A DNA stretch of 64,000 nucleotides from Bryocella elongata (GTDB lineage: Bacteria > Acidobacteriota > Terriglobia > Terriglobales > Acidobacteriaceae), in the NCBI RefSeq assembly GCF_900108185.1, contig NZ_FNVA01000002.1, positions 372,001-436,000 of the forward strand, in the 5' to 3' direction. A program made the translations under genes and the position numbers. The notes beneath the pieces were generated by a model. The model was not told the origin of the DNA. It saw only the letters and a list, made by a program, of their open reading frames with translations, and did not search any database. Within the stretch, counting starts at the first letter, position 1, and the number at the start of each line of letters is the position of its first letter. Positions 1 through 64,000 of the stretch are shown in pieces.

Positions 1-1005
1 GATCGCCTGCAGTTCGAGTGGGTCGACGCGACCGGAGTTTGGCAGCATCTGCCAGGCGGACTCGTCGACGACCTCGAAGTCTCTTGCTGTCACCCGGCCG
101 AGGCTGTGCAGTTCGTCGTCGTTCCAGCGCGGATCGGAGAGGCCGCTGATGAAGATCGCAGAGCCATTGTCGGCGAGGATCATCCCGTAGCGTTTCATCG
201 CACGCAGGATGACCTGGTCTTTGGCGGGGAAGCCGGAGATGTCGAAGTTGGCGCGCAGCCGCATGCGCATCCCCATCGGCGGCAGAGTCTCGTCGGTTTG
301 GCTGGAGGCATCGTGACGGGCGGGCCAGATGTGGGCCTTCTGGGTCCTGGGTACCGTGAAGCGGATGGCGTGGTGGATCTCACCGGAGGCGACTTCGTCG
401 TAGCGGACGAGGCCTGGCAGTATCGGGAGCCCCGCAGCGTCTGCCGAGGTCTTGCCGTCTTCGCGCAGGGCGTTGCTGGTGAGATCGAACTTTGACGCCG
501 AACCGACGTGCCAGACGCCCGTGGGCAGCTGATGCGCGCCGAAGAGCTCGTACAGCAGGCATCGCCGGGTGTCCATCAGGAGAATGTGCGAGTCTCCGCC
601 GGCTTCGAGGTGGGGATGCGCGGGCATGGGGTAGCTGCCGAGGTCGCTGTCGTCGCGATACTCGATCTCGAGCTGCACCCACTTGGTACCGGTCGGTACC
701 TGGCTCACCCAGAAGCCGTTGCCAGGATCCTGCCCGAAGTCGGGGTGCACCTTGGCCGCGGCGCCTATGCTGGCGATGTACGCAGGGGTCTTATCCGAGA
801 CGGGAAGCTTGTCGACGGGCGTGTTCCAGACGTTATCGGCGGGGAAGACGGGGCAGCCGTTGAAGGTGTTAGCACCGGTGGCTGCGGTTGCAGGTTTCGC
901 CGCGGGCCGGGCGGGCGCCGGGGCACAACCTGCGGTCGCGGTGAAGAGACTGACTGTTGCAAGACAAAGGCCGGCCATGCCGAACCCGATGCGCCATTGC
1001 GGCAT
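1..1005 (-). CDS. Putative exported lipoprotein of unknown family (3' end beyond the window)
   Basis: An open frame runs from ATG at 1005 off the left edge (335 codons visible). GAGGA stands about 10 bases upstream of the start. The N-terminus is a lipoprotein signal: two arginine-containing residues' worth of charge, a hydrophobic stretch and the lipobox TAGC with Cys27, followed by an Ala/Pro-rich linker. The mature part starts with NGCPVFPADNVWNTPVD and contains HPDFG, a type of exported protein I have seen as hypothetical in Acidobacteria and others; I cannot give a function. The frame is uninterrupted and fits local codon use, so it is very probably real. It is convergent with nothing in the window and is followed on the same strand by nothing visible. 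Confidence 0.75.
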   Translation of the reverse strand, partial: MPQWRIGFGMAGLCLATVSLFTATAGCAPAPARPAAKPATAATGANTFNGCPVFPADNVWNTPVDKLPVSDKTPAYIASIGAAAKVHPDFGQDPGNGFWVSQVPTGTKWVQLEIEYRDDSDLGSYPMPAHPHLEAGGDSHILLMDTRRCLLYELFGAHQLPTGVWHVGSASKFDLTSNALREDGKTSADAAGLPILPGLVRYDEVASGEIHHAIRFTVPRTQKAHIWPARHDASSQTDETLPPMGMRMRLRANFDISGFPAKDQVILRAMKRYGMILADNGSAIFISGLSDPRWNDDELHSLGRVTARDFEVVDESAWQMLPNSGRVDPLELQAI

Positions 1006-1062
1006 GGAGAAGATCCTCAGAGACTGCTTGAGCATACTAGGCAGGCACTGGTGGCGCGGGGA

Positions 1063-2271
1063 TCAATTCGCGAGCGGGAGCCGGATGATGAATTCGGTGC
1101 CGGGACGTACATCCGGGTTCGATTCGAAGGTAAGCGTGCCCTCCGCCCGTTCGACCATCTCGCGTGAGATCCAGAGCCCGACCCCAGTGCCGCCCTCGGC
1201 GCGTGTCGTGTAGAACGGCTCGAACAGGTGGCGGCGCGTCTCTTCGGAGATCCCCATGCCTTCGTCCCGGATGCGGACTTCGGCGAAACCTGAGGATTGC
1301 CGCAGCGTGAGCGTCACGGGCTGTCCTTCGGGGGAGAAGTGGGCGGCGTTCAGGATGAGATTGAAGAGCACCTGGCGCATCTCGCCGGGAACCAGGCTGA
1401 CGATGAGCGAGTCTTCAAGGGAGGTGACGAGCCGGGTGTGAGCGGGAAGGTGGAGGTTGGCGGCGAGCTCGTCCACGAGCTGGCTGAGATTGACGGATTG
1501 CGGGACCTGCTTTTGTCCGCGGAAGAGCTCCAGCGTGCGCCGTGAGATCTCGGCCAGGCGTTCGACCTGCTCTTCGGCGCGTGTGAGCATCTCGGCGGAT
1601 TCAGCGTCTGCGGCAGAGCCTCGGAGGAGGAAGAGGATGTTGTTGAGCGTCTCGAGGGGGTTGTTGATCTCGTGGGCCAGCGTGGCGCTCATGCGGCCGA
1701 GGGTCGCGAGGCGCTCCATCTCGCGCAGGCGGGCGTTCTGCATGCGGCGCTCGGTGGCTATGGTCACCTGCTTGGCGATGAGGCCGAAGAGGTCGTTCTC
1801 GTCGGAGGTGAACTCGTCGCGGTGTGTGCTGCCGAAGGACAGCGTTCCCGCGATGCGTCCCTGGATGATGAGCGGCTTGCAGGAGTAGCAGCGAATGCCG
1901 AAGGTGCGGATGAGGAAGGTCTTCGGGTCGTTGCTGGAGAGCACGTGCGTGGCGGTCATGGGAAGGCAGGTCTGGGCTACGGTGCCGCAGATGGCTTCCC
2001 CGAACTGGAGGGTGGTGCCGAGTGCATCGCGTACGGTCTGGTTGCCGCCGGAGGATGCCAGCTCCAGCTGCGTGCCGTCTTCGCTGACGAGGTAGTGGAA
2101 GTAGACATCGAGCTGCAAGGGGCCGCGGATCGCTTCAAAGACTCGCTGGCAGAGCGTGTCGGCATCGGCGTCCATCAGAAGCACGTGGGCGGTCGTACTG
2201 AGCAGGCTCTCGTACTGTGGCGGCGGTGCTTCGATGAGGGAATTCGATGCAGCGAATGTTGTGTGAGGCAC
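1063..2271 (-). CDS. GAF-domain sensor histidine kinase (copy 1)
   Basis: Protein of 402 residues starting at GTG. A GAF sensor domain covers about residues 25-180. The dimerisation/phosphoacceptor helix has MSATLAHEINNP with His200, and the HATPase domain has the N box FNLILNAAHFSP, G1 DEGMGI and G2 GTGVGLWI. There is no membrane segment, so it is a cytosolic kinase that autophosphorylates in response to a ligand bound by GAF. Residues CG near 95 and CYSC near 129-132 in GAF are shared with the paralogue just upstream. No response regulator or receiver domain is in the window, so its partner is elsewhere. The two kinases are separated by 65 bases and probably arose by tandem duplication. Confidence 0.9.
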   Translation of the reverse strand: MPHTTFAASNSLIEAPPPQYESLLSTTAHVLLMDADADTLCQRVFEAIRGPLQLDVYFHYLVSEDGTQLELASSGGNQTVRDALGTTLQFGEAICGTVAQTCLPMTATHVLSSNDPKTFLIRTFGIRCYSCKPLIIQGRIAGTLSFGSTHRDEFTSDENDLFGLIAKQVTIATERRMQNARLREMERLATLGRMSATLAHEINNPLETLNNILFLLRGSAADAESAEMLTRAEEQVERLAEISRRTLELFRGQKQVPQSVNLSQLVDELAANLHLPAHTRLVTSLEDSLIVSLVPGEMRQVLFNLILNAAHFSPEGQPVTLTLRQSSGFAEVRIRDEGMGISEETRRHLFEPFYTTRAEGGTGVGLWISREMVERAEGTLTFESNPDVRPGTEFIIRLPLAN

Positions 2272-2336
2272 GGTACGGGACCCCTCCCGGTTGGGAGTTA
2301 CAACGGAAGTGTACCGTGGGATGCTCGAAGACGTTC

Positions 2337-3539
2337 TTAGGCTGCAAGCGGCAGCGTAACAACAAACGAGGTCCCGGGGTGGAGCTCAGGGTGTGAGTTG
2401 AAGCTCATGTCGCCGCCGATGTGGCGCACCATCTCCCGTGAGGCCCACAGGCCGATGCCGGTGCCCTCGAGGCCGCGGGTGGTGAAGAAGGGCTGGAAGA
2501 CGCGATCCCGTGCGGCTGCGGGGATACCGGGGCCCTGGTCGGTGACGCGGATCTCGGCTGTTGTCGTGGCGCGCCGGAGTTCCAGCCGGATCTCGCGGCC
2601 AGGCGGCGAGAAGTGGGCGGCGTTGAGCAGGAGGTTGAAGATAACCTGCCTCAACTCGCCGGGCACCGCAACGACTGAGACCCCTGGCTCGATCGAGGAG
2701 ACAAGCCGCGCGTTTCCGGGCAGCCGGGTGTCGAGCAGAAGCTCGCGCGCCAGGCTGCTGAGGTCGCAACGAACGGCAGTGGCATGATCGCCGCGAAACA
2801 TCTGCAGTGTGCGATGGGTGATGCCTGCCAGTTCGTCCACCTGCCGGCCGGCTCTCTCCAGGAGCCTCTTAGCGTCGGGGGAGTCGACCTTGTCGCCCAG
2901 CTCTTCCAGGTAATTTTGCAGGCAGTGCAGGGGATTGTTGATCTCATGGGCAAGGGTTGCGCTCATGCGGCCGGCTGCGGCGAGGCGCTCCAGCTCCTGG
3001 AGTTGTCCGATCTGGCGGCGGCGCTCGGTGGCCAGCGTTACCTGTTCGGCGATGAGCGAGAAGAGATCAAGCTCCCCTTGCTCGAAGCTGTCCCGAGCGG
3101 TGCTGCCAAAGGAGAGCGTGCCCAGCAGCCGGCCGTTCGCCAGTAGCGGATAGCACGCGTAGCAACGGGTACCGAAGCCGCGGATGGACTCCGTCATGGC
3201 GTCGGTCCGCCCCAGCAGGCAGAGATAGAGGCTCTTCTGACGCAACGCGACGGTGCCGCACACGGCGGAGCCGAAGTCCATGGAGGTGCCGATGGCCTCA
3301 CGGACCTCTGTGCTACCGCCCGCAGAGGCAAGCTGGAGGTGCGTGCCGTCCGGGGTCACAAGATAGTGGATGTAGACGTCGATGCTGTGTGAGTCGCGCA
3401 GGATGGCGAAGACGGCCTGGCAGAGTGTGTCCGGATCGCCGTCCTGGATGAGCAGGCGGGCGGTCGAGCTCAGGACTTCAAAGGCCAGAGGATCGAGCGG
3501 GCGAATACCTGTGCGGGGAAACTCGATGGTTTCGTGCAA
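2337..3539 (-). CDS. GAF-domain sensor histidine kinase (copy 2)
   Basis: Protein of 400 residues, collinear with the neighbouring kinase over its whole length. The start is read as TTG at 3539, with an AGAGG site about 9 bases upstream; a later in-frame start is possible. GAF covers about residues 25-175. The phosphoacceptor is His198 in MSATLAHEINNP, and the ATPase domain shows FNLLLNAAHFSP, DQGPGIP and GTGIGLWASREM. GAF cysteines recur at the same positions as in copy 1 (CG near 94, CYAC near 126-129). It is transcribed first, so the pair probably forms one unit. Sequence divergence between the copies is considerable, which suggests an old duplication and separate signals. Confidence 0.9.
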   Translation of the reverse strand: MHETIEFPRTGIRPLDPLAFEVLSSTARLLIQDGDPDTLCQAVFAILRDSHSIDVYIHYLVTPDGTHLQLASAGGSTEVREAIGTSMDFGSAVCGTVALRQKSLYLCLLGRTDAMTESIRGFGTRCYACYPLLANGRLLGTLSFGSTARDSFEQGELDLFSLIAEQVTLATERRRQIGQLQELERLAAAGRMSATLAHEINNPLHCLQNYLEELGDKVDSPDAKRLLERAGRQVDELAGITHRTLQMFRGDHATAVRCDLSSLARELLLDTRLPGNARLVSSIEPGVSVVAVPGELRQVIFNLLLNAAHFSPPGREIRLELRRATTTAEIRVTDQGPGIPAAARDRVFQPFFTTRGLEGTGIGLWASREMVRHIGGDMSFNSHPELHPGTSFVVTLPLAA

Positions 3540-3738
3540 CGGATGGACCTCTGGTCCAGGTGGAACAGGCTTAGTCTAGGCCCTAGCCCTTCCACTTTGG
3601 GGGCTCGCGGGTTGCACTTTCTGTTTGGCTGCCGTCGCAGTTCAGTTCTGGGCTGAGGATCCTGCCCCATGGCAGACCGCAGCATTTCTCCGCTGCCGGG
3701 GCTAAAGTTACCCCACTACACCCTACAGGGAAAAGGCT

Positions 3739-4206
3739 TTAGTGGGGTTGGTTTCCGGTGCTGAGGGTGACAAATAGTTCGGAGCGGATCTTCCAGCCAG
3801 CGGGCGTTTGCTGCCACATGGCCATGTACGTTCCGGTGAAGGCGGTCGATCCGTCGACTCGGCGTCCGATCCAGTGGCCGTGTTCTGCGGCGAGACCCTG
3901 TTCCGCATTGACCTCGATTTTATCGGCGACGCGCTCGTAGATGACGCGCTTGCTGCCGCTGTCGAAGTCCTGCTTGAAGAGGCCGACGTACTCCTTCTTC
4001 GAGGAGACGAAGCCGCCATCGCCGACGATTGCGACGTAGTCGTCGGCCAGGGATTCCGCGACGCCGAGGAGGTTGCGATTCACGATGGCGCGGTTGGAGT
4101 GGGTGCGGGCGCGGCGGATGGCGGCCTCGTCGTCGGGGCCGTGGTCGAGGAGGGTTGCGGCAGGGAGCAGGAGCGCGAATGCGGTGATGAGCGTGGCGGC
4201 TAGCAT
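3739..4206 (-). CDS. Exported DUF4440/NTF2-like protein
   Basis: The frame is open from 4443, but ATG at 4206 gives a clean signal peptide (LAATLITAFALLLPAATLL) and a 155-residue protein of normal size for the family, and bases upstream of it belong to a palindromic repeat. The mature part has the DUF4440/SnoaL-like pattern: an N-terminal helix with NRNLLGVAESLADDYVAIVGDGG, then a beta sheet ending in MAMWQQTPAGWKIRSELFVTL. Such proteins are alpha+beta cone folds, often of unknown ligand. No operon partner is visible; it stands alone between the kinase pair and moeZ. Confidence 0.75.
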   Translation of the reverse strand: MLAATLITAFALLLPAATLLDHGPDDEAAIRRARTHSNRAIVNRNLLGVAESLADDYVAIVGDGGFVSSKKEYVGLFKQDFDSGSKRVIYERVADKIEVNAEQGLAAEHGHWIGRRVDGSTAFTGTYMAMWQQTPAGWKIRSELFVTLSTGNQPH

Positions 4207-4236
4207 GGGTTTGTTGTAGCACCGGGCGGAGGTGAG

Positions 4237-4288
4237 CTGTAGAGGGGTGAGGTCTTCAGGACGCCGCTGCGCGGCTGGAGCGACGAGG
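4237..4288. repeat. Palindromic repeat, family C, copy 1
   Basis: CTGTAGAGGGGTGAGGTCTT, then a short GC hairpin (GCCGCTGCGCGGC), then TGGAGCGACGAGG. The same flanks around a different hairpin occur at 15185-15238, and a more distant version at 18811-18864. Confidence 0.6.
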
Positions 4289-4346
4289 TGATGGCTCGCG
4301 TTGCGCCGTCCGGAGTCGCAGCACCCCGCGGGGGCACGGCATGCCA

Positions 4347-4485
4347 GAGTAGCAGCGCCCTTCAGAGCGCGGCATCGAACAGGGAAAAAGCGATGGGCTT
4401 CAGCCCTGGATGTGGTGAAACTTCCAGGGCGAAAGCCCATCACGATGTTGGCTCTCTACCGCGCCCTGAAGGGCGCTGCTACTCC
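4347..4485. repeat. Nested inverted repeat (REP doublet/MITE-like) next to the moeZ stop codon
   Basis: Outer arms at 4351-4372 (AGCAGCGCCCTTCAGAGC...) and 4459-4480 are inverted copies with one G-T mismatch over 22 bases. Inside lies a second palindrome, GATGGGCTTCAGCCCTGGA at 4392-4410 with its complement-like arm at 4423-4441. The right outer arm touches the moeZ stop codon, so the element may also act as its 3' hairpin. Confidence 0.7.
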
Positions 4486-5708
4486 TAGTACTTGGGGAGG
4501 GACTTGTCGATGCGGTCGGCCCAGGCGGTGATGCCGCCGGCGAGGTTCTTCACGTTGGTGAAGCCCTTGGCCTTGAGGGCCAAGGCGGCGCGCTGGGAGC
4601 GGCCACCGGACTTGCACTGGGTGATGATCTCGGTGTCCTTGGGGACGGACGGTGCGGCCTGACCCGACTCGATCTGGCCGACGGGGATGAGATGGCCGCC
4701 GATCTGGACGATCTGGTACTCGTGGGGCTCGCGGACGTCGAGGAGGAAGGGAGTTTCGCCTGCGTCGAGGCGGGCCTTGTACTCTTCGACCGAGATCTGG
4801 GGGATGCCGTCGATCATGCTGTCTCCTTGCGGGGTGATGCCGTGCGAGCTGACCTCGAGGGGGCCGACGGAGGTGGGTTTTTCGATGCCGCAGAACTGGT
4901 CGTAGTCGATGAGTTCCTTGATCTCGTGGGTACCGCAGGCGGGGCACTCGGGGTTCTTGCGGAGCTTGAGCTGGCGGAAGTTCATGCCGAGGGCGTCGAC
5001 CAGGAGCAGGCGGCCGATGAGCGGCTCGCCGATGCCGAGAATGAGCTTGATGACCTCGGTGGCCTGGATGACGCCGACGAGGCCGGGGAGGATACCGAGG
5101 ACGCCGCCTTCGGCGCAGCTGGGGACGAGTCCCGGGGGCGGCGGCTCGGGGTACAGGCAACGGTAGCAGGGGCCGTCCTCGGTGGCGAAGACGGAGGCCT
5201 GGCCTTCGAAGCGGAAGATGCTGCCGTAGGCGTTGGGCTTGCCGGTGAGCACGCAGGCGTCGTTGACGAGGTAACGGGTCTGGAAGTTGTCGGTGCCGTC
5301 GGCGATGACGTCGTAGTCGGCGAAGATCTCCAGCGCATTCGCGCTGGTGAGCATGGTGTTGTGCTTGACCACGTTCACGTTCTTGTTGAGGCCCTTGAGC
5401 ATGATCTCGGCCGAGTCCACCTTGAGCTTGCCGACGGTGGACTGGGAGTGGATGATCTGGCGCTGCAGGTTGGATTCGTCGACGACGTCGAAGTCTACAA
5501 GTCCAATTGTTCCCACTCCAGCCGCTGTGAGATAGAGCGCGAGCGGGGCTCCGAGGCCGCCGGTGCCGACGCAGAGGACCTTGGCGGCTTTGAGCTTCTG
5601 CTGGCCCTCGAGGCCGACCTCCGGGAGGATGAGGTGGCGCGAGTAGCGGGCGATCTCCTCGTTGGTGAGGGCGGGGAGGGTCTTCTTCAGTTCTTCGGTG
5701 GCGATCAT
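4485..5708 (-). CDS. moeZ: MoeB/ThiF-type E1 adenylyltransferase fused to rhodanese (MoeZ-like)
   Basis: Protein of 407 residues. The E1 domain (about 1-270) has the nucleotide loop GTGGLGAP at 48-55, DESNLQRQ at 77-84, and two zinc-binding pairs CYRC (181-184) and CPAC (255-258). The C-terminal rhodanese domain (about 300-407) carries the persulfide cysteine Cys365 in CKSGGRS. This architecture adenylates the C-terminal glycine of a MoaD/ThiS/CysO carrier and then delivers sulfur to give a thiocarboxylate. The carrier gene lies 160 bases upstream on the same strand, and JAMM peptidase and CysM-like genes are within 8 kb, which points to CysO activation for cysteine synthesis, although molybdopterin or thiamine carriers could be served as well. 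Confidence 0.93.
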   Translation of the reverse strand: MIATEELKKTLPALTNEEIARYSRHLILPEVGLEGQQKLKAAKVLCVGTGGLGAPLALYLTAAGVGTIGLVDFDVVDESNLQRQIIHSQSTVGKLKVDSAEIMLKGLNKNVNVVKHNTMLTSANALEIFADYDVIADGTDNFQTRYLVNDACVLTGKPNAYGSIFRFEGQASVFATEDGPCYRCLYPEPPPPGLVPSCAEGGVLGILPGLVGVIQATEVIKLILGIGEPLIGRLLLVDALGMNFRQLKLRKNPECPACGTHEIKELIDYDQFCGIEKPTSVGPLEVSSHGITPQGDSMIDGIPQISVEEYKARLDAGETPFLLDVREPHEYQIVQIGGHLIPVGQIESGQAAPSVPKDTEIITQCKSGGRSQRAALALKAKGFTNVKNLAGGITAWADRIDKSLPKY

Positions 5709-5868
5709 GAGGTCCTTGTGGTCCGGAGCCTGGTTCGGGAGGTGTCACCCGACGTGGCGAAGGAGCCGCTGGTGTGCGCTAAGGCACGAATGCTTCCATT
5801 GGAACAGATGTCCCAGCGGAGCTGCATGGTTCAGTTGGAGAGGGAGGGCTGCGGGTTCTCGCGGTGAA

Positions 5869-6180
5869 CTAGCGACAACAACCGTCAGAGGGGCGACAAC
5901 AGCCGCCGGCGATCGAGGGGATGATGGTGAGTTCGTCGTTCTCGGAGGTGGGGGTCTCTTCCTTGGCGGGAAGGTAGCGGACATCTTCGTCGTTGAGATA
6001 GACGTTGACGAAGCTGCGCAGCTTTCCGTCCGCCGAGTAAAGGTGCTGCTGGAGGGCCGGATGGGCCGCGACCAGCGCCTTCAGCGCGCCGTCGACGGAG
6101 GCGCCGGTGACCGTGACGGTCTCCTGCTTGTCCGTGTAGGCGCGGAGCGGGGTTGGGATGTGGATCTTCATTGCCATCAT
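5869..6180 (-). CDS. CysO/MoaD-like sulfur carrier with Cys-rich C-terminal extension
   Basis: Protein of 103 residues with a ubiquitin-like beta-grasp pattern (KIHIPTPLRAYTDKQETVTV, SVDGALKALVAAHPAL, FVNVYLNDEDVRYL, ENDELTIIPSIAGG). The length of the core and the wording match CysO/MoaD. The diglycine is at 92-93, but the protein does not end there: ten residues, CCRPSDGCCR, follow. A carrier must end in Gly-Gly to be adenylated, so the tail must be removed, or the gene product works differently. Start is one of three ATGs (6180, 6177, 6171); none has a clear ribosome site. Probably co-transcribed with moeZ. Confidence 0.85.
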   Translation of the reverse strand: MMAMKIHIPTPLRAYTDKQETVTVTGASVDGALKALVAAHPALQQHLYSADGKLRSFVNVYLNDEDVRYLPAKEETPTSENDELTIIPSIAGGCCRPSDGCCR

Positions 6181-6276
6181 TGTAGAGATGCGGGAGGAAA
6201 GATTCGAGATGCGAGATTCGAGGAGCGGCCCGCGGCGTGGCGTGCGTCACGTTCCGGGAGCCCTGGCGCGTTGATA

Positions 6277-7152
6277 ATGGTTGGGTACGTGGAGGATAGC
6301 GATTTGGCCGAGATGCCGCAGGTTCCGTTGACGCTGGAAGGTTCGAGCGTTCTGCACCAGATGTTTCATTTTGACTGGACGGCTTGGAAGAAGCTCGCTG
6401 TCGAAGAGCGGGGAGCGATCGCTGCGGAGTTTGCCGCGCTGCTGGCACGCTGGGAGTCGGGCGCCAACCCGGGCGATCCTACGGTTCCGCCGAACCAGTC
6501 GGCGCTGTTCTCGATGCTGGGGCACAAGGGCGACCTGATGCTGATCCACTTTCGGGACACCTTTGAGGCGTTGAATGCTGTCGAGCTGGAGCTGGCGCAG
6601 ACTGGGATCAACGCGTTCCTGACGCAGACGACCTCCTATGTGTCGATTGTAGAGATGGGATTGTATGAGTCGACGGAGAAGATCTACGCTCCGCTGCTGG
6701 AGAAGGGTCTGCAGCCGGGCACGGTGGAGTGGGCGACGGGCATCGAGGATGGTTTGTCGCGCACGCGGGCGGCGCTGACGCCGCGGCTGTATCCGGCGAT
6801 TCCGGCGGCGAAGTACAACTGCTTTTACCCGATGGATCGCAAGCGCGGCGAGCAGGTGAACTGGTACACCGAGCCCATCAGCGACCGGCGCGTGATGATG
6901 CATGAGCACGGCATGGTGGGGCGGCGGTACGCCGAGACGGTGCGGCAGATCATTACCGGCTCGATCGGCATGGACGACTGGGAGTGGGGTGTGGACCTGT
7001 TCGCGGAGGATCCGCTGACGTTCAAGAAGCTGATCTACGAGATGCGTTTTGACAAGGTGAGCGCGGTGTACGCGAGCTTTGGGCAGTTCTTCCTGAGTGT
7101 GCGTGTGCCAGCGGCCAACGCCGGTCATTGGCTCGAAGGGAAGCTGGAGTAG
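6277..7152 (+). CDS. chdC: Coproheme decarboxylase (chlorite dismutase family)
   Basis: The frame is open upstream, but ATG at 6277 gives 291 residues; an ATG at 6313 is an alternative. Residues match the ChdC/HemQ signature: NCFYPMDRKRGEQVNWY, HEHGMVGRRYAETVRQIITG, GMDDWEWGVDLFAEDP and MRFDKVSAVYASFGQFF. ChdC oxidatively decarboxylates coproheme III to heme b, the last step of the coproporphyrin-dependent pathway. The protein is cytosolic, without signal peptide. The family's Firmicutes and actinobacterial members differ in the catalytic tyrosine; the Tyr in CFYPMD is conserved here. Monocistronic: a strong bidirectional terminator follows. No other heme gene is in the window. Confidence 0.93.
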   Translation: MVGYVEDSDLAEMPQVPLTLEGSSVLHQMFHFDWTAWKKLAVEERGAIAAEFAALLARWESGANPGDPTVPPNQSALFSMLGHKGDLMLIHFRDTFEALNAVELELAQTGINAFLTQTTSYVSIVEMGLYESTEKIYAPLLEKGLQPGTVEWATGIEDGLSRTRAALTPRLYPAIPAAKYNCFYPMDRKRGEQVNWYTEPISDRRVMMHEHGMVGRRYAETVRQIITGSIGMDDWEWGVDLFAEDPLTFKKLIYEMRFDKVSAVYASFGQFFLSVRVPAANAGHWLEGKLE

Positions 7153-7170
7153 AGGCTTCGAGACAAGAGA

Positions 7171-7207
7171 AAGAGCCGCCCGGAGGATGCCTCCGGGCGG
7201 CTTTGTT
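7171..7207. terminator. Bidirectional rho-independent terminator between chdC and the GH28 gene
   Basis: AGCCGCCCGGAGG, three-base loop, CCTCCGGGCGGCT, then TTTGTTT on the plus strand and a partial A-run on the other side. It serves both convergent genes. Confidence 0.85.
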
Positions 7208-7231
7208 TGTGGGCGTAGTTGCTGGGAGGCT

Positions 7232-8539
7232 CTAGGCGGCTGGGCCCGTCTGGGGCTTGCCGTTGACGATGACGTTCTCGAACTTGAGGTCGGTGACGCC
7301 GGAGGCGGCGAGCTGGTCCTTGTCGCAGGTGACGTCGAAGTCCTTGAGAAGGATGTTGCTGATCTCGGTCTGCCCGGGGTTGGGGCGAATGACGCCGAAG
7401 GCTGCGAAGTGGCCTTTGACGCCGGTGAGGCTGATGTTGCGGACGACCGAGTGTGGCGGAGCGGCGCCCTTGAGGTCGAAGTACTGCGACCAGGGCTGGA
7501 TGGTGAGGATCTGCGGCGCGTCGGCCTCGGAGGTGATGTTGCGGAAGTGGATGTCTTCGTAGTGCTGCGGGGTATCGGGGCGGAGCTTGAGCGTGGCGAT
7601 GCGGACGCGACCGGTGATTTTGCAGTCCTCGACGAGGACATCGCGGACGATGGTGGCTTCGCTGCCGAGGGTGAGGACGCCGCCGCCGCGCTTGTAGGTA
7701 CAGTTGCGCACGCGGATGTGCTCGACGGGAGGGCTGGTGAGGTCTTCGAGGGCGTGTGGGCCGCGGGAGCCCTTGCAGGCGATGCAGTCGTCGGTGACGG
7801 AGAAGTAGCAGCCGTCGATGGTGACGTTGCGGGAGCTGTCGAGGTCGATGCCGTCGGTGCTGGGGGCCTGCGGATAGTCGTCCGGAACCTGGAAGCGGAC
7901 GTTGTGCACGAGGACGCCGTCGCAGTGGTAGATGTGGAGGTTCCAGAACTGCGAGTCCTTGAAGGTGACGCCTTCGATCTTCACGCCATGGGAGTTTTCG
8001 ATGAGCGCAAGGCGGGCGCGGGGGATACCGATGTTGGGGAAGTTTCCGCCTTGCGGCGAGGCCTTGCGCAGCTTCCAGAAGAAGTCCCAGATGGGGCGGC
8101 CTGCGCCGTCGAGGGTACCTTCGCCGGTGAGCTGGAAGCCGTCACAGTTCTTGGCGTTGATGAGGGCGGGGGTGAACTTTTCCTCGAAGTGGCCCTCGAT
8201 GCGGGTGCGCTGGTCGGGAAAGTTCGCGGCGACATCGGTGGAGCACTGGAGCACGGCTCCGGCTTCGAGGTGCAGGTTCACTCCGGGCTTGAAGAAGATG
8301 GCTCCGGTGACGAAGGTGCCGGAGGGGACGATGACGGTGCCGCCACCGTGCGCTGCGAGATCATCGATGGCTGCCTGAATGGCCCTGGTGTTGACGGTCG
8401 AGCCGTCGGCGAGGGCTCCGTGGTCGGTGATGCTGGACTTTCGCGTGGAGGCGGCGTTCGACTTCCAGGCGGACACCAGCAGGGGGGCAGAGAGCATCCA
8501 CGACATGAAGCGGCGGCGGGGGTAGGTGGGGCTGGGCAT
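7232..8539 (-). CDS. Secreted glycoside hydrolase family 28 (polygalacturonase-like)
   Basis: ATG at 8539 follows AGAGGAG by a normal spacing and gives 435 residues; the longer frame to 8602 lacks support. The N-terminus PRRRFMSWMLSAPLLV is a likely Tat signal, so export is folded. A right-handed beta-helix is indicated by repeated short beta turns. GH28 catalytic motifs are present: STDGID, then DDCIACK with the paired aspartates, then GGGVLTLGSE in the place of the G-H-G motif, and RVRIATLK for the RIK motif. It should hydrolyse galacturonan or a related pectic chain outside the cytoplasm. The His of GHG is replaced by Gly, so activity or specificity may differ. Plant polymer use fits the organism. 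Confidence 0.88.
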   Translation of the reverse strand: MPSPTYPRRRFMSWMLSAPLLVSAWKSNAASTRKSSITDHGALADGSTVNTRAIQAAIDDLAAHGGGTVIVPSGTFVTGAIFFKPGVNLHLEAGAVLQCSTDVAANFPDQRTRIEGHFEEKFTPALINAKNCDGFQLTGEGTLDGAGRPIWDFFWKLRKASPQGGNFPNIGIPRARLALIENSHGVKIEGVTFKDSQFWNLHIYHCDGVLVHNVRFQVPDDYPQAPSTDGIDLDSSRNVTIDGCYFSVTDDCIACKGSRGPHALEDLTSPPVEHIRVRNCTYKRGGGVLTLGSEATIVRDVLVEDCKITGRVRIATLKLRPDTPQHYEDIHFRNITSEADAPQILTIQPWSQYFDLKGAAPPHSVVRNISLTGVKGHFAAFGVIRPNPGQTEISNILLKDFDVTCDKDQLAASGVTDLKFENVIVNGKPQTGPAA

Positions 8540-8675
8540 GGGCTCCTCTGGCTTCCTTGGGACTTCTCTGGATGCTCTGGACGTTTGCGTCAGAGACAGC
8601 ATCGCAGATGGGATGCCCGGGTGTCGTCGCGGTGAGGATGTTCCGTGCTTCGATATTCGGCTTGTGGTGAGCCTC

Positions 8676-10124
8676 TCAGGCGGGCTCCGCGCGTTTTATG
8701 CGGAGGTTATTGATCGCGTAGTTCAGGTACTTCGGATTGAGCGAGACGGGCTCTTCTGCGAAGTTACAGGAGCCGACGACCTGGTCGAGGACGAATCGCG
8801 GCTGGAAGGCTGCGAGGTCGAGACCCTTTTCAACCTTGATGCGATGGACGATGGCGTCGAGCATCGCTTCGTCGACCGGGATGCCGTGGGAGAGGCATTC
8901 CTTCGCGAGGATCTTCTTGAAGAGGGCGACGGAGGGCGAGCCAATCTCGATCTTGTACGGCAGGCGGCGGAGGAAGGCCGGGTCCATGAGGTCTTCGGGA
9001 TCGAGGTTGGTGGAGAAGATGACGAGCTCGTCGAAGGGGATGCTGAAGCTCTTGCCGGTGTGGAGCTTCAGGTAGTCGAGGCGGCTTTCGAGCGGCACAA
9101 TCCAACGGTTGAGGAGGTTGGCGGGGCTGACGAGCTGCCGTCCGAAGTCGTCGATGACGAAGCAGCCGCCGAGCGCCTTCATGTGCAGCGGAGCTTCGTA
9201 GAGCTTGGACGTGGGGTCGTAGCGGAGATCGAGCATCTCGAGCGTGAGCTCGCCGCCGGCGACGACGAAGGGACGCTTACAGGCGACCCAGCGGGCGTCG
9301 ACTTCCTCGCCCCGAAGGATCGAGGGCGCGCGGGTGTCGGACGCGGAGTTGGGCTTGATCGCGATGTGGACGCTGGGATCAAAGACGCGGATCGTCTGGC
9401 CCTCGACGGTGACGGCATAGGGGATGTAGACGATGTCCTTGAATACGTCGGCGAGGCGGAGCGCGAAGGTTGTTTTGCCGTTGCCGGGAGGACCATAGAG
9501 AAGGATGGCGCGGCCGGAGTTCAGGGCGGGGCCGGATTGCTCGAGCAGCTCCTCTTCGATGTTGAGGTCGCCGATGCGCTGGCGAACCAGGTCGAAGGTC
9601 ACGATCTCGTTGGTGATCTTCTGCTGGTTGACCTGCAGGTTGAACTGCTTGAGGGTTACGGGCGCGGGCCCGTTGTACTGGGACTTTTCGAGGGCATAGT
9701 TGGCGAAACGCTTTCCTTCTTCGGTGAGGTCATAGGTCATCACGGCAGAGTTGTCTGCGCGCACGCCCTTGGCGTAGAGAAGCTTGCGTTCCACCGCCAG
9801 GCGGACGAGGTCGGTGACGATGAATCCGGGGAGCTTGATGGCATCGCCGAACTCGCTGGCGGAGCGAAGGCGGAAGGCGTGGATCTGCTTGATGAGGAGC
9901 TCAGTGAGGTCCGTTTCATCGAGGCCTGTGGCTTCGATGGTCTTGGGCTCTACGGGAAACTTGGCGAGGAACGCAGCTAGGGCCTCCGGGGTGAGAGCAC
10001 CTGCGGCGACGAGGTGTTCTCCGAGGCGGCCGCCCTGGCGCACCTGCCGGTCGAGGGCCTCGTCGAGCTGCTCCGGCGTGATGAGGTTGGCCAGAACCAG
10101 CAGATTTCCAAGCTGCATTCGCAC
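8676..10124 (-). CDS. AAA+ ATPase with N-terminal MshEN-like domain, function unknown
   Basis: Protein of 482 residues, GTG at 10124 (GGAGG 10 bases upstream) or ATG at 10118. Residues 1-55 resemble the MshEN/T2SSE N-terminal domain (LGNLLVLANLITPEQLDEAL, GGRLGEHLVAAGALTPEAL), which binds c-di-GMP in some secretion ATPases. After a helical linker, an AAA core has Walker A GPPGNGKT (211-218), Walker B CFVIDDFG (321-328, Asp-Asp rather than Asp-Glu) and a sensor-like FSTN. It is not a PilB/GspE ATPase: the central domain resembles MoxR/RavA-type or gas-vesicle-like AAA proteins more. No substrate is indicated by neighbours; it sits between a GH28 gene and the JAMM gene. Confidence 0.85.
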   Translation of the reverse strand: MRMQLGNLLVLANLITPEQLDEALDRQVRQGGRLGEHLVAAGALTPEALAAFLAKFPVEPKTIEATGLDETDLTELLIKQIHAFRLRSASEFGDAIKLPGFIVTDLVRLAVERKLLYAKGVRADNSAVMTYDLTEEGKRFANYALEKSQYNGPAPVTLKQFNLQVNQQKITNEIVTFDLVRQRIGDLNIEEELLEQSGPALNSGRAILLYGPPGNGKTTFALRLADVFKDIVYIPYAVTVEGQTIRVFDPSVHIAIKPNSASDTRAPSILRGEEVDARWVACKRPFVVAGGELTLEMLDLRYDPTSKLYEAPLHMKALGGCFVIDDFGRQLVSPANLLNRWIVPLESRLDYLKLHTGKSFSIPFDELVIFSTNLDPEDLMDPAFLRRLPYKIEIGSPSVALFKKILAKECLSHGIPVDEAMLDAIVHRIKVEKGLDLAAFQPRFVLDQVVGSCNFAEEPVSLNPKYLNYAINNLRIKRAEPA

Positions 10125-10304
10125 AGCGGTACGTCCTCCGGGAAGCTCTTCGGTGAAGAGGCCGCTTTGATTCTGCCTGAAGAGGCGGGGGAGAGCCCTT
10201 CCACGAAGGCGGACGTTACTGGTGGGTGCGATCCGTGGGCGGTTGTGGCGCCTGCAATGGGAGATTGCTGGTAGAGGCTTTGGCGCGCTGCTCTCAGCGC
10301 GGAG

Positions 10305-10775
10305 TCACGCGACTTCGATGGACTGGCTGGCGAAGGTCTTGTCTTCTTCAGTGCTGCCGGTGAGGAGGAAGCTGTTGGTGATCTGCGCTGTGCCGGTGGT
10401 CTTATCACCATCGACGGAGGTGATGACGTAGGCGCAGCCGAACCAGTGGGCCTCGTTGAAGTCGGTGATGGACCACTGGGCGGGGTGGTCGGGGTGGGAG
10501 TGGTAGAAGCCGACGATGTCGAGGCCGGCGTTGCGGGCCTCGCGCTGGGCCTTGAGGAGCTCCTGCGGGGCGATGTGGTAGCGGTTGTGGGCGGAGTCGG
10601 TGCGGGTGTTGCCGGCGCGGATGAGCTGTTGGACGGAGAGGGACTCGTCTTCTCCGGTTTCGCTGTGGGCACTCGCTTTGCCGAGCATGATGCCGCAGCA
10701 CTCGTTGGGGTAGGTCTCTTCGCCGTGGGCGCGGAGCTGGTCGTAGAGGGATTGCGGGATGTGCAGGGTGCTCAT
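10305..10775 (-). CDS. JAMM/MPN+ metallopeptidase, probable CysO processing or CysO-cysteine hydrolase (Mec-like)
   Basis: Protein of 156 residues with a complete JAMM zinc site: Glu25, then His92-Ser-His94, seven residues, Ser102, two residues, Asp105. This short single-domain type includes mycobacterial Mec, which releases cysteine from CysO-cysteine, and QbsD, which trims two residues after the Gly-Gly of QbsE. In this window a carrier with residues beyond Gly-Gly, a MoeZ-like activator and a CysM-like synthase lie nearby, so both roles (tail trimming and cysteine release) are reasonable; this is inference. A strong hairpin separates it from the toxin-antitoxin genes upstream. Confidence 0.9.
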   Translation of the reverse strand: MSTLHIPQSLYDQLRAHGEETYPNECCGIMLGKASAHSETGEDESLSVQQLIRAGNTRTDSAHNRYHIAPQELLKAQREARNAGLDIVGFYHSHPDHPAQWSITDFNEAHWFGCAYVITSVDGDKTTGTAQITNSFLLTGSTEEDKTFASQSIEVA

Positions 10776-10868
10776 GGCAGGTCTCGGGGTATCTCACCGG
10801 TTGCGGAAGCCTTGAATTCGGGGATCCTTCGGTAGTGCCTCAGTTTGAAATTCGCTAGGGTCGGTGTA

Positions 10869-10906
10869 GAAACGAGAGGCCCGCTGCTATAGCGGGCCTC
10901 TCGTTT
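10869..10906. terminator. Terminator downstream of the toxin-antitoxin pair
   Basis: A nearly perfect palindrome, AAACGAGAGGCCCGCT with loop GCTAT and AGCGGGCCTCTCGTTT, with T-run on either strand. It isolates the toxin-antitoxin unit from the JAMM gene. Confidence 0.8.
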
Positions 10907-10927
10907 GAGCGGTTGTCCTTCTTTAAT

Positions 10928-11416
10928 CTAGATTGTTTGGACTTCCATTGTGTCCATGTCAACTCGCATTTGCTCGGGACGATACTCGTCTACGAGCCAT
11001 TCGAAGGATTGCACGCCCTCTTCGGTGCGTTCTTTCAATCCGTCGCCTAACGCCAAAACTACAGATCGGATGAGGCGTTCACTTTGTGGTCCGATCTTCT
11101 GCTTGCCATTTTCCCAATTGGATAGTGTGCTTCTATCGGTAGCGATCAGCTTAGCGAACTCAGTCGCACTCATTTTGAGGTATTTCCGTAGAAATCTAAC
11201 CTCCTCGCCGTTCAGACGATATTTGCGCGTGGCGATATGCCACGCAAGTGCGGCCATTAGGTCATTGACGTTCGGAATCACGGGATCGGTATTCCCGCAC
11301 TCTTTGCACGTCAACAGCTCAATTCCTGTGAGCGTGACGTTATTCAGCCCACTCTCACGAAACTGATATACCCCTTGTGTGGTGGCAGATTCAGAACCGC
11401 AATTGCTGCAGTCCAC
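10928..11416 (-). CDS. MqsA/HigA-type antitoxin: zinc finger plus HTH
   Basis: Protein of 162 residues, GTG start at 11416 preceded by GAGGAGGAG. Cys3-Cys6 and Cys37-Cys40 form a YgiT-type zinc ribbon as in MqsA antitoxins. Residues about 60-115 are an XRE HTH (EEVRFLRKYLKMSATEFAKLI, DRSTLSNWENGKQKI). The C-terminal tail is acidic. The partner gene ends 18 bases upstream, giving the toxin-first order known for MqsRA and HigBA. Base composition is visibly lower in GC than nearby genes, pointing to horizontal gain. It should neutralise the toxin and repress the shared promoter. Confidence 0.85.
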   Translation of the reverse strand: MDCSNCGSESATTQGVYQFRESGLNNVTLTGIELLTCKECGNTDPVIPNVNDLMAALAWHIATRKYRLNGEEVRFLRKYLKMSATEFAKLIATDRSTLSNWENGKQKIGPQSERLIRSVVLALGDGLKERTEEGVQSFEWLVDEYRPEQMRVDMDTMEVQTI

Positions 11417-11434
11417 GTGTCCTCCTCCTCCTCG

Positions 11435-11767
11435 TTATTCGTCCCTTGCCTTCGCTGCTACGGAGAAAACCGTAATGAGGAAAGCCCGGGAAACACTCTT
11501 AAAACTGAAGACAATGACGAGGTACTTGCCTCCAGGCTCATGTCCCTCGACCCGATACTTCCATTCACCTGTTTTGATGTCTGGTTCTGGTGGATCGAGT
11601 ACTCTTCCTGATTTCAGAACGACCCATGCATCCTCAAAGGTAAGGTCTTCCTGCAATAGTTCGTCCCTGAAATGGCGACCCGGGACGATTTCACCGCCTC
11701 CTTGAAGACAAAACCGGAGGAGGTCTTGCGCCTCTAGTACGGTGTTAACTATCGTCCGTCTCTCCAT
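11435..11767 (-). CDS. DUF4258 toxin (RelE/MqsR-like fold)
   Basis: A frame is open to a TTG at 11803, but that codon lies in a -35 box; ATG at 11767 gives 110 residues. The sequence follows DUF4258: RHFRDELLQEDLTFEDAW, VLKSGRVLDPPEPD, WKYRVEGHEPGGKYLVIVFSF, FLITVFSV. Such proteins pair with zinc finger-HTH antitoxins, and many are mRNA interferases, though the family is little studied. The promoter predicts transcription starting only two or three bases before this ATG, so the toxin would be read from a leaderless message, while the antitoxin has a strong ribosome site. That would favour antitoxin excess. Confidence 0.8.
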   Translation of the reverse strand: MERRTIVNTVLEAQDLLRFCLQGGGEIVPGRHFRDELLQEDLTFEDAWVVLKSGRVLDPPEPDIKTGEWKYRVEGHEPGGKYLVIVFSFKSVSRAFLITVFSVAAKARDE

Positions 11768-11775
11768 AATGTGAC

Positions 11776-11803
11776 ATTTTACCAACGTGTGGTCTTTTGT
11801 CAA
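11776..11803 (-). promoter_or_regulatory. Sigma-70 promoter of the toxin-antitoxin unit
   Basis: On the minus strand TTGACA (11798-11803), 16 bases, TAAAAT (11776-11781). The expected start of transcription is near 11769, right at the toxin ATG (11767). Confidence 0.7.
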
Positions 11804-11943
11804 CTAAAGTTGTAGAGGAGATCGTCCCGTATCGGACCTCACCCTTGCTTTCGCTTGTAAGGGCCACGCTTCTTGGCGACTGGCTCTGGCAGGAGCGCGA
11901 TCAGCTCTTCGACCGACCAGACGTGCCCGGAGAGTCCAGCCGA

Positions 11944-11969
11944 TCCTTCGCCTTCGGCTCAGGATGACG
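11944..11969. repeat. Palindromic repeat, family B, copy 1
   Basis: TCCTTCGCCTTCGGCTCAGGATGACG: a short hairpin with the tail AGGATGAC. Related copies: 15247-15285, 27152-27184, 38354-38385, 39845-39899, 54521-54557. Confidence 0.55.
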
Positions 11970-11982
11970 GCAAAGAACGGGG

Positions 11983-13032
11983 CTATCGGGCGGTCCCCAG
12001 CTTGGCTTCCAAGTCCTTGTCCGCGGCGATGGTTTCCTGCCAGAAGTGTTCGCTGAGGTACTTGTCGGCGGAGTCGCAGAGGATGGTGACGATGACGGCG
12101 TCGCGGCCGGCGGCGGCTTCTTCTTCGGCGACCTGGAGGGCAGCGGCGCAGGCTGCGGCGGCGGAGATGCCGACGAGCAGGCCGGCGTTGCGGCCGAGCC
12201 ACTTGGCCATGGCGTAGGCGCGCTCGGTGGCCATGGGGAGGTCGCGGTCGGCGAGCTTGTCGTCGTAGATGGGCGGGACGATGGCCGTTTCCATGTGCTT
12301 GAGGCCCTCGAGGCCGTGGAAGGGCGAGTCGGGCTGCATGGAGATGCACTGGATGGCGGGGTTGAACTCGCGCAGGCGGCGGGTGGTGCCCATGAAGGTG
12401 CCGGAGGTGCCGAGCGACGCGACGAAGTGGGTGATGGCGCCTTCGGTCTGCTGCCATATCTCGGGTGCGGTGGTGCGGTAGTGGGCGAGCCAGTTGTTGT
12501 CGTTGCCGTACTGGTCGGCGTAGAAGTAGCGCTCGGGGTCGGCGGTTGCGAGTTCGCGGGCTTTGCGGATGGCTCCGTCTGAGCCGTCGGCAGGGTCGGT
12601 CCAGACGATCTCGGCGCCGTAGGCCTTGAGGATGCGCTTGCGCTCGGGTGAGACGTTGGAGGGCATGCAGAGGTGCACGGGGAAGCCGAGCGCTGCGCCG
12701 AGCATGGCATAGGCGATGCCGGTGTTGCCGCTGGTGGCGTCGAGGAGGATTTTTTGATTGCTGGCCGCGCCTGGCGTGAGTTTGCCTTCGGCGATGGCGG
12801 CTCGAATGATCGAAGAGGCGGCGCGGTCCTTGACGGAGCCACCGGGGTTGGCCCACTCCGCCTTGCCATAGATGTGGATGTTCACGCCGTACTGCGCGTT
12901 GAGGCGGGCTGTGAGGGCGTCGAGCTGGAGGAGCGGGGTGTTGCCGATGCGGTCGAGGAGTCCCACGCCGAGGGGGTTGGTTGTCGAAGGGGCGGTGCTG
13001 ATCATCGGTGTGTCTGTCATCGCGGAGGCCAT
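11983..13032 (-). CDS. cysM: PLP-dependent cysteine synthase, CysM-like (probable CysO-thiocarboxylate user)
   Basis: Protein of 349 residues, fold type II PLP enzyme. Lys68 in NPGGSVKDRAA binds PLP; the substrate loop SGNTGIAYA and the phosphate loop GTSGTFMG are present. It makes cysteine from an activated serine and a sulfur donor. A classical CysK uses O-acetylserine and sulfide; CysM of actinobacteria uses O-phosphoserine and thiocarboxylated CysO. The longer C-terminal segment (EEEAAAGRDAVIVTILCDSADKY) is more CysM-like, and the nearby CysO-like carrier, MoeZ and JAMM genes support the CysO route. Upstream bases hold family A repeats. The reaction is cytosolic. Confidence 0.88.
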   Translation of the reverse strand: MASAMTDTPMISTAPSTTNPLGVGLLDRIGNTPLLQLDALTARLNAQYGVNIHIYGKAEWANPGGSVKDRAASSIIRAAIAEGKLTPGAASNQKILLDATSGNTGIAYAMLGAALGFPVHLCMPSNVSPERKRILKAYGAEIVWTDPADGSDGAIRKARELATADPERYFYADQYGNDNNWLAHYRTTAPEIWQQTEGAITHFVASLGTSGTFMGTTRRLREFNPAIQCISMQPDSPFHGLEGLKHMETAIVPPIYDDKLADRDLPMATERAYAMAKWLGRNAGLLVGISAAAACAAALQVAEEEAAAGRDAVIVTILCDSADKYLSEHFWQETIAADKDLEAKLGTAR

Positions 13033-13086
13033 GTTGTCTCTTGGATGATCTTATGGGCGGCGAAGGAGCGGGTTGCTGGTCGCAGA

Positions 13087-13120
13087 AACCCACATCTCAA
13101 AGGCGAGATGTGGGGCACCC
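13087..13120. repeat. Palindromic repeat, family A, copy 1
   Basis: CCCACATCTC and GAGATGTGGG pair perfectly over 10 bases around a six-base loop, followed by GCACCC. One of nine related copies in the window. Confidence 0.8.
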
Positions 13121-13154
13121 TGTTCCTGGGGAACCTTGGAGACTCGTGGTGACT

Positions 13155-13188
13155 TAGCCCGGGTCGAGAGTCCGGACCCGGGGCACCC
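13155..13188. repeat. Palindromic repeat, family A, copy 2
   Basis: TAGCCCGGGTC, loop, GACCCGGGGCACCC. The stem is different from copy 1 but the pairing and the tail are kept. It lies between cysM and the DinB-like gene, 35 bases from copy 1. Confidence 0.8.
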
Positions 13189-13202
13189 TGATGGTGGAGG
13201 CC

Positions 13203-13667
13203 CTAGGCGGCGGCGGGCATCTCGGGCTCGATGCCCATGAGCTTGAGGTGGTGGGCGAGGTGCTTCACGTAATCCTTGGCGAGGTGCTCGAGGGTGGTGG
13301 GCATCTCCGCGCCGATCTTGCAGACGGTCTGGAGTTTGGCCTCGGGGATGTGGGCGATGACGTGGGCCAGGAGGCGGTTGTAGGCGAGGAAGAGGTCGAC
13401 GAGCATGGCCCAGCTGGCGGTCTGGAACTGCTGGACGCGGATGTTGCCGTTCTGGTCGTAGCCGGGGAAGTTGAGCTCGCGCTGGAGGCTGGCGCGGACG
13501 ATGCGCTGGTGGTTGTTGGAGGCCGAATCGATGAGGTGGCCGAGGAGCTGGCGTCGGCTCCATCCGCCGGCACGGACGGGAGACGTGGTGGTGGAGTCGT
13601 CGACCTGGGCGAGCTGCGGAGCGGCGGCCTCGATGAGGGAGAGAAGCTTGCGGCTAAGGGAGTGCAT
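13203..13667 (-). CDS. DinB/YfiT-like protein
   Basis: ATG at 13667 has GGAGG eight bases upstream and gives 154 residues, the usual size; the frame to 13754 is not needed. The four-helix bundle family is recognised by LLGHLIDSASNNHQRIVRA near residue 45 and the C-terminal HLAHHLKLMG, whose histidines would bind a metal. Members are thiol-dependent S-transferases (bacillithiol, mycothiol) or of unknown activity. No substrate can be inferred here. Single gene. Confidence 0.85.
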   Translation of the reverse strand: MHSLSRKLLSLIEAAAPQLAQVDDSTTTSPVRAGGWSRRQLLGHLIDSASNNHQRIVRASLQRELNFPGYDQNGNIRVQQFQTASWAMLVDLFLAYNRLLAHVIAHIPEAKLQTVCKIGAEMPTTLEHLAKDYVKHLAHHLKLMGIEPEMPAAA

Positions 13668-13944
13668 CGGTACATCCTCCGGGGCAATTTCGCGGCTGCG
13701 GCGGCTTCCGAAAAAGGAGTGTCGTGACGTTTTCTTTGAGGGAAAACGCCTCATGCCAGTCCTTCCCCGGCTCTACCTACAGCAGGAAATGCTTGTGGGT
13801 CGGGCAAAAAGGGCGACTCTGGAGTGCCCCGCGCCGGGATTGGAGCATTGAAGCGCGGTGCCTGGATGTGCGAAAGTTGGGTTAGAGTCTCACGCGGAAA
13901 TGGCGTTGTAAAGCCTGCTTCGCGAAAACGAAGGTCTGGATACG

Positions 13945-14364
13945 ATGCCAAGAACCGTAACGGTTCCAAGTTTTGACGAAGTGCTCTCGCGCCTCGGCGA
14001 TGAGAAATTTGACGTTTCACCAGCCACAGAAGGTGCAAATCGTGTGGCCGGTGCTCGCCGGGTGAGCAAATATGGCTGCGCGGCAGAGATTGCGCCGAGC
14101 GACGTGAAGGATGCGCCGGTGCGCTTGCTGGCGCGTTCGGGCTGGGTGCTGGCGGGGGAGATCTCTCGCCTGACGGACCGGGGATACCAGAAGTTCTTCA
14201 AGACCTCGAAGTTAGAGGTTCCGGCGACGGCGGATGCGCTGACAGCGCTGCACAAGTTCGATGAAGAGCTGAAGAACGCGATCGGCGCGCAAGAGCTTTA
14301 TAACGAAGCGATGGGCACGACGAGCGACAAGTACATCTATGACCGGCTGAAGGGGCGGGCGTAG
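13945..14364 (+). CDS. Conserved-looking hypothetical protein (139 aa)
   Basis: Starts ATG at 13945 and ends before a signal-peptide protein on the same strand. The sequence (VPSFDEVLSRLGDEKFDVSP, SKYGCAAEIAPSDVKDAP, WVLAGEISRLTDRGYQKFF, LHKFDEELKNAIG, YNEAMGTTSDKYIYDRL) is globular, charged and without transmembrane segments. I do not recognise the family. Its codon use is like its neighbours. The downstream exported protein begins 80 bases after the stop, so co-transcription is possible. Confidence 0.75.
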   Translation: MPRTVTVPSFDEVLSRLGDEKFDVSPATEGANRVAGARRVSKYGCAAEIAPSDVKDAPVRLLARSGWVLAGEISRLTDRGYQKFFKTSKLEVPATADALTALHKFDEELKNAIGAQELYNEAMGTTSDKYIYDRLKGRA

Positions 14365-14444
14365 ATATAGTTTTTTTGATTTCGCGGGAACGGTTTGCGC
14401 CGTATTTCAGTCTATCCATCGGGCAGTCTTCGAGGAGGACCGAG

Positions 14445-15146
14445 ATGCGGCGTTTCGCGTTGCTGGGTGTGGTGGCCGGAGTCCTGAGCGCTACGGCGTG
14501 GGCGCAGCAGAGGAGCACGGAGCAGCCTCCGCCTCTGCCGCTGAAGCCGATCGCGATGCCGGCGGACCGTGAGGCGGATTCTTATGCAATCTACTCGCAG
14601 CTGCTGCCTCATGGGTTGATCGAATGGGCCGACGCAGAGCGGACCGTGTGGCTGGTGGAGGACACGACAACTACGTCCGTTCGCAGTGATGAGCCTTGCG
14701 ATCCTGCGCCGGGAGAGGGAGGCGGCGGGATTTCGATGAGTCCGAATCGTGCGATCCAGGTTCCTCCGGAGCGAGAGCTGGAGTGGCGCGCGCTGCTGGC
14801 CGACTTCGATGCGCACTGCCACGAGCGCCTCGCGCTGTCGGCCGATCGGCTCCAGCCGGGCCTGCCCGTGCACCTGATGGATGAAGCGGCGATGGCCCGC
14901 TATCGATCGACGCGGATGGGGGTTACACAGGAACAGGCGAGCCAGCTGAACGCGCACGAGTTCGATGGAGCGGCAGGGATGCACAGCTTCAGCGAGGTGT
15001 ACTTCACGCCGGATCATCGCCTCGCACTGGTGCACACGGGAATGTGGTGCGGCGGGCTGTGCGGGATGTGGGCGTGGGTGGTGCTGGAGCACGTCGACGG
15101 AAAGTGGAAGCCGCTGCCGTGGGTGCACAGCTTCACGATCTCGTGA
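14445..15146 (+). CDS. Exported hypothetical protein
   Basis: ATG at 14445 is preceded by GAGGAGG and opens a signal peptide (RRFALLGVVAGVLSATAWAQQ, probable cleavage after AWA). The mature protein of about 210 residues has paired cysteines (CDPA, HCHE, CGGLCG) and a C-terminal domain reading VYFTPDHRLALVHTGMWCGG and WAWVVLEHVDGKWKPL, which looks like a beta-sheet domain reporting a measured value. The family is unknown to me. Acidobacterial genomes carry many such small secreted proteins. Confidence 0.75.
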   Translation: MRRFALLGVVAGVLSATAWAQQRSTEQPPPLPLKPIAMPADREADSYAIYSQLLPHGLIEWADAERTVWLVEDTTTTSVRSDEPCDPAPGEGGGGISMSPNRAIQVPPERELEWRALLADFDAHCHERLALSADRLQPGLPVHLMDEAAMARYRSTRMGVTQEQASQLNAHEFDGAAGMHSFSEVYFTPDHRLALVHTGMWCGGLCGMWAWVVLEHVDGKWKPLPWVHSFTIS

Positions 15147-15184
15147 GCGCACAGGCCGTTTACCGAAGCTGGCGGGTCGTGGTT

Positions 15185-15238
15185 CTGTAGAGCGATGAGG
15201 TCTTGAGGTCGCCCGCTTTGCGGGCTGGAGCGATGAGG
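15185..15238. repeat. Palindromic repeat, family C, copy 2
   Basis: CTGTAGAGCGATGAGGTCTT, hairpin GCCCGCTTTGCGGGC, TGGAGCGATGAGG; flanks match 4237-4288 while the hairpin differs. Confidence 0.6.
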
Positions 15239-15246
15239 AGAAGCCG

Positions 15247-15285
15247 GTCCTTCCCCATTCGCTTCGCTCAGGGGCAGGATGAAAA
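15247..15285. repeat. Palindromic repeat, family B-like, copy 2
   Basis: GTCCTTCCCC, then TTCGCTTCGCTCAGG and GGCAGGATGA. Weaker than other family B copies. Confidence 0.4.
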
Positions 15286-15323
15286 GGCGAGAGAGCGGGC
15301 TGACTGCCGGGTTGGCTGCCAGG

Positions 15324-16298
15324 TCAGCGGCGGGAGCGTTGCCACTCGCGGTAGGCTTCGCTCTTGCCAAGTCCGCGGGATTTGGCGACTCGCTTGAGGG
15401 CGTCTTTTTCGGAGAGGCCTTCGGTGCGGATGAGGTGGGTGACCTCGTCGGCGATGGTCTTGACTGACGAGTCCTCGTCGCTGTGCCGGAGTGTGCCGTC
15501 GAGCATGAGGACCATCTCGCCGCGGATGCTGGGGCGGGCGGAGAGCGTCGCGAGGACCTCGGCGGCGGTTCCGCGCAGGAACTCTTCGTGCAGCTTGGTG
15601 AGCTCTCGGGCGAGGGCGATGCGGTGTTGCGGGCCGAAGACGGCGACGACGTCTTCGAGGGCACCGAGGATGCGGTGCGGGGTCTCGTAGAAGAGGTGGG
15701 TGGCCGGGCCAGGGTTCAGGGCCCAGGGGCCAGGGTTCAGAGGGCCGGAGGCCAGTGAGAGGCGGAGGGCTTCGAGGACGGTCTTGCGGGCGCCTTCCTT
15801 GGCGGGAAGGAAGCCGTGGAAGGCGAAGCTTTCGGTGCTGAGGCCGCTGGCGATCAGGCCGCTGAGGGCGGCGTTGGCTCCGGGGATGGGATAGACAGCT
15901 ACGCCCGCGGCGATGGCTTCGCGGACGAGGACCGAGCCGGGGTCGGCGATGGCGGGGGTGCCGGCGTCGGAGACGATGGCGATGCGGGCACCGGCTTTGA
16001 GGGCCGTGATGAGCTCGGAGGCACGGCCGGTCTCGTTGTGGTCGTGATAGCTGACGGTGGGGACGCGGAGGCCGAAGTGCGAGAGCAGCTTGGCGGTCTG
16101 GCGCGTGTCCTCGCAGGCGATGCGGTCGACCGAGGCGAGGACGCGCAGGGCGCGCAGGGTGATGTCCTCGAGGTTCCCGATGGGTGTGGCGACCAGGTAG
16201 AGGCCGGGAGCTAAAAGTGAGGGATTAGGGATTAGGGATAAGGGATTAGGGGCCACGGGCAAGTGGTCAGAAGGTGCGCCAGGGGTCTCGTCGCTCAC
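15324..16298 (-). CDS. rsmI: 16S rRNA (cytidine-1402-2'-O)-methyltransferase
   Basis: Protein of 324 residues. It has the tetrapyrrole-methylase-like SAM fold: GLYLVATPIGNLEDITLRAL, CEDTRQTAKLLSHF, SYHDHNE, VSDAGTPAIADPGSVLV, PIPGANAALSGLIASGL, FHGFLP, LFYETPHRILGAL, REL TKLHEE. It methylates C1402 of 16S rRNA together with RsmH. The GTG start at 16298 overlaps the stop of the preceding gene in GTGA, so translation is coupled. Two stretches look foreign: the N-terminal LSLIPNPSLL (16215-16255) and an insertion LNPGPWALNPGP (15712-15750). Both are encoded by G-rich word repeats of the type also found between genes. The insertion sits in a surface loop before the FYE motif. Confidence 0.93.
   Translation of the reverse strand: MSDETPGAPSDHLPVAPNPLSLIPNPSLLAPGLYLVATPIGNLEDITLRALRVLASVDRIACEDTRQTAKLLSHFGLRVPTVSYHDHNETGRASELITALKAGARIAIVSDAGTPAIADPGSVLVREAIAAGVAVYPIPGANAALSGLIASGLSTESFAFHGFLPAKEGARKTVLEALRLSLASGPLNPGPWALNPGPATHLFYETPHRILGALEDVVAVFGPQHRIALARELTKLHEEFLRGTAAEVLATLSARPSIRGEMVLMLDGTLRHSDEDSSVKTIADEVTHLIRTEGLSEKDALKRVAKSRGLGKSEAYREWQRSRR
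15712..15750. repeat. G-rich word repeat inside rsmI
   Basis: CCAGGGTTCAGGGCCC, AGGGGCCAGGGTTCAGAGGGCC. Units of GGGTTCAGGG/GGGCCAGGG repeat with variation and stay in frame. Compare 16215-16255, 19288-19322 (thiL), 25402-25436 and 36919-36990. Confidence 0.65.
16215..16255. repeat. G-rich word repeat inside the rsmI N-terminus
   Basis: AGGGATTAGGGATTAGGGAT followed by AAGGGATTAGGGGCC: four near-identical GGGATTA units. On the minus strand it encodes the extra N-terminal residues of RsmI. Four G-runs in this spacing could form a quadruplex. Confidence 0.7.
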
Positions 16299-17500
16299 TG
16301 CTGCTCGCGCTCCGCGGCGATCTGCTGGGAGCGCAGCAGGGAGGCGACCTGGGCGGCGCGTCCGAGGCTCTGGGGCGTCAGGATGCCGAGCATGGCGCCA
16401 TCTTCGATGACGGGGATGAACTCGCTGGCTCCGAGTGCGGCGGCGCGGCGGAGGGCTTCGCCCAGCTTCTCTCCGGGAGATGCGAACTGGAGGGTGCGGG
16501 TCATGATGCCCTGCAGGTAGCCGTCGCCTTCGACCATGAGGCGATTGATGAGGGTGGCCCGGGCGACGGAGCCGACGAGGAAGTTGCCGCGCATGACGGG
16601 GAAGACGTCCTGCAGGCTGTGGGCGGTGTGGTCGAGTGCGCTGCGGAGGGTGTCGGTGGTGGAAAGCAGCGTGTACTCGGTGAGCATCACGTCGCGGACG
16701 AGGATCTCGGCTGCCGTGGATGTGGCTGCGGGCTGGGCGAGGGTGATTTGCGAGTAGAGCAGGAGGAACGCCCCGCAGAGAACCAGCCAGAGGTGCATCG
16801 GGAGGACGATGCCGCCGATAATCATGGCCAGCGCCAGGAAGCTGCCGGCGTTGAGGGTGGGAACGCGAAGGCCTGAAGGAGCCTGCTCCTCATCCTTGCG
16901 GGCGTTGCCGGGCTGCGAGGCGGGGGTGTCGTCGGCCTTGGCGCGGCGTGAGTTGAAGAAGCGCTGCGAGGTGAGCGTGGAGACGGGCAGCAGGCCGACG
17001 GCTCCGAGGATGAACTGTGACCAGATGAGGCTGCGCAGGATGTACTGGACGGAGATCCAGGGGGTTGCGAGGAGCGACACGTGGCCGTCGATGGCATAGG
17101 CTGCGGCGAGCAATACAAGTCCGACCGCGAAGTTTGCGAAGGGGCCGGCGGCGCTGACCAGTCGCGTGCTCGAACTCTTCGGTTCAGGCTGTCCCGGCAT
17201 GGGAGCGAGCGCCATGATGCCGCCGACGGGAAGAAGGAAGATGGCTCGCACGCGAAGGCCGCTGTAAACGGCTGCGAGGGAGCGTGCGGCCTCGCGGATG
17301 ACGACGGCGAGGCATAAGACAAGCCAAAGTCCGAGGCCGCGCCACGAGCTCTGATGCAACAGCGTGGCGTACATGAGCGAGAGCAGCAGGAGCAGAGGAA
17401 AGCTCAGGTGCACGCGCACATCGACACCGAAGAAACGGCCCAGCGGAATGGAGGAGCGCAGCACATGGTTATTGTAGAGGTTGGAGAAGAACGGACACAC
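16295..17500 (-). CDS. Site-2-protease (M50) homologue with CBS domains and lost zinc ligands
   Basis: Protein of 401 residues, GTG at 17500 or a nearby internal start. Four or five membrane helices precede two CBS domains (about 265-325 and 330-390). The order is that of M50B proteases such as Rip3-like proteins: an N-terminal SIPLGRFFGVDVRVHLSF, then the metal-helix, then LLPVGGIMAL, SAAGPFANF and a third membrane motif. The metal site is gone: HExxH is replaced by Arg69-Glu70-Ala-Ala-Arg73, and the Asp ligand in LDGG is Thr177 (GLLPVSTLTSQRFF). It cannot be a zinc protease of the ordinary type; a ligand-sensing or chaperone-like pseudoprotease is the simplest reading. Translation of rsmI is coupled to it. 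Confidence 0.85.
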   Translation of the reverse strand: MCPFFSNLYNNHVLRSSIPLGRFFGVDVRVHLSFPLLLLLSLMYATLLHQSSWRGLGLWLVLCLAVVIREAARSLAAVYSGLRVRAIFLLPVGGIMALAPMPGQPEPKSSSTRLVSAAGPFANFAVGLVLLAAAYAIDGHVSLLATPWISVQYILRSLIWSQFILGAVGLLPVSTLTSQRFFNSRRAKADDTPASQPGNARKDEEQAPSGLRVPTLNAGSFLALAMIIGGIVLPMHLWLVLCGAFLLLYSQITLAQPAATSTAAEILVRDVMLTEYTLLSTTDTLRSALDHTAHSLQDVFPVMRGNFLVGSVARATLINRLMVEGDGYLQGIMTRTLQFASPGEKLGEALRRAAALGASEFIPVIEDGAMLGILTPQSLGRAAQVASLLRSQQIAAEREQQ

Positions 17501-17502
17501 GT

Positions 17503-18072
17503 ATGCGCGTCATTGCTGGAGAGTATCGGTCCCGCCTGCTTGCGGCGCCATGTGGATTGGACACGCGTCCGACGAGCGACAAGCTGCGCGGCACGTTGTT
17601 CAATGTGCTGGGGCCGCGCCTCGTGGGGGTGCGGTTTGCGGATCTGTATGCGGGCTCGGGCGCGGTGGGGATTGAAGCGATCAGCCGTGGTGCGGAGTTT
17701 GTGTGGTTCGCGGAGAATGCAAGGCCTGCGGCAACGGCGATTCGCGACAACCTGCGCACGCTGAAGATTGCTTCGGGCTATGCGCTGGAGGATCGCGGAG
17801 CGCGGAAGCTGCTGGAGTCGCTGACGAAGAAGGGGACTGCGCTGGATGTGGTCTTCCTCGACCCGCCGTATGAGGAAGGACGCGAGTATGAGGAGACGCT
17901 GGGGTATCTCGGGCGGAACGCTGCTGCGTTGCTCAATGCGGAGGCCGTTGTGGTGGCAGAGCACTCGCGCAAGAAGCCGTTGACGGAGCGATATGGGAAG
18001 CTCATGCGGACTCGCGTGCTGGAGCAGGGTGAGGCGGCGTTGAGTTTTTATGGGGTGGAGCAGGGGGAGTAG
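17503..18072 (+). CDS. rsmD: 16S rRNA (guanine-966-N2)-methyltransferase
   Basis: Protein of 189 residues with the RsmD pattern: start MRVIAGEYRSR, RPTSDKLRGTLFNVL, the SAM loop LYAGSGAVGIEAISRGA, and the catalytic motif LDPPYEEG. It methylates G966 of 16S rRNA. The gene is divergent from the M50-like gene with only two bases between start codons (17500/17503), so the two promoters must overlap each other's coding region. A word repeat with inverted arms follows the stop codon. Confidence 0.93.
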   Translation: MRVIAGEYRSRLLAAPCGLDTRPTSDKLRGTLFNVLGPRLVGVRFADLYAGSGAVGIEAISRGAEFVWFAENARPAATAIRDNLRTLKIASGYALEDRGARKLLESLTKKGTALDVVFLDPPYEEGREYEETLGYLGRNAAALLNAEAVVVAEHSRKKPLTERYGKLMRTRVLEQGEAALSFYGVEQGE

Positions 18073-18084
18073 GAAGCGGCGCTC

Positions 18085-18162
18085 GACGTTGTACGTTGTG
18101 CGTTCTACGTTGTACGAGGGGCCATCGCAATTACGTATAACGTACAACGCACAACGGAGTTC
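18085..18162. repeat. Intergenic inverted word repeat after rsmD
   Basis: GTTGTACGTTGTGCGTT repeats with variation in the left arm, and AACGTACAACGCACAACGG is its inverted form in the right arm, with about 30 bases between. It lies between two convergent genes and may terminate both by hairpin formation, though there is no U-run. Confidence 0.6.
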
Positions 18163-18768
18163 TTACCGTTGAAAGCCTCCGCCTTCATGGGCGCCGGTCT
18201 TGAGATCGACGGTGAAGGGGACGTCCCTGTTGCTCATCATGTTCCAGCCGGTGCCGTGGAGCTTGCCTTCGGCGATATCGGTCATGGAAAGGCCTTCCCA
18301 GGTGAGGCGGGCGGACTCCCAGCGGATGCCGTTGGCGTCCAGCGCGAGCACGTTGTGGAATCCGGCGAGCAGCAGCAGGCCGGTGGGTTCTTCGTCTGAC
18401 GGGGAAACGGCTGCGATCGCTACGACTGGCTTGAGCTGGATGTGCAGCGCGCGGTCGGGGGTAAGGGTGTTGACCAGGTAGGCGTAGCCACCGGCGACGG
18501 CGAGCATCTCGTCGCGCGCGGGGCAGGCGAAGACGCCGGTGGGCAGTGAGCGATCCTTGAAGCCAAGCGAGCAGGTTGCGAGAAAGTTGCCGCCTGCGCG
18601 CGGCTGCACATTGAGCAGCATCGCTCCGCGGGCGAGAGCTTCCTCCTCACCGGGGACGAGCTGTGGGTAGGTGAAGTGGCGCGTGGGCAGGATCATGGGC
18701 GGCGCGGCGAGGATCTGCGCGGTCCAGGTGCGGGAAAAGGTGTCGAGCGTGGGTGGTGCGAGGGGCAT
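18163..18768 (-). CDS. Hypothetical protein with beta-sheet pattern
   Basis: Protein of 201 residues without signal peptide. Segments such as GAMLLNVQPRAGGNFLATCSLGF, PTGLLLLAGFHNVLALDANGIRWESARLTWEGL and DIAEGKLHGTGWNMMSNRDVPFTVDLKTGAHEGG alternate beta strands and turns and end with a metal- or sugar-site-like GWN. I do not know the family. Its wording, with TGLLLLAGFHNVLALD, resembles beta-propeller blades found in hypothetical acidobacterial proteins. It lies between rsmD and thiL and appears to be a single gene. Confidence 0.75.
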   Translation of the reverse strand: MPLAPPTLDTFSRTWTAQILAAPPMILPTRHFTYPQLVPGEEEALARGAMLLNVQPRAGGNFLATCSLGFKDRSLPTGVFACPARDEMLAVAGGYAYLVNTLTPDRALHIQLKPVVAIAAVSPSDEEPTGLLLLAGFHNVLALDANGIRWESARLTWEGLSMTDIAEGKLHGTGWNMMSNRDVPFTVDLKTGAHEGGGFQR

Positions 18769-18810
18769 GCTTTGGTTCTCGATGCTTCTGAGCGCGAAAG
18801 GGAGCGATTG

Positions 18811-18864
18811 CTGTAGAGGTGCGAGGTGGCGAGGGGCTCGCTTCGCGAGCCGGAGGTTTGAGGG
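18811..18864. repeat. Palindromic repeat, family C-like, copy 3
   Basis: CTGTAGAGGTGCGAGGTGGC, hairpin GGCTCGCTTCGCGAGCC, GGAGGTTTGAGGG. Only the CTGTAGAG start and the hairpin position match the other two copies. Confidence 0.4.
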
Positions 18865-18870
18865 AGATGC

Positions 18871-19884
18871 CTAGCGGAGGTGTTCCCAGCCTTGCGGCTT
18901 GAGGGGAATGCTTTTGCCTGACGTCGATATCAGGGTGAGGAGGGGCCTGCGGGGCAGCTTGTCGGTGATGCGGCCGATGCAGGTGATGGGGACACCGGCG
19001 ATGGAGCGGGGGAGCTTCGTGCCGGGTCTGGCGGTGAAGAGGAGCTCGTAGTCCTCTCCGCCGTGGAGCGCGGCGTGGAGGCGGGCTGTGGCATCGGGGA
19101 GCAGCGTCTGGGTGAGCGGATGGAGCGGAAGTGCCGTTTCGTCGATCTCGGCGGCGACGTTGGAGGCTTCGCAGAGGTGGGTGAGGTCGGTGGAGAGGCC
19201 GTCGGAGAGGTCCATGGCGGCGGTCGCGAGGCGGCGGCGGAGCAGGGCCTGGCCGACGGCGAGGCGGGGCTGGGGGAAGTAGTGGGGTGAGGGGCCAGGG
19301 CTCAGGGGCCTGGGCTCGGAGGGCGGCGTGGCGAGGAGCGGTTGCAGTTCGGCGGCGGCGCCACCGAGGGCTCCGGTGACGTAGAGCAGGTCCCCGGGGC
19401 GGCCGGTGCTGCGACGGAGGGCTTGTCCGGTGGGCGTGCCGCCGAGGAGGACGATGTCGGCGAGTACAGCGTCGGAGGGGGACTCGCTGGTGTCGCCGCC
19501 GGCGAGGGGGACGTTGTGGAGCTTCGCCAGGGTGAGCAGGCCCTCGAGGAAGCCGTCGAGGAATCGGGTGTCAGTTGCGGCGGACTTCGGTAGCGCGAGT
19601 GACAGGAAGGCTGCGAGCGGGGTGGCGCCCATGGCGGCGAGGTCGGAGAGGCCGCGCGCGAGGGTGCGGTGGCCGATGCTCTGCGGGGTGTGCCAGTCGC
19701 GGCGGAAGTGGCGGCCTTCGAGGGAGAAGTCCGTGGTGACGACGAGCTCCTGCCCGCGGGGGACACGGAGGATGGCGCAGTCGTCGCCGATGCCGAGCCG
19801 GAGAGCTCGCGAGGGCTGAGCTTCGGTGCGGCGGCGGATGCGGTCGATGAGGGCGAGCTCGCCGGAGATGCGGGGGACTGCCAT
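18871..19884 (-). CDS. thiL: Thiamine-monophosphate kinase
   Basis: Protein of 337 residues with the ThiL/PurM-like signature: GIGDDCAILRVP, TTDFSLEGRHF, DLAAMGATPLA, GGDTSES, MDLSDGLSTDL and GGEDYELLFTA. It phosphorylates thiamine monophosphate to the cofactor TPP. Residues near 190-200 (SEPRPLSPGPSP) are a short extra loop encoded by a G-rich word repeat at 19288-19322, like the one in rsmI. No other thiamine gene is in the window. Confidence 0.93.
   Translation of the reverse strand: MAVPRISGELALIDRIRRRTEAQPSRALRLGIGDDCAILRVPRGQELVVTTDFSLEGRHFRRDWHTPQSIGHRTLARGLSDLAAMGATPLAAFLSLALPKSAATDTRFLDGFLEGLLTLAKLHNVPLAGGDTSESPSDAVLADIVLLGGTPTGQALRRSTGRPGDLLYVTGALGGAAAELQPLLATPPSEPRPLSPGPSPHYFPQPRLAVGQALLRRRLATAAMDLSDGLSTDLTHLCEASNVAAEIDETALPLHPLTQTLLPDATARLHAALHGGEDYELLFTARPGTKLPRSIAGVPITCIGRITDKLPRRPLLTLISTSGKSIPLKPQGWEHLR
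19288..19322. repeat. G-rich word repeat inside thiL
   Basis: GGGTGAGGGGCCAGGGCTC then AGGGGCCTGGGCTCGGA: GGGGCC/GGGCTC units similar to those at 15712-15750. Confidence 0.6.
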
Positions 19885-19980
19885 TTGCTCTTAAGCCTAC
19901 TGGAGGCGAGGGGGGGAAGAGGGGCGGTGCTTCCGATGAGTTCGAGGCACCGAGGGGTGTTGGCGTTCATGGGAATCCTG

Positions 19981-20018
19981 CGAACCCACATGCCGGAAGC
20001 GAGATGCGGGGCACCCGG
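19981..20018. repeat. Palindromic repeat, family A, copy 3 (imperfect)
   Basis: CGAACCCACATGCC ... GAGATGCGGGGCACCCGG. The tail is conserved; the stem is imperfect. Confidence 0.65.
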
Positions 20019-20045
20019 TCTGTGGGGGAGCTGGGTGTTGGTGGC

Positions 20046-20141
20046 CGGAAAAGGAGAATGTTCGATCGAGTGGCGAGTGGCGAGTTGCCAGATGCTGGGC
20101 AATTTGACTTGCCACTTGTCACGTATCACTTGCCACTGGTC
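20046..20141. repeat. Intergenic inverted word repeat beside the NTF2-like gene
   Basis: Left arm GAGTGGCGAGTGGCGAGTTG near 20066; right arm CTTGCCACTTGTCACGTATC and ACTTGCCACTGG, the complement of the left word repeated. A long imperfect hairpin can form. Confidence 0.55.
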
Positions 20142-20546
20142 TTACTGTCTGGCGAGGATCTCGTAGACGGGTTTGTTGTCGGCGAAGACACGCCATTCCT
20201 GCAGCTTCCGGTTGCGGATGATGACCTTGAAGGCGGCTGGTGTCTGCCAGCTCGTGGCGCGGATGGTTCCGCCGACCATGCCGGTGGCGAGGACGAGTTC
20301 GCCGTCGGTGAGGACGTCGGAGAGGCGGATCCAGTAGTCGGGGCACATGGCGAAGTAACCGCGCCAGGCGGTGCGGGCGGCGACGGCGCTCTCCAGGCGG
20401 TGGCCGACGGAGTCGATGAAGACGTGATCGCGGGGGAGGAGCGCGAAGATGGCGTCAAGGTTATGGGCGTTGATGGCTGCGACGAAGTTCTCTACGGACT
20501 CCTGTGGGTTCTCCTGCTGGACCGGTGTGGGCTCCTGCGGGGTCAT
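20142..20546 (-). CDS. SnoaL/NTF2-like protein
   Basis: Protein of 134 residues. ESVENFVAAINAHNLDAIFALLPRD at the N-terminus, FIDSVGHRLES, WRGYFAMCPDYWIRLSDVLTDGE and a C-terminal EWRVFADNKPVYEIL are those of the SnoaL-like cone fold, which includes small isomerases and many proteins of unknown role. No signal peptide. It stands alone, transcribed away from the M23 gene. Confidence 0.8.
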   Translation of the reverse strand: MTPQEPTPVQQENPQESVENFVAAINAHNLDAIFALLPRDHVFIDSVGHRLESAVAARTAWRGYFAMCPDYWIRLSDVLTDGELVLATGMVGGTIRATSWQTPAAFKVIIRNRKLQEWRVFADNKPVYEILARQ

Positions 20547-20858
20547 GGTGTGCTCCTGGGGAAGTTCTCTCTGGAAAAGGGGACAACCCCGATTGTCCCA
20601 AAGATATGAGCGGAACTGTAGGCGGGAACCTTGCTGGGCTCCTCTACGTCCGTTAACATGACAGGTACGAGCTTGTTTCGTACCGGACGGCGTGGGGTGG
20701 GCCCCGTCGGCGGAGACTGCGCGAGCAGACCATACCCATGGGCTGCCCTACGGGGTGGATTGTGGATTCCGGTCGGCGCGTTGAAGCTGGGACCGCCGTG
20801 GGCCCTCCTTGTAGTGGGGAGTGCCTGCGCGCGCATACGGAAGACGAGGCGGCTGCAT
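20547..20858. other. Intergenic region before the M23 peptidase gene
   Basis: No gene is supported here if the M23 protein starts at the TTG at 20859. A frame from 20631 is open through the region, but it reads as low-quality sequence (SLFRTGRRGVGPVGGDCASRP) before the conserved RKRYIEYVTHG. A small hairpin GGTACGAG...TTTCGTACC is at 20665-20684. Confidence 0.4.
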
Positions 20859-21881
20859 TTGCGGAAGCGTTACATCGAGTACGTGACACACGGAGAGGAC
20901 GGAACCGCAGAGCGGGTTCTGGTTCCCATGCGTTATGTCTACGGCTTTGCCGCTGCGGCGCTGATGGGGCTGTTTACCTTTGCCGGGATGGCGGGCAGTT
21001 ATAGCCGGATGCTGGTGAAGGCGGAGACGGTCAATCGCCTGCGCGAAGAACTTGCGATGAGCCGCCGCGACTACCAGCACCTGGAAAAACAGACCCACGA
21101 GAAGGACGTTCAGGCAGCGAGCCTTGGCTCCCTGGCGACCGAAGTCTCTGCGATCTACGGTCTGACGGCGGGCAAGCTGACGCTGCCACACGGTCTGAAT
21201 GTGGGAAAGTTCGCTCCAGCCAAGGCGAAGAGCGGAAAGCCCGAGGCGGTGGCTGTGGCTGCGGCACAAGCTGCGCTCAAGGACGATACGGCCTTCTTCA
21301 ACGACGAAAGCTACATGAAGTCGCTGGATACGTACGTGGCGCTGAAGGACACGGCTGCGACGGGTGGGTTGTTGTCGGTGACGCAGGTTGAGCCGGGGCT
21401 GGCGACTCGCGCGGCGCTGAGCAACTTTGCCAACCTGGACACGAGCATCGGCGGCAATACCCCGGACATGTGGCCCGTGATAGGGCCGATCAATTCTGGC
21501 TTTGGCGAGCGTGAAGACCCGATCCTGGGCAGCGGCGAAGGCGAGTTCCACAAGGGAGTCGACATTGGCGCGCCGAACGGCACGCCGGTGCATGCTCCGG
21601 CTGCGGGGCGGGTGGTGAAGGCCGGCATGGGCTCGGGCTATGGCCGCGAGATTGCCATCGATCACGGCAATGGAATCACCACGGTGTACGGCCATCTTTC
21701 GGGCTATAACGTTGTGCCGGGGCAGATGGTGGCCAAGGGCGAAGTCATCGGCTATGTGGGCCATTCGGGCCGCACGACAGGCTTCCATCTGCACTACGAG
21801 GTACAGATCCGCGGCACGGCTGTGAACCCGCACAAGTATCTGCGGACGACGATGGCGTCGCTGGGCGGGGAAGCCCCTTAG
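20859..21881 (+). CDS. Membrane-anchored M23 (LytM) peptidase
   Basis: TTG at 20859 follows GAGGCGG and starts the protein at LRKRYIEYVTHGEDG, giving 340 residues; the frame can also be read from 20631. A membrane helix (VYGFAAAALMGLFTFAGMAG) near residue 30 anchors it, followed by a coiled-coil segment (LREELAMSRRDYQHLEKQ). The C-terminal LytM domain has HKGVDIGAPNGTPV, and HSGRTTGFHLHYEVQ with the zinc histidines. It should cut or regulate cutting of peptidoglycan cross-links in the periplasm. A hairpin terminator follows. Confidence 0.88.
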   Translation: MRKRYIEYVTHGEDGTAERVLVPMRYVYGFAAAALMGLFTFAGMAGSYSRMLVKAETVNRLREELAMSRRDYQHLEKQTHEKDVQAASLGSLATEVSAIYGLTAGKLTLPHGLNVGKFAPAKAKSGKPEAVAVAAAQAALKDDTAFFNDESYMKSLDTYVALKDTAATGGLLSVTQVEPGLATRAALSNFANLDTSIGGNTPDMWPVIGPINSGFGEREDPILGSGEGEFHKGVDIGAPNGTPVHAPAAGRVVKAGMGSGYGREIAIDHGNGITTVYGHLSGYNVVPGQMVAKGEVIGYVGHSGRTTGFHLHYEVQIRGTAVNPHKYLRTTMASLGGEAP

Positions 21882-21927
21882 AAGCAGCAGGACAGCGAAT
21901 AGCAGAACAGCAGAACAGCTAGAGCAG

Positions 21928-21966
21928 AGCGGCGGAACCGGTGGACTGGTTCCGCCGCTTCTTTTG
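21928..21966 (+). terminator. Rho-independent terminator after the M23 gene
   Basis: AGCGGCGGAACC, loop, GGTTCCGCCGCT, TCTTTT. Confidence 0.85.
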
Positions 21967-22009
21967 GTGGTTCGGCTAGAGGTTCTGGGGAGGTCCGCGG
22001 TCATCCTGC

Positions 22010-22042
22010 GAACCCACGTCTAGAGTCGAGACGTGGAGCACC
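22010..22042. repeat. Palindromic repeat, family A, copy 4
   Basis: GAACCCACGTCT, loop AGAGTCG, AGACGTGGAGCACC. Confidence 0.75.
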
Positions 22043-22058
22043 AAGTTGTGCTGGTTGG

Positions 22059-22952
22059 TTAGATTGCCAGGTTGTTGTAGTCCATGTTGTCGAGGTCCTC
22101 GATGAGGCTGGGGCCGGTGGGCTTCCAGCCGAGCTTCTGCCGGGTGATGGCGCTGGAGGACGGCATATCGTGCATGGCGAAGCGGGCGAGCCAGCCGAAG
22201 TGTGCCTCGGCCTCCTCGGGCTTGATGCTGACGACGGGCACCTTGAGGCCGCGGCCGATGGCTTCGGCGATGGCCTTCATGGAGACGCCTTCCTCATCGA
22301 CGGCGTGGTAAATGGCGCCGGGCTCGGCCTTCTCCAGCGCGAGGCGGTAAAGCTGCGCCACTGACTTGACCGGCGCGGCCGGCCAGCGATTGAGGCCTTC
22401 GCCGATATAGGCGGAGAGCTGCTTATCGCGGGCGGCCGCAGTGACGTAGGGGACGAGGCCCTGCTTGTAGTTGTCGTGGATCTGGGACAGCCGGACGACG
22501 GAGGTGTTGACGCGGGCGGTGAGCTCCTGGACGGCAGCTTCGGAGGCGGCGCGGGGGTTCCACGGGGCGGTGGGGCCGTCTTCGGTGGAGGGCTTGCCGA
22601 CTATGTTGGCGGCGATGGCGGTGCCGGAGGTGACGAGGAACGGACGCGACGAGCCGGCCAGGACCTCGCCCATCGCGAGGATCGCGGCGCGGTCGTCGTC
22701 GCAGTTCTTCTGGAACTGGGTGAAGTCGTGGTTGAAGGCCAGGTGGATGATGCCGTCGGAGTCAGCGGCGCCTTTGCGGAGGCTGTCGAGGTCTTCGACG
22801 TTGCCATAGAGCACTTCGGCTCCGGGCTTGCGCAGGGCTTCAGCGCCTGACTCGGAGCGGGTGAGGCCCAGTACGGTGTGTCCAGCGCCGAGCAGCTCGG
22901 CGACCACCCTTGAGCCAATAAAGCCAGCGGATCCGGTTACAAAAACTCGCAT
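22059..22952 (-). CDS. Extended SDR, NAD(P)-dependent epimerase/dehydratase-like
   Basis: Protein of 297 residues starting at ATG 22952. FVTGSAGFIGSRVVAEL is the Rossmann glycine loop, and GNVEDLDSLRKGAADSDGIIHLAFNHDF follows the extended/atypical SDR pattern. The usual YxxxK is not seen as such; the reductase may belong to the atypical NmrA/SDR_a group. It could reduce a small carbonyl substrate. It is divergent from the AraC-type regulator at 23162, whose likely target it is. Confidence 0.85.
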   Translation of the reverse strand: MRVFVTGSAGFIGSRVVAELLGAGHTVLGLTRSESGAEALRKPGAEVLYGNVEDLDSLRKGAADSDGIIHLAFNHDFTQFQKNCDDDRAAILAMGEVLAGSSRPFLVTSGTAIAANIVGKPSTEDGPTAPWNPRAASEAAVQELTARVNTSVVRLSQIHDNYKQGLVPYVTAAARDKQLSAYIGEGLNRWPAAPVKSVAQLYRLALEKAEPGAIYHAVDEEGVSMKAIAEAIGRGLKVPVVSIKPEEAEAHFGWLARFAMHDMPSSSAITRQKLGWKPTGPSLIEDLDNMDYNNLAI

Positions 22953-23161
22953 CGAAATCTCCTTGTAGGGCCTCCAACTTGCAAACGACGGAATCGAGCC
23001 CTGTGGGCCGTAGCATCCAATCGAGGACCGGCGCGTGGAGGCGGGCAGCGTCGACCTGTGATGATGGTCGTCCTTCCGGGCTGGTAGCAGCGACCCGAAG
23101 GCTGCTGTGATTGACCCAAATCGTGCTGTTCCTCGTTTGCGATACCTGGAGATCTGAATGT

Positions 23162-24097
23162 ATGCCGAACCTATTGGAGCTGGACCTGAAGCAGCGCCAC
23201 TTCCACGAGAGCAGTCTGCGGCTGGCGCAGGCGTCCGGCGCGGGCGTGCTGGAGAGCAGCCTCGATGCGGGCTGGAGCTCGCTGCTGGTAGTGCGCCGGG
23301 GCGTGCCTTTGGCGAAGGAGAGCTTCGAAACGCCGGCCGTGGAGGACTTTCACATCGGGCTGGTGGTGCGCGGCGTGAGCGACTTTACCGGCGTGCATGA
23401 GGGCCGCACGTACACCACGAGAAAAGAGCCCGGACACGTGACGCTGGCCGCCCCGACGGAGACCTACCGCATGAGCTGGCGCTCCGTGACCGGGGAGCCG
23501 GGCGAGGTGCTGTCGGTGTTTCTGCCTGCGGTGTACTTTGCGGAGGCAGCGGAGGAGTATCGGCGAGCCGGGACCGCGACGGCGAAGGGCGCGGTGTGCG
23601 CCATGGGTGTGCGCGATCCGATCGTGGGGCAGGTGATGCAGTCGCTGCGGACGGCGGCCCAGGACGGGATGCCGGACTCGTATGCGGACTCGGCCGGGCG
23701 ATATCTGGCGACGCATCTGCTCGCGACGGCGCATCGGTGGTCGGATGCGACGCTGAGCCGGGACCCCGGCGACCTGACCGACCGCCGGCTGGCGCGGGTG
23801 CTGGAGTACCTGGAGCATCAGCATCGCGAGGATGTTTCGAACCAGCAACTGGCGGAGGTTGCGGGCATCAGCCCGTTCCACTTCGCGAGGCTGTTCAAGC
23901 GCAAGGTGGGCTGCACGCCGCACCAGTATGTGCAGCGGCTGCGGATGCAGAGCGCGCGGAAGCTGCTGCGGTCGACCGACCTGAGCGTGCTGGAGGTCGC
24001 GTCGGCGTGTGGGTATACGAATGCGAGCCACTTCGCGGCGGCGTTCTGTAATGCGTTTGGTCAGAATCCGGGTGAATTTCGGGTGAGTCTGGGGTAG
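23162..24097 (+). CDS. AraC family transcriptional regulator
   Basis: ATG at 23162 gives 311 residues. The C-terminal 100 residues hold two HTH motifs: NQQLAEVAGISPFHFARLFKR with VGCTPHQYVQRLRMQSARKLL, and VLEVASACGYTNASHFAAAFC with GQNPGEFR. The N-terminus (residues 1-200) is a ligand domain of unknown specificity. Divergent from an SDR gene with about 210 bases between starts, which suggests regulation of the SDR gene. Confidence 0.9.
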   Translation: MPNLLELDLKQRHFHESSLRLAQASGAGVLESSLDAGWSSLLVVRRGVPLAKESFETPAVEDFHIGLVVRGVSDFTGVHEGRTYTTRKEPGHVTLAAPTETYRMSWRSVTGEPGEVLSVFLPAVYFAEAAEEYRRAGTATAKGAVCAMGVRDPIVGQVMQSLRTAAQDGMPDSYADSAGRYLATHLLATAHRWSDATLSRDPGDLTDRRLARVLEYLEHQHREDVSNQQLAEVAGISPFHFARLFKRKVGCTPHQYVQRLRMQSARKLLRSTDLSVLEVASACGYTNASHFAAAFCNAFGQNPGEFRVSLG

Positions 24098-24100
24098 TGC

Positions 24101-24137
24101 CAACCCACGTCTCAGAATCGAGACGTGGGGCACCCGG
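24101..24137. repeat. Palindromic repeat, family A, copy 5
   Basis: CCCACGTCTC and GAGACGTGGG pair perfectly around AGAATC, followed by GCACCCGG. Lies just after the AraC gene stop. Confidence 0.8.
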
Positions 24138-24159
24138 CGATTGCGGTGCCCAAGGTCTC

Positions 24160-24188
24160 TTGACATGTATCGCAATTTGCAATATAAA
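24160..24188 (+). promoter_or_regulatory. Strong sigma-70 promoter before the XRE gene
   Basis: TTGACA (24160-24165), 17 bases, TATAAA (24183-24188). One of the best promoter matches in the window. Confidence 0.8.
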
Positions 24189-24196
24189 TATTGCAA
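24177..24196. promoter_or_regulatory. Palindromic operator overlapping the -10 box
   Basis: TTGCAATAT, AA, ATATTGCAA: perfect 9-base arms covering the -10. A third GCAAT lies at 24172-24176. The encoded XRE protein is the obvious candidate to bind it. Confidence 0.75.
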
Positions 24197-24255
24197 TCCG
24201 TTATGTGCTGTGAAGCGGTACGGAGGGGGCTGGCGGTTTTCGCTGCCCGGGAGCC

Positions 24256-24801
24256 ATGAAGCTCGGCGACAAAATTCGGTATCTGCGGGAGATGGAGGGT
24301 TCTGTGCGCGGCCTTGGCCGGGCGATGACCCAGGGTGAGCTGGTCAAGGCCATTGCGGCCGAGATGGACCAGAAGCTCAGCCAGAGCTACCTCTCGCAGA
24401 TCGAGAGCGGCGCGCGCCCGCACCTGACCAACACCACACGACTGCTGCTGGCAAAGTTCTTCAAGGTCCACCCGGGATTTCTGGTGGAAGACCCTGAAGG
24501 GTATTCGGCGGAGCTGATCAGCGATCTGCGCGGGCAGGAAGACAAGCTCGACCTGTGGCTGGTGGCGGGCGCGGAGAAGTTCCGCAAGGATACGGAGCTG
24601 CGACGGGCGTTGCTGGCGATCTCCAAGCATGAGGATTCTCGCGGCAGCCTGTTGCTGCTGGAGTGTGTGCTGGAAACCCCGAAGCTGGCGGAGCGGCTGA
24701 TGGAGGTTTTGCGGCCGGGACCGGTGGCGAAAGCCCGGGTCCCCAAGGGCGAGGGACCCGGGGCACCCAGAGTTGTGGAGAAGAAGGGAGGGACGCGATG
24801 A
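24256..24801 (+). CDS. XRE-family regulator of the NfeD-flotillin-PspA module
   Basis: Protein of 181 residues. The N-terminal HTH spans about residues 5-75 (LGDKIRYLREMEGSV, MTQGELVKAIAAEM, SQSYLSQIESGARP, NTTRLLLAKFFKVHPGFL). A helical part of about 90 residues follows. The last 25 residues (KARVPKGEGPGAP) are encoded by a family A repeat (24731-24768), so the original C-terminus was probably shorter or different. The stop overlaps the next start in ATGA, so nfeD-like translation is coupled. The promoter palindrome suggests autorepression. Confidence 0.85.
   Translation: MKLGDKIRYLREMEGSVRGLGRAMTQGELVKAIAAEMDQKLSQSYLSQIESGARPHLTNTTRLLLAKFFKVHPGFLVEDPEGYSAELISDLRGQEDKLDLWLVAGAEKFRKDTELRRALLAISKHEDSRGSLLLLECVLETPKLAERLMEVLRPGPVAKARVPKGEGPGAPRVVEKKGGTR
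24731..24768. repeat. Palindromic repeat, family A, copy 6, inside the XRE gene
   Basis: AAGCCCGGGTCC, CCAAGGGCGA, GGGACCCGGGGCACCC. Same form as the intergenic copies at 28551 and 30302, but within coding sequence. Confidence 0.75.
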
Positions 24802-25421
24802 GCGGATGGGATTGGAATGCGATTTACCTCACGTGCTTTGGCGTGGGTCTGCTGTTGAGCTTGATCTCCTTCTTTGCCGGTGGACTGCATCTGCATGTGG
24901 GGCATGCGCATGTTCACCTGCATGCGCCGCGTGGTCTCAAGGGAGGCATGAAGCATGGAGCTTCTCCGATCAATGGCTTCACGCTGATGGCTTTCCTGTG
25001 CTGGTTTGGCGGGGCGGGCTACCTGATGCATCGGGCGAACGTGTTGGGAGCTTCGCTGGTGCTGTTGTTCTCCGCGCTGAGCGGGCTGGCGGGAGCGGCG
25101 ATCATCTTCTGGTTTCTTACCGCCGTGCTGATGAAGGGCGAACGCACCTTGCAGCCGGAGGACACGGAGATGGTCGGCGTCATCGGGAAGCTCAGTGCGT
25201 CGGTGCCGTTGAAGGGTACGGGCGAGATGCTCTATGCCCAGGGCGGAGCGCGGCGCAGTGCCTTGGTGCGCAGCGATGGCGGCGAGGTGATCGAACGCGG
25301 AGCGGAGGTCATCGTGATGCGGTACGTGCGCGGTGTGGCCTACGTGAAGCGCTGGGATGACTTCGAGCACGGACTGCTGGCGGAGAAGCAGGAGCAGCAG
25401 GGTTTAGGGCGCAGGGATTAG
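24798..25421 (+). CDS. NfeD-like membrane protein
   Basis: ATG at 24798 (AGGGAGG upstream, ATGA overlap with the XRE gene) gives 207 residues. Membrane helices lie near residues 8-30, 55-75 and 80-110, with a His-rich loop LHVGHAHVHLHAP between the first two. The C-terminal part (GVIGKLSASVPLKGTGEMLYAQGG, RGAEVIVMRYVRGVAYVKRW) has the OB-fold of NfeD proteins. NfeD proteins pair with flotillins in membrane microdomains, and the flotillin gene follows. The histidines may bind metal. Confidence 0.85.
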   Translation: MSGWDWNAIYLTCFGVGLLLSLISFFAGGLHLHVGHAHVHLHAPRGLKGGMKHGASPINGFTLMAFLCWFGGAGYLMHRANVLGASLVLLFSALSGLAGAAIIFWFLTAVLMKGERTLQPEDTEMVGVIGKLSASVPLKGTGEMLYAQGGARRSALVRSDGGEVIERGAEVIVMRYVRGVAYVKRWDDFEHGLLAEKQEQQGLGRRD

Positions 25422-25490
25422 GGTTCAGGGCGAAGAGCCAGAGGATTCGCGATCCAGTTTCGAGCTTCGGGTTGCGAGTTTCGAGTGAGG
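25402..25490. repeat. Intergenic word repeat before the flotillin gene
   Basis: GGGTTTAGGGCGCAGGGATT, AGGGTTCAGGG, then units of GATTCGCGATCC and TTTCGAGCTTCGGGTTGCGA. It covers the 3' end of the NfeD gene and the space before flotillin. Confidence 0.5.
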
Positions 25491-25622
25491 TGAGCGGTGC
25501 GGTTCTACAAGTATTGACGGCGCTCGAGCGAGGTGACATCGCGAGCGTCTTGTATGCCCCGGGGTCAAGTGCGGGGTACGTTTTGGAGGCTGTCTTTACG
25601 TGGAGCAGGAAAGAAAAGGCAT

Positions 25623-27056
25623 ATGAACGACAACTACATTGTGATTATCGGATTGATCGTCCTGGGCACGCTGGTACTGATGGCGGTGATGGCCCGGATG
25701 TATCGCAAGGCTGGCCCGAACGAAGCGATTATTCGTTATGGCTTCGGTGGACCGAAGGTGATCATCGGTCATGGTGCGCTGGTGTACCCGATGGTGCAGC
25801 ACACGCGCATTCTTTCGCTGGAGCTGATGAGCTTCGATGTGGCGCCGAGCCAGGACCTGTACACCAAGCAGGGTGTTGCGGTGACGGTCGAGGCTGTGGC
25901 GCAGATCAAAGTGCGCAGCGACATGCAGAGCATCATGACGGCGGCGGAGCAGTTTCTATCGAAGTCGCCGGCGGAGCGCGATGGCTTGATTCGCCTGGTG
26001 ATGGAAGGCCATCTGCGCGGCATCATCGGCCAGCTGACGGTGGAACAGATCGTCAAGGAGCCGGAGATGGTGGGCGAGCGGATGCGCTCGACCTGCGCGG
26101 AGGACCTGAGCAAGATGGGCCTGGAGGTGGTGAGCTTCACCATCAAGGAGGTTCGCGACAAGAACGAGTACATCACCAACATGGGCCGGCCGGATGTGGC
26201 GCGCATCAAGCGCGACGCGGAGATTGCGCAGGCCGAAGCCGAGCGCGATACGGCGATTCGCCGCGCGATTGCGATGCGGGAGGCTGCTGTAGCGAAGGCC
26301 GAGGCGGACCAGCAACGCGTGCTCGCGGAGACGATGTCGCTGGCCAAGCAGGCTGAGGCGCAGCGCGACCTTGATGTGCAGAAGGCGCAGTTTGCAGAGG
26401 CTGCGCAGAAGCAGCAGGCGCAGGCCGATAAGGCTTATGAGCTGCAGACGAACGTGATGCAGCAAAAGGTCATCGCCGAGCAGGTTCGCGTGGTGCAGAT
26501 CGAGAAGGAAGCGCAGGTCAAGGTGCAGGAGGCCGAGATTCTGCGTAACGAGAAGGAGCTGATCGCGACGGTTCTGAAGAAGTCTGAGATCGAGGCTCAG
26601 CGCATTGGCAACATGGCGAACGCCGAGAAGGCTCGTCTTGTGGCGGAGGCTGAAGGTAAAGCCCAGGCGATCCGCTCGCAGGGTGAGGCTGAGGCTTCGA
26701 TTGTGTTCCAGAAGGGCGAGGCCGAAGCGAAGGCGATGCACGTGAAGGCCGAAGCGTACCAGGAATGGACGCAGGCCGCGGTGGTCGACAAGCTGATCTC
26801 GAACATGGCGGATGTTGTTCGCGCGATGGCGGAGCCGTTGAGCAAGGTGGACAAGATCACCATTGTGTCTACCGGTGACGGCAAGAACGTGGGAGCCCAC
26901 AAGCTGACCGGCGAGATGACGGAGATTGCCGCGCAGGTGCCTGCGTTGTTCGAGGCGCTGAGCGGCATGAAGATGAGCGACTTGATGTCGAACGTGAAGC
27001 AGATGACGGCGCGTTCGACGGACAGCGATGACAAGGCTCCGAAGGCTGGAGCGTAA
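25623..27056 (+). CDS. floT: Flotillin-like SPFH protein
   Basis: ATG at 25623 (AGGAAAG upstream) gives 477 residues; the longer frame to 25533 is not needed. One N-terminal membrane helix (YIVIIGLIVLGTLVLMAVMA) is followed by the SPFH domain (about 30-210, with GGPKVIIGHGALVYPMVQ, IIGQLTVEQIV and DPS-like turns) and a long coiled coil of AEAE-rich repeats (215-400). Flotillins scaffold membrane microdomains. With NfeD before and PspA after, it forms the set known from Bacillus (YuaF-FloT and PspA-like LiaH). Confidence 0.92.
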   Translation: MNDNYIVIIGLIVLGTLVLMAVMARMYRKAGPNEAIIRYGFGGPKVIIGHGALVYPMVQHTRILSLELMSFDVAPSQDLYTKQGVAVTVEAVAQIKVRSDMQSIMTAAEQFLSKSPAERDGLIRLVMEGHLRGIIGQLTVEQIVKEPEMVGERMRSTCAEDLSKMGLEVVSFTIKEVRDKNEYITNMGRPDVARIKRDAEIAQAEAERDTAIRRAIAMREAAVAKAEADQQRVLAETMSLAKQAEAQRDLDVQKAQFAEAAQKQQAQADKAYELQTNVMQQKVIAEQVRVVQIEKEAQVKVQEAEILRNEKELIATVLKKSEIEAQRIGNMANAEKARLVAEAEGKAQAIRSQGEAEASIVFQKGEAEAKAMHVKAEAYQEWTQAAVVDKLISNMADVVRAMAEPLSKVDKITIVSTGDGKNVGAHKLTGEMTEIAAQVPALFEALSGMKMSDLMSNVKQMTARSTDSDDKAPKAGA

Positions 27057-27060
27057 CAAG

Positions 27061-27100
27061 GACGCGGCGCGCGAAGGGATTCGCGCGCCGCGTTGGTTTT
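27061..27100 (+). terminator. Hairpin terminator after the flotillin gene
   Basis: ACGCGGCGCGCGAA, GGGA, TTCGCGCGCCGCGTT, then TTTT. It separates flotillin from the PspA gene. Confidence 0.8.
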
Positions 27101-27151
27101 GCAGGGAAGTGTGTGGCTTGCATCGGGAGTGAGTGCCGCTGCGGGAGAAAT

Positions 27152-27184
27152 GCAGGGGTTCCTCGCTTCGCTCGGAATGACGAG
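27152..27184. repeat. Palindromic repeat, family B, copy 3
   Basis: CAGGGGTTCCTCGC, TTCG, CTCGGAATGACGAG. Almost identical to 54521-54557. Confidence 0.7.
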
Positions 27185-27234
27185 AGTTGAGGTTGTTTGA
27201 GGACGCCAAGGCGAAGGAAAGAAGGAGCAATGCT

Positions 27235-27927
27235 ATGTCGCTGATGGAACGAGTTGCCACGCTGTTGCGCGCGAATGTGAATGACCTGATCGATCGCGCC
27301 GAGGATCCCGAGAAGATGATGAAACAGCTTGTGCTCGACATGGAGAACCAGCTGTTGCAGGTGAAGACGCAGGTGGCGATCGCCATTGCGGACCAGCACG
27401 TGCTGGAGCAGCGGGCGAAGGATGAGCGCGCGGCTGCGGAGTCGTGGAACAAGAAGGCGGAGCTGGCGGTGACGAAGGGCGAAGAGGAGCTCGCGCGGCT
27501 GGCGCTGGAGCGGTCGCTGAGCCATGAGCAGATGGCGGATGGATTCGCGCAGCAGGTGACGGAGCAGAAGGTGGAGTCGGAGGCGTTGCGGTCGACGTAC
27601 AACAAGCTGCAGGCGAAGCTGACGGAGACACAAGCGCAGTGCGAGATGCTGATTGCGGAGCATCGGCGGGCGCGGATGGTGGGCAAGGCCACGAAGGCGC
27701 AGGAGCGGATCGCGTCGGAGAACCAGAGCGTGCGTGGTAACGTGCTGGGGCGGTTCAAGGCGCGGATTCAGAACGCAGAGGCCGAGAATTATGCGGGCCG
27801 CACGCTGCTTGAAGGGAATTCAGAAGCCACGTTGGAGGATCGGTTCCGGGCGCTGGAGAAGGATGACAAGGTGGAGCGGCTGCTGGATGAGTTGAAAGCG
27901 AAGACGAGGATGCTGGAGGCGGGGTGA
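27235..27927 (+). CDS. pspA: PspA/IM30-family protein
   Basis: ATG at 27235 gives 230 residues, entirely helical. The start MSLMERVATLLRANVNDLID and RAEDPEKMMKQLVLDMENQLLQVK is the PspA signature, followed by a long coiled coil. PspA binds stressed inner membrane and forms ESCRT-III-like assemblies. It follows flotillin after a terminator and a 178-base gap, so it may have its own promoter, although I see none clearly. Confidence 0.9.
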   Translation: MSLMERVATLLRANVNDLIDRAEDPEKMMKQLVLDMENQLLQVKTQVAIAIADQHVLEQRAKDERAAAESWNKKAELAVTKGEEELARLALERSLSHEQMADGFAQQVTEQKVESEALRSTYNKLQAKLTETQAQCEMLIAEHRRARMVGKATKAQERIASENQSVRGNVLGRFKARIQNAEAENYAGRTLLEGNSEATLEDRFRALEKDDKVERLLDELKAKTRMLEAG

Positions 27928-27997
27928 GGAAGGCAGTGGTTAGACAGTAGAGGTTAGAGAGTAGAGGGCCGTTCCTGGTGGCGCCTGGCAGCTGAAG

Positions 27998-28468
27998 TTA
28001 CCTGAAGAGCTCTGAGCCAAGCGCCGTGCCAGCGTAGGCGAGCCATACGATGACCGGGACGATGAGGGCGGCGGCAGATGTGCGGATCGGGCGGACGCGC
28101 AGGAGTACAGCGGCGGCAAGGATCAGCGTGGCCACGGTTCCCCAGAAGCCGATGGTGAGGCTGCGCAGACCTGCGGTGTAGAGAGGGTAGAGCATGCAGG
28201 CGAGGGCGAGGGCGTCCGGCCACCGTGCGATGGCGGCGTTGCGCTGGGCGGCGAGCCAGCGGGCGAGGCCCATGGCGAGGAAGAGGAGCATCCAGATGCT
28301 GCCGACGATGGCTCCAGGCGGGAGCATGGGGTTGGCGGGGTGCGGCGTGTCCCAGTGCAGCGCGAAGATGATGCCGTTGAGCAGGAGCGGGCTGAGGAGA
28401 TAGATCGCCAGCGTGAGGGCCAGAGACTTGCGGGACGTGTTGGCGGTGGTGGGCATGGTTGTGTTCAT
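27998..28468 (-). CDS. TspO/MBR-family membrane protein
   Basis: ATG at 28468 gives 156 residues with five membrane helices. HWDTPHPANPMLPPGAIVGSIWMLLFLAMGLARW corresponds to the TspO segment with W-P-P and G-x-W residues. TspO proteins bind tetrapyrroles such as protoporphyrin; some are stress-induced. No regulator is adjacent; convergent with the PspA gene. Confidence 0.75.
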   Translation of the reverse strand: MNTTMPTTANTSRKSLALTLAIYLLSPLLLNGIIFALHWDTPHPANPMLPPGAIVGSIWMLLFLAMGLARWLAAQRNAAIARWPDALALACMLYPLYTAGLRSLTIGFWGTVATLILAAAVLLRVRPIRTSAAALIVPVIVWLAYAGTALGSELFR

Positions 28469-28550
28469 GGGCGAGGCCTGAGTGGTTGCCGCAAGTGGAT
28501 GGACGCGGTCTGGTGGGTTCGCGTTGCGATGCCTCAGCATTTGTGGCGGA

Positions 28551-28586
28551 TTAGCCCGGGTCCCTTGAGGGACCCGGGGCACCCGG
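28551..28586. repeat. Palindromic repeat, family A, copy 7
   Basis: TTAGCCCGGGTCCCTT, GAGGGACCCGGGGCACCC. Followed 25 bases on by copy 8. Confidence 0.8.
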
Positions 28587-28611
28587 CGTGTGCGTGATCC
28601 AGAGAGATCGT

Positions 28612-28647
28612 GCGAACCCACCTCTCATAGTCGAGAGGTGAGGCCCC
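28612..28647. repeat. Palindromic repeat, family A, copy 8
   Basis: GAACCCACCTCTC, ATAGTC, GAGAGGTGAGGCCCC. The stem is CCTC/GAGG instead of CGTC/GACG: both sides of the pair have changed. Confidence 0.75.
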
Positions 28648-28723
28648 GATTGAAGTGCTTTGATCGAGATTGCGGTTTTGGGGTTCGAGATTCCAGTGGG
28701 CCAGATTCCAGATGCCAGTCGGG

Positions 28724-30148
28724 TTACTTGCCGGTATAGCTGATGTGCCAGACGGATTTGCTGCCGTCGTCGACGACGAAGAGGGAGCCGTCGTTGGCGA
28801 CGGTGACGCCTACGGGGCGGCCCCAGACCTGGCCGTCCTTGGTGACGAAGCCGGTGAGGAAGTCGTCATACTCGCCGGTGGCCTGGCCGTTGCGGACCGG
28901 GATGTAGGCGACCTCGTAGCCGGTGCGGGAGGCGCGGTTCCAGGAGCCGTGCTCGGCGGCGAAGGCACCGCCCCAGTAGGTCTGCGGGAACTTTGATGTG
29001 AGGTGATTCCCGGTGGGGACGTGGTTAGGATCGCCTGTCCAGATCGTGGCCGCCGGATAGAAGGCCATCTCCAGCGAGGCCATGTGGGGCTGCATGAGCA
29101 CGTCGGGGGTGCGGACGCGCTTGCTGATGTCTTCGCGTTTGCAGTCCTTGGATTGCTCCGGCGTTAGCGATTGCGCGAGTTGTTGATTGGGGCCGGAGCC
29201 AGTGGCGCAGGGGTTGTCGCGGCGCGGGTCGAGGTGGCCTCCCATGTAGTACCAGGGCCAGCCGAAGAAGCTGCCTTCGGGGACGCTGGTGACGTAGTCG
29301 GGCACGAGGTGGTTGCCGAGGACGTCGCGCTCGTTGGTGGAGCACCAGAGCTGGCCGGTGACGGGGTTGATGGCTTCGCCGACGCAGTTGCGGATTCCCG
29401 AAGCATAGACGGACAGGAACTTGCCTTCGGGGGTGAAGGCAAGAACGTCAGCGCGGTGGAACTCCTTGGGGTCGGTGTCGGGGTCGTTGATGTTGGAGCC
29501 GGAGCCTACGGAGATGAGCATGCGCCCGTCCTTGGTGAAGACGACATCGCGGGTCCAGTGGCCGGTGACGACGTGGGGGCGACCGGGGAGCTCGGCGACG
29601 ATGGTCTCGGCGGGGCCGGAGGCATGCAGGTCGCCGCTCTTGTAGGGGAATCGGACGACGCTGGTGGTGTTGGCGACGTAGACGAACTTCGGATCGGCGG
29701 CGGGCCAGAAGTTGATGCCGAAGGGGTGGTCGAGGCCGGAGGCGAACTTCTCGAGCTTGGCGACTTTGCCGTGGGTTTCGGTACCGCGGAGTACCCAGAT
29801 GTCGCCCCCGACGGAGTCGGAGAGGAAGAGGTCGCCGTTGGGCGCGGTGCGGATGAGGCGTGGGGTGTTGAAGGTGTCATCGCCGCCGGCGTAGAGGGTG
29901 ACTTTGAAGCCTGCCGGGGCCTGGGGCCAGGCGTCGGCGGGGCGCGGGATGACCTTGGGGCCGTTGGTGACGGACTCGTCGGGATTGGGCTCGGGGAGGT
30001 CGGCGACGGTGATCTTGTGGCGGACGCCGGGAGCTTCCTGGTTCCAGTCGGTGAAGGCGGCCTGTCCGGTGAGGAGGGGCTGCTGGGCTGGCTGTTGGGC
30101 GGCGAGGGGAAGCGCGGTGAAGAGGGCCAGGGCGAGGATGGGCTTCAT
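28724..30148 (-). CDS. Secreted PQQ-dependent sugar dehydrogenase-like protein
   Basis: Protein of 474 residues with a signal peptide (MKPILALALFTALPLAAQQ). The body is a beta-propeller of the soluble glucose/sorbosone dehydrogenase type: APAGFKVTLYAGGDDTFNTPR, PNGDLFLSDS, HPFGINFWPAADPKFVYVANT, RDVVFTKDGRMLISVGSGSNIND, ASGIRNCVGEAINPVTGQLWCSTNERD, EGSFFGWPWYYMGG and FAAEHGSWNR. Those proteins bind PQQ and calcium and oxidise sugars in the periplasm. No PQQ synthesis gene is in the window. Confidence 0.9.
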   Translation of the reverse strand: MKPILALALFTALPLAAQQPAQQPLLTGQAAFTDWNQEAPGVRHKITVADLPEPNPDESVTNGPKVIPRPADAWPQAPAGFKVTLYAGGDDTFNTPRLIRTAPNGDLFLSDSVGGDIWVLRGTETHGKVAKLEKFASGLDHPFGINFWPAADPKFVYVANTTSVVRFPYKSGDLHASGPAETIVAELPGRPHVVTGHWTRDVVFTKDGRMLISVGSGSNINDPDTDPKEFHRADVLAFTPEGKFLSVYASGIRNCVGEAINPVTGQLWCSTNERDVLGNHLVPDYVTSVPEGSFFGWPWYYMGGHLDPRRDNPCATGSGPNQQLAQSLTPEQSKDCKREDISKRVRTPDVLMQPHMASLEMAFYPAATIWTGDPNHVPTGNHLTSKFPQTYWGGAFAAEHGSWNRASRTGYEVAYIPVRNGQATGEYDDFLTGFVTKDGQVWGRPVGVTVANDGSLFVVDDGSKSVWHISYTGK

Positions 30149-30301
30149 GGTGCGGATCTCCGGTGAGAGGAGTGGGAGCGCGTCGCGAACAGTGTAGCTG
30201 GGTCAAACAGGACCTTGGGTAGGGAGGGGAGAAGCAGATCCTCTTCGAGGATGACAACCAGAAAGGCGGCAGTGAGGTGAGCCCTGAGCTGTCGTGGTGA
30301 A

Positions 30302-30346
30302 TTAGCCCGGGTCCCTTAAGGGACCCGGGGCACCCGGGGCACCCGG
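30302..30346. repeat. Palindromic repeat, family A, copy 9 with duplicated tail
   Basis: TTAGCCCGGGTCCCTT, AAGGGACCCGGGGCACCC; the GGGGCACCCGG tail is repeated once more. Upstream of the PQQ dehydrogenase gene. Confidence 0.8.
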
Positions 30347-30369
30347 TTTGTGCGGGGGCAAATCCGGGG

Positions 30370-31332
30370 TCAGTGGGCGCTGAGGGCCCTGAGCTGGTCG
30401 GCGGTGGCGCTGGCGGAGATGATCGCGTGGGCCTGGTGCTGCTCGACCTGGACGGAGTCTAGGATCTTCGCGAGGGCGTCGTCCTGCGGCGTGTGTTGCT
30501 GTTGCTGCGTGGAGATGCCGCGCACGATGCCGAGGAGGCTGCTGACGGCTTCGACAGTCTTCGCTGCGGAAGTGGCGTCGGGGGCGAACTCTTCGATGCG
30601 GAGCCTGGCGCTGGTGGTGTAGCGCAGGCTCGCGACGAGGTCGGTGTCGGCGGCCATGGGGAGCGTGAGACCGAAGGCGTTGATCTGGCCATCCTGTGAG
30701 AAGGGAAGGCCGATGTGGCCTATGCCCCAGGCCTGCGAGAGCAGAGGGACGTCGTGATAGTGCTTCGAGAGCAGGGAGCAGCCGGTGAGCCCGATGGCCG
30801 AGGCGCGCGAGCGATCGAGCATGGAGTGGATCTGCTCGGCGGTGGGCATGTTGGAGGCGGCGATGGTGTCGAAGTCGAGCTGGGTGATGCGGAGCTGCCG
30901 GTTCTCGATGGGGATGGTGTAGATGGTGTGGCCGGAGTACTCCTCTTTGGCGGGCGCGAGGCCTTCGAGGTAATGGCGGAGGCGGTCGCCATCGAAGCGG
31001 CCGACGAAGACCTCGGAGTAGGCTACGGGGCCGTTGGGGCCATTGGGGTCGGGCATTTCATGCAGCGCGAAGGCGACGGCATCGATGTCGCGCTCGGGGT
31101 CGACGCCGGTGGCGTCGATGAAGCGCTGGAAGTCTGCGGAGCGGGTGATGGGGGTCTGGTCGAAGTGGGTGGCGGAGCGGAGGGGAGCGACGTGGAGATA
31201 GATGATTGCGTCGGACTCGGGCAGGAGGCGCGCGGCGTCAGGCGGAGCGAGTGCGCGGAGATAAAGAGCGACGCCAAGGCCTGCAGCGAGGGTGCAGGCG
31301 ATGATGGTGGGGACGAGCGTACGTTTTCGCAT
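30370..31332 (-). CDS. Exported hypothetical protein
   Basis: Protein of 320 residues with one N-terminal membrane helix (TLVPTIIACTLAAGLGVALYL) and then an extracytoplasmic part starting APPDAARLLPESDAIIYLHV and ending in a helical domain. I do not recognise the family; similar proteins reading LPADAVAVLYVDAKPL are known in Acidobacteria as hypothetical. The start codon at 31332 is three bases after the stop of the preceding gene, so the two are probably translated together. Confidence 0.8.
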   Translation of the reverse strand: MRKRTLVPTIIACTLAAGLGVALYLRALAPPDAARLLPESDAIIYLHVAPLRSATHFDQTPITRSADFQRFIDATGVDPERDIDAVAFALHEMPDPNGPNGPVAYSEVFVGRFDGDRLRHYLEGLAPAKEEYSGHTIYTIPIENRQLRITQLDFDTIAASNMPTAEQIHSMLDRSRASAIGLTGCSLLSKHYHDVPLLSQAWGIGHIGLPFSQDGQINAFGLTLPMAADTDLVASLRYTTSARLRIEEFAPDATSAAKTVEAVSSLLGIVRGISTQQQQHTPQDDALAKILDSVQVEQHQAHAIISASATADQLRALSAH

Positions 31333-31335
31333 GAA

Positions 31336-32292
31336 TTATTCGGCGATGGAGAAGGTGAAGATCTTGCCTGAGCCTTCGATGCCCTTGACGTTGGAGCTGC
31401 CTGGAGGAAGGACACCGTACTCGCCCTTGATGATGTCGACGGGCACGGTGAAGGTGTAGAGCTGGGGGCCGATCTTGACGGGGTGGAAGTCAACCTGGTT
31501 GCGGTCGGAGCCGGTCTCGGAGTGGAAGACGCCGCCGGTTTCGACGCGGAACTCGCGCCAGGTGGACTTCTCGATGAAGCGGAGGAACTGGTACTCCTCG
31601 GCGGAGGTACCGGCGGGCGCGTAGATGAGGATCTCGACGCCGGTGGGGAGCACGAGGGTGGACTTCGGGCCGTCGAGATGGCCGTTCATGTCCTTGTTGA
31701 TGAGGCCATGGGTGAGGACGCTCTTGACGGCTCCGCCCTGCTTGAAGACGACGCGCTCGGTGTGGAGGGGGATCCATTCGCCGGTCTTGCCCTTGTAGTA
31801 GACGCCGATCTCGTCGATGCCTGCGGCCTGCGCGGTGAACTTTGGCGCGGCGGTTGGTACGGGGCGCGTGGAGAGCCCCGAGGCGACGGCGCTGTGCTGC
31901 TGCATGGCCTCGATGACCTTGTCGGAGAGGCCCTGCTTGCGGAGTTCGATGAGGTCGTCCGGATTCACGTCGTAGTGGCCGGGCTGCATGGTGATGGTCT
32001 GGACGAGGACATCGTCGCCGAGGCCGGCGGCGTGCATGCGCAGGATGGCGTCGTTGCCGATGAGCTTCGGCCGGGAGAAGTCGTGCGACTGCTGCAGGGG
32101 GCCGTCGGTGGTTGCGGCGGCGGTTGAATCGGTGGCGTCGGGCAGACTGCCGGACTGGGCTCCGGACTGGGCTCCCGACTGGGCGTGCAGGGCTGCGGCC
32201 AGGAGCAGAACGAGGCAGGAGCTCAGCAGGCGAAGTTGCCGAAGGCTCCGCCAATGGGGCTGGAGGCGCAGCCGGCGAGGGTGCGACGTCAT
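31336..32292 (-). CDS. Exported paralogous protein 1
   Basis: ATG at 32292 gives 318 residues with a signal peptide ending in LHAQ and a low-complexity AQSGAQSGAQSG stretch. Residues near 75-125 (NDAILRMHAAGLGDDVLVQTI, GHYDVNPDDLIELRKQGLSDKVIEAM) form a helical repeat domain. The C-terminal half (DEIGVYYKGKTGEWIPLHTERV to SGKIFTFSI) is a beta domain. The next upstream gene is a full-length paralogue. Both occur in Acidobacteria; no function is known to me. Confidence 0.8.
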   Translation of the reverse strand: MTSHPRRLRLQPHWRSLRQLRLLSSCLVLLLAAALHAQSGAQSGAQSGSLPDATDSTAAATTDGPLQQSHDFSRPKLIGNDAILRMHAAGLGDDVLVQTITMQPGHYDVNPDDLIELRKQGLSDKVIEAMQQHSAVASGLSTRPVPTAAPKFTAQAAGIDEIGVYYKGKTGEWIPLHTERVVFKQGGAVKSVLTHGLINKDMNGHLDGPKSTLVLPTGVEILIYAPAGTSAEEYQFLRFIEKSTWREFRVETGGVFHSETGSDRNQVDFHPVKIGPQLYTFTVPVDIIKGEYGVLPPGSSNVKGIEGSGKIFTFSIAE

Positions 32293-32471
32293 GGCCGTTA
32301 TCGTACCACCGGGGCAAGAATCGCCATCAGGGACGGCGGAAGTGAGGACGGAGTCGATGCGGGGGCAGATCATCCCAGAGAAGACGAGCCTCGCTGCCAG
32401 TTGGGCTACGGCGGCGAGGCGCGAGAGAATACGGGCTCGGGAGGCAGAGCGTGCGAGGAGGTCGCCTCCGG

Positions 32472-33269
32472 CTACTCGACGAGGCTGAAGGTGTAGATCT
32501 TGCCGGAGCTTGCGGCGTTGCCCTGGGAGTTTGCTCCTGTGGGAGGAAGGAAGCCGTACTCGCCCTTGCCGATGGAGGCGGGCAGCGTGACCTGATAGAC
32601 GCGGGGAGCGATCTTCTTCGATTCGAACTCGACCGAATCGCGGTTAGCTCCGGTGGAGGAGTGGATGACGCCACCGGTCATGGAGCGGAACTCGCGATAG
32701 TTGCTGCCAGGCCGCAGGCGGAGGAGCTGATACTCGGTGGGGGACTGGCCTTCCATCAGGTAGATGATGACGTTGACCGGGGAGACGACCTTGAGCTTGC
32801 TGTCGGCGCCGTTGATGTTGCCGTTGAGGTCGCCCTTGACGATGCCGCCGGTCGCGAAGCTCTTGAGGACGCCACCGGTCTTGTAGTGGACGATCTCGCT
32901 GGCGACTTCATTCCACTGTCCGGTCTTGTCCTGGTAGTAGAGGCCGACGTCGGTGATGCCCGGCGGCAGCGCTGAGGCGGCTGCGACGGGTGCGGCAGCA
33001 GGGGCGGGTCCTGCGGGGTTCGCGTTCTTGGCGATCATCGCGCCAACGACGCGATCGGAGAGGCCGGCCTTCTTGAGGGCGATCATGGCATCCATGCCGG
33101 TATCGAAGTGGCCGGGGGACGCGGAGATGGTCTGGACGACGAGGTCGTCGCTGAGTCCGGCGTTGTGAAGCTTCAGGACGGCTGCGTTGTCCATCACCTG
33201 TTGCGCGAGAGCGACGCAGCCAGCGACGGAGAGGGCTGCGAGAAAGAGAGTGGCGCGAATCCTGAGCAT
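32472..33269 (-). CDS. Exported paralogous protein 2, possible lipoprotein
   Basis: Protein of 265 residues, similar along its length to the one downstream: NAAVLKLHNAGLSDDLVVQTI, GHFDTGMDAMIALKKAGLSDRVVGAMI, then TDVGLYYQDKTGQWNEVASEIV and SSGKIYTFSL. The signal peptide ends with SVAGC, which fits a lipobox (Cys18), while the paralogue lacks this cysteine. The pair looks like an old tandem duplication in which one copy became or stopped being lipid-anchored. Confidence 0.8.
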   Translation of the reverse strand: MLRIRATLFLAALSVAGCVALAQQVMDNAAVLKLHNAGLSDDLVVQTISASPGHFDTGMDAMIALKKAGLSDRVVGAMIAKNANPAGPAPAAAPVAAASALPPGITDVGLYYQDKTGQWNEVASEIVHYKTGGVLKSFATGGIVKGDLNGNINGADSKLKVVSPVNVIIYLMEGQSPTEYQLLRLRPGSNYREFRSMTGGVIHSSTGANRDSVEFESKKIAPRVYQVTLPASIGKGEYGFLPPTGANSQGNAASSGKIYTFSLVE

Positions 33270-33560
33270 CGTTTGAGCCTTCCGGAACAGGGAGTGGGAG
33301 ACAACACGCCGTGTGAGCAGCGGCTATCTCGATGGCCCGACTCTTTGCAACTTTTGAGTGCGGGAAGGATAGCATGCAGCTGTGGCGTTGCTGGAGGTTT
33401 CTGGCGGGGCGCGAAGGAGTTTTCCGCGAGCGGTTTCCGTGCTTCGGGGTGGCATTCCCACTGTCCCTGCCGCGACCCCCTGTGATACATTCAAAAAGTA
33501 CTGCCGCTGTTGCGGCGGTGCGCCGATAGAGGCTTTGGTCTTCATCGGTACGCGGGATGG

Positions 33561-33636
33561 GCTGGCGTAGCTCAGCTGGTAGAGCACCTGATTTGTAATC
33601 AGGCGGTCGGGGGTTCAAATCCCTTCGCCAGCTCCA
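33561..33636 (+). tRNA. tRNA-Thr (TGT)
   Basis: Full cloverleaf with acceptor GCTGGCG/CGCCAGC, D-arm GCTC/GAGC, anticodon stem CCTGA/TCAGG around TTTGTAA, T-arm GGGGGTTCAAATCCCTT and an encoded CCA. Anticodon TGT. Confidence 0.95.
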
Positions 33637-33813
33637 GTTTTAGCCGGTCCCGCGGCAAGAAGAGTTTGGTTGTACCTGCACGAAGTCCCCTTCCCCCGCA
33701 GTGTCCAACGAGCACAACTTCGATTCCAGCGAGATGTGCGGCCTTTGGCTGCGCGAAAGCAGGACGAAGGGTGCCGCGGGATGGCGGTTGGAGAGAGATC
33801 AGAGCGGGAAAGT

Positions 33814-33900
33814 GCACAGGTGGCCGAGTGGTTAATGGCAGCAGACTGTAAATCTGCCGCGTTATGCGCTACGGAGGTTCGAATCCTCCCCTGTGCACCA
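33814..33900 (+). tRNA. tRNA-Tyr (GTA)
   Basis: Class II tRNA of 87 bases with acceptor GCACAGG/CCTGTGC, anticodon loop CTGTAAA (GTA), a long variable arm and encoded CCA. Confidence 0.95.
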
Positions 33901-33950
33901 GTTTGAATGAGCGTGTACCGGGGCGACCCGGTGGTTGGTATGAGGGTGGC

Positions 33951-34233
33951 GTGGAAGCCAAACGAGGAAGCGAGGGATCGCTGAATCCAGCGGCGAGCCA
34001 AAGCCGGATGGTCATGGCGCTGGGGCTTTTGGTAGTCTTAGGACTGCTGGCCTGGTTCACGATTGATCCGAGCGCCACGCTGCACGTTCACGGGTATCAA
34101 AGCAGTCTGGTGTCGATTCAGGATCGCGACATTGAGCTGCGTTGGATACCGGAGTTGTTGTTGGGGATGTTTGGGTTCAGAATCGTGATGGCGCATCTGC
34201 GCGCGCGGCTGGAGTCCAGGCAGTCCCGGGAAA

Positions 34234-34238
<5 letters not shown>
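33951..34238 (+). CDS. Small membrane protein between tRNA genes
   Basis: GTG at 33951, with GAGGG five bases upstream, gives 95 residues. One membrane helix (MVMALGLLVVLGLLAWFTI) is followed by SATLHVHGYQSSLVSIQDRDIELRWIPELLLGMFGF and a basic tail. The reading frame is the only clear one in this gap, and its stop TGA (34236-34238) lies inside the tRNA-Thr(GGT) gene, so RNA processing would cut the message near its last codon. I do not know the family; it could be spurious. Confidence 0.5.
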
Positions 34239-34308
<70 letters not shown>

Positions 34309-34314
34309 GATTTT

Positions 34315-34405
34315 GGATTCGAGAGGCGAGATTCGGGATACGGGAGGAACGGTTGCCGCAGGCAAGACCTTTCTTTCGCATCTTCAATCTCGCCTCTCGC
34401 ATCTT
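34315..34405. repeat. Inverted word repeat between tRNA-Thr and tRNA-Gly
   Basis: GAGAGGCGAGATTCGGGAT on the left; AATCTCGCCTCTCGCATC on the right is its complement. GATTCGGGA-type units also occur at 6185-6226. Confidence 0.6.
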
Positions 34406-34437
34406 GTAACGCGGACGTGCTTGACGCGGCCGCATGG

Positions 34438-34512
34438 GCGGGAGTAACTCAGTGGTAGAGTCACAGCCTTCCAAGCTGTTGGTCGCGGGTTCGATTCCCG
34501 TCTCCCGCTCCA
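34438..34512 (+). tRNA. tRNA-Gly (TCC)
   Basis: Acceptor GCGGGAG/CTCCCGC, anticodon stem ACAGC/GCTGT around CTTCCAA, T-arm GCGGGTTCGATTCCCGT, encoded CCA. Confidence 0.95.
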
Positions 34513-34550
34513 GTGATTCAGAAGCTCCGAAGTAAGGACCAGACCAGCAA

Positions 34551-34913
34551 ATGTCTCAGCCGAACGCAGCCAGCACCTCTTGGAACGTCGACCGCACGAC
34601 AGCCCTTTATGAGCGCCCCGCGCTCGAGCCGCAGGATGTTGCGAGCTTCAATGCCGTCAAGGGCGACATTGAGACCTCGTTTTCGTCAGGGCAGGTGGCG
34701 CGGTTTCTGGAGTCGCTGACCCGCACAGGGCTGCGCATCCGTGAGTTCGAGTCGGTGGCCTCGGCCGGCAAGCTGGGGTTGCAGACGGCTCCGCTTTACG
34801 CGAAGCTCTCGGCCGGCGATCAGGGCCAGATCCGCGAGCTCTATCTCGCGAAGCTGGAGCAGGTCGATCCGGCGCTGCGCAAGAAGTTCTTCAAGCTCTA
34901 CGCCTACTACTGA
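34551..34913 (+). CDS. Hypothetical soluble protein (120 aa)
   Basis: ATG at 34551, 38 bases after the tRNA-Gly gene. The sequence is helical and charged (EPQDVASFNAVKGDIETSF, QVARFLESLTRTGLRIREFESV, DQGQIRELYLAKLEQVDPALRKKFFKLYAYY). I do not recognise the family. It occupies the place where tuf usually follows this tRNA group in other bacteria. No signal peptide or membrane segment. Confidence 0.75.
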   Translation: MSQPNAASTSWNVDRTTALYERPALEPQDVASFNAVKGDIETSFSSGQVARFLESLTRTGLRIREFESVASAGKLGLQTAPLYAKLSAGDQGQIRELYLAKLEQVDPALRKKFFKLYAYY

Positions 34914-35005
34914 GCGTAGCGGCTGGCTTCAGCTGATGTTGAAGCAGGCGGCTATTGCCAGCCGTGCTGGCCCTCATGGCGTAAACCCTTGATAGACTTG
35001 AGGGG

Positions 35006-36520
35006 ATGCCCTCTCAAAACCCAGTGCTCCCCTGGCGCTACCGTTCTGTAGCGCTCGGAATCGTCGTCGCCGGAGCTCTGGTGTGGAGTATCGCCCTGGG
35101 GCGATTCGATCCTTTCTATACCGACAATCCCTTCTTCTCTGTACCGGCTCTGCGTGCCTCACTGGGGTTCCCGTTTACCTACCAGGTAAGCGTTCATGCG
35201 CCGTTTGTGGACTCTCTGTGGGCGTACCACGGACCTTTGCTGCCGCACCTGCTCGCGGTGCTGTATCGCTGGTTTGGGTTCAGCCGGGCCATGGCGAGTG
35301 TTCCCAACTTCGTTGGTGGCTGGCTGGCGGCTCTTCTGCTGGTGGGCTTTCTCATCCGCCGTGGCTACGCACAGGCGTGCCTGATCTTCGCGGTGCTGTG
35401 GGTGGGGGACCGCGCGGTGCTGGAGATTCTCTACGCCCGGATGGAAGGGCTTGCTCTCCTGTTTGCGGCGATCGGGCTGATCCTGGCGGTGGAGGCGGCT
35501 GAATCGAGTTCGCGCCTGGCTGCGGCCCTGTGCGGGATCAGCTGTGGGCTTGCTCTGCTCAGCCATCCTTTGTGTGCGACGTTCTCCCTTGCTGCGGGTG
35601 GCTCGTTTCTGCTGCGGCGGCAGTTTGCGGTGGCGGCGTTCTTCGTCCTGGGACTCGCGCTGGATCTACTCCTGCTGCTGAAGCTGTGGGGATTTCGCCC
35701 GCATGATGCGGTGCGGCAGTTCCTGTGGCATGCGGGAATCAACCGGTCGGAGACGCACGGTCACGGCATCCGCTCGCTGCTGGGCGCACTGCGCTGGAGT
35801 GAGGGTTGGGTGGCGTGCCTGATCGTCTTTTCGATTGCGATGGCAATGGTGATTGGCGCGCGGAGCCGCACGGAGATGGCATTGGTCACAGGGACTGCGC
35901 TCGATCTGCAGTTCCTTGCGGCGTACTCCCTGTTTTCGGTTCCGCTGCTGTTCATGGGGGCGACCTTTCCTTACTACCTGGTGTATGCGTCGATCTGGCC
36001 GCTGCTGGCGCTGGCGGTTCTTCTGGAGCGGGAGTGGCCGAGGTGGCGGCTGGCGGCGGCGGTGCTGTTTGTGTTCTGGCTGGGATCGGTGGCCTGGAAC
36101 CTTTCGAGGCTGCGGGAGCAGTGGAAGTTTCATCGCGCCCTGAGCGCACATCTGCTTGTTGCGGAGGTGACGCGCGATGTTCCGGAGGCGGACGAGCTTA
36201 TGGTGGGTTCGGATCTGTACGCGATTCCTGTTGAGGCCGGGCATCGGCGCTTTGCGCTCGCCAGCCAGCTGTTCGAGCCGGAGTCGATCTGCGCGCACTG
36301 CTATCTGCTGGTTCGGCAAAGGGATCTGGACCTATTCCCCGAGTTTGCGAAGGCCGCTCTGGTGGGATCGCGGGAGATGCTGTACGACGGCCCGGTCTTC
36401 CCGGATGGGGGAGGCAGCCTGAATCTGGAGAAGGTTCTGCTGTTGGGGCCGGTTCGGGGATCTGCTGCTGTGTTGACGGGATCTGCCGGGTTCTGGGAAG
36501 GCGCTGGGCGGCCCAGGTAG
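35006..36520 (+). CDS. Polytopic membrane protein, GT-C glycosyltransferase-like
   Basis: Protein of 504 residues with about 10 membrane helices and no signal peptide. The layout, with a first periplasmic loop containing DPFYTDNPFFSVPALR, helices at regular spacing and a C-terminal extramembrane domain of about 120 residues, is that of GT39/ArnT/GT83-like lipid-linked sugar transferases. The usual Asp-Glu or Glu-x-Tyr motif of ArnT is not clear, so this is by topology. It lies between hypothetical and ribosomal genes, without a pathway context. Confidence 0.7.
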   Translation: MPSQNPVLPWRYRSVALGIVVAGALVWSIALGRFDPFYTDNPFFSVPALRASLGFPFTYQVSVHAPFVDSLWAYHGPLLPHLLAVLYRWFGFSRAMASVPNFVGGWLAALLLVGFLIRRGYAQACLIFAVLWVGDRAVLEILYARMEGLALLFAAIGLILAVEAAESSSRLAAALCGISCGLALLSHPLCATFSLAAGGSFLLRRQFAVAAFFVLGLALDLLLLLKLWGFRPHDAVRQFLWHAGINRSETHGHGIRSLLGALRWSEGWVACLIVFSIAMAMVIGARSRTEMALVTGTALDLQFLAAYSLFSVPLLFMGATFPYYLVYASIWPLLALAVLLEREWPRWRLAAAVLFVFWLGSVAWNLSRLREQWKFHRALSAHLLVAEVTRDVPEADELMVGSDLYAIPVEAGHRRFALASQLFEPESICAHCYLLVRQRDLDLFPEFAKAALVGSREMLYDGPVFPDGGGSLNLEKVLLLGPVRGSAAVLTGSAGFWEGAGRPR

Positions 36521-36568
36521 GGGATTGTGGGCCTGCCGTCAGTCGTTTGCAGCTGTGTGTCTGCCCAT

Positions 36569-36598
36569 TTGCCGCGTTCGGCCCTGATGGGGCATAAT
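36569..36598 (+). promoter_or_regulatory. Possible promoter of rpmG
   Basis: TTGCCG (36569-36574), 18 bases, CATAAT (36593-36598). Confidence 0.4.
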
Positions 36599-36659
36599 GT
36601 TAGGAGCAGGTCGTTGCCTGACCGCTCTGCTTCCGTACACACAATTCAGGATTTGGTCT

Positions 36660-36680
36660 GCAGGGGCCAATAAGCCCTGC
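36660..36680 (+). promoter_or_regulatory. Leader hairpin before rpmG
   Basis: GCAGGG, GCCAATAAG, CCCTGC. No U-run, so not a plain terminator; may be a leader structure. Confidence 0.3.
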
Positions 36681-36766
36681 GTCGCGGCGTGTTCAGTCCG
36701 AAAGGAAATGGGCAAGCTGCTTGCCGGTCGAAGTGATCGGTCACGATAAAGGAAAGGAAATACCCA

Positions 36767-36916
36767 ATGCGCGAAATCGTAACCCTCCAGTGCCCGGTCT
36801 GCAAGAACCGGAACTACTCGACGACGAAGAACAAGAAGACCACCACCGGCCGTCTCGAGTTCAAGAAGTTCTGCAACACGTGCCGCGAGCATACGCCGCA
36901 CAAGGAAACGAAGTAA
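36767..36916 (+). CDS. rpmG: 50S ribosomal protein L33
   Basis: A short gene of 49 residues: [20 protein letters not shown] to [14 protein letters not shown] and CNTC form the zinc ribbon of the C+ type of L33, so it needs zinc. GGAAAGGAAA lies upstream of the ATG. It stands before tRNA-Trp, secE, nusG and rplK, the usual bacterial order. Confidence 0.95.
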
Positions 36917-36918
36917 GG

Positions 36919-36990
36919 CGAGGGCCCAGCGTCCAGGGCCCGGGGTTCAGTGAAGTTGCGCATGGTCGCCTTCTGAACCCTAGCCCTGCC
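36919..36990. repeat. Word repeat with inverted arms after rpmG
   Basis: GAGGGCCCAGCGTCCAGGGC, CCGGGGTTCAG, spacer, CTGAACCCTAGCCCTG. Same words as the repeats in rsmI and thiL; here the arms pair. Confidence 0.6.
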
Positions 36991-37009
36991 CACTGAGGCC
37001 TTGCTCCCT

Positions 37010-37085
37010 GGGGGAGTAAGCTCAACGGTTAAACTGTCGGTCTCCAAAACCGAACTTCTCGGTTCGAATCCGAGCTCCCCCGCCA
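37010..37085 (+). tRNA. tRNA-Trp (CCA)
   Basis: Acceptor GGGGGAG/CTCCCCC, anticodon stem TCGGT/ACCGA around CTCCAAA, T-arm ending in GTTCGAATC, encoded CCA. Confidence 0.95.
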
Positions 37086-37169
37086 GATTGAACCGCCCGA
37101 CTTCAGTACTCTGGAAGCCGTAAGCGGCAGGAATACGTATCAGCATCACGCAGCATCAGGAGTAAGGCC

Positions 37170-37433
37170 ATGTCGAAGACGGCCGTAGCAGAGACACACG
37201 AAGAAGGAACCGCGGTGGAGCAGGCCCTTTCCGGCCCAGCCCGCCTGGTGCAGTTCTTCAAAGACACGCGTCAGGAGATGCGCAAGGTCGTCACGCCGAC
37301 GCGCAATGAAGTGCAGTCGACGACGATCATCGTGATCGCGACGGTCTTCGTCTTTGCGGCGTACTTCGCCCTGATCGATGCCACGCTGGGCCATGGCGTG
37401 GATCAACTGATCGTGAAGCTGACCAAGCACTAA
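37170..37433 (+). CDS. secE: Preprotein translocase subunit SecE
   Basis: Protein of 87 residues with one membrane helix (TIIVIATVFVFAAYFALID) after the conserved amphipathic segment FFKDTRQEMRKVVTPTRNEV. Single-helix SecE is the common form outside Enterobacteria. It belongs to the SecYEG channel. Its place before nusG is the standard one. Confidence 0.95.
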   Translation: MSKTAVAETHEEGTAVEQALSGPARLVQFFKDTRQEMRKVVTPTRNEVQSTTIIVIATVFVFAAYFALIDATLGHGVDQLIVKLTKH

Positions 37434-37543
37434 AGCCGGACGGCGCCCCGGAAGGTAAGGGGACGCCGCCAATTCCACCCTGGGCGGAACCGCGGAAGAG
37501 CCAAGCCGCGAAATACCCTCGGCGCGAGAGAGCAGAGAAGCTG

Positions 37544-38209
37544 ATGGCAGACGAATTCGATAACGAGCAGGCCGAGAACCTCGAGGCAGAAGAGCTTGTA
37601 GCTGAGGCCACCGAGGGCGAGGGCATTCCCATCCCTGCCGAAGAGACGGCTGAAGCCGCTCCGGCGCCTGAGAACCCGTTCAAGTGGTACATCATCCACG
37701 CGTACTCAGGCTTTGAGCGCAAGGTCAAGGAGTCGCTGGAGTCGCGCGTGCGTGCGTACCGCCTTGAGGACAAGGTCGGCCGCATCGAGATTCCGACCGA
37801 GCCCACCACCGAGATGCGTAACGGCAAGAAGTACACGATCGATCGTGTGTTCCTTCCGGGCTACGTGTTTGTGGAGATGGCGCTCGACAATGATATGTGG
37901 CACGTGGTGAAGAACACCCCGCGCGTCACAGGCTTTCTGCAGACGGGCGACCAGCCGAATGCGCTGAGCGAGGCTGAGGTCAACGCCATGCTCAACCGCT
38001 CGGATGCGACCAAGGAAAAGCCGAAGCTCAAGCTCAAGTTCAGCAAGGGCGAGCAGGTTCGGATTACCGATGGCCCGTTTGCAAACTTCAACGGCGCGGT
38101 GGACGAGGTCAACGAAGACAAGCAGACCCTGAAGGTCATGGTCTCGATCTTCGGACGTCCGACGCCGACCGAGGTCAGCTTCGCTTCTGTCGAGAAGGCC
38201 GAAGAGTAG
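37544..38209 (+). CDS. nusG: Transcription elongation/antitermination factor NusG
   Basis: Protein of 221 residues. The NGN domain starts at NPFKWYIIHAYSGFERKVKESLESRV after an acidic N-terminal extension of about 40 residues rich in Glu/Ala (EQAENLEAEELVAEA). The KOW motif is FSKGEQVRITDGPFANFNGAVDEVNEDK near the C-terminus. It binds RNA polymerase and S10/Rho. The acidic extension is longer than in E. coli NusG. Confidence 0.95.
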   Translation: MADEFDNEQAENLEAEELVAEATEGEGIPIPAEETAEAAPAPENPFKWYIIHAYSGFERKVKESLESRVRAYRLEDKVGRIEIPTEPTTEMRNGKKYTIDRVFLPGYVFVEMALDNDMWHVVKNTPRVTGFLQTGDQPNALSEAEVNAMLNRSDATKEKPKLKLKFSKGEQVRITDGPFANFNGAVDEVNEDKQTLKVMVSIFGRPTPTEVSFASVEKAEE

Positions 38210-38445
38210 CGAGCGCGGGGCGCTCGTTAGCGCTTCGCGTTAGCAATCGTTAGCGCGCTTGTGCGCGGTAGCGAACAGAGTTTTGGGAGATACAGCCCGG
38301 CCGCTTCACCGGACCTTCTAACTCCCACTTGCAGTAGACGACGCTGGTTACGGAGCTTCGCGCTTCGACTGACGTCAGGATGACAATTCAATTGTGAGGT
38401 GCTCGCCGGCCAAAGGCCGCGTGCACGCAAAGAAGGACTAGGAAG
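38210..38445. other. nusG-rplK spacer with repeats
   Basis: 236 bases, longer than the usual spacing. Three GCGTTAGC/CGTTAGC words stand at 38220-38260, and a family B-like copy (CTTCGCGCTTCGACTGACGT then CAGGATGACA) at 38354-38385. No gene is seen. Confidence 0.5.
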
Positions 38446-38883
38446 ATGGCACCGAAGAAGATCAATGGCTACGTCAAGCTGCAGATCATTGCAGGCAAGG
38501 CGACTCCCGCTCCCCCGGTAGGCCCGGCGCTCGGTCAGGCGCAGGTCAACATCATGGAGTTCTGCAAGCAGTTCAACGAGCGCACCAGCAAGGATCCGGC
38601 TGTCGCGGGCATGACCGTTCCGGTTGTGATCACCGTGTACTCGGACCGCACGTTCTCGTTCATCACCAAGACCCCTCCGGCTCCGGTTCTTCTGCTGAAG
38701 GCTGCTGGCATCCCGAAGGGCTCCGGCACCCCGAACAAGGACAAGAAGGGCAAGGTCACCGAAGCGCAGATCCTCGAGATCGCCAAGGTGAAGATGCCTG
38801 ATATGAATGCTGCTTCGATCGAGGCTGCGGCGAAGACGATTCGCGGCACCGCCCGCTCGATGGGCATCGATGTCGTCGCGTAA
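38446..38883 (+). CDS. rplK: 50S ribosomal protein L11
   Basis: Protein of 145 residues: [41 protein letters not shown] at the N-terminus and [25 protein letters not shown] at the C-terminus are the L11 signatures. L11 forms the GTPase-associated centre with 23S rRNA. Normally rplA follows directly; here a terminator and a minus-strand gene follow instead. Confidence 0.95.
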
Positions 38884-38905
38884 GCGATAGCATTTTCGTA
38901 GATCA

Positions 38906-38943
38906 AAGGCGTCCGGAGCTTATGCTCCGGACGCCTTTTTATT
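38906..38943 (+). terminator. Rho-independent terminator after rplK
   Basis: AAAGGCGTCCGGAGC, TTAT, GCTCCGGACGCC, TTTTTAT. Strong; ends the secE-nusG-rplK unit. Confidence 0.9.
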
Positions 38944-38963
38944 TGTGGCGAGCTTGTCGTGCA

Positions 38964-39602
38964 TTATGGCGTGGGGATGATCTCACCGTCGGTGAGGAGT
39001 TCGCGGCGCAGGCGCAGGGCGGCGGCCAGGGAGCGTACGTCGCGACGCCAGCGGGGCAGGATGAAGGTCATCAGCAGGCCTTCGAGCTGAGAGAGGATGC
39101 CGACACCGAGACCTACGGTGAGCAGAGCTCCGGCGACGGCGAGCAGGATGTCGGGGCCCTCGTCGGCGGTGAGCGCGGCGACGACGCCCAGGGAGATGAG
39201 CAGTCCGGCGAGCTTGGAGAGGAAGGCGTGGTAGCTGGAGGGCCTTCGGAAGCGGGCGAGGTCGGCGATGAAGCGCAGGGCCTCGAGCGCGATCATGGCG
39301 CCGACGACGGGGCGGTAGATGTCCCAGAGGTCCGGGCACTCGAGCGCGAAGGCATAGCCGGCGCCGAGGTAGAAGATGATGTCGGTCATCGAGTCGGTGA
39401 GGCGGAGGGCGTCGGTGTCGGTCTTCCAGCGCCGGGCGAGGGCGCCGTCGAAGATGTCGGAGACGAGGCCGACGACGACCATGGAGGCGAGCGCGGGGCC
39501 GCTCCAGCCAGAGGCCTGGCAGAGGACCAGCACGGGGCCGAGCAGGCCGCGACCAAGGGCGAGACACCAGGGAAAGAGGCGGCGGAGATTGAGCATGCGC
39601 AT
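38964..39602 (-). CDS. CDP-alcohol phosphotransferase
   Basis: ATG at 39602, with AAGGAG upstream, gives 212 residues; the longer frame to 39800 is not needed. The catalytic motif D49-x2-D52-G53-x2-A56-R57 ... D70-x3-D74 is present, but the glycine expected at position 66 is leucine. Six membrane helices follow. It transfers a phosphoalcohol from CDP to an acceptor alcohol, as in PgsA or PssA. Substrate unknown; the missing glycine suggests an unusual one. Confidence 0.85.
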   Translation of the reverse strand: MRMLNLRRLFPWCLALGRGLLGPVLVLCQASGWSGPALASMVVVGLVSDIFDGALARRWKTDTDALRLTDSMTDIIFYLGAGYAFALECPDLWDIYRPVVGAMIALEALRFIADLARFRRPSSYHAFLSKLAGLLISLGVVAALTADEGPDILLAVAGALLTVGLGVGILSQLEGLLMTFILPRWRRDVRSLAAALRLRRELLTDGEIIPTP

Positions 39603-39956
39603 GGGGCGCTCCTTTGGACTTCGTGGCAGGGGCTGTTCCGGCGGAGAACAGCCTACGTCTGCAATGAAGCCAGCGTAGGAGCGCGCGCGAGGCGGCGCGG
39701 GGGCTTGTATTTCAGTTTCAGGAGTGACACAGAAGGACAGCGGAACAGCAGAACAGTTGAGCAACCAGCATGGGGCGGGCGTAAGGCGGGTGATCGTCAA
39801 GACTGAAGGGGGTGAGCGATCTTGCGCGTGGAAGCAGCGAGGCAGGTCCTTCGACTTCGCAGGTCGCCGCTTCGCGCCGACCTGCTCCGCTCAGGATGGC
39901 GGCTGATCCGTTCCTCTCGGATGACGGCTTATCTGCTTCGGTCGGGATGACGGAGT
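39603..39956. other. Repeat-rich intergenic region
   Basis: 354 bases without a gene. Holds an AACAGCAGAACAG-type repeat (39730-39758; compare 21895-21920 after the M23 gene) and family B copies around 39845-39899 and 39904-39953, the latter with the TCGGGATGACGGAG ending. Confidence 0.55.
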
Positions 39957-40973
39957 CTATCTCTCGGAAGTCACCGGCTCGCCATGGGTGCGGAGGAAGT
40001 CGAGACTGGGGTCGGCGATGAGGGGGAAGATGATGTGGAGCGGGCCGGCCGGGAGTTGCGGCAGGGCGGCGGTGGGGGCGTCGCAGAGGATGCCGGCAGC
40101 CTGGTCGAGGCCACGGTGCCACCCCCGGACCGTAGAGTCGCGGAAGAGGAGCTGATCTTCGCTAAGGCCGGCCGAGGTGAGCATGGTTCGGGCCGTATCC
40201 CGGAAGGTGGGCCAGTGAGAGACGACGGCGATCAGGTAGCCGGCGGCCTGTCCGAGGCGGGGTTCGAGCCAGCCGCGGGCAGAGGTGATCTGGAGGGTGT
40301 GGAGCTCGATGCCGGAGGGTAGCGCGGCGCGCACGGCGCGTTCCTGGCTGGGGCGGCAGAGCGGGACGGCGCCGGTGAGGTGCTGGGCAGCGTTCTCGTC
40401 GAGGTCGGCGGCGGTGCAGCTGATGACGGGAAACCGGGTGACCGCGGCGATCTCAGCCTGGAGAATCCTCACGGCGGCGGGGTCGGGGTCGATGAGCAGG
40501 AAGTGGCTGGGTGGCGGGGCAGCGAGCCACTCGGCGACGCGGCCGCGCACCTCGGAGAACGGAACGTCCAGATCTCGCGCGAGCCGGAAGACGTGGGCGA
40601 TGGCGTGGTCGAGCTGCTGCTTCGGGGTTGAAGGGCGGTCGGTCTGGGGACGGACGTAGACTCCTCCACCGCGCCGGTGCTCGGTCCAGCCGGTGCGTTC
40701 CAGCTGGCGGTACCCGGCGCTGACGGTGTTGGGATGGATGGCGTAGCGGCGCGCGAGCTCGCGGGTGGACGGGAGGCGGTCGCCGGCTTTGAGGTCGCCG
40801 GCGAGGATCGCGAGCTCGACCTGGGTGGTGAGCTGCTGGTAGAGCGGGACATCGCTTCCGGGGGCAAACCAGAGTCGCACAGGACCTCTCGAGCGGGACA
40901 AGGTGGATTGTAGCTGGCCGGGGCGGGCCGCCGAAGCGGGTGCCTCCAGGAAATACAGCGCTGCTGCGTTCAT
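39957..40973 (-). CDS. GntR-family regulator (YhcF-like HTH with long C-terminal domain)
   Basis: The wHTH is at VPLYQQLTTQVELAILAGDLKAGDRLPSTRELARRYAIHPNTVSAGYRQLERTGW. GTG at 40880 with GAGAGG before it would start just ahead of it (307 residues); ATG at 40973 adds 31 poorly conserved residues. The C-terminal 200 residues have no aminotransferase or FadR features I can recognise; a long alpha/beta part with QLTGAV and IPFPLIADPS-like segments suggests a ligand domain. The target is unknown; the gene lies divergently from the Tad operon. Confidence 0.8.
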   Translation of the reverse strand: MNAAALYFLEAPASAARPGQLQSTLSRSRGPVRLWFAPGSDVPLYQQLTTQVELAILAGDLKAGDRLPSTRELARRYAIHPNTVSAGYRQLERTGWTEHRRGGGVYVRPQTDRPSTPKQQLDHAIAHVFRLARDLDVPFSEVRGRVAEWLAAPPPSHFLLIDPDPAAVRILQAEIAAVTRFPVISCTAADLDENAAQHLTGAVPLCRPSQERAVRAALPSGIELHTLQITSARGWLEPRLGQAAGYLIAVVSHWPTFRDTARTMLTSAGLSEDQLLFRDSTVRGWHRGLDQAAGILCDAPTAALPQLPAGPLHIIFPLIADPSLDFLRTHGEPVTSER

Positions 40974-41495
40974 GAGGTGGGGTGCGTGATACGTCGCGTC
41001 AGGAGGTAACGGTACCGGCCATCGCGGCTCGAAGTTGAGGGAATCTGTGACTTAAATCCTGCCGGGGAAACTCATTGGTAACGGCACCGAGGTGCCGAAG
41101 GGCGGTTGCTGGTCTACAACGCAGGACGGTTCTTCTGCGAAATCCCCCGTTTGGTCCATGCGAAAAGGATTCGACACCGGCAATCGTTCCAGATTGGAAT
41201 CTGAAGCAAACAGAGATGTTTCCGGAGGGAAAGTTGCCTTCGGGGCGTGCGGTACAGGGTACTTGAGAGCGGAGAGCGCTGCTGTTGAGCTCATCGAGAC
41301 GACGTTGGTAACCGATGTGTAGGTTACGAAACCGCTCGTCTGGCTTGCCCTAAACGCTCTGGGTGAGTAACCCGAAGCGGTGATTGAGAGTTCCGGAGGT
41401 CACCTCTAGTCTCGGTTCCAGTAAGAGGGCTCGTCGCACCCGCAGTAGATGTCGCCATCACCCCCAAACCCCAAGTTTCCCCAAGGAGAACACCG
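40974..41495. promoter_or_regulatory. Upstream region of the Tad operon
   Basis: 522 bases between the divergent GntR gene and flp. No gene seen. GGTAACGGTACCGG at 41005-41018 recurs as GGTAACGGCACCG at 41077-41089, which also forms the hairpin CGGCACCGAGGTGCCG (41082-41097). A third GGTAAC...GTTACG pair is at 41307-41327. No clear sigma-54 or sigma-70 promoter can be named. GGAGG stands before the flp ATG. Confidence 0.4.
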
Positions 41496-41669
41496 ATGAA
41501 GAACTTCATGCTCAACCTGATGACCGAAGAGTCTGGCCAGGATCTGATCGAGTACGCCCTGGTAGCTGGCCTGATCGGCCTCGCCGCCGTCGCCGCCATG
41601 TCCACCCTCGCCGGCAAGATCAGCAATGCCTTCAGCAACGTTGGCAGCCAGCTGACCAGCGCCGTGTAG
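41496..41669 (+). CDS. flp: Flp pilin subunit
   Basis: Short gene of 57 residues: MKNFMLNLMTEESG, then QDLIEYALVAGLIGLAAVAA. The Glu5/Tyr6 pair of the Flp subfamily follows the processing glycine, and the hydrophobic helix packs the fibre. TadV (next gene) would cleave after the Gly. A single flp is present here. The start has CCAAGGAGAACACCG before it, a good ribosome site. It begins the Tad pilus operon. Confidence 0.95.
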   Translation: MKNFMLNLMTEESGQDLIEYALVAGLIGLAAVAAMSTLAGKISNAFSNVGSQLTSAV

Positions 41670-42017
41670 TTTGCTGCTCGGGTTGGCATCCAGGGACTTC
41701 ACCCGTCTCCGGATGCCAGCCAGGGCAACAGCTTCAACCTCGAGACCCAACCCCGCAATGCAAGGCTGGCGGGCGCAGACAGCAAGACAAACCACCCGGC
41801 GCAATAAGGCCTCCGGACGGCCGATGAACGATCGGCAGGGCCCCAGGGCGGAGAGAACTGAGCACTCTGATCGCACGACGAAGAGGGTGCTGAGTTCTGC
41901 TCACGCAGACCAGATTCCGAGAGCAGCCACCGGCGGAGATACGACCGGCGCGACGGACAAACAAAATCGACGGGACGCCAGCGAAAGGCGCACCGCCAAT
42001 GAAACAGGAAAACTCCC
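41670..42017 (+). other. flp-tadV spacer
   Basis: 348 bases without a convincing gene; open frames in it have repetitive charged sequence. Only the hairpin at 41681-41721 stands out. Confidence 0.5.
41681..41721 (+). promoter_or_regulatory. Hairpin between flp and tadV
   Basis: GGTTGGCATCC, loop of 19 bases, GGATGCCAGCC; no U-run. It could protect the flp message or lower read-through so that pilin is made in excess. Confidence 0.5.
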
Positions 42018-42560
42018 ATGACGATTGTCGAGAAACAGCTTCTGTATCCGGTCGCAGCATCGCTCTTCGCCGTCATCGGCGCGGCCTGCGATGTACGGAC
42101 TCGCCGCATCCCGAATGTGCTGACGGGACCGGCCCTGCTGTTCGGGCTGGTGCTGCACGGTGTGCTGGATGGCTGGCGCGGGGCCGGAACGGCGCTTGCT
42201 GCAGGCCTGATCTGCGGCGTGATCTTCCTGCTGTTCTACATCGCCGGTGGCATGGGCGCAGGCGACGTGAAGCTGATCCTCGCGGTTGGCACGATTGCCG
42301 GCCTGAGCAACATTACCTACCTGCTGATCCTTACGGCGATCACCGGCGGACTGATGGGCGTTGGACTTGCCCTGCTGCGCGGCAAGCTGAAGGAGACGCT
42401 CTTCAATGTATCGACGATCACCAAGCATCACGGTGAGGTTGGACTGAAGCCGCACCCCGAGTTGAACGTCCGGAACACAGCGACGTTGCGTCTCCCCTAC
42501 GGCCTTGCCATCGCGGCAGGCGCTGTTGTCACGCTGTATCTCCACGGAGTCCAGAGGTAA
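42018..42560 (+). CDS. tadV: Prepilin peptidase TadV/CpaA
   Basis: Protein of 180 residues with about five membrane helices. The two catalytic aspartates are in CDVRTRRIPN (near residue 25) and GMGAGDVKL (GxGD, near residue 80). It cleaves the Flp leader at the membrane. Next gene starts two bases after the stop. Confidence 0.93.
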   Translation: MTIVEKQLLYPVAASLFAVIGAACDVRTRRIPNVLTGPALLFGLVLHGVLDGWRGAGTALAAGLICGVIFLLFYIAGGMGAGDVKLILAVGTIAGLSNITYLLILTAITGGLMGVGLALLRGKLKETLFNVSTITKHHGEVGLKPHPELNVRNTATLRLPYGLAIAAGAVVTLYLHGVQR

Positions 42561-42562
42561 TC

Positions 42563-43372
42563 ATGCAGGCCCGCCGACTCATGACCGCGCTGGTGATGGC
42601 CCTGCTGGTATCGGGCGTCTTCACCTTTTGGCTTAGCAGAAAGTTTGCGAAGCCCCACGAAGCTGTTACGCCCAAGCTGCTGTACATGGCGACGGCCAAA
42701 GCCCTGGATGCCGGTGAGGTGCTTACAGCCTCTGACCTGACGACGGTCGACTGGCCGATGGGTACGCCCCTCGAAGGTGCGCACACGAACGCCAAGGACC
42801 TGATCGGGCGCTCGCTGCTCTTTCCGCTTCCTGCCGGGCAGCCGTTGCTCGATCAGCAGATGTCTGCACCGGGCGCTGGCATTGGCCTCTCGGCAAAGAT
42901 CCCTGATGGCATGCGCGCTCTGTCTTTGCGCTCGGATGATGTCGTTGGTGTCGCAGGCTTCCTGCTTCCGGGAACGCGAGTGGATGTGTTGGTGACGTTG
43001 CATCCGGCGGGTTCCATCGATCCGGTGACACAGGTTGTTCTGCAGGATGTGCAGGTGCTGACGGCGGGGCAGAATACGACCCCGGACGGAACGGGCAAGG
43101 CGGTTTCCGCCAGCGTTGTGACTTTGATGGTGACGCCGGACCAGGCTCAAAAGGTGGTTCTGGCGACTGCGGAAGGCTCGGTGCACTTCATTCTCCGCAA
43201 CGGAAACGATCACGAGATGTCAGCCGAAGTAAAGCCGGGCGCACCGAAGCCTGAGCGCCGTGAGCCGGTCCGTGTGGCGCCTCGGCCTGTCCAGGCTGCG
43301 GTGATTGCACGTCAACCCTACGTGGTGCAGACGGTAAACGGCAGCACGACGACGACGGAGAAATTCCAGTGA
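42563..43372 (+). CDS. cpaB: Flp pilus assembly protein CpaB/RcpC
   Basis: Protein of 269 residues. N-terminal membrane helix (LMTALVMALLVSGVFTFWL), SAF domain (KALDAGEVLTASDLTTVDWP to AGQPLLDQQM) and the CpaB C-domain with GMRALSLRSDDVVGVAGFLLPGTRVDVLVT. It stabilises the secretin. Stop overlaps the next start (GTGA), so translation is coupled. Confidence 0.92.
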   Translation: MQARRLMTALVMALLVSGVFTFWLSRKFAKPHEAVTPKLLYMATAKALDAGEVLTASDLTTVDWPMGTPLEGAHTNAKDLIGRSLLFPLPAGQPLLDQQMSAPGAGIGLSAKIPDGMRALSLRSDDVVGVAGFLLPGTRVDVLVTLHPAGSIDPVTQVVLQDVQVLTAGQNTTPDGTGKAVSASVVTLMVTPDQAQKVVLATAEGSVHFILRNGNDHEMSAEVKPGAPKPERREPVRVAPRPVQAAVIARQPYVVQTVNGSTTTTEKFQ

Positions 43373-45384
43373 GCCCGCGAATGATCACGATCGAACGCAA
43401 GACGATGCTCGGCGCGGCGCTTTGCAGCGTGCTGGCAGCTTCGGCTGCAGCACAAACAACGACACCGGCTGACGCGACTTCGACGGCGCAGCCCCATCGC
43501 CTCGTTCTTCCGATGCCCAAGACAGCGGGTACGACTTCTACGAGCTCGCAGATGGCACCGCAACCGCAGACCGCTGCCGCAACGAGCACGGCACCGGCGC
43601 CCGACCAGGCAGCCGGCCAGGCTGCAGTTGCCGCGCTGATGCGGCAGATGGCGGCACTGCGCGATACGACATCGAACACGCATGGAACGCCGCGCACAGC
43701 GACTGCCGCAGCAACGACGGTTCCTGTTCGTGCGAAGGTATCGGCTCCAGCAGTGGCCCCCGCGCCGGCCACGCTGGCTTCGAACGACACAACGACGTCG
43801 GTGTTGTCGCCGCGCACCTCGATGACGAATGATGTGCTGGGCAATCTCGCACCGCCGTCTCCGGTGGCTGCTGCGACAGAGGGAACCGAACCTGTTGCTG
43901 TAACGGCTGCTGTGAATCCCATGCCTGCTGTTCCTGCGGCAAATCAGGGCGCTGTGGTGCTGGCAGGACACGGGGCCCATCCGATGGCGGGTGGGTCAGC
44001 GGCACAACCTGCAGCACCTCGCGCCGTGGCGGCTGCCCCCGCGCCTGTGCCGGTTCCCCCGGTGCAGCCAGCGATGGCTCCCCTGGTCTCCGCACCGATG
44101 GCGAGCGAGATGACCGGCAACTTCAACAACACCGAGGCCTCCGAGAAGGCGATGCATGTGACGGTGGGGCGCACGATCTTCATCGACACGCGCCGCCGGC
44201 TCACTCGCGTCTACGTGACCGATCCTTCGGTGTTGAACAGCTATACGGCGAATCCCAACCAGATCGTGGTGACGGCACTGAAGCCTGGCTCGAGCACGGT
44301 GCTGGTGTGGGACGAGACGGGACAGACGCAGGCCTATCTGATCTCCTCCGACATGAAGGTTGACAGCCTGCAGGGCGCACTTACGGTGGGCTTTCCGCAG
44401 GACGCGATTCATGTGGAAGGCAGTGAAGACCGCGTCGTACTGACCGGCTACGTTGGCACCGAGGACGATGCGATCAATGCGGGCAAGCTTTCGGCCCAGT
44501 TCACGAAGAACGTAACGAACTCGCTGGTGGTGAACTCCTCGCGTGTGAAACAGGTTCGTCTGAAGGTGCGCATCGTTGAGGTGGATCGCTCCAAGCTTGC
44601 GCAGTTCGGCTTCAACTTCTTCAGCGTGGGTGGCAAGAACATCGCGTCGACGAGCACAAACCAGTACTCGTCGAGCATGACGGGTGGTGGCACGACGACG
44701 ACCATCGGCAACCCGTTGAACTTCAGCCTCTACAGCTCGAAGCTGAATGTGGGTGTGACGCTGGAAGATCTGGCGACGCAGAACATTGCGCAGATTCTTG
44801 CCGAGCCTACGATCACATCGATGAGCGGCCAGAAGGCAAGCTTCCTCGCCGGCGGTCAGTTTCCCTTCCCGGTGGTGCAGGCGAGCAGCGGCGGCGCGGC
44901 TTCGGTCACGCTGCAGTTCCAGCCCTATGGCGTGAAGCTCGACTTCACACCGAAGGTAAACCCGGACGGCACGATCGACCTGAAGGTGAACCCTGAGGTG
45001 AGCGCGCTTGATTACTCGAACGCTGTGACGATCGCCGGTTACACGGTGCCCGCCATCTCGACACGCAAGGCTGATACGGAGCTTGTGCTGGAGAGCGGAC
45101 AGAGCTTCGCGATCTCCGGCCTGTTAGACCAGCGCATCACGGACGTCATGGAGCACACGCCGGGTGTGGCAAGCGTGCCGATCCTGGGTGAGCTGTTCAA
45201 GTCGAAGAGCCTGAACCATTCGGTTGGCGAGCTCATCGTGATTGTTACGCCGACCTTGATCGATCCGATCGCCGAAGCGAAGGCCGCTGAGGAAGGGCCT
45301 GCGACTCCCGCGATGGTTGTGCCGTTCATCAAGAAGGACAAGTTTGACAACGAGCTGCCGAAGTACGAGAAGAAGCAGCAGTAA
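43369..45384 (+). CDS. cpaC: Outer membrane secretin RcpA/CpaC
   Basis: Protein of 671 residues, longer than CpaC of Caulobacter (about 540) because of a Thr/Ala/Pro-rich low-complexity region at about 25-245. A BON-like domain (ALTVGFPQDAIHVEGSEDR) precedes the secretin, with VGVTLEDLATQNIAQILAEPT, GVKLDFTPKVNPDGTIDLKV, VPAISTRKADTELVLESGQS and GVASVPILGELFKSKS, and the end LIVIVTPTLIDPI. It forms the pore for the Flp pilus. The N-terminal region is probably periplasmic and flexible. Confidence 0.92.
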   Translation: MSPRMITIERKTMLGAALCSVLAASAAAQTTTPADATSTAQPHRLVLPMPKTAGTTSTSSQMAPQPQTAAATSTAPAPDQAAGQAAVAALMRQMAALRDTTSNTHGTPRTATAAATTVPVRAKVSAPAVAPAPATLASNDTTTSVLSPRTSMTNDVLGNLAPPSPVAAATEGTEPVAVTAAVNPMPAVPAANQGAVVLAGHGAHPMAGGSAAQPAAPRAVAAAPAPVPVPPVQPAMAPLVSAPMASEMTGNFNNTEASEKAMHVTVGRTIFIDTRRRLTRVYVTDPSVLNSYTANPNQIVVTALKPGSSTVLVWDETGQTQAYLISSDMKVDSLQGALTVGFPQDAIHVEGSEDRVVLTGYVGTEDDAINAGKLSAQFTKNVTNSLVVNSSRVKQVRLKVRIVEVDRSKLAQFGFNFFSVGGKNIASTSTNQYSSSMTGGGTTTTIGNPLNFSLYSSKLNVGVTLEDLATQNIAQILAEPTITSMSGQKASFLAGGQFPFPVVQASSGGAASVTLQFQPYGVKLDFTPKVNPDGTIDLKVNPEVSALDYSNAVTIAGYTVPAISTRKADTELVLESGQSFAISGLLDQRITDVMEHTPGVASVPILGELFKSKSLNHSVGELIVIVTPTLIDPIAEAKAAEEGPATPAMVVPFIKKDKFDNELPKYEKKQQ

Positions 45385-45404
45385 GAGCGACCAGGAGCTA
45401 GATC

Positions 45405-46628
45405 ATGACAGAAGTCTTTACAGCAGGAGTTATCACGATTTGCGCGGAACCGCGTGCGGCCGAGCAGTTCGTGGAAGCTGTGGAGCGCAAGCCCTGGCTC
45501 ATCGTCACAGCAAACTTTGAGGGCTACATCTCGTCGCAGCGCCGGCCGTACATCTCTCCGGAGCTGAAGGCCGCCAGCGGCCTGATTGCACTGGTGGACT
45601 TCGATCACGATCCTGAGCAGGCCCTGGAGAGCATCAAGTTTCTGCGCCAGTTATTTCCGCGGATCCTGGTGGTTGCTCTTGCCGCGGACCGCGCGCCCGA
45701 GTTGCTGCTGATGGCGATGCGCGCCGGCTGCAATGAGTTTCTCCCCAAGCCCTTCAATCCTTCCGGTCTGGCCGACACACTCGATCAGATGGAAGGCATG
45801 TTTGTTGTGCATGAGGCGGTTGAAGAGCCGAAGGGGACGGTGATTTCGTTCTTTGGTGCGAAGGGTGGCGTCGGCACGACGACTCTGGCGGTGCACCTCG
45901 CCATGTATCTCGGTCAGTGCCAGGGCAAGAAGACGCTGCTGATCGATACGCACGATGAGCTCGGCCACGTTTGTGTGTATCTCGGATTGGACGGCACGCG
46001 GTATCACTTCCACGAGGTGGTGAGAAACGTGGATCGCCTCGACAGCGAGCTGCTCCGTGGATATGTGGCGCGGCACGCCAGTGGCCTTGAGGTACTCTCT
46101 TCCCCGGATGTGTGCGGTGGTGGACGTCCGATTGAAGCGGACAGCGTCCGCAAGACGCTGGATTTCCTGCGTAGCGAGTATGACTACGTGATTCTCGATT
46201 GCGAGACGGACCTCGATGACATCACGATGTCGATGATTGAGGCTTCGGCCTGCACGTACATTGTTGCGACGCCGGAGATTGGTGCCGTGCGCGATCTTTC
46301 GCGCTACGTGGATTCGCTGATTCAGCATGACTTCACGACCGACAAGATCAGCGTTGTGATCAATCGTTTCTCTTCGCGGTACGCGGTGAACGTCGAACAG
46401 ATTGAAAAGGCGATTCGTCTGCCAGTGGCGATCAAGCTGCCGAATGCTTACATGGACCTGGTGCGGGCGGTAAACCTTGGCGATCCGATTCCTCCATCGC
46501 GCAAGGGTGATTTTACGCAGCAGTTCGTTCGCTGGTCGGCGACGTTGGTGGGGAGCTCGCAGAACCTGCCGACAGCGACCACCACGGTCAAGAAGAAAGA
46601 GTCGATATTTGCCATGTTTGGCAAGTAG
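45405..46628 (+). CDS. cpaE: Tad locus ATPase TadZ/CpaE
   Basis: Protein of 407 residues. The N-terminal 130 residues resemble a receiver domain without the phosphoacceptor (IALVDFDHDP, EFLPKPFNPS). The MinD/ParA part has the deviant Walker A GAKGGVGTTT at 151-160 and LLIDTHDELGHVCVYLG, then VILDCETDLDD. TadZ localises the pilus machine at the pole. Confidence 0.92.
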   Translation: MTEVFTAGVITICAEPRAAEQFVEAVERKPWLIVTANFEGYISSQRRPYISPELKAASGLIALVDFDHDPEQALESIKFLRQLFPRILVVALAADRAPELLLMAMRAGCNEFLPKPFNPSGLADTLDQMEGMFVVHEAVEEPKGTVISFFGAKGGVGTTTLAVHLAMYLGQCQGKKTLLIDTHDELGHVCVYLGLDGTRYHFHEVVRNVDRLDSELLRGYVARHASGLEVLSSPDVCGGGRPIEADSVRKTLDFLRSEYDYVILDCETDLDDITMSMIEASACTYIVATPEIGAVRDLSRYVDSLIQHDFTTDKISVVINRFSSRYAVNVEQIEKAIRLPVAIKLPNAYMDLVRAVNLGDPIPPSRKGDFTQQFVRWSATLVGSSQNLPTATTTVKKKESIFAMFGK

Positions 46629-46693
46629 CGGGAAACGTGCCTTCGCCGGAACGCAAGCGGCCAAACGTAGGAGATCGAAAAGGGACCTGACCC

Positions 46694-48052
46694 ATGAGTA
46701 CCGCCTCAAGCTATTCGGATCGTTCGCAACAGCCGCCCCCTGGGGCGGGCGTACGCCCCCAGCAGCGGGGCGTGCCAGAGGCCGTGCAGCAACAGATCAA
46801 GATTGCTGTGCACCAGGAACTCATCAAGCGGATGGACCTGGACAAGCTTGCCGAGGTGACTGCGACGCGCAGCGGGCAGGCGCAGCTGTTCTCGCTGATT
46901 CAGCAATTGCTGGTCGAGCAGGGAATCCCCCTGAGCGGCATGGAGCGCGATCGTCTTGCGCAGGAAGTGGTCGATGAGGTCTTTGGACTGGGGCCGCTGG
47001 AGCAACTGCTGAAGGATCCAACCATCAGCGATATTCTCGTGAACACGGCGAGCAAGGTCTACGTGGAACGTCGCGGCATGCTCGAAAAGACGTCGATCAC
47101 CTTCCGCGATAACAAGCACCTGATGCACGTGATCGACAAGATTGTGTCGGCCGTTGGCCGGCGCATCGATGAGTCGTCCCCGATGGTGGATGCTCGTCTT
47201 GCCGATGGCTCGCGCGTGAACGTGATTATCCCGCCGCTGGCGATCGATGGGCCGTGTATGTCGATCCGCCGCTTTGGCAACAAGGCGCTGGAGTGGCCGG
47301 ATCTGTTGCGCAATACGATGCTGACGCAGCCCATGATGGAGCTGTTGCGCGGCGCGGTGAAGGCAAGATTGAACATCGTGATCTCGGGTGGTACCGGATC
47401 CGGTAAGACAACGCTGTTGAATGCGTTGTCGAGCTTCATCAGCGAAGACGAGCGCGTGGTCACGATTGAGGACTCGGCCGAACTTGCGCTGAAGCAGGAA
47501 CACGTGGTGCGGCTGGAGACGCGCCCGCCGAATGTGGAAGGCTCAGGCGCGATCCGGCAGCGCGAACTGGTGATCAACGCGCTTCGTATGCGTCCCGACC
47601 GCATTGTGCTTGGCGAAATCCGTGGTGAAGAGTGCATGGACATGCTGCAGGCCATGAACACTGGCCATGACGGCTCGATCACGACGATCCACTCGAACAC
47701 TCCACGCGACGCGATTGCGCGTATGGAGACGATGTCGATGATGGGCGACATCCGGCTTCCGGAGAAGGCCATCAAGGCGCAGATCGCGTCCGCTGTGCAC
47801 CTGATTATCCAGGTGTCTCGCCAGGCCGATGGCAGCCGCCGCATTACGCACATCACGGAGATCGCAGGCGCGTTTGAAGATGTCGTCGCCATGACTGACC
47901 TGTTTGTGTTCGAGAAGCAGGGCCTTGGGGCCAATGGCAAGGTTCGCGGACGTTTCAAGTCCACGGGCATCATGCCGAAGTTTGCAGAGAAGCTTGTCGC
48001 CTGCGGTATTGAACTGCCGCAATCCATGCGCGACCACGTGCAGGAGATCTAG
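46694..48052 (+). CDS. cpaF: Flp pilus assembly ATPase TadA/CpaF
   Basis: Protein of 452 residues. Walker [17 protein letters not shown], Walker [31 protein letters not shown] with the His box, and the N-terminal helical domain of the CpaF group. It powers pilin assembly at the inner membrane through TadB and TadC. The next start is four bases after the stop. Confidence 0.95.
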
Positions 48053-48056
48053 CGCG

Positions 48057-49037
48057 ATGGTTCTGGTGGTCATTTCGGCAGTGTTCATGGCGCTCCTCAC
48101 CTTTGGGATCGTCATGTTCGTGATGCGGCCGAGCCGGGAAGAGAAGAAGCTCGATCGGCGCGTCGTGCAGGTGAAGGCCGCGAACCCCGGTGAAGAGACC
48201 GCTTCGATCAGCGAGGATCTTCGCCAATATCTGAAGGTTGAGGAGCAAGGGCCGTTCGGCTGGCTTGAAGATCTGATCGATACGTCATCCCTGCATCGTC
48301 AGCTGCAGATGCTGATCCTGCAGGCGGACAGCACGATCACTGTCGGGAATGTGATGGTGGCGAGCCTGGGACTGGGAGTCGTCGCTGCGCTTCTCGCCGA
48401 CATCTTCGTGCATGTGCTGTGGATCGCCATTGTGGCGGGCTTTGGCTCGATGTTCATCCCGTTTTCGGTGCTGGGGTTCCGGCGCAAGAGACGGCTCAAC
48501 AAGTTCAACAGCGTGCTGGCTGATGCGATCGATATGATGGCACGCTCGCTGCGCGCTGGACATTCCCTTCCTGCGGCGCTTGGCGTTGTTGCAGCGCAGG
48601 CGCTCGAGCCGGTGAAGGGTGAGTTCGACGAGGTCTACAAGAAGCAGAATCTTGGCCTGCCGTTGCGTGAAGCGATGATGCAGATGCTGGATCGCGTACC
48701 GTCGCAGGACCTTCGCGTGTTCGTGACGGGCGTGCTGGTGCAGAAGGATACGGGCGGAAACCTGGCGGAGATCCTGGACCGCATCGTGCATGTGATCCGT
48801 GAGCGCGTACGCATCCAGGGCGAGATTCGAGTGCATACGGCACAAGGCCGCATGACGGGGTGGATTCTGACCGGACTGCCTGTTGTGTTGCTGCTGCTGA
48901 TCAACGTGGTGGATCCGGGTTATTCGACCGTGCTGTTCAATACCACCATCGGAAATTATCTGATCTACCTAGGCGTTGGCTTGCTTGTGATTGGTGGTCT
49001 CATCATTCGCAGCATCATCAACGGGATTGAGATCTAG
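48057..49037 (+). CDS. tadB: Inner membrane platform protein TadB
   Basis: ATG at 48057 gives 326 residues; the upstream open frame reads through TadA and is not coding. Helices near 3-22, 95-135 and 260-320 surround the T2SSF domain (LADAIDMMARSLRAGHSLPAALGVVA, LREAMMQMLDRVPSQDLRVFVTGV, GGNLAEILDRIVHVIRER). Works with TadC. Confidence 0.93.
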   Translation: MVLVVISAVFMALLTFGIVMFVMRPSREEKKLDRRVVQVKAANPGEETASISEDLRQYLKVEEQGPFGWLEDLIDTSSLHRQLQMLILQADSTITVGNVMVASLGLGVVAALLADIFVHVLWIAIVAGFGSMFIPFSVLGFRRKRRLNKFNSVLADAIDMMARSLRAGHSLPAALGVVAAQALEPVKGEFDEVYKKQNLGLPLREAMMQMLDRVPSQDLRVFVTGVLVQKDTGGNLAEILDRIVHVIRERVRIQGEIRVHTAQGRMTGWILTGLPVVLLLLINVVDPGYSTVLFNTTIGNYLIYLGVGLLVIGGLIIRSIINGIEI

Positions 49038-49039
49038 CC

Positions 49040-49945
49040 ATGAGCCAGATGGTGTTCTTCATCTGTATCGGATTCACCGCCTTCTGCATGGCGGCGCTGC
49101 TGCTGGTGCCGGTGCTGGTAAAGCCCTCACCGGAGGCGCAGCGCATCATGGACGTGGTGACGAGCACGCGCCCTGATGAGCGGATGGTGCGGAGCAAAGA
49201 GAAGTTCACCGAGGTGCTGCTGGAGATTGCCCGCGGCCTTCGAGCAAAGCTCGGGCTCACCGAGAACCGAAAGCTGAAGACACGGCTGATGGCTGCGGGC
49301 ATGCGCAGTTCGGGCACAGCTGACGTCTTCTTTACTGTGCAACTTGGCTGTCCGCTCGTCGGACTCTTTGCGGGCAGCTTTATTCGAGACAACACGTTCT
49401 TCTGGGCGTTCGCACTTGCGATTCTCGGCTTCATGGGGCCGGACATGTATCTGTCGCGCATGGTGAACAAGCGCAAGATGCGAATCCGCAGAAGCCTACC
49501 GGATGCGATGGACATGCTGGTGATCTGCGTGGATGCGGGTCTGGGTATTGACCAGGCGCTGCTTCGCGTCGGCGAAGAGCTTGCGGTGAGCTACCCGGAC
49601 ATCAACGAGGAGTTCACGCAGGTCCACCTCGAGCAGCGTGCAGGCAAGCCACGCCTGGAGGCCTGGGAGAGCCTGGCGCAGCGGACCCAGATCGAAGAGT
49701 TCGCCTCGTTCGTCGCGATGCTGGTGCAGACGGACCGCTTCGGTACGCCGATCGGCAAAGCGCTGGGGCGCTTCTCCGAAGAGCTACGCATGAAGCGGCG
49801 TCAGCATGCGGAAGAAGCGGCAGCGAAGACGAAGATCAAGATCATCTTCCCGCTGGTGCTGTGCATCTTCCCCTGTATCTTCATCGTGCTGCTGGCTCCG
49901 GCGGTGTTGTCCATCATGGATGGCCTGACGAAGATGAGCAACTAG
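49040..49945 (+). CDS. tadC: Inner membrane platform protein TadC
   Basis: Protein of 301 residues with T2SSF signature: LPDAMDMLVICVDAGLGIDQALLRVGEEL and TDRFGTPIGKALGRFSEEL and RRQHAEEAAAKTKIKIIFPLVLCIFP. Helices match TadB. The Tad operon ends here with a terminator; no tadD, tadE, tadF or tadG follows. Confidence 0.93.
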   Translation: MSQMVFFICIGFTAFCMAALLLVPVLVKPSPEAQRIMDVVTSTRPDERMVRSKEKFTEVLLEIARGLRAKLGLTENRKLKTRLMAAGMRSSGTADVFFTVQLGCPLVGLFAGSFIRDNTFFWAFALAILGFMGPDMYLSRMVNKRKMRIRRSLPDAMDMLVICVDAGLGIDQALLRVGEELAVSYPDINEEFTQVHLEQRAGKPRLEAWESLAQRTQIEEFASFVAMLVQTDRFGTPIGKALGRFSEELRMKRRQHAEEAAAKTKIKIIFPLVLCIFPCIFIVLLAPAVLSIMDGLTKMSN

Positions 49946-49974
49946 AACCAAAGTAACGGCGGTCCCGGAATATG

Positions 49975-50016
49975 AACGCGCGGTGAGAGATGCTCCTCCA
50001 CCGCGCGTTTTGTTTT
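49975..50016 (+). terminator. Terminator after tadC
   Basis: AACGCGCGGTG, loop, CACCGCGCGTT, TTGTTTT. Confidence 0.85.
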
Positions 50017-50231
50017 GCCTTCGCAAATGCTTGCCCCTATTGGCGATTTGGGTTCCACCTCGAAGGTGGATGCGATGGGCTCCGGACTGTCGTGTTCTGT
50101 CCCCGGAGTGTGCCAGGAGCAGCACTTTTGTGTGATTGAAGCCGCTGTCTGCGTCGGGGATGATTGCCTCGTTGGGCTGATTGGATTTGGTTTAGCGACT
50201 CCGAAGCTACTCCAGAAAGGAGGCATCATTT

Positions 50232-50324
50232 ATGGATACGTCTCTGCTCGTTCGCGTGGCTGCTGGTGTTCTGGCCGCTGTCGTTCTCGGTTTCATCGTC
50301 GTTCGTCGTAAGAAGTCTGCGTAA
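50232..50324 (+). CDS. 30-residue membrane peptide
   Basis: Short gene with an excellent ribosome site (AGAAAGGAGG) nine bases before ATG. The peptide MDTSLLVRVAAGVLAAVVLG, then FIVVRRKKSA, has one membrane helix (about residues 5-23) and a basic end that would stay in the cytoplasm. The ribosome site is the main evidence. Located after the tadC terminator and 27 bases before the DUF192 gene. Unknown function; not in any family I recognise. Confidence 0.6.
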   Translation: MDTSLLVRVAAGVLAAVVLGFIVVRRKKSA

Positions 50325-50351
50325 CCCAACCCTTCTGGAGTTCAGTCAAAG

Positions 50352-50702
50352 ATGCGCGTCGTCAAGGTAGTCAACCAGAAGAATGGTGCCGTGGTCGCCG
50401 ATCATGTTGAGGTCGCGGACACGTCATTGACCAGGTTCTGGGGTCTGCTTGGACGCCGCGGTCTCAAGGCCGGAGGAGGCCTCTGGATCAAGCCTTCCTC
50501 TGGCATTCACACTCTCGGCATGATGTTCACCATCGATGTCGTGGGTCTCGACAAGAATCTGCAGGTGATCAAACTGTGGAAGCGCATCGTGCCCTTCCGC
50601 ATCACTTCGGTCAATATGAAGATCAAGAGTGTGGTTGAGCTGCCGGCAGGTCACATCGATGACAACGGCATCAACCTCGGCGACACGCTCGCGATCCAGT
50701 AG
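50352..50702 (+). CDS. DUF192 protein
   Basis: Protein of 116 residues: ADTSLTRFWGLLGRRGLKAGGGLWIKPSSGIHTLGMMFTIDVVGLD is the DUF192 signature, with the H-T-x-x-M-x-F motif. Members are found as soluble or exported small proteins in bacteria and archaea, without known function, and are seen near Tad genes in some genomes. No signal peptide here. Confidence 0.85.
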   Translation: MRVVKVVNQKNGAVVADHVEVADTSLTRFWGLLGRRGLKAGGGLWIKPSSGIHTLGMMFTIDVVGLDKNLQVIKLWKRIVPFRITSVNMKIKSVVELPAGHIDDNGINLGDTLAIQ

Positions 50703-50752
50703 GCCGTTCAGCGCGAACGCGCTGGAGGACATCAGGTTTCTCACATGAGGTT

Positions 50753-50777
50753 AGCCCCGCTCCGGCGGGGCTTTTCA
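50753..50777 (+). terminator. Terminator after the DUF192 gene
   Basis: AGCCCCGC, TCCG, GCGGGGCT, TTTCATTT. Confidence 0.85.
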
Positions 50778-50803
50778 TTTTGGAGCGAGTGTCTTCGTGG
50801 CTT

Positions 50804-52075
50804 TCAGGTGGTGATGGCCGGAGCGACTCCGAGTGGGCCCTCCGTGCTGCGCGCGAAGAGAACCAGCAAGAGCGCGCCCTGGATGAGACCGCCATAGACG
50901 AAGATCGTGGGATAGGTAAGGAAGACGAAGGATGCGAAGAGCGGGAGGAAGAGCCGCAGGGTGCCTTCAAAGCCCTTGAGCTTCAGGTGGGCGCGCTCCG
51001 CATCGAGCGCTGCGAGCACGAGCAGAGAGAATGCGGGGAAGAGCTCCACGATGGAGTAGAAGTATGCGACCGGGGGAAGCATGATCATGAAGCTGGTGAT
51101 CGCGAGGACCTGGTTTTCGACCGGACGATGGACGATCTTGCGGAAGAACATCACGGCGAAGATCACGGCGAAGAGCGCGTAGTAATAAGGGGTGAGCCTG
51201 CCTGAGTCGATGCCGAGGATGATGGCGAGGATCTTCGCGTACTGGAAGAGTGAATGATTGGCGGAGAGCTCATGCAGGTTGAACTCGTTGCCGCGGGTGC
51301 CCTGGAAGCCAAAGATGTTGTGCAGCGAGCCGTGAAACGCCAGCGAGACGCTGGGGCCGAGCCAGAACATCGCGAGCCATGAGGCTGCGATGAACGCCGC
51401 GATGGCGAGCGCGAAGGCACCGTACTTCCTTCGTGCGAGGAAGAGCGCGAAGAAGAGCACGGGATAAAGCTTGGTGGCGGCAGCGAGGGCCCAGAGAACC
51501 GCTGCGAGGTTGTTGCGTCCGCGGACGAAGGCGACGACGCCGAGCGAGGCGAAGATCCAAAGGAATAGCTCGATGTTGCCGCGTTCCAGCAGCGCGGGGA
51601 TGGGGAAGGACAAGGCTGCGATGGAGAGCGGGAAGAGCGTTGCGGTCATCGTACTGATGCCGCGCTGCATCATGGCGCGACGAAGCATCCAGACGCCGGC
51701 TGCGAGCCATGTACCCGCGACGAGGATGTAGAAGGCGAGCGGATGTGGCGTGAGATAGCAGAGGCGATAGAGCACGGCGCCGAAGGGCGGGTAGGCGACT
51801 GCGGGTGCATCCGGCGGATGGAAGAACGCCGCCGTGTGCACGTAGTGGAAGGTCGCGATGTACTCGTAGAGGTCGCTGAACGGGTATTGGGTGAAGGGGT
51901 TATAGCGGAGGCCCATCCAGTAGCGGATCTGCGCTGTGATGTACGTGAGCGCGAAGATCGCGGTGGTGGCGATCCAGAAGCGGCGGAGCGAGGCAGGGAG
52001 CGGGAGCGCCGTTGGTTCTTTTGGCTTCGCTGCGTGGGGCGATTCGATGTTGCCGATCGCGTCAGGCTGAGGCAT
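50804..52075 (-). CDS. GT87/DUF2029-like membrane glycosyltransferase
   Basis: Protein of 423 residues with about ten membrane helices. Residues typical of GT87 (alpha-mannosyltransferase-like): DLYEYIATFHYVHTAAFFHPP, VAYPPFGAVLYRLCYL, ALLERGNIELFLWIFASL and NLHELSANHSLFQYAK. It should use a polyprenyl-phosphate sugar at the outer face of the membrane. Its start overlaps the stop of the preceding gene by 14 bases. Last gene of the operon. Confidence 0.8.
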   Translation of the reverse strand: MPQPDAIGNIESPHAAKPKEPTALPLPASLRRFWIATTAIFALTYITAQIRYWMGLRYNPFTQYPFSDLYEYIATFHYVHTAAFFHPPDAPAVAYPPFGAVLYRLCYLTPHPLAFYILVAGTWLAAGVWMLRRAMMQRGISTMTATLFPLSIAALSFPIPALLERGNIELFLWIFASLGVVAFVRGRNNLAAVLWALAAATKLYPVLFFALFLARRKYGAFALAIAAFIAASWLAMFWLGPSVSLAFHGSLHNIFGFQGTRGNEFNLHELSANHSLFQYAKILAIILGIDSGRLTPYYYALFAVIFAVMFFRKIVHRPVENQVLAITSFMIMLPPVAYFYSIVELFPAFSLLVLAALDAERAHLKLKGFEGTLRLFLPLFASFVFLTYPTIFVYGGLIQGALLLVLFARSTEGPLGVAPAITT

Positions 52076-53318
52076 CGGGCTCCTTGCGCGAGGTGAAGAT
52101 GGCTGCGAGGGCGACGCCTGAGAGCACGGTGAGGAGGGGGTCGATCTCGAGGCGGTAGCGGAACTCCGCGTGGGTGATGTAGTAGGGCGCGGGGAAGAGG
52201 ATCAAGGGGATCGCGAAGAGTGCGACCAGGGCGTAGCGACGCTTGCGCAGGAGCAGGCTGAGTCCGGCGAGGCCGAGCAGCGTGGTGAGGGTGGCGTGGA
52301 GCACGTAGAGCGGTGAGCCCTGCGAGTTGCCGTTGCCGCTCCAGAAGCGTACGAAGCGGCGGGCTGTCATCGAGGCGAAGGCTGCGGGGTTGGCGAGGAT
52401 CTCCTGCTTTGCGAGGCGCGACTTGTTGTTGGTGTAAGCGATCTCGCCCATGCGCTTGTAGTCGTCGAGCTCCTGCTGGTTGTAGCTGGGGAAGACGGTC
52501 TCGTTGAGGTAACCGTGGGAGGAGGGAAGGTTGCCCATCCAGAGCTCGAAGCCGACGGTGGTGCGCAACGGGATGAAGGCGTGGAAGACGCGTGCATTGC
52601 GGATGGGCCAGGGCGAGAAGACGATGGCGAAGGTGAGCAGCGAGAGTGCGAGGCCGGAGCGATGGCTCGGGAAGGGCTTCCACGTGACGATGGCGAGCCA
52701 CGCGAGCACGGCGACGATGGTCAGCAGCAGCGCGGGGTTGATGAGCGCGAGGACGGCGGAGAATGCGCCGAGGCCGATCCATGCTTTCTTCGAAGGGGAT
52801 TGGCTGGCATTCAGCGTGAGCACGAAGAGCAGCATCAGCAGGGCGATGGAGATGGAGGTCTCCCAGAAGATGCTGGGCATCCAGAGCAGCGGGATCGAGC
52901 AGGCCCAGAAGAGACCCGCGAGGAGCGCTGCGGTACGGCCGGCGAGCCTCTTCGCGAGGACCATGATGAGCGCGACGGTAAGAACGTTCGCGGCGGTGTG
53001 GAGGAGCAGCAGGACGGCTTCTGAGGTCTGGGTGTAGACGCCGAAGAGCTTGAAGACTGCGGCTACCAGCAAGGGATAGCCCGGAGCGATGAAGGCGGTG
53101 GGGCCGGTGGGGGGGCCGAAGGGATTGCTGAGGCCCTGGCCTTTGAGGAGGGCCTCGGCAAGCCAGCCCATCTCCAGGCCGCGGCCGAAGAGCCAGCCGC
53201 GCGGCTGCTGCGTGAGGACGCTCCAGACGACGTAGAGCCGCAGCAGGCAGGCGACTGCGAGGACGATGGGCATGTCCCAGCGTCCGCGCTGCCGTTCGAC
53301 TGTGATGGGGGATGGCAT
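52062..53318 (-). CDS. GT39/ArnT-like membrane glycosyltransferase
   Basis: Protein of 418 residues. FIAPGYPLLVAAVFKLFG after a first periplasmic loop with RGLEMGWLAEALLKGQGLSNPFG, and about ten membrane helices, match the dolichyl-phosphate-mannose/ArnT superfamily. LAGLFWACSIPLLWMPSIFWETSISIAL is a further family segment. Transfers sugar from a lipid carrier. Between GtrA and the GT87-like gene. Confidence 0.8.
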   Translation of the reverse strand: MPSPITVERQRGRWDMPIVLAVACLLRLYVVWSVLTQQPRGWLFGRGLEMGWLAEALLKGQGLSNPFGPPTGPTAFIAPGYPLLVAAVFKLFGVYTQTSEAVLLLLHTAANVLTVALIMVLAKRLAGRTAALLAGLFWACSIPLLWMPSIFWETSISIALLMLLFVLTLNASQSPSKKAWIGLGAFSAVLALINPALLLTIVAVLAWLAIVTWKPFPSHRSGLALSLLTFAIVFSPWPIRNARVFHAFIPLRTTVGFELWMGNLPSSHGYLNETVFPSYNQQELDDYKRMGEIAYTNNKSRLAKQEILANPAAFASMTARRFVRFWSGNGNSQGSPLYVLHATLTTLLGLAGLSLLLRKRRYALVALFAIPLILFPAPYYITHAEFRYRLEIDPLLTVLSGVALAAIFTSRKEPDASA

Positions 53319-53324
53319 CCTCGA

Positions 53325-53807
53325 TCAAAGTCTACGTGCGGGGGCTGGCGAAGCGTGTTTGGCAATGCGTTGGAGCGAACCGAGGAGGGCAACAGGGCCG
53401 CTGTTCCTGGATGATGCCGCGGGACGGCCGAAGACCCAGACGGCGGCAAGGATGAAGTTGGCTGTGGAGCACAGCGCGATGGCGGTTGCGTTGGCGGCGA
53501 CGATGGGCAGGCCGTGGTGCGTGAGGAGCGGTGTGAGCAGCGTGTTGCCGGTGAGTGAGACGAGGCCGTTGCCGAGGTGAAAGCGGAGGAGCCCGGGCCA
53601 GTATCTGTGTGACGTTGAGCGGATTGGCCAGGTGATGCGGCGATGCAGCGTGAAGTTGAAGAGCAGGGTGAGTTCGACGGCAAACGCGGCAGCGAGCGAT
53701 GCGGGCAGGCGGAGGAGCTTCGCGAAGACGGCCACGAGGGACAGCTGAAGGACGACGCCGATGGCTCCGACGGCGTTGAAGCGGATCCAGCGTTGAAGGT
53801 GGCTCAT
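53325..53807 (-). CDS. GtrA family membrane protein
   Basis: Protein of 160 residues with four membrane helices. RFNAVGAIGVVLQLSLVAVF at the N-terminus and VELTLLFNFTLHRRITW mark GtrA, which flips or supports polyprenyl-phosphate-glucose. Its start overlaps the preceding stop (ATGA). Confidence 0.88.
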   Translation of the reverse strand: MSHLQRWIRFNAVGAIGVVLQLSLVAVFAKLLRLPASLAAAFAVELTLLFNFTLHRRITWPIRSTSHRYWPGLLRFHLGNGLVSLTGNTLLTPLLTHHGLPIVAANATAIALCSTANFILAAVWVFGRPAASSRNSGPVALLGSLQRIAKHASPAPARRL

Positions 53808-54484
53808 GGCAACGGCTCCTCGTGGGCGAGTTGGGCGGCGTGGCGGATGGCGGTGAGGATGGCCGCGGAGAACATGAAGGCGATGCCGATGGTCCCGCCG
53901 AGGTCGTAGAGCAGTGGGCGGTGGCCGAGGATGGCGACGCGGGGATGCTCCCAGGCGGTGAGGTTGCCGGCGATCATGAGCAGGCGGAGCTCGGTGGGGC
54001 CGAAGGGGCCTTGCGAGAGATGGAAGCGTCCGAGGGTGTGGGTGGCGAGGAAGCTCTCTCCGGCGAGCAGGAGGAAGCCTGCTAAGAGCCCCGCGCAGAC
54101 CCAGCCATGCGCGAGGCCGGAGAGCGCAATGCCGGCCATGAGCGCGATGGAGCCGAAGAGGTCGCAGATGTGGTCGAGGTAGAAGCCGTAGCGCGGGCGT
54201 TGCTTGTGGCGGACGCGGGCGAGTGTGCCATCGAGGCTGTCGCCGAGCCAGTTGATCGCGAGCATCGCGCAGCAGAGGAGAAGCCAGTTGCGATGGAACG
54301 GGGTGAGCGCGTAGCAGAGGCCGGCGGCGAGCTGGCCGAAGAGGCCGAGGGCGGTGAGCTGGTCGGAGGTGAGCCAGGCGGGGGCGTGGCGGGCGAGGTG
54401 TTCGAGGAGGCGCTTTTCAGCGGAGGCGGTGAGGGATGCGTGGACGCGACGTTCGGGTGCTTTGAGGAGGGTGGTTGAGGTCAT
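53804..54484 (-). CDS. CDP-alcohol phosphotransferase
   Basis: ATG at 54484 gives 226 residues. D82-x2-D85-G86-x2-A89-R90-x9-G100-x3-D104-x3-D108 is a complete motif (one residue longer between Arg and Gly than the standard x8). Several membrane helices. First gene of the GtrA/glycosyltransferase operon, so it may make the lipid acceptor or a phospho-polyol decorated by the two transferases. Confidence 0.85.
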   Translation of the reverse strand: MTSTTLLKAPERRVHASLTASAEKRLLEHLARHAPAWLTSDQLTALGLFGQLAAGLCYALTPFHRNWLLLCCAMLAINWLGDSLDGTLARVRHKQRPRYGFYLDHICDLFGSIALMAGIALSGLAHGWVCAGLLAGFLLLAGESFLATHTLGRFHLSQGPFGPTELRLLMIAGNLTAWEHPRVAILGHRPLLYDLGGTIGIAFMFSAAILTAIRHAAQLAHEEPLP

Positions 54485-54520
54485 GGACGGTCCTTGTGGA
54501 GTTTGTGACGGCAAGTGCGA

Positions 54521-54557
54521 AATACAGGGGTTCCTCGCGTGCGCTCGGAATGACGAG
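54521..54557. repeat. Palindromic repeat, family B, copy 6
   Basis: CAGGGGTTCCTCGCGTG, CGCTCGGAATGACGAG. Near-identical to 27152-27184; only the loop differs. Confidence 0.7.
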
Positions 54558-54564
54558 ATCGAGA

Positions 54565-55341
54565 TCACCTGGCGTGCGCGAGAGCGTTGCGGGCGTGGGT
54601 GAGGGTGAACTCGAGGGACTCGCGGGGGATGGTATCGACGTAGGGGCCGACGATCCAGCCGAGGCCCCGGGGTACGGAGCGCGAGAGCGAGAGGGTTTCA
54701 ATCTGGAGGACGAGGCCGTTGGCGCGCTCCTCCCAGGACCAGTAGGTGTTGAGTCGCCAGAGGAAGCCGTGTTCGCTGGCAGAGCTGAGGGCGTGCTCGC
54801 GGGGTGTGTTGGGGGAGTCGATCTCGGTGATGCGCTGGCTGCGGGAGAGGCTGTAGCCGCGATGGGGCGCAGGCTGCGAGAAGGTGACGTCGTAGGTGGC
54901 GCCCAGCACGACGGTGATGACGTGGTGCTGGCGGACGCGCATGGTCGCGAGCAGGCGGTGGGGGCCCGTGGTCTGGGCGCTTGCCGAGAGGACTTCGGGA
55001 GAGAAGGTGGTGGGGTAGGTGGAGAAGTTGTGGAGGAGGTCTTCGAACTGAGCGGCGGTGGCTCCGGGGACGAAGGTGACGCCGCGCCAGTGGTCGAGCC
55101 GGGCACTGCCTGGAAGGTCGGGCGTGGCGGCGATGCGCTCGATGCGCAGGTTATCTGAGGAGGCGGCACCAGTGAGGACGTATGCTCCGCTGGCGTGCTG
55201 GTTGGTGAGGCGTTCCTCGACGCCGCGGCAGTAGGCGTCGAAGGCGGCGGCGGCCTCGCGGGGAGGATCGGCCAGAAGGGCGCGGGGAAGATCGAGGGCA
55301 AGCATGAGGAGGAGCGTGAGGTGTCGGAGGCGGTGCTTCAT
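54565..55341 (-). CDS. Exported hypothetical protein
   Basis: Protein of 258 residues with signal peptide (LTLLLMLALDLPRALLADPP). The mature part contains YPTTFSPEVLSASAQTTGPHRLLATMRVRQHHVITVVLGATYDVTF, and a C-terminal segment resembling polyketide cyclase/START beta sheets (WRLNTYWSWEERANGLVLQIETLSLSRSVPRGLGWIVGPYVDTI), a pattern of secreted START-like proteins in Acidobacteria. Function unknown. It may be co-transcribed with the operon downstream. Confidence 0.8.
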   Translation of the reverse strand: MKHRLRHLTLLLMLALDLPRALLADPPREAAAAFDAYCRGVEERLTNQHASGAYVLTGAASSDNLRIERIAATPDLPGSARLDHWRGVTFVPGATAAQFEDLLHNFSTYPTTFSPEVLSASAQTTGPHRLLATMRVRQHHVITVVLGATYDVTFSQPAPHRGYSLSRSQRITEIDSPNTPREHALSSASEHGFLWRLNTYWSWEERANGLVLQIETLSLSRSVPRGLGWIVGPYVDTIPRESLEFTLTHARNALAHAR

Positions 55342-55508
55342 GCCTCACCATCGCGCATCGGCGTGCGGAGGTCGATGCAATGGGGATCACCGTGGGCAGG
55401 ATTGTTCCTCACGGCGCAAGGTGCGGTGGATGTGTGGTTTGCGGGGAGATCTCGCATGTATGCACCGGCTATGCAGCGGCTTGGCTTGAGTACACTGGCT
55501 GGAACGAG

Positions 55509-56432
55509 ATGGACGCGACGACACCAGCTTCGACGGCAGCTTCAGCCACCCCAGGGCGCTATCGCTTCGGACTCTTCGAGGCGGACCTGGCTGCGGGTGA
55601 GCTGCGCCGGCAGGGGATGCGGATCAAGCTGCATGCCCAGCCGTTTGCGCTGCTGGGGATGCTGCTGGCGCGTCCTAACGAGGTGCTGACGCGGGAGGAT
55701 ATCTGCCGCGAGCTTTGGCCGGACGGGACGTTCGTCGACTACGAGCACGGCGTGAACTCGGCGGTGAACCGGCTGCGCGAGGCGCTGGGCGACAAGGCGG
55801 CGAATCCTCGGTTCGTGGAGACGGTGGCGCGTCGGGGGTACCGGTTCGTGGCGCCGGTGGAGCGTCTGGATGCTTCGCTGAAAGCGCCTGTAGCTGATGA
55901 GGCCGGGGACGCTGTGCCGCTGGCCGATGCGAGGGGACCTCATAGCGAGGCCGTGACGGCGGGTGTGCTGGCGGCGATGTTGTCGCAGCCCGAAGATCTG
56001 CCCACTGCGTCGTCACGCGTGGTGCAGACGCTGTTCCTATTGCTGCAGCTGATGTACCTGGGCTTCTATGTAGGGGCGCTGGGGAATCTTGGCGAGATCT
56101 CGCAGCTGCTGAGTGAGCTGCCGCATCCTGCCGCGATCTACTTTGTGCTGGTGGCGACGGCCGCAATGATGATTCCGATGCGCGCGTTCCTGCTGTCGGC
56201 GGTACTGATGCGTGCGCCGAGGTTGCGGGGCAAGTATCTGCGGCTTTGGCCGGTGCTGTTGCTGGCCGATGCGCTGTGGTCGCTGTCTCCGTTCCTGCTG
56301 TTGAATCACATCAACTTCGGGCTGGCGCTGGCGTGCACGGCGCTGCTGTTGTACGCTCCGTTCGCGCAGCGGTCGCTGATGCTGATGCTGACGCGGGAGC
56401 CTGCAATCCCCACAGCTCAGCAGCCTAAGTAA
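55509..56432 (+). CDS. CadC-like winged-helix regulator with membrane domain
   Basis: ATG at 55509 gives 307 residues. Residues 16-110 are a Trans_reg_C winged helix: GRYRFGLFEADLAAGELRRQG, LHAQPFALLGMLLARPNEVLTREDI, RELWPDGTFVDYEHGVNSAVNRLREALGD and YRFVAPV. The C-terminal part has four to five membrane helices instead of the periplasmic sensor of CadC. A one-component regulator that acts from the membrane. Divergent from the exported protein gene; adjacent to the deaminase gene. Confidence 0.88.
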   Translation: MDATTPASTAASATPGRYRFGLFEADLAAGELRRQGMRIKLHAQPFALLGMLLARPNEVLTREDICRELWPDGTFVDYEHGVNSAVNRLREALGDKAANPRFVETVARRGYRFVAPVERLDASLKAPVADEAGDAVPLADARGPHSEAVTAGVLAAMLSQPEDLPTASSRVVQTLFLLLQLMYLGFYVGALGNLGEISQLLSELPHPAAIYFVLVATAAMMIPMRAFLLSAVLMRAPRLRGKYLRLWPVLLLADALWSLSPFLLLNHINFGLALACTALLLYAPFAQRSLMLMLTREPAIPTAQQPK

Positions 56433-56447
56433 CGTGCCGGGCGCGGT

Positions 56448-58124
56448 ATGCTTGATGCACTTCCTATGACAAATGCACGGTACGTCCGCCCGCTGTTCTC
56501 ACTCGCTTCCTTCGGACTTTGTCTGGCGATGGCCGCTACGCCAGCGCACGCCCAGGCGGGTTCTCCAGAGTTGAAGGCTGCCAGGGCCATGGAGGCCGCG
56601 CGCAAAGCGGGTCCCGGCGAGCTGTATGCGTTTCTGAAGCCGTTTCCCAAAGGCGCGGACCTGCACATGCACCTCTCGGGTGCGATCTATGCGGAGACGT
56701 TTATCGCAGAAGCGGCGCAGCAGGGCGCGTGCGTGACGGTGGTGGAGAAGGGCAAGCCGCCGGCTCCGGTGGGACAGGATGCGGTGAAGTTTGTTGCTCC
56801 GGAGAAGCCTGGCCTGTGTCCGAAGGAGACTGTGCCTGCGGCCGATGCGATGAAGAACCAGGAGCTGTACGACAACCTGGTGGACAGCTTCTCGATGCGT
56901 GCGTTTGTGCCGACGCAGGGCATCAATGGGCACGACCAATTCTTCTCGACCTTCTCGCGCTTTGGGGGGATGCAGGACGAGCGCGGAGCGTGGCTGGATG
57001 AGGTTGCGAGCCGCGCGGCTTCGCAGAACGAGCAGTACCTCGAGATCATGGATACACCGCCGTTCAAGCATGCGGCGGGGCTGGGATACAAGATCGGCTG
57101 GCCCGCAGGTGCGGAGAAGTCGATCACGCGCGAGCAGCTCGCGGAGCTGCGCGAGAAGCTGCTGGCGGGTGGCTTGCGTGATGAGGTGCAGGCCGACATT
57201 GCGCAGTACAAGGGCGAGTTGGCGAAGCGAAACGAGATCGAGCACTGCGGGGAAGCGACTGGACTTCTTGCAAACGCGGGTTTCAAGATCGTCAGCGCTT
57301 ACGAGGGCGATTGTGAGATCAAGATCCACTTTCTGTTCCAGGTCCTTCGTGCGTTCCCTCCGCAGCAGGTCTTTGCGCAGACGCTGCTGGGCTTCGAGGC
57401 CGCGAGTGCTGACCCGGAAGACATCGTTGGCATCAACTTCGTGCAGCCGGAGGATGCGTACCTCGCGATGCGGGACTATGAGCTGCAGATGGAGATGCTG
57501 GATTATCTGCACAGCGTGTATCCGAACGTGAAGGTGAGCCTGCATGCGGGTGAAATTGCGCCGGGGCTGGTGCCGCCGGATGGGTTGAGCTTCCACATTC
57601 GCGAGGCGATCGATAAAGGGCATGCGCTGCGCATCGGGCATGGCATCGACGTGCTCTACGAAGACAATTCTGCGGCGCTGCTGAAGCAGATGGCGAAGCA
57701 ACATGTGATGGTGGAGATCAATCTCACCTCGAACGATGGGATCCTTGGCATTAAGGGCGACGCGCATCCGCTGCATGCCTATATGGCCGCGCATGTGCCG
57801 TGGGCGCTTTCGACCGACGATGAAGGTGTGAATCGCAGCGACCTGACGCACGAGTACATGAAGGGCGTGATGGAGCAGGGGTTGACGTATGCGCAGTTGA
57901 AGCAGTCGGCGCGCACCGCGCTGGAGCATGCGTTCCTGCATGGGGAGAGCCTGTGGGCTGCTCCGGATGACTTCACGCACCGAAGAAGTGTATGCGTTGC
58001 TGCGATCTCCGCGAAGTCGCTGCCTTCGGGGGCTTGCAAGGAATTTCTCGATGCGAACGAGAAAGCGTCCGAGCAGTGGGATCTGGAGCGGAGGTTTGCT
58101 GCGTTCGAGGCTCAGGTGCAGTAG
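56448..58124 (+). CDS. Secreted adenosine deaminase-like protein
   Basis: Protein of 558 residues, ATG at 56448 or 56466. Signal peptide (SLASFGLCLAMAATPAHAQ). Metal site: DLHMHLSG with His73 and His75, VSLHAGE, RIGHGID and LSTDDEGV. Longer than cytosolic ADA (about 340), as in the ADGF/secreted group. It would deaminate adenosine outside the cytoplasm for purine scavenging. Follows the CadC-like gene by 15 bases, so regulation by it is possible. Confidence 0.85.
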   Translation: MLDALPMTNARYVRPLFSLASFGLCLAMAATPAHAQAGSPELKAARAMEAARKAGPGELYAFLKPFPKGADLHMHLSGAIYAETFIAEAAQQGACVTVVEKGKPPAPVGQDAVKFVAPEKPGLCPKETVPAADAMKNQELYDNLVDSFSMRAFVPTQGINGHDQFFSTFSRFGGMQDERGAWLDEVASRAASQNEQYLEIMDTPPFKHAAGLGYKIGWPAGAEKSITREQLAELREKLLAGGLRDEVQADIAQYKGELAKRNEIEHCGEATGLLANAGFKIVSAYEGDCEIKIHFLFQVLRAFPPQQVFAQTLLGFEAASADPEDIVGINFVQPEDAYLAMRDYELQMEMLDYLHSVYPNVKVSLHAGEIAPGLVPPDGLSFHIREAIDKGHALRIGHGIDVLYEDNSAALLKQMAKQHVMVEINLTSNDGILGIKGDAHPLHAYMAAHVPWALSTDDEGVNRSDLTHEYMKGVMEQGLTYAQLKQSARTALEHAFLHGESLWAAPDDFTHRRSVCVAAISAKSLPSGACKEFLDANEKASEQWDLERRFAAFEAQVQ

Positions 58125-58153
58125 GTCGTCCTGGTTTAGTTAGGTTGCAAATG

Positions 58154-58187
58154 AGAAGGGCACGGCCAAAGCCGCGCCCTTCTTATT
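58154..58187 (+). terminator. Terminator after the adenosine deaminase gene
   Basis: GAAGGGCACGGC, CAAA, GCCGCGCCCTTC, TTATTT. Confidence 0.85.
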
Positions 58188-58329
58188 TGTGTCGAAAATT
58201 CCAGCGAGGGTGGCTGAGGAATTGCCTTGTAACTCGCTATCGAGAACGGCCGGTTGGGAACGCAAATTGATAACCCATCCTTATGGGGGGTTCCTGCTAT
58301 TAACCAGATGCTGTATGGTTCCCTTCGCT

Positions 58330-58869
58330 ATGAACTTTCAAGTGAGTAAGAAGCGAAGCGGGATCAGAAATATTGTGTGTGCGATGCTCCTTTTATCGGC
58401 GCTGGTGTTGGCGGCGCAGCAGGGGCCGTCCGCAGCAGTGATGACTCCTGCGGAGGTTGGTGCTGCGATGCCGGCGGTGGTCTACTTCAGCGGGCAGAGC
58501 AGTACGGTCCAGTTACGCAACGCCGCGGGTGTTCGCTGGGAGGCGAACCGTCAGACGTTGTTCGCGCTGGTTGATACGGGAGGATACTCGTCGGGATTGA
58601 GGGACCGATATCAGTTCTACTTGCTCACCGATGTTCCGATCGTAGTTGCGGGGAAGAATCTGGGCCCTGGCGCCTACGGTGGTGGCTTCCTGGAAGGGCC
58701 TGGGTTGGTGGTGATGGACCTTGGCGGCAACGAGATCTTCCACGCACCGTATGAGCGGGATAGCGACATGAAGAGGCCGCGTCCGTTGCAGGTGGAAGCG
58801 GGTCCTGTCTCGGGGAATTTTCGACTGTGTCTGGGGCGGAACTGCGTGGCGCTTCGGCGCGAACGCTGA
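58330..58869 (+). CDS. Exported hypothetical protein
   Basis: ATG at 58330 gives 179 residues with a signal peptide (IRNIVCAMLLLSALVLAAQQ). The rest is beta-rich and small (AVVYFSGQSSTVQLRNAAGVRW, NRQTLFALVDTGGYSSGLRDRYQFYLLTDVPIVVAG, GPGLVVMDLGGNEIFHAPY) with one C-terminal disulfide candidate (LCLGRNCV). Unknown family. Alone between terminators. Confidence 0.75.
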   Translation: MNFQVSKKRSGIRNIVCAMLLLSALVLAAQQGPSAAVMTPAEVGAAMPAVVYFSGQSSTVQLRNAAGVRWEANRQTLFALVDTGGYSSGLRDRYQFYLLTDVPIVVAGKNLGPGAYGGGFLEGPGLVVMDLGGNEIFHAPYERDSDMKRPRPLQVEAGPVSGNFRLCLGRNCVALRRER

Positions 58870-59264
58870 ACCGTTGGGTGCTCTACCCTCCGAAAGGCTC
58901 GTTACAAACTGGATGACCGTCCAGGCCCTTAGACGGCTGCCCGGTTGCGCTGCGGTGGTCTGACCGGGTGTCGCATTCGTTACACGACGAGTTTGCGGAT
59001 GCGTTCGTGACGCGGGTTTCGTTCGCTGAACCGGTAAGGCATCTTTGTGGCCTCGATGGTTGGCGGTGGGAAGCTTGGCGCGCTCAGGAAAAACGATTGT
59101 CTTTGATTTCTGATTTCAGGATCGGGTGCGAGAAATTTCTTGACAGAAACATGTACCCGCCCTTCAAATGTTTCGGGATTTCCAACCAACGAAAAAGACA
59201 ATCGCTTTTCTTGGGAAGACAATCGCTTTTCTGCTGAATTTTAGAAGTTTTCTTTGGAGGTTCG
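58870..59264 (+). promoter_or_regulatory. Regulatory region of the TonB-dependent receptor gene
   Basis: 395 bases without a gene, with AT-rich stretches unusual for the window. TTGACA (59140-59145), 17 bases, TTCAAA (59163-59168) is a possible promoter. AAGACAATCGCTTTTCT occurs twice as a perfect direct repeat (59195-59211, 59216-59232; 21 bases apart) between promoter and start, and once inverted with one difference at 59087-59104. Confidence 0.6.
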
Positions 59265-62200
59265 ATGCGCAAATTACTTCAGGTGGCTGCAGCGGTGGTT
59301 CTGCTCGCGATGGCGGGGCGGGGCACACCGGCGGCGGCACAAAACACGAACTCGGGCGACATCCGAGGCGTCGTCAGCGACTCTTCGGGCGCCGTGGTTC
59401 AGGGAGCCAGCGTTACTGTGCTGGACACGGAGAAGGGCGTCACGAAGGTCTACACGACCAACCAGGACGGCCTCTTCGATACCGGTCCGATCGTCACAGG
59501 CAACTACCGGATCACGGTGCAGAAGGATGGATTTTCGAGCTTCGTCCGCTCGTCGGTGACGCTTGAGGTTGGCACGATCACGATCAATGCGTCCTTGAAG
59601 CCGGGCGCAGTGACCGAGCAGGTGGTCGTGACGACCGACGTTCCGCTGATCCAGACGGAGACTGGTGAGCAGTCCACGACGCTGGTGGCGAACGAGATGC
59701 AGAAGCGGCCGAACGTGGGTCAGGACTGGGAGAACTTCGTGAAGTTCATCCCCGGATCTTCGAGCGCGGCGTCTTATTCCGGCGCGACGGGCCAGGCTAT
59801 TTCGGTGAACGGTAACCTGCCTTACAACGCGGTGCTGGCGGACGGCGCGTCCTCGGCGCTGTCGCACTCGGGCAACGCGGACGTCTCGGTCTTCGAGACG
59901 GTGCAGGAGGTCCAGGTGTCCACCTCGGCGTTCAGTGCGCAGTATGGCATTGGCGGCGTGGTGTTCAACCAGATCACGAAGGGCGGTTCGAACAGTTGGC
60001 ATGGCTCCTTGTACGAGTACGCGCAGAACGATGCGTTGAACTCGAAGAGCTACTTCCAGACGTCCAAGCCCTATCTTCGCTTTCATAACTTTGGGGGCTC
60101 GGTCTCGGGCCCGGCGCTGAAGGACAAGCTGTTCTTCTACTTCGACTACGACCAGACGATCAGCAAGAGTGCATCGACGGGTTATGCAACGGTGCCCACG
60201 CAGGCTATGCGTAACGGAGATTTCAGCGCTCTCGCTCCGATCTACCAGCCCGGTACGGGCGCTTACGTCACGTACAACGGCAAGACGTATATCAACCGCA
60301 CGCAGTATGCGAACAACAACATCGCGGCTCACATCGATCCCAGCGCCGCAAAGCTCCAGGCGCTGATTCCGCTGCCGAACTACAACGGGCCGCAGACGAC
60401 CGTAAACAGCGGCAGTGGCATTACCACGAACAATTACTATTACTCGATCCGCGGCACGAACCCGTTCAAGAAGTACTTCGGCCGCCTGGACTACGATGTT
60501 ACGCCGCACAACCGTATTACGGCGTCGGTGACACAGCATGACAACCCGGCGTTCTATCCCAACGCGTTCCCCTGCCCGGTGAACTGCTATGTGGGCGATG
60601 TGGATGGTTACAACTCGCAGATCACGGACGTCTGGAACATCAGCGACCACACCATCAACGAAGCTCGCCTTGGATACACCAATCAGCTGAACTTCTTCAC
60701 CCCGCAGACGGAGGGTTCCGGAGTGGGAGGAAAGTTCGGCGTGGGGTTCCTCGCAGCGGACATTCTTCCGACGATCAACATCAGCAGCTACACGGGCCTG
60801 GCGCCTGGCACGGCGGCTGTCTACAAGGAGCACAACTACGATCCGTCAGATGTGGTGACGATGATCCGTGGGAAGCATGTGTTGAAGTTCGGCGGCGAGT
60901 ACCTGATCTTCCAGGACAACTCGACGGCGTGGGGTAACATCAACGGCGCGACGTATGGCTTCACTGGTACGTACACCTCCTGCAGCTACTGCCAGCAGGC
61001 GGTGGGCGGCGGACAAACCTCCACGGGCAACGGCTACGCTGACTTCCTGCTGGGCACGGTGCAGAACTGGTCTGCCGGTGTAACGCCGGAGTTTGCGGGC
61101 CGCCAGAAGGCGCCGCAGATGTTTGTGCAGGATGACTGGAAGGTCAAGCCGAACCTGACGATCAACCTCGGACTGCGCTACCAGATCATGGAAGGGTGGA
61201 GCGACAACAAGAAGAACCAGAGCACATTTGATCCGCTGGTGCAGAACAGCCTGACGGGCACTCCGGGCGCGATATGGTTTGCGGTGAACAAGGACCACGG
61301 CCGTACCCAGCTGCAGGACAATGTGTACACGACGTTCCTTCCGCGCGTGGGCTTTGCCTGGCAGTTCCGTCCGGGCACGGTGATTCGCGGCGGCTACGGT
61401 CTGTACGCGTACCTCTGGAGCCTCGACACGTACGGCAGTGGTGAGGGCGCGGCGTTCGGCGGGAAAGGCTCTTTGAGCGATTCCACCAGCGGCCTGACCC
61501 CGATCGGCCAGCTTGCAACGACCACCAACTATCCGTACGTGACGGCCAGTACGTCGAACTCGGCGTTCAACGGCCAGAACGTAAGCATCAACGCGGAGAA
61601 CACGCCGACGGCGCGGATCCATCAGTACAACCTGTCGGTGCAGCGTCAGATTGGCGCCAATATGTCCGCGCAGATTGCGTACGTGGGAAGCCGTTCGGTG
61701 AACCTGGGCTTCAACGTCGACAACAACCAGGTACCGGCGTCGAAGCTGATCGCCGCGGCCACCAACACGAATGCTCAGCGTCCTTACACGCAATACGGCA
61801 CCATCGGCGGCAACATCTTCGACGCCGGTGCGAACTACAACTCGCTGCAGCTGGAGATGAACCGCCGGCTGTCGCGCAACATCGCGTTCCAGGCGAGCTA
61901 CGTGTGGTCGAAGTTCCTGGATGAGTTTGACTCGTCCGCTTGGGGCAGCCGTGGTGGTACCACCACGTACCAGAGCGCCTACGACGTCAGCTCGAACTAT
62001 GGACCGTCGAACTTTGACGCGCGCCATGCGTTCAAGGGGACGGCGTCGTATGTTCTGCCGTTCGGCAAAGGACAGATGTTCCTCAACCACAACGCGTTCC
62101 TGGACGAAGCAGTGGGTGGCTGGCAGCTCTCGGCCAACTTCTCCCTACAGACGGGCAATCCCTTCACTGTGACGGTCCCTGGCAGTCTCTCGGCTACGTA

Positions 62201-62651
62201 CGCCGGCTCGGGCAATCAGTACCCGAGCTATGCGGGTAACGCGAACCTGCCCAAGGGACAACGTACGCTGGCTCACTGGTACAACACCAGCTACCAGCGC
62301 AACTCGACGAACGGCGGACAGACGGTGCTGTTCGCTGGCGATACCGCGCCGGCGTTCATCATCCCTGAGTACGCCACGTTCGGCAACGTGCATCGCGACA
62401 GCGTGTACGGTCCTGGATACGAGTACTTCGACCTGTCGATGGGCAAGAGCTTCAACCTGTACAAGGAACGGTACAAGTTCCAGCTGCGCATCGATGCCAA
62501 CAACGTCCTCAATCACCCGACGTTCGCTCTGCCGGGCACCGGTCTGAACACTGGTAACGTGGGCTCCGGCAATACCGGAACCGCGGGCAAGATCACCGGT
62601 ACGATCGGCAGCGGACGCGTGATTCAACTTGGTGGCCGGTTCTCCTTCTAA
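59265..62651 (+). CDS. TonB-dependent receptor, Oar-like with carboxypeptidase-regulatory domain
   Basis: Protein of 1128 residues. Signal peptide ends near PAAAQ. A CarboxypepD_reg-like domain (about 30-110, GDIRGVVSDSSGAVVQGASVTVLDTEKG) is followed by the plug (about 120-240, with VSVFETVQEVQVSTSAFSAQYG and GGVVFNQITKGGSNSWHGSLYEYAQ) and a large beta barrel ending in aromatic VIQLGGRFSF. It is the long Oar type common in Acidobacteria. Imports a large substrate with TonB energy; no TonB gene is present. Operator-like repeats precede it. Confidence 0.93.
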   Translation: MRKLLQVAAAVVLLAMAGRGTPAAAQNTNSGDIRGVVSDSSGAVVQGASVTVLDTEKGVTKVYTTNQDGLFDTGPIVTGNYRITVQKDGFSSFVRSSVTLEVGTITINASLKPGAVTEQVVVTTDVPLIQTETGEQSTTLVANEMQKRPNVGQDWENFVKFIPGSSSAASYSGATGQAISVNGNLPYNAVLADGASSALSHSGNADVSVFETVQEVQVSTSAFSAQYGIGGVVFNQITKGGSNSWHGSLYEYAQNDALNSKSYFQTSKPYLRFHNFGGSVSGPALKDKLFFYFDYDQTISKSASTGYATVPTQAMRNGDFSALAPIYQPGTGAYVTYNGKTYINRTQYANNNIAAHIDPSAAKLQALIPLPNYNGPQTTVNSGSGITTNNYYYSIRGTNPFKKYFGRLDYDVTPHNRITASVTQHDNPAFYPNAFPCPVNCYVGDVDGYNSQITDVWNISDHTINEARLGYTNQLNFFTPQTEGSGVGGKFGVGFLAADILPTINISSYTGLAPGTAAVYKEHNYDPSDVVTMIRGKHVLKFGGEYLIFQDNSTAWGNINGATYGFTGTYTSCSYCQQAVGGGQTSTGNGYADFLLGTVQNWSAGVTPEFAGRQKAPQMFVQDDWKVKPNLTINLGLRYQIMEGWSDNKKNQSTFDPLVQNSLTGTPGAIWFAVNKDHGRTQLQDNVYTTFLPRVGFAWQFRPGTVIRGGYGLYAYLWSLDTYGSGEGAAFGGKGSLSDSTSGLTPIGQLATTTNYPYVTASTSNSAFNGQNVSINAENTPTARIHQYNLSVQRQIGANMSAQIAYVGSRSVNLGFNVDNNQVPASKLIAAATNTNAQRPYTQYGTIGGNIFDAGANYNSLQLEMNRRLSRNIAFQASYVWSKFLDEFDSSAWGSRGGTTTYQSAYDVSSNYGPSNFDARHAFKGTASYVLPFGKGQMFLNHNAFLDEAVGGWQLSANFSLQTGNPFTVTVPGSLSATYAGSGNQYPSYAGNANLPKGQRTLAHWYNTSYQRNSTNGGQTVLFAGDTAPAFIIPEYATFGNVHRDSVYGPGYEYFDLSMGKSFNLYKERYKFQLRIDANNVLNHPTFALPGTGLNTGNVGSGNTGTAGKITGTIGSGRVIQLGGRFSF

Positions 62652-62673
62652 GGGTGCTGCCTCCGCAACCCCG

Positions 62674-62712
62674 GGTGGGCGCGTGCAACTTCGCGTCCAC
62701 CTTTTCTTTTTT
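62674..62712 (+). terminator. Terminator after the TonB-dependent receptor gene
   Basis: GGTGGGCGCG, loop TGCAACTT, CGCGTCCACC (one G-T pair), TTTTCTTTTTT. Confidence 0.85.
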
Positions 62713-62748
62713 GCCGGGCCCAATGGTGCGGTGCTGTAATGGAGAACC

Positions 62749-63969
62749 ATGCTGGTTGTTGGAATGTACCGCCGCCATCTCGGGATCGGGCTCGTTGCGG
62801 CTGCGCTCTCCCTTGGCAGCGTCGCAGTCGCGCAGGGTGACAATGCGAGCCAGGCCCGCCAGCATGCTGTGCGCGCCGATGCCGCGCTCAAGGCTGGGCA
62901 CCCGGATCAGGCGATTCCAGAGTTCGAAGCGCTGCTTCGTATCGATCCGACGAATGTCGACGCGCAGGCCAACCTTGGTGTGCTGCTGTACTTCAAACAA
63001 CGCTTTGATTTGGCAGAGGAACACTTTCGCTCAGCGCTCGCAGGGGAGCCGTCGTTGAGCAAGATCCGAGGCCTGCTGGGCCTCAGCGAGCGGGCGCTGG
63101 GACAGCGCGATGCTGCGATTGACGATCTGCAGCAGGCTCTGCCGCAGCTGGATGAACCGAAGTTCGCGAAGCAAGTGGGGCTAGCTTTGCTTGAGCTGCA
63201 GAGCGCGAAGCAGGATCTTGCCGGGGCGGTTGCAACCGCGCAGCAGCTGCGCAGTAAGGCTCCGGAAGACCCCGAGATCTTGTATGCGAGTTATCGCACG
63301 GCCACGGACCTTGCGGGTGACTCGTTGCTGAGCCTGTCCCTCGCAGCGCCGAATTCGGGGCAGATGCAGATGGCGATCGCGCACGAGCTGCTGCGTGTAC
63401 GTGATCTGCCAGGAGCGATCGCGAGCTTTCGAAGAGCGATTGTTGCGAATCCTGCGCTTCCGGGGGTGCATTTTGAGCTGGCGGAGGCGCTGTATGCCTC
63501 GCCGAATACGGCGGACCACCCGTTGGCGGAGCAGGAGTATCGGAAGGCTGTCGCGGCGAACCCGCAGGATCTGCAGGCCAAGGTGCGACTGGCCGATGTG
63601 CTGGTCGAGCGCAGCGCGATGGACGAGGCTGCCGGGCTCTATCAGCAGGCCCTGAAGGCGAACCCTCACAATGTGGACGCAGCGGTAGGGTTAGCGCACA
63701 TCGACAGCGAGCGTGGCGATGACGCGGCGGCGCTGCCTCTGCTGGAGCAGGCGATTGCGGATGATCCTTCGAACATGCTGGCGCGGTTTCGTTTGAGCAC
63801 GGTGGATCGCAAACTGAAGCGGCTTGAAGATGCGAAGCGCGAGCTGGCGGAGTATCAGAAGCTCAAGGCGCTGAAGGACAAGCTGCGCGGGACATACAGC
63901 ACGATGAAGCTCGCGGCACCGGGAACGAGCGATGCGGAGACGCCTGAGTCCGGCGGGATGTCGCATTGA
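62749..63969 (+). CDS. Exported TPR-repeat protein
   Basis: ATG at 62749 (GGAG before it) gives 406 residues with signal peptide. At least six TPR units (AGHPDQAIPEFEALLRIDPTNVDAQANLGVLLYFKQRFDLAEEHFRSAL is the first clear one). A scaffold for protein contacts in the periplasm. The next start overlaps its stop (TGATG). Confidence 0.85.
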   Translation: MLVVGMYRRHLGIGLVAAALSLGSVAVAQGDNASQARQHAVRADAALKAGHPDQAIPEFEALLRIDPTNVDAQANLGVLLYFKQRFDLAEEHFRSALAGEPSLSKIRGLLGLSERALGQRDAAIDDLQQALPQLDEPKFAKQVGLALLELQSAKQDLAGAVATAQQLRSKAPEDPEILYASYRTATDLAGDSLLSLSLAAPNSGQMQMAIAHELLRVRDLPGAIASFRRAIVANPALPGVHFELAEALYASPNTADHPLAEQEYRKAVAANPQDLQAKVRLADVLVERSAMDEAAGLYQQALKANPHNVDAAVGLAHIDSERGDDAAALPLLEQAIADDPSNMLARFRLSTVDRKLKRLEDAKRELAEYQKLKALKDKLRGTYSTMKLAAPGTSDAETPESGGMSH

Positions 63970-64000
63970 TGCGTCGAGTGTGCGCGGGGCTTCTCTTCCT
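63969..64000 (+). CDS. Start of an exported protein (truncated by the window end)
   Basis: ATG at 63969 overlaps the TPR gene stop by one base (TGATG). Only ten codons are visible (MRRVCAGLLF), which look like the beginning of a signal peptide. The overlap suggests translational coupling with the TPR protein. Confidence 0.45.
   Translation, partial: MRRVCAGLLF

Follow-up and report, generated by a model that had tools for sequence, protein, structure and literature searches.

A sulfur-carrier precursor with a probably disposable tail and recurrent tandem UGU cysteine codons in Bryocella elongata and related bacteria

In the cysteine biosynthesis cluster of Bryocella elongata, found in a 64,000-nucleotide stretch of DNA (the window), and in the corresponding loci of related bacteria, the gene for a CysO/MoaD-like sulfur carrier continues past its diglycine into a tail that is probably discarded. 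At the sequence level, the amino acids of this tail appear nearly free, as would be the case if it is thrown away, yet tandem UGU cysteine codons recur in it in frame, usually a few codons from the stop codon. Because these codons and their usual position are the constrained feature, they would act at the level of translation or RNA rather than in the mature peptide. We consider the UGU run to act as a signal read from its codons, most likely a site at the end of a structural gene where ribosomes stall depending on Cys-tRNA. Fusions of the carrier to MoeZ, together with the near-universal tails, suggest that the sulfur carrier in these bacteria is a processed precursor, like ubiquitin, and such a precursor offers a clear biochemical test of the JAMM enzyme. 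A stall site at the run, if real, would amount to sensing an amino acid through the codons chosen for the last part of a structural gene, a location open to this use because, if our reading is correct, a protease discards that sequence.

The features of the cluster are collected in Table 1. An earlier note on this DNA had described a carrier with Gly92-Gly93 followed by CCRPSDGCCR, and this gene is present on the minus strand, its product ending in IIPSIAGG and then the tail. It combines a beta-grasp domain (ThiS, E 6.9e-11 in the Pfam search) with a Gly-Gly that is internal rather than terminal. The PDB search aligned its residues 4-93 to residues 3-93 of the 93 in 3dwg chain C, so the protein in that structure ends at Gly-Gly; the file title is 9.5 kDa culture filtrate antigen cfp10A, and we take the chain to be M. 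tuberculosis CysO. The JAMM protein carries HSHPDHPAQWSITD from residue 92 and an ECCG motif, and has the Glu and HxH...S..D residues of the Mec type (its single-sequence structure prediction, with a mean pLDDT of 37.9, plays no part in the argument). The MoeZ-like protein has both the E1 domain and the rhodanese Cys, yet its 496 bits are under the NCBIfam MoeZ cut-off of 647. The CysM-like synthase, placed by its PLP fold and motifs, likewise scores under the NCBIfam cysM cut-off (327 of 394 bits); it would use O-phosphoserine and the carrier thiocarboxylate. Elsewhere the genome has two more full-length genes of the CysK/CysM-like kind, with 42% and 40% identity to it. The previously proposed CysO-type assignment is thus supported by the Pfam domains, the motifs, the 3dwg_C match and the known operon type 4c (see below). 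All four genes of the pathway, said to lie within 8 kb on one strand, are present, but they are interrupted by other genes: a plus-strand chlorite-dismutase-family gene, a GH28 gene, an AAA/MshEN-motif ATPase and an MqsA-like/DUF4258 pair.

Table 1. Genes and candidate RNA features of the cluster (positions in the window)
Feature	Position	Strand	Remarks
CysO/MoaD-like sulfur-carrier precursor, 103 aa	5869..6180	-	internal Gly92-Gly93; Pfam ThiS; best solved relative 3dwg_C
Carrier C-terminal tail CCRPSDGCCR	5872..5901	-	Cys codons at 5896-5901 and 5875-5880, all four TGT
Gap from carrier stop to moeZ start, 160 nt	5709..5868	-	first 70 nt C-rich, G-poor (C 0.41, G 0.19)
MoeZ-like E1 adenylyltransferase with rhodanese domain	4485..5708	-	Pfam ThiF and Rhodanese; CKSGGRS motif
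JAMM/Prok-JAB metallopeptidase, presumed tail-trimming and CysO-cysteine-releasing enzyme	10305..10775	-	Pfam Prok-JAB, motifs
CysM-like PLP cysteine synthase	11983..13032	-	Pfam PALP; NPGGSVKDR motif
Possible hairpin around carrier stop codon	5855..5879	-	arms GTTGTCGC (Cys-Cys-Arg codons) / GCGAGAAC, one G:G mismatch
Stretch with second possible hairpin, in gap before moeZ, loop ATCT	5791..5824	-	paired-cell count among 7 sequences

Residues after Gly-Gly are present in 80 of 80 named loci, five of them as fusions, and none stops at Gly-Gly. This, together with a 96%-identical homologue (P0003) whose tail is CCRLSDGCCR, rules out the tail being a sequencing error, the frameshift that the earlier note had considered. 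The note had asked whether a tail of the CCRPSDGCCR type is conserved among homologues; the tail is not a conserved peptide, its length in the 75 unfused named loci ranging from 1 to 27 residues. Co-occurrence with JAMM and cysM, about which it had also asked, is evident: the order cysM-JAMM-carrier-moeZ on one strand was observed in 75 of 80 relatives, JAMM precedes the carrier on its strand in 78 of 80, and the distance from the end of the JAMM match to the Gly-Gly codons is at most 700 nt in 68 of 80. Two distant relatives, L121 and L130, stop exactly at Gly-Gly despite having Prok-JAB genes, and the latter may represent a second carrier type. Some loci (for example L048) retain Cys runs with moeZ about 2.3 kb away, and another (L102) has a Cys-containing tail and no moeZ match within 10 kb downstream; these cases count against the stall-site reading given below.

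Carrier and MoeZ share one reading frame in 40 of the 104 matching genomes of the phylum, as counted from stop-free matches whose alignment starts at query residue 1-3 and, without leaving the frame, reaches 479-482. Granulicella rosea (L067) provides one natural example of the fusion. We read through 29 fused junctions, 20 of them from these 40 genomes, and found 28 distinct linkers; JAMM adjoins 24 of the 29. The linkers contain no Cys in 554 residues, and 26 of them start with Ala, Ser or Thr. Because the two proteins share a frame, a protease must free Gly-Gly, and such fusions beside JAMM make the case for trimming by JAMM much stronger. The unfused tail, too, would have to be removed before Gly-Gly is usable, and the neighboring JAMM, the sole match to PF14464 (Prok-JAB) in the genome, is the obvious candidate protease. 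The earlier proposal that JAMM trims the tail therefore gains support. Judging from the fusions and the linkage, cleavage after Gly93 by this peptidase is very probable. MoeZ would then adenylate and thiolate the freed Gly-Gly, CysM would add activated serine and JAMM would release cysteine, by the chemistry established for the M. tuberculosis CysO-CysM-Mec-MoeZ pathway (PMC3227635). Since the peptide bond in Gly-Gly-Cys does not differ chemically from that of the CysO-cysteine adduct, which a Mec-type JAMM opens as each cycle closes, one JAMM could do both jobs.

To describe codon usage, we counted 80 representatives of 105 unfused junctions (not the same 80 as the named loci); the p values behind these counts ignore the relatedness of loci. 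While the window tail uses TGT exclusively, the Cys codons of moeZ (9), JAMM (3) and cysM (4) are all TGC. Among the representatives, the tails contain 129 TGT and 31 TGC, versus 31 and 613 in moeZ; the trinucleotides of the gap (80 TGT : 130 TGC) and the other twofold tail codons (29 ending in T, 55 in C) show no such excess. The preference belongs to tandem runs (107 TGT : 9 TGC), isolated Cys codons being evenly divided (22 : 22), and among the runs TGT-TGT occurs 31 times and TGC-TGC once. As a control, the Cys-Cys motif of JAMM is encoded by TGCTGC in 52 cases, TGTTGC in 13, and TGCTGT and TGTTGT in one each. The hexamer TGTTGT appears in tails 57 times in frame 0, never in frames 1 and 2, and once in 8647 nt of gap.

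The runs are also positioned. In 34 of 37 tails with Cys-Cys (CC), no more than four codons separate the end of the final Cys run from the stop, and in the 14 long tails with a single run that run is nearer the stop than Gly-Gly (p 0.006); when the first run of long tails is counted instead, it is no nearer the stop (mean 5.2 versus 5.0 codons). The 69 named loci examined for this contain 2946 long stop-to-stop frames; TGTTGT falls in frame within the final 12 codons of 29, and the carrier accounts for 27 of them. In 42 loci, the 450 nt preceding cysM lack the hexamer. The Cys-Cys-Arg-stop pattern has 21 matches in the Bryocella genome versus 13 in the control, and among 20 examined the carrier's alone ends a long open frame (125 codons; other in-frame matches at most 56). 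On a FastTree MoeZ tree with 38 of 106 branches starred, the separate genes require at least 14 changes of state for the run, so it is not one inherited block. Where carrier and moeZ are separate with the moeZ motif less than 100 nt away, none of six has CC, and a pairwise phylogenetic comparison of fusion with Cys tail gave a median p of 0.25 with 6 pairs on supported branches, which are too few.

The codon pattern could nevertheless be incidental to an ordinary propeptide, a tail that just caps Gly-Gly until the JAMM cut and whose Cys is there because JAMM favors a small residue, such as Cys, right after Gly-Gly, as in the CysO-Cys bond. Cys is indeed the first residue in 31 of the 75 unfused named tails, an isolated Cys directly after Gly-Gly has no UGU preference (6 TGT : 14 TGC), and the fused linkers, presumably cut too, mostly begin with the residues given above. 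Left unexplained, however, are the tandem UGU bias, the near-stop placement in single-run tails and the mostly UGC-UGC JAMM motif of the same operon. We regard this explanation as quite possible, though short of probable.

A role in RNA structure, in which a stop-codon hairpin with the Cys codons in one arm stabilizes or processes the carrier-moeZ mRNA and UGU is needed for pairing, seems unlikely. Strong hairpins do form in some Granulicella-type relatives, and stop-codon windows have a mean z of -0.36 (n=80; -0.66 for the 37 CC tails) versus +0.18 for control stops (n=180, p 6e-5). However, z is below -1 in just 15 of 37 CC loci, four loci (L057, L082, L096 and L106) retain UGU runs at -1.0 to -5.2 kcal/mol with positive z, and pairing would not account for TGTTGT never being out of frame. 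The hairpin is confined to part of the relatives, folding of whose stop-codon windows led us to reject it as a general element, and no covariation is visible because its arms are nearly invariant. Nor is it a repeated genomic element, the palindrome pattern having one match in its own genome and one in the backwards control. The arm motifs are not rare in the window when up to two mismatches are allowed (54 matches versus 19 expected, and 12 versus 14). The second hairpin has modest support: 90.5% of cells are paired, and across 7 sequences both sides have changed in 3 of the 6 pairs. Rfam gave no match at gathering score for positions 4000-14000 and the loci of 11 relatives (four weak matches, E > 0.3), and in positions 5600-6400 a promoter and terminator scan yielded a single terminator-like site, which is on the opposite strand, and no promoter.

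The four cysteines had been proposed to form a metal- or redox-gated sensor, with Cys pairs that bind zinc or form disulfides and thereby gate JAMM cleavage. The two CC pairs of the window tail and CC in 37 of 80 representative tails fit this idea, but Cys number, spacing and presence vary freely (13 of the 80 have none), the fused forms lack Cys altogether, and a metal site would be indifferent to codon choice; we consider it very unlikely. Slippage of (TGT)n repeats without selection is hardly credible, since, although 12 runs have three units and 2 have four, 36 of 50 have just two, and evenly used isolated codons would not give the observed disparity between TGT-TGT and TGC-TGC.

Under the stall-site reading, the run would stall the ribosome according to Cys-tRNA supply and adjust expression across the carrier-moeZ junction, like a leader peptide but within the end of a structural gene; we advance this only tentatively. 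The disposable C-terminus may, with similar reserve, be a built-in cysteine sensor, in which tandem rare UGU codons before the stop halt ribosomes when Cys-tRNA is scarce and reset junction expression, the propeptide doubling as a leader peptide repeatedly gained and lost. Should a sensor exist at all, its input is more likely to be Cys-tRNA at the ribosome than zinc or the redox state. The whole chain, from JAMM cleavage to the UGU run, has about an even chance of being correct if the last step is taken loosely as some codon-level function. The stall mechanism is hypothetical because predicted Shine-Dalgarno unmasking and terminators gave it no support. Folding predictions at 60 junctions did not show the moeZ start region being opened by a ribosome parked on the tail (p 0.57), and terminator-like sites in the gap were found in 0 of 33 CC loci and 1 of 34 others; we rejected both routes. 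Programmed frameshifting into moeZ was also discarded, the moeZ frame being open back to the tail in just 7 of 73 cases. As a first guess, the stalled ribosome could shield a C-rich Rho-type site; post-stop C-over-G skew is 0.128 in CC loci versus 0.037 in others (p 5e-4), but the JAMM gene, which has no such run, reaches 0.106, and this counts against the idea.

Carriers with a short tail cut off by JAMM are known in the QbsE/QbsD and HcyS/HcyD systems. These share with the Bryocella cluster the residues after Gly-Gly and a JAMM gene close by; the tails described here differ in being longer and variable, with tandem UGU codons, and in serving a cysteine pathway. A Deinococcus MoaD-MoaE fusion is cut by DRJAMM, a case in which a JAMM separates a sulfur carrier from its fusion partner so that the carrier's C-terminal Gly is released (PMC8832034). 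That partner is MoaE, whereas here it is the E1-rhodanese MoeZ. The polycysteine leader ORFs of mycobacteria are reportedly cysteine-responsive attenuators (Canestrari, 2020). According to published accounts, they regulate downstream genes by cysteine supply (PMC9031893, PMC13236596). Both they and the Bryocella tail place contiguous in-frame Cys codons ahead of a gene for the cysteine pathway, but the mycobacterial run sits in a separate short ORF and the Bryocella run ends the carrier gene; folding at the 60 junctions also did not predict that a stalled ribosome opens the downstream start.

The closest counterpart is the M. tuberculosis pathway, which shares the carrier, E1-rhodanese, JAMM and CysM-type synthase (PMC3227635, 3dwg). 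Its carrier stops at Gly-Gly, whereas the Bryocella tail would have to come off first. The same four genes form operon type 4c of Iyer, Burroughs and Aravind (2006; Table 1 row 4c: ThiS/MoaD, E1-rhodanese, JAB and cysteine synthase), which includes an acidobacterium (PMC1779556). Those authors suggest that JAB releases ThiS/MoaD domains from proteins in which they are fused, and they also describe Ub-like domains joined to the N-terminus of ThiF; their description of type 4c itself does not appear to mention residues following Gly-Gly or a fusion of carrier and MoeZ (PMC1779556). Our search, which covered mainly the open-access literature, found no description of such tails or of the fusion.

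The four genes of the CysO-type cluster were confirmed on the minus strand at the positions proposed in the earlier note, whose observation of a tailed-carrier cluster was right, and catalytic motifs were found in the pathway proteins. The cluster of the window is broken up by unrelated genes. Our main sample comprised 80 loci on genome contigs, chosen as the best 80 among 570 relatives. The gene order cysM-JAMM-carrier-moeZ occurred in 75 of them; the remaining five comprised three loci near a contig end, one with the JAMM gene on a different contig, and one without moeZ. The Bryocella elongata genome has two more full-length CysK/CysM-like genes elsewhere, so the CysO-type route need not be its sole cysteine route.

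Positions and assignments of the features in the window and in L152 (a locus of the same genome), with the loci that carry fusions
Feature	Sequence	Position	Strand	Remarks
Palindromic sequence, long	window	about 4338-4484		REP- or MITE-like (by eye); right behind moeZ stop
MoeZ-like protein	window	4485-5708	-	ThiF and Rhodanese domains (domain search)
Carrier	window	5869-6180	-	ThiS domain (domain search)
JAMM peptidase	window	10305-10775	-	Prok-JAB domain (domain search)
Toxin-antitoxin-like pair	window	10928-11803	-	MqsA-like HTH and DUF4258-like protein (the latter below its model's cut-off); between JAMM and CysM genes
CysM-like synthase	window	11983-13032	-	PALP family; best NCBIfam model cysM, score below that model's cut-off
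PALP-family gene	L152 (C4)	3558-4856	+	threonine-synthase-like by eye
Second carrier	L152 (C4)	4853-5134	+	ThiS family; ends ...PSIAGG then VL; overlaps end of PALP-family gene
In-frame fused loci	L067, L090, L105, L110, L111, L123, L124, L127, L129, L162-L181

The C-terminal tail proved real and general, as residues beyond Gly-Gly were present in all 80 carriers (best 80 of 570 relatives), 5 of which were fused to MoeZ and 75 unfused. A homologue 96% identical to the window carrier ends in CCRLSDGCCR; the peptide type itself is not conserved, the 75 unfused tails ranging from 1 to 27 residues, with Cys in 63. Among 20 additional, mostly more distant loci, 14 were tailed, 4 fused, and 2 (L121 and L130) terminated at Gly-Gly. 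By eye, the long TGRPGVGASR-like tails of six loci (L041, L050, L065, L066, L082, L094) resemble translated copies of a G+C-rich intergenic repeat found just 3' of the stop in other species (L072, L075). The tails of three homologous proteins (P0033, P0070, P0093) contain a second PSIAGG copy, which looks like a duplication of the carrier end.

The second carrier type, to which the L130 carrier may belong, was sampled from lower-scoring matches; all 20 sampled had a tail (CCADGE, for example), with 12 TGC and 3 TGT Cys codons as counted by eye (kinship ignored). It possibly serves another sulfur amino acid, using the same single JAMM peptidase.

A survey of 198 Acidobacteriota genomes with a fused query (E <= 1e-60) gave matches in 104, of which 40, by our count, covered the query from residues 1-3 through 479-482 in a single stop-free frame. 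Twenty of these and nine other fusions were read through; in-frame fusions are spread over many families of the phylum, and the fused state requires at least 11 changes on a FastTree tree of 110 MoeZ rows. The 29 loci have 28 distinct linkers (the L067 and L167 junctions are identical), with no Cys among 554 residues. A JAMM gene lies immediately 5' of the fusion in 24 of the 29; of the others, three have less than 1 kb of upstream sequence, and L163 and L178 lack a JAMM gene in about 1.5 kb. Such fusions imply that cleavage after Gly-Gly is required for the carrier to work, and together with the JAMM adjacency they support well, by inference, the earlier proposal that the JAMM peptidase trims the tail. 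One Prok-JAB match was found in the B. elongata genome (PF14464 model alone searched), and at least one in 58 of 61 genomes (this and 60 relatives); each of the 42 good-quality genomes had a match. In Deinococcus, a JAMM protein separates the sulfur carrier of a MoaD-MoaE fusion from its partner, releasing the carrier's terminal Gly (described in PMC8832034), a comparable role was proposed for JAB by Iyer et al. (PMC1779556), and the CysO-cysteine adduct is reported to be hydrolysed by Mec (PMC3227635). The bond in a ribosome-made Gly-Gly-Cys tail would, we infer, be the same as in that adduct.

Codon usage was analyzed at 105 unfused junctions (L001-L111 minus the duplicate L031 and five fused loci; L112-L131 lay outside the counts), reduced to 80 representatives sharing <90% identity in the 250 nt that precede the tail. 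With kinship ignored, Cys accounts for 160 of the 638 codons in the tails; in the gap between carrier stop and moeZ start, 2.5% of trinucleotides are TGY. TGT:TGC is 129:31 in tails, 80:130 among gap trinucleotides and 31:613 in moeZ of the same loci, and the remaining twofold tail codons are 29 T to 55 C. The TGT preference is a property of tandem runs: Cys in runs is 107 TGT to 9 TGC, isolated tail Cys 22 to 22, and isolated Cys right after Gly-Gly 6 to 14 (kinship ignored). TGTTGT occurs 57 times in frame and never out of frame in these tails. In the same-operon control, the Cys-Cys of the JAMM ECCG motif, we counted TGCTGC 52, TGTTGC 13, TGCTGT 1 and TGTTGT 1 (kinship ignored). The window follows this pattern, with 4/4 tail Cys codons TGT and 16/16 TGC in moeZ, JAMM and cysM.

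The last run ends no more than 4 codons before the stop in 34 of 37 tails with tandem Cys codons (CC tails), and its distance from Gly-Gly varies from 0 to 22. The first run in long tails shows no leaning toward the stop; 14 single-run long tails have it nearer the stop than random placement (p 0.006, kinship ignored). None of six loci with the moeZ motif <100 nt from the tail has a CC tail, and Cys count increases weakly with moeZ distance (Spearman 0.34, p 0.003, n 73, kinship ignored). At least 14 changes of run state on the MoeZ tree among separate genes indicate repeated gain or loss.

Runs retain frame, amino acid and codon while the surrounding peptide varies, a combination that fits ribosomal decoding better than either alternative. 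A metal site fits less well because codon choice is irrelevant to metal binding, and the earlier idea of the tail as a metal or redox sensor was not supported. A pure nucleic-acid motif fits less well because reading frame is irrelevant to it. For the customary routes by which a stall acts downstream, the tests gave weak or negative results. The C-rich bias is stronger in CC loci, yet common to JAMM stops, and stop-codon hairpins are strong in just some loci. One gap hairpin, in 7 sequences, shows modest covariation: 13 of 500 shuffles reached its covariation score, and 79 of 500 reached its number of pairs with both partners altered. Terminator-like sites in the gap were found in 0 of 33 CC loci and 1 of 34 others, and folding of 60 junctions predicted no opening of the moeZ start region. 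Contiguous Cys codons in mycobacterial leader ORFs are reported to sense cysteine (Canestrari 2020, as cited in PMC9031893 and PMC13236596), and synonymous codons inside the structural gene of Bacillus SinR are reported as a serine sensor (PMC3862929). From the decoding pattern and these precedents we propose that a tandem Cys run would act as a ribosome stall site, making the end of the carrier gene a cysteine sensor; we offer this as a hypothesis and not as a finding.

The operon type is already known, since Iyer et al. 2006 (PMC1779556) list the same gene set in their Table 1 (row 4c). No description of the near-universal tail, the carrier-MoeZ fusion widespread in Acidobacteriota or the tandem-UGU signature was found in the open literature searched. 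The closest solved structure to the carrier is 3dwg chain C (M. tuberculosis CysO); that protein terminates at the position of the Gly-Gly of the window carrier, whereas the window carrier continues.
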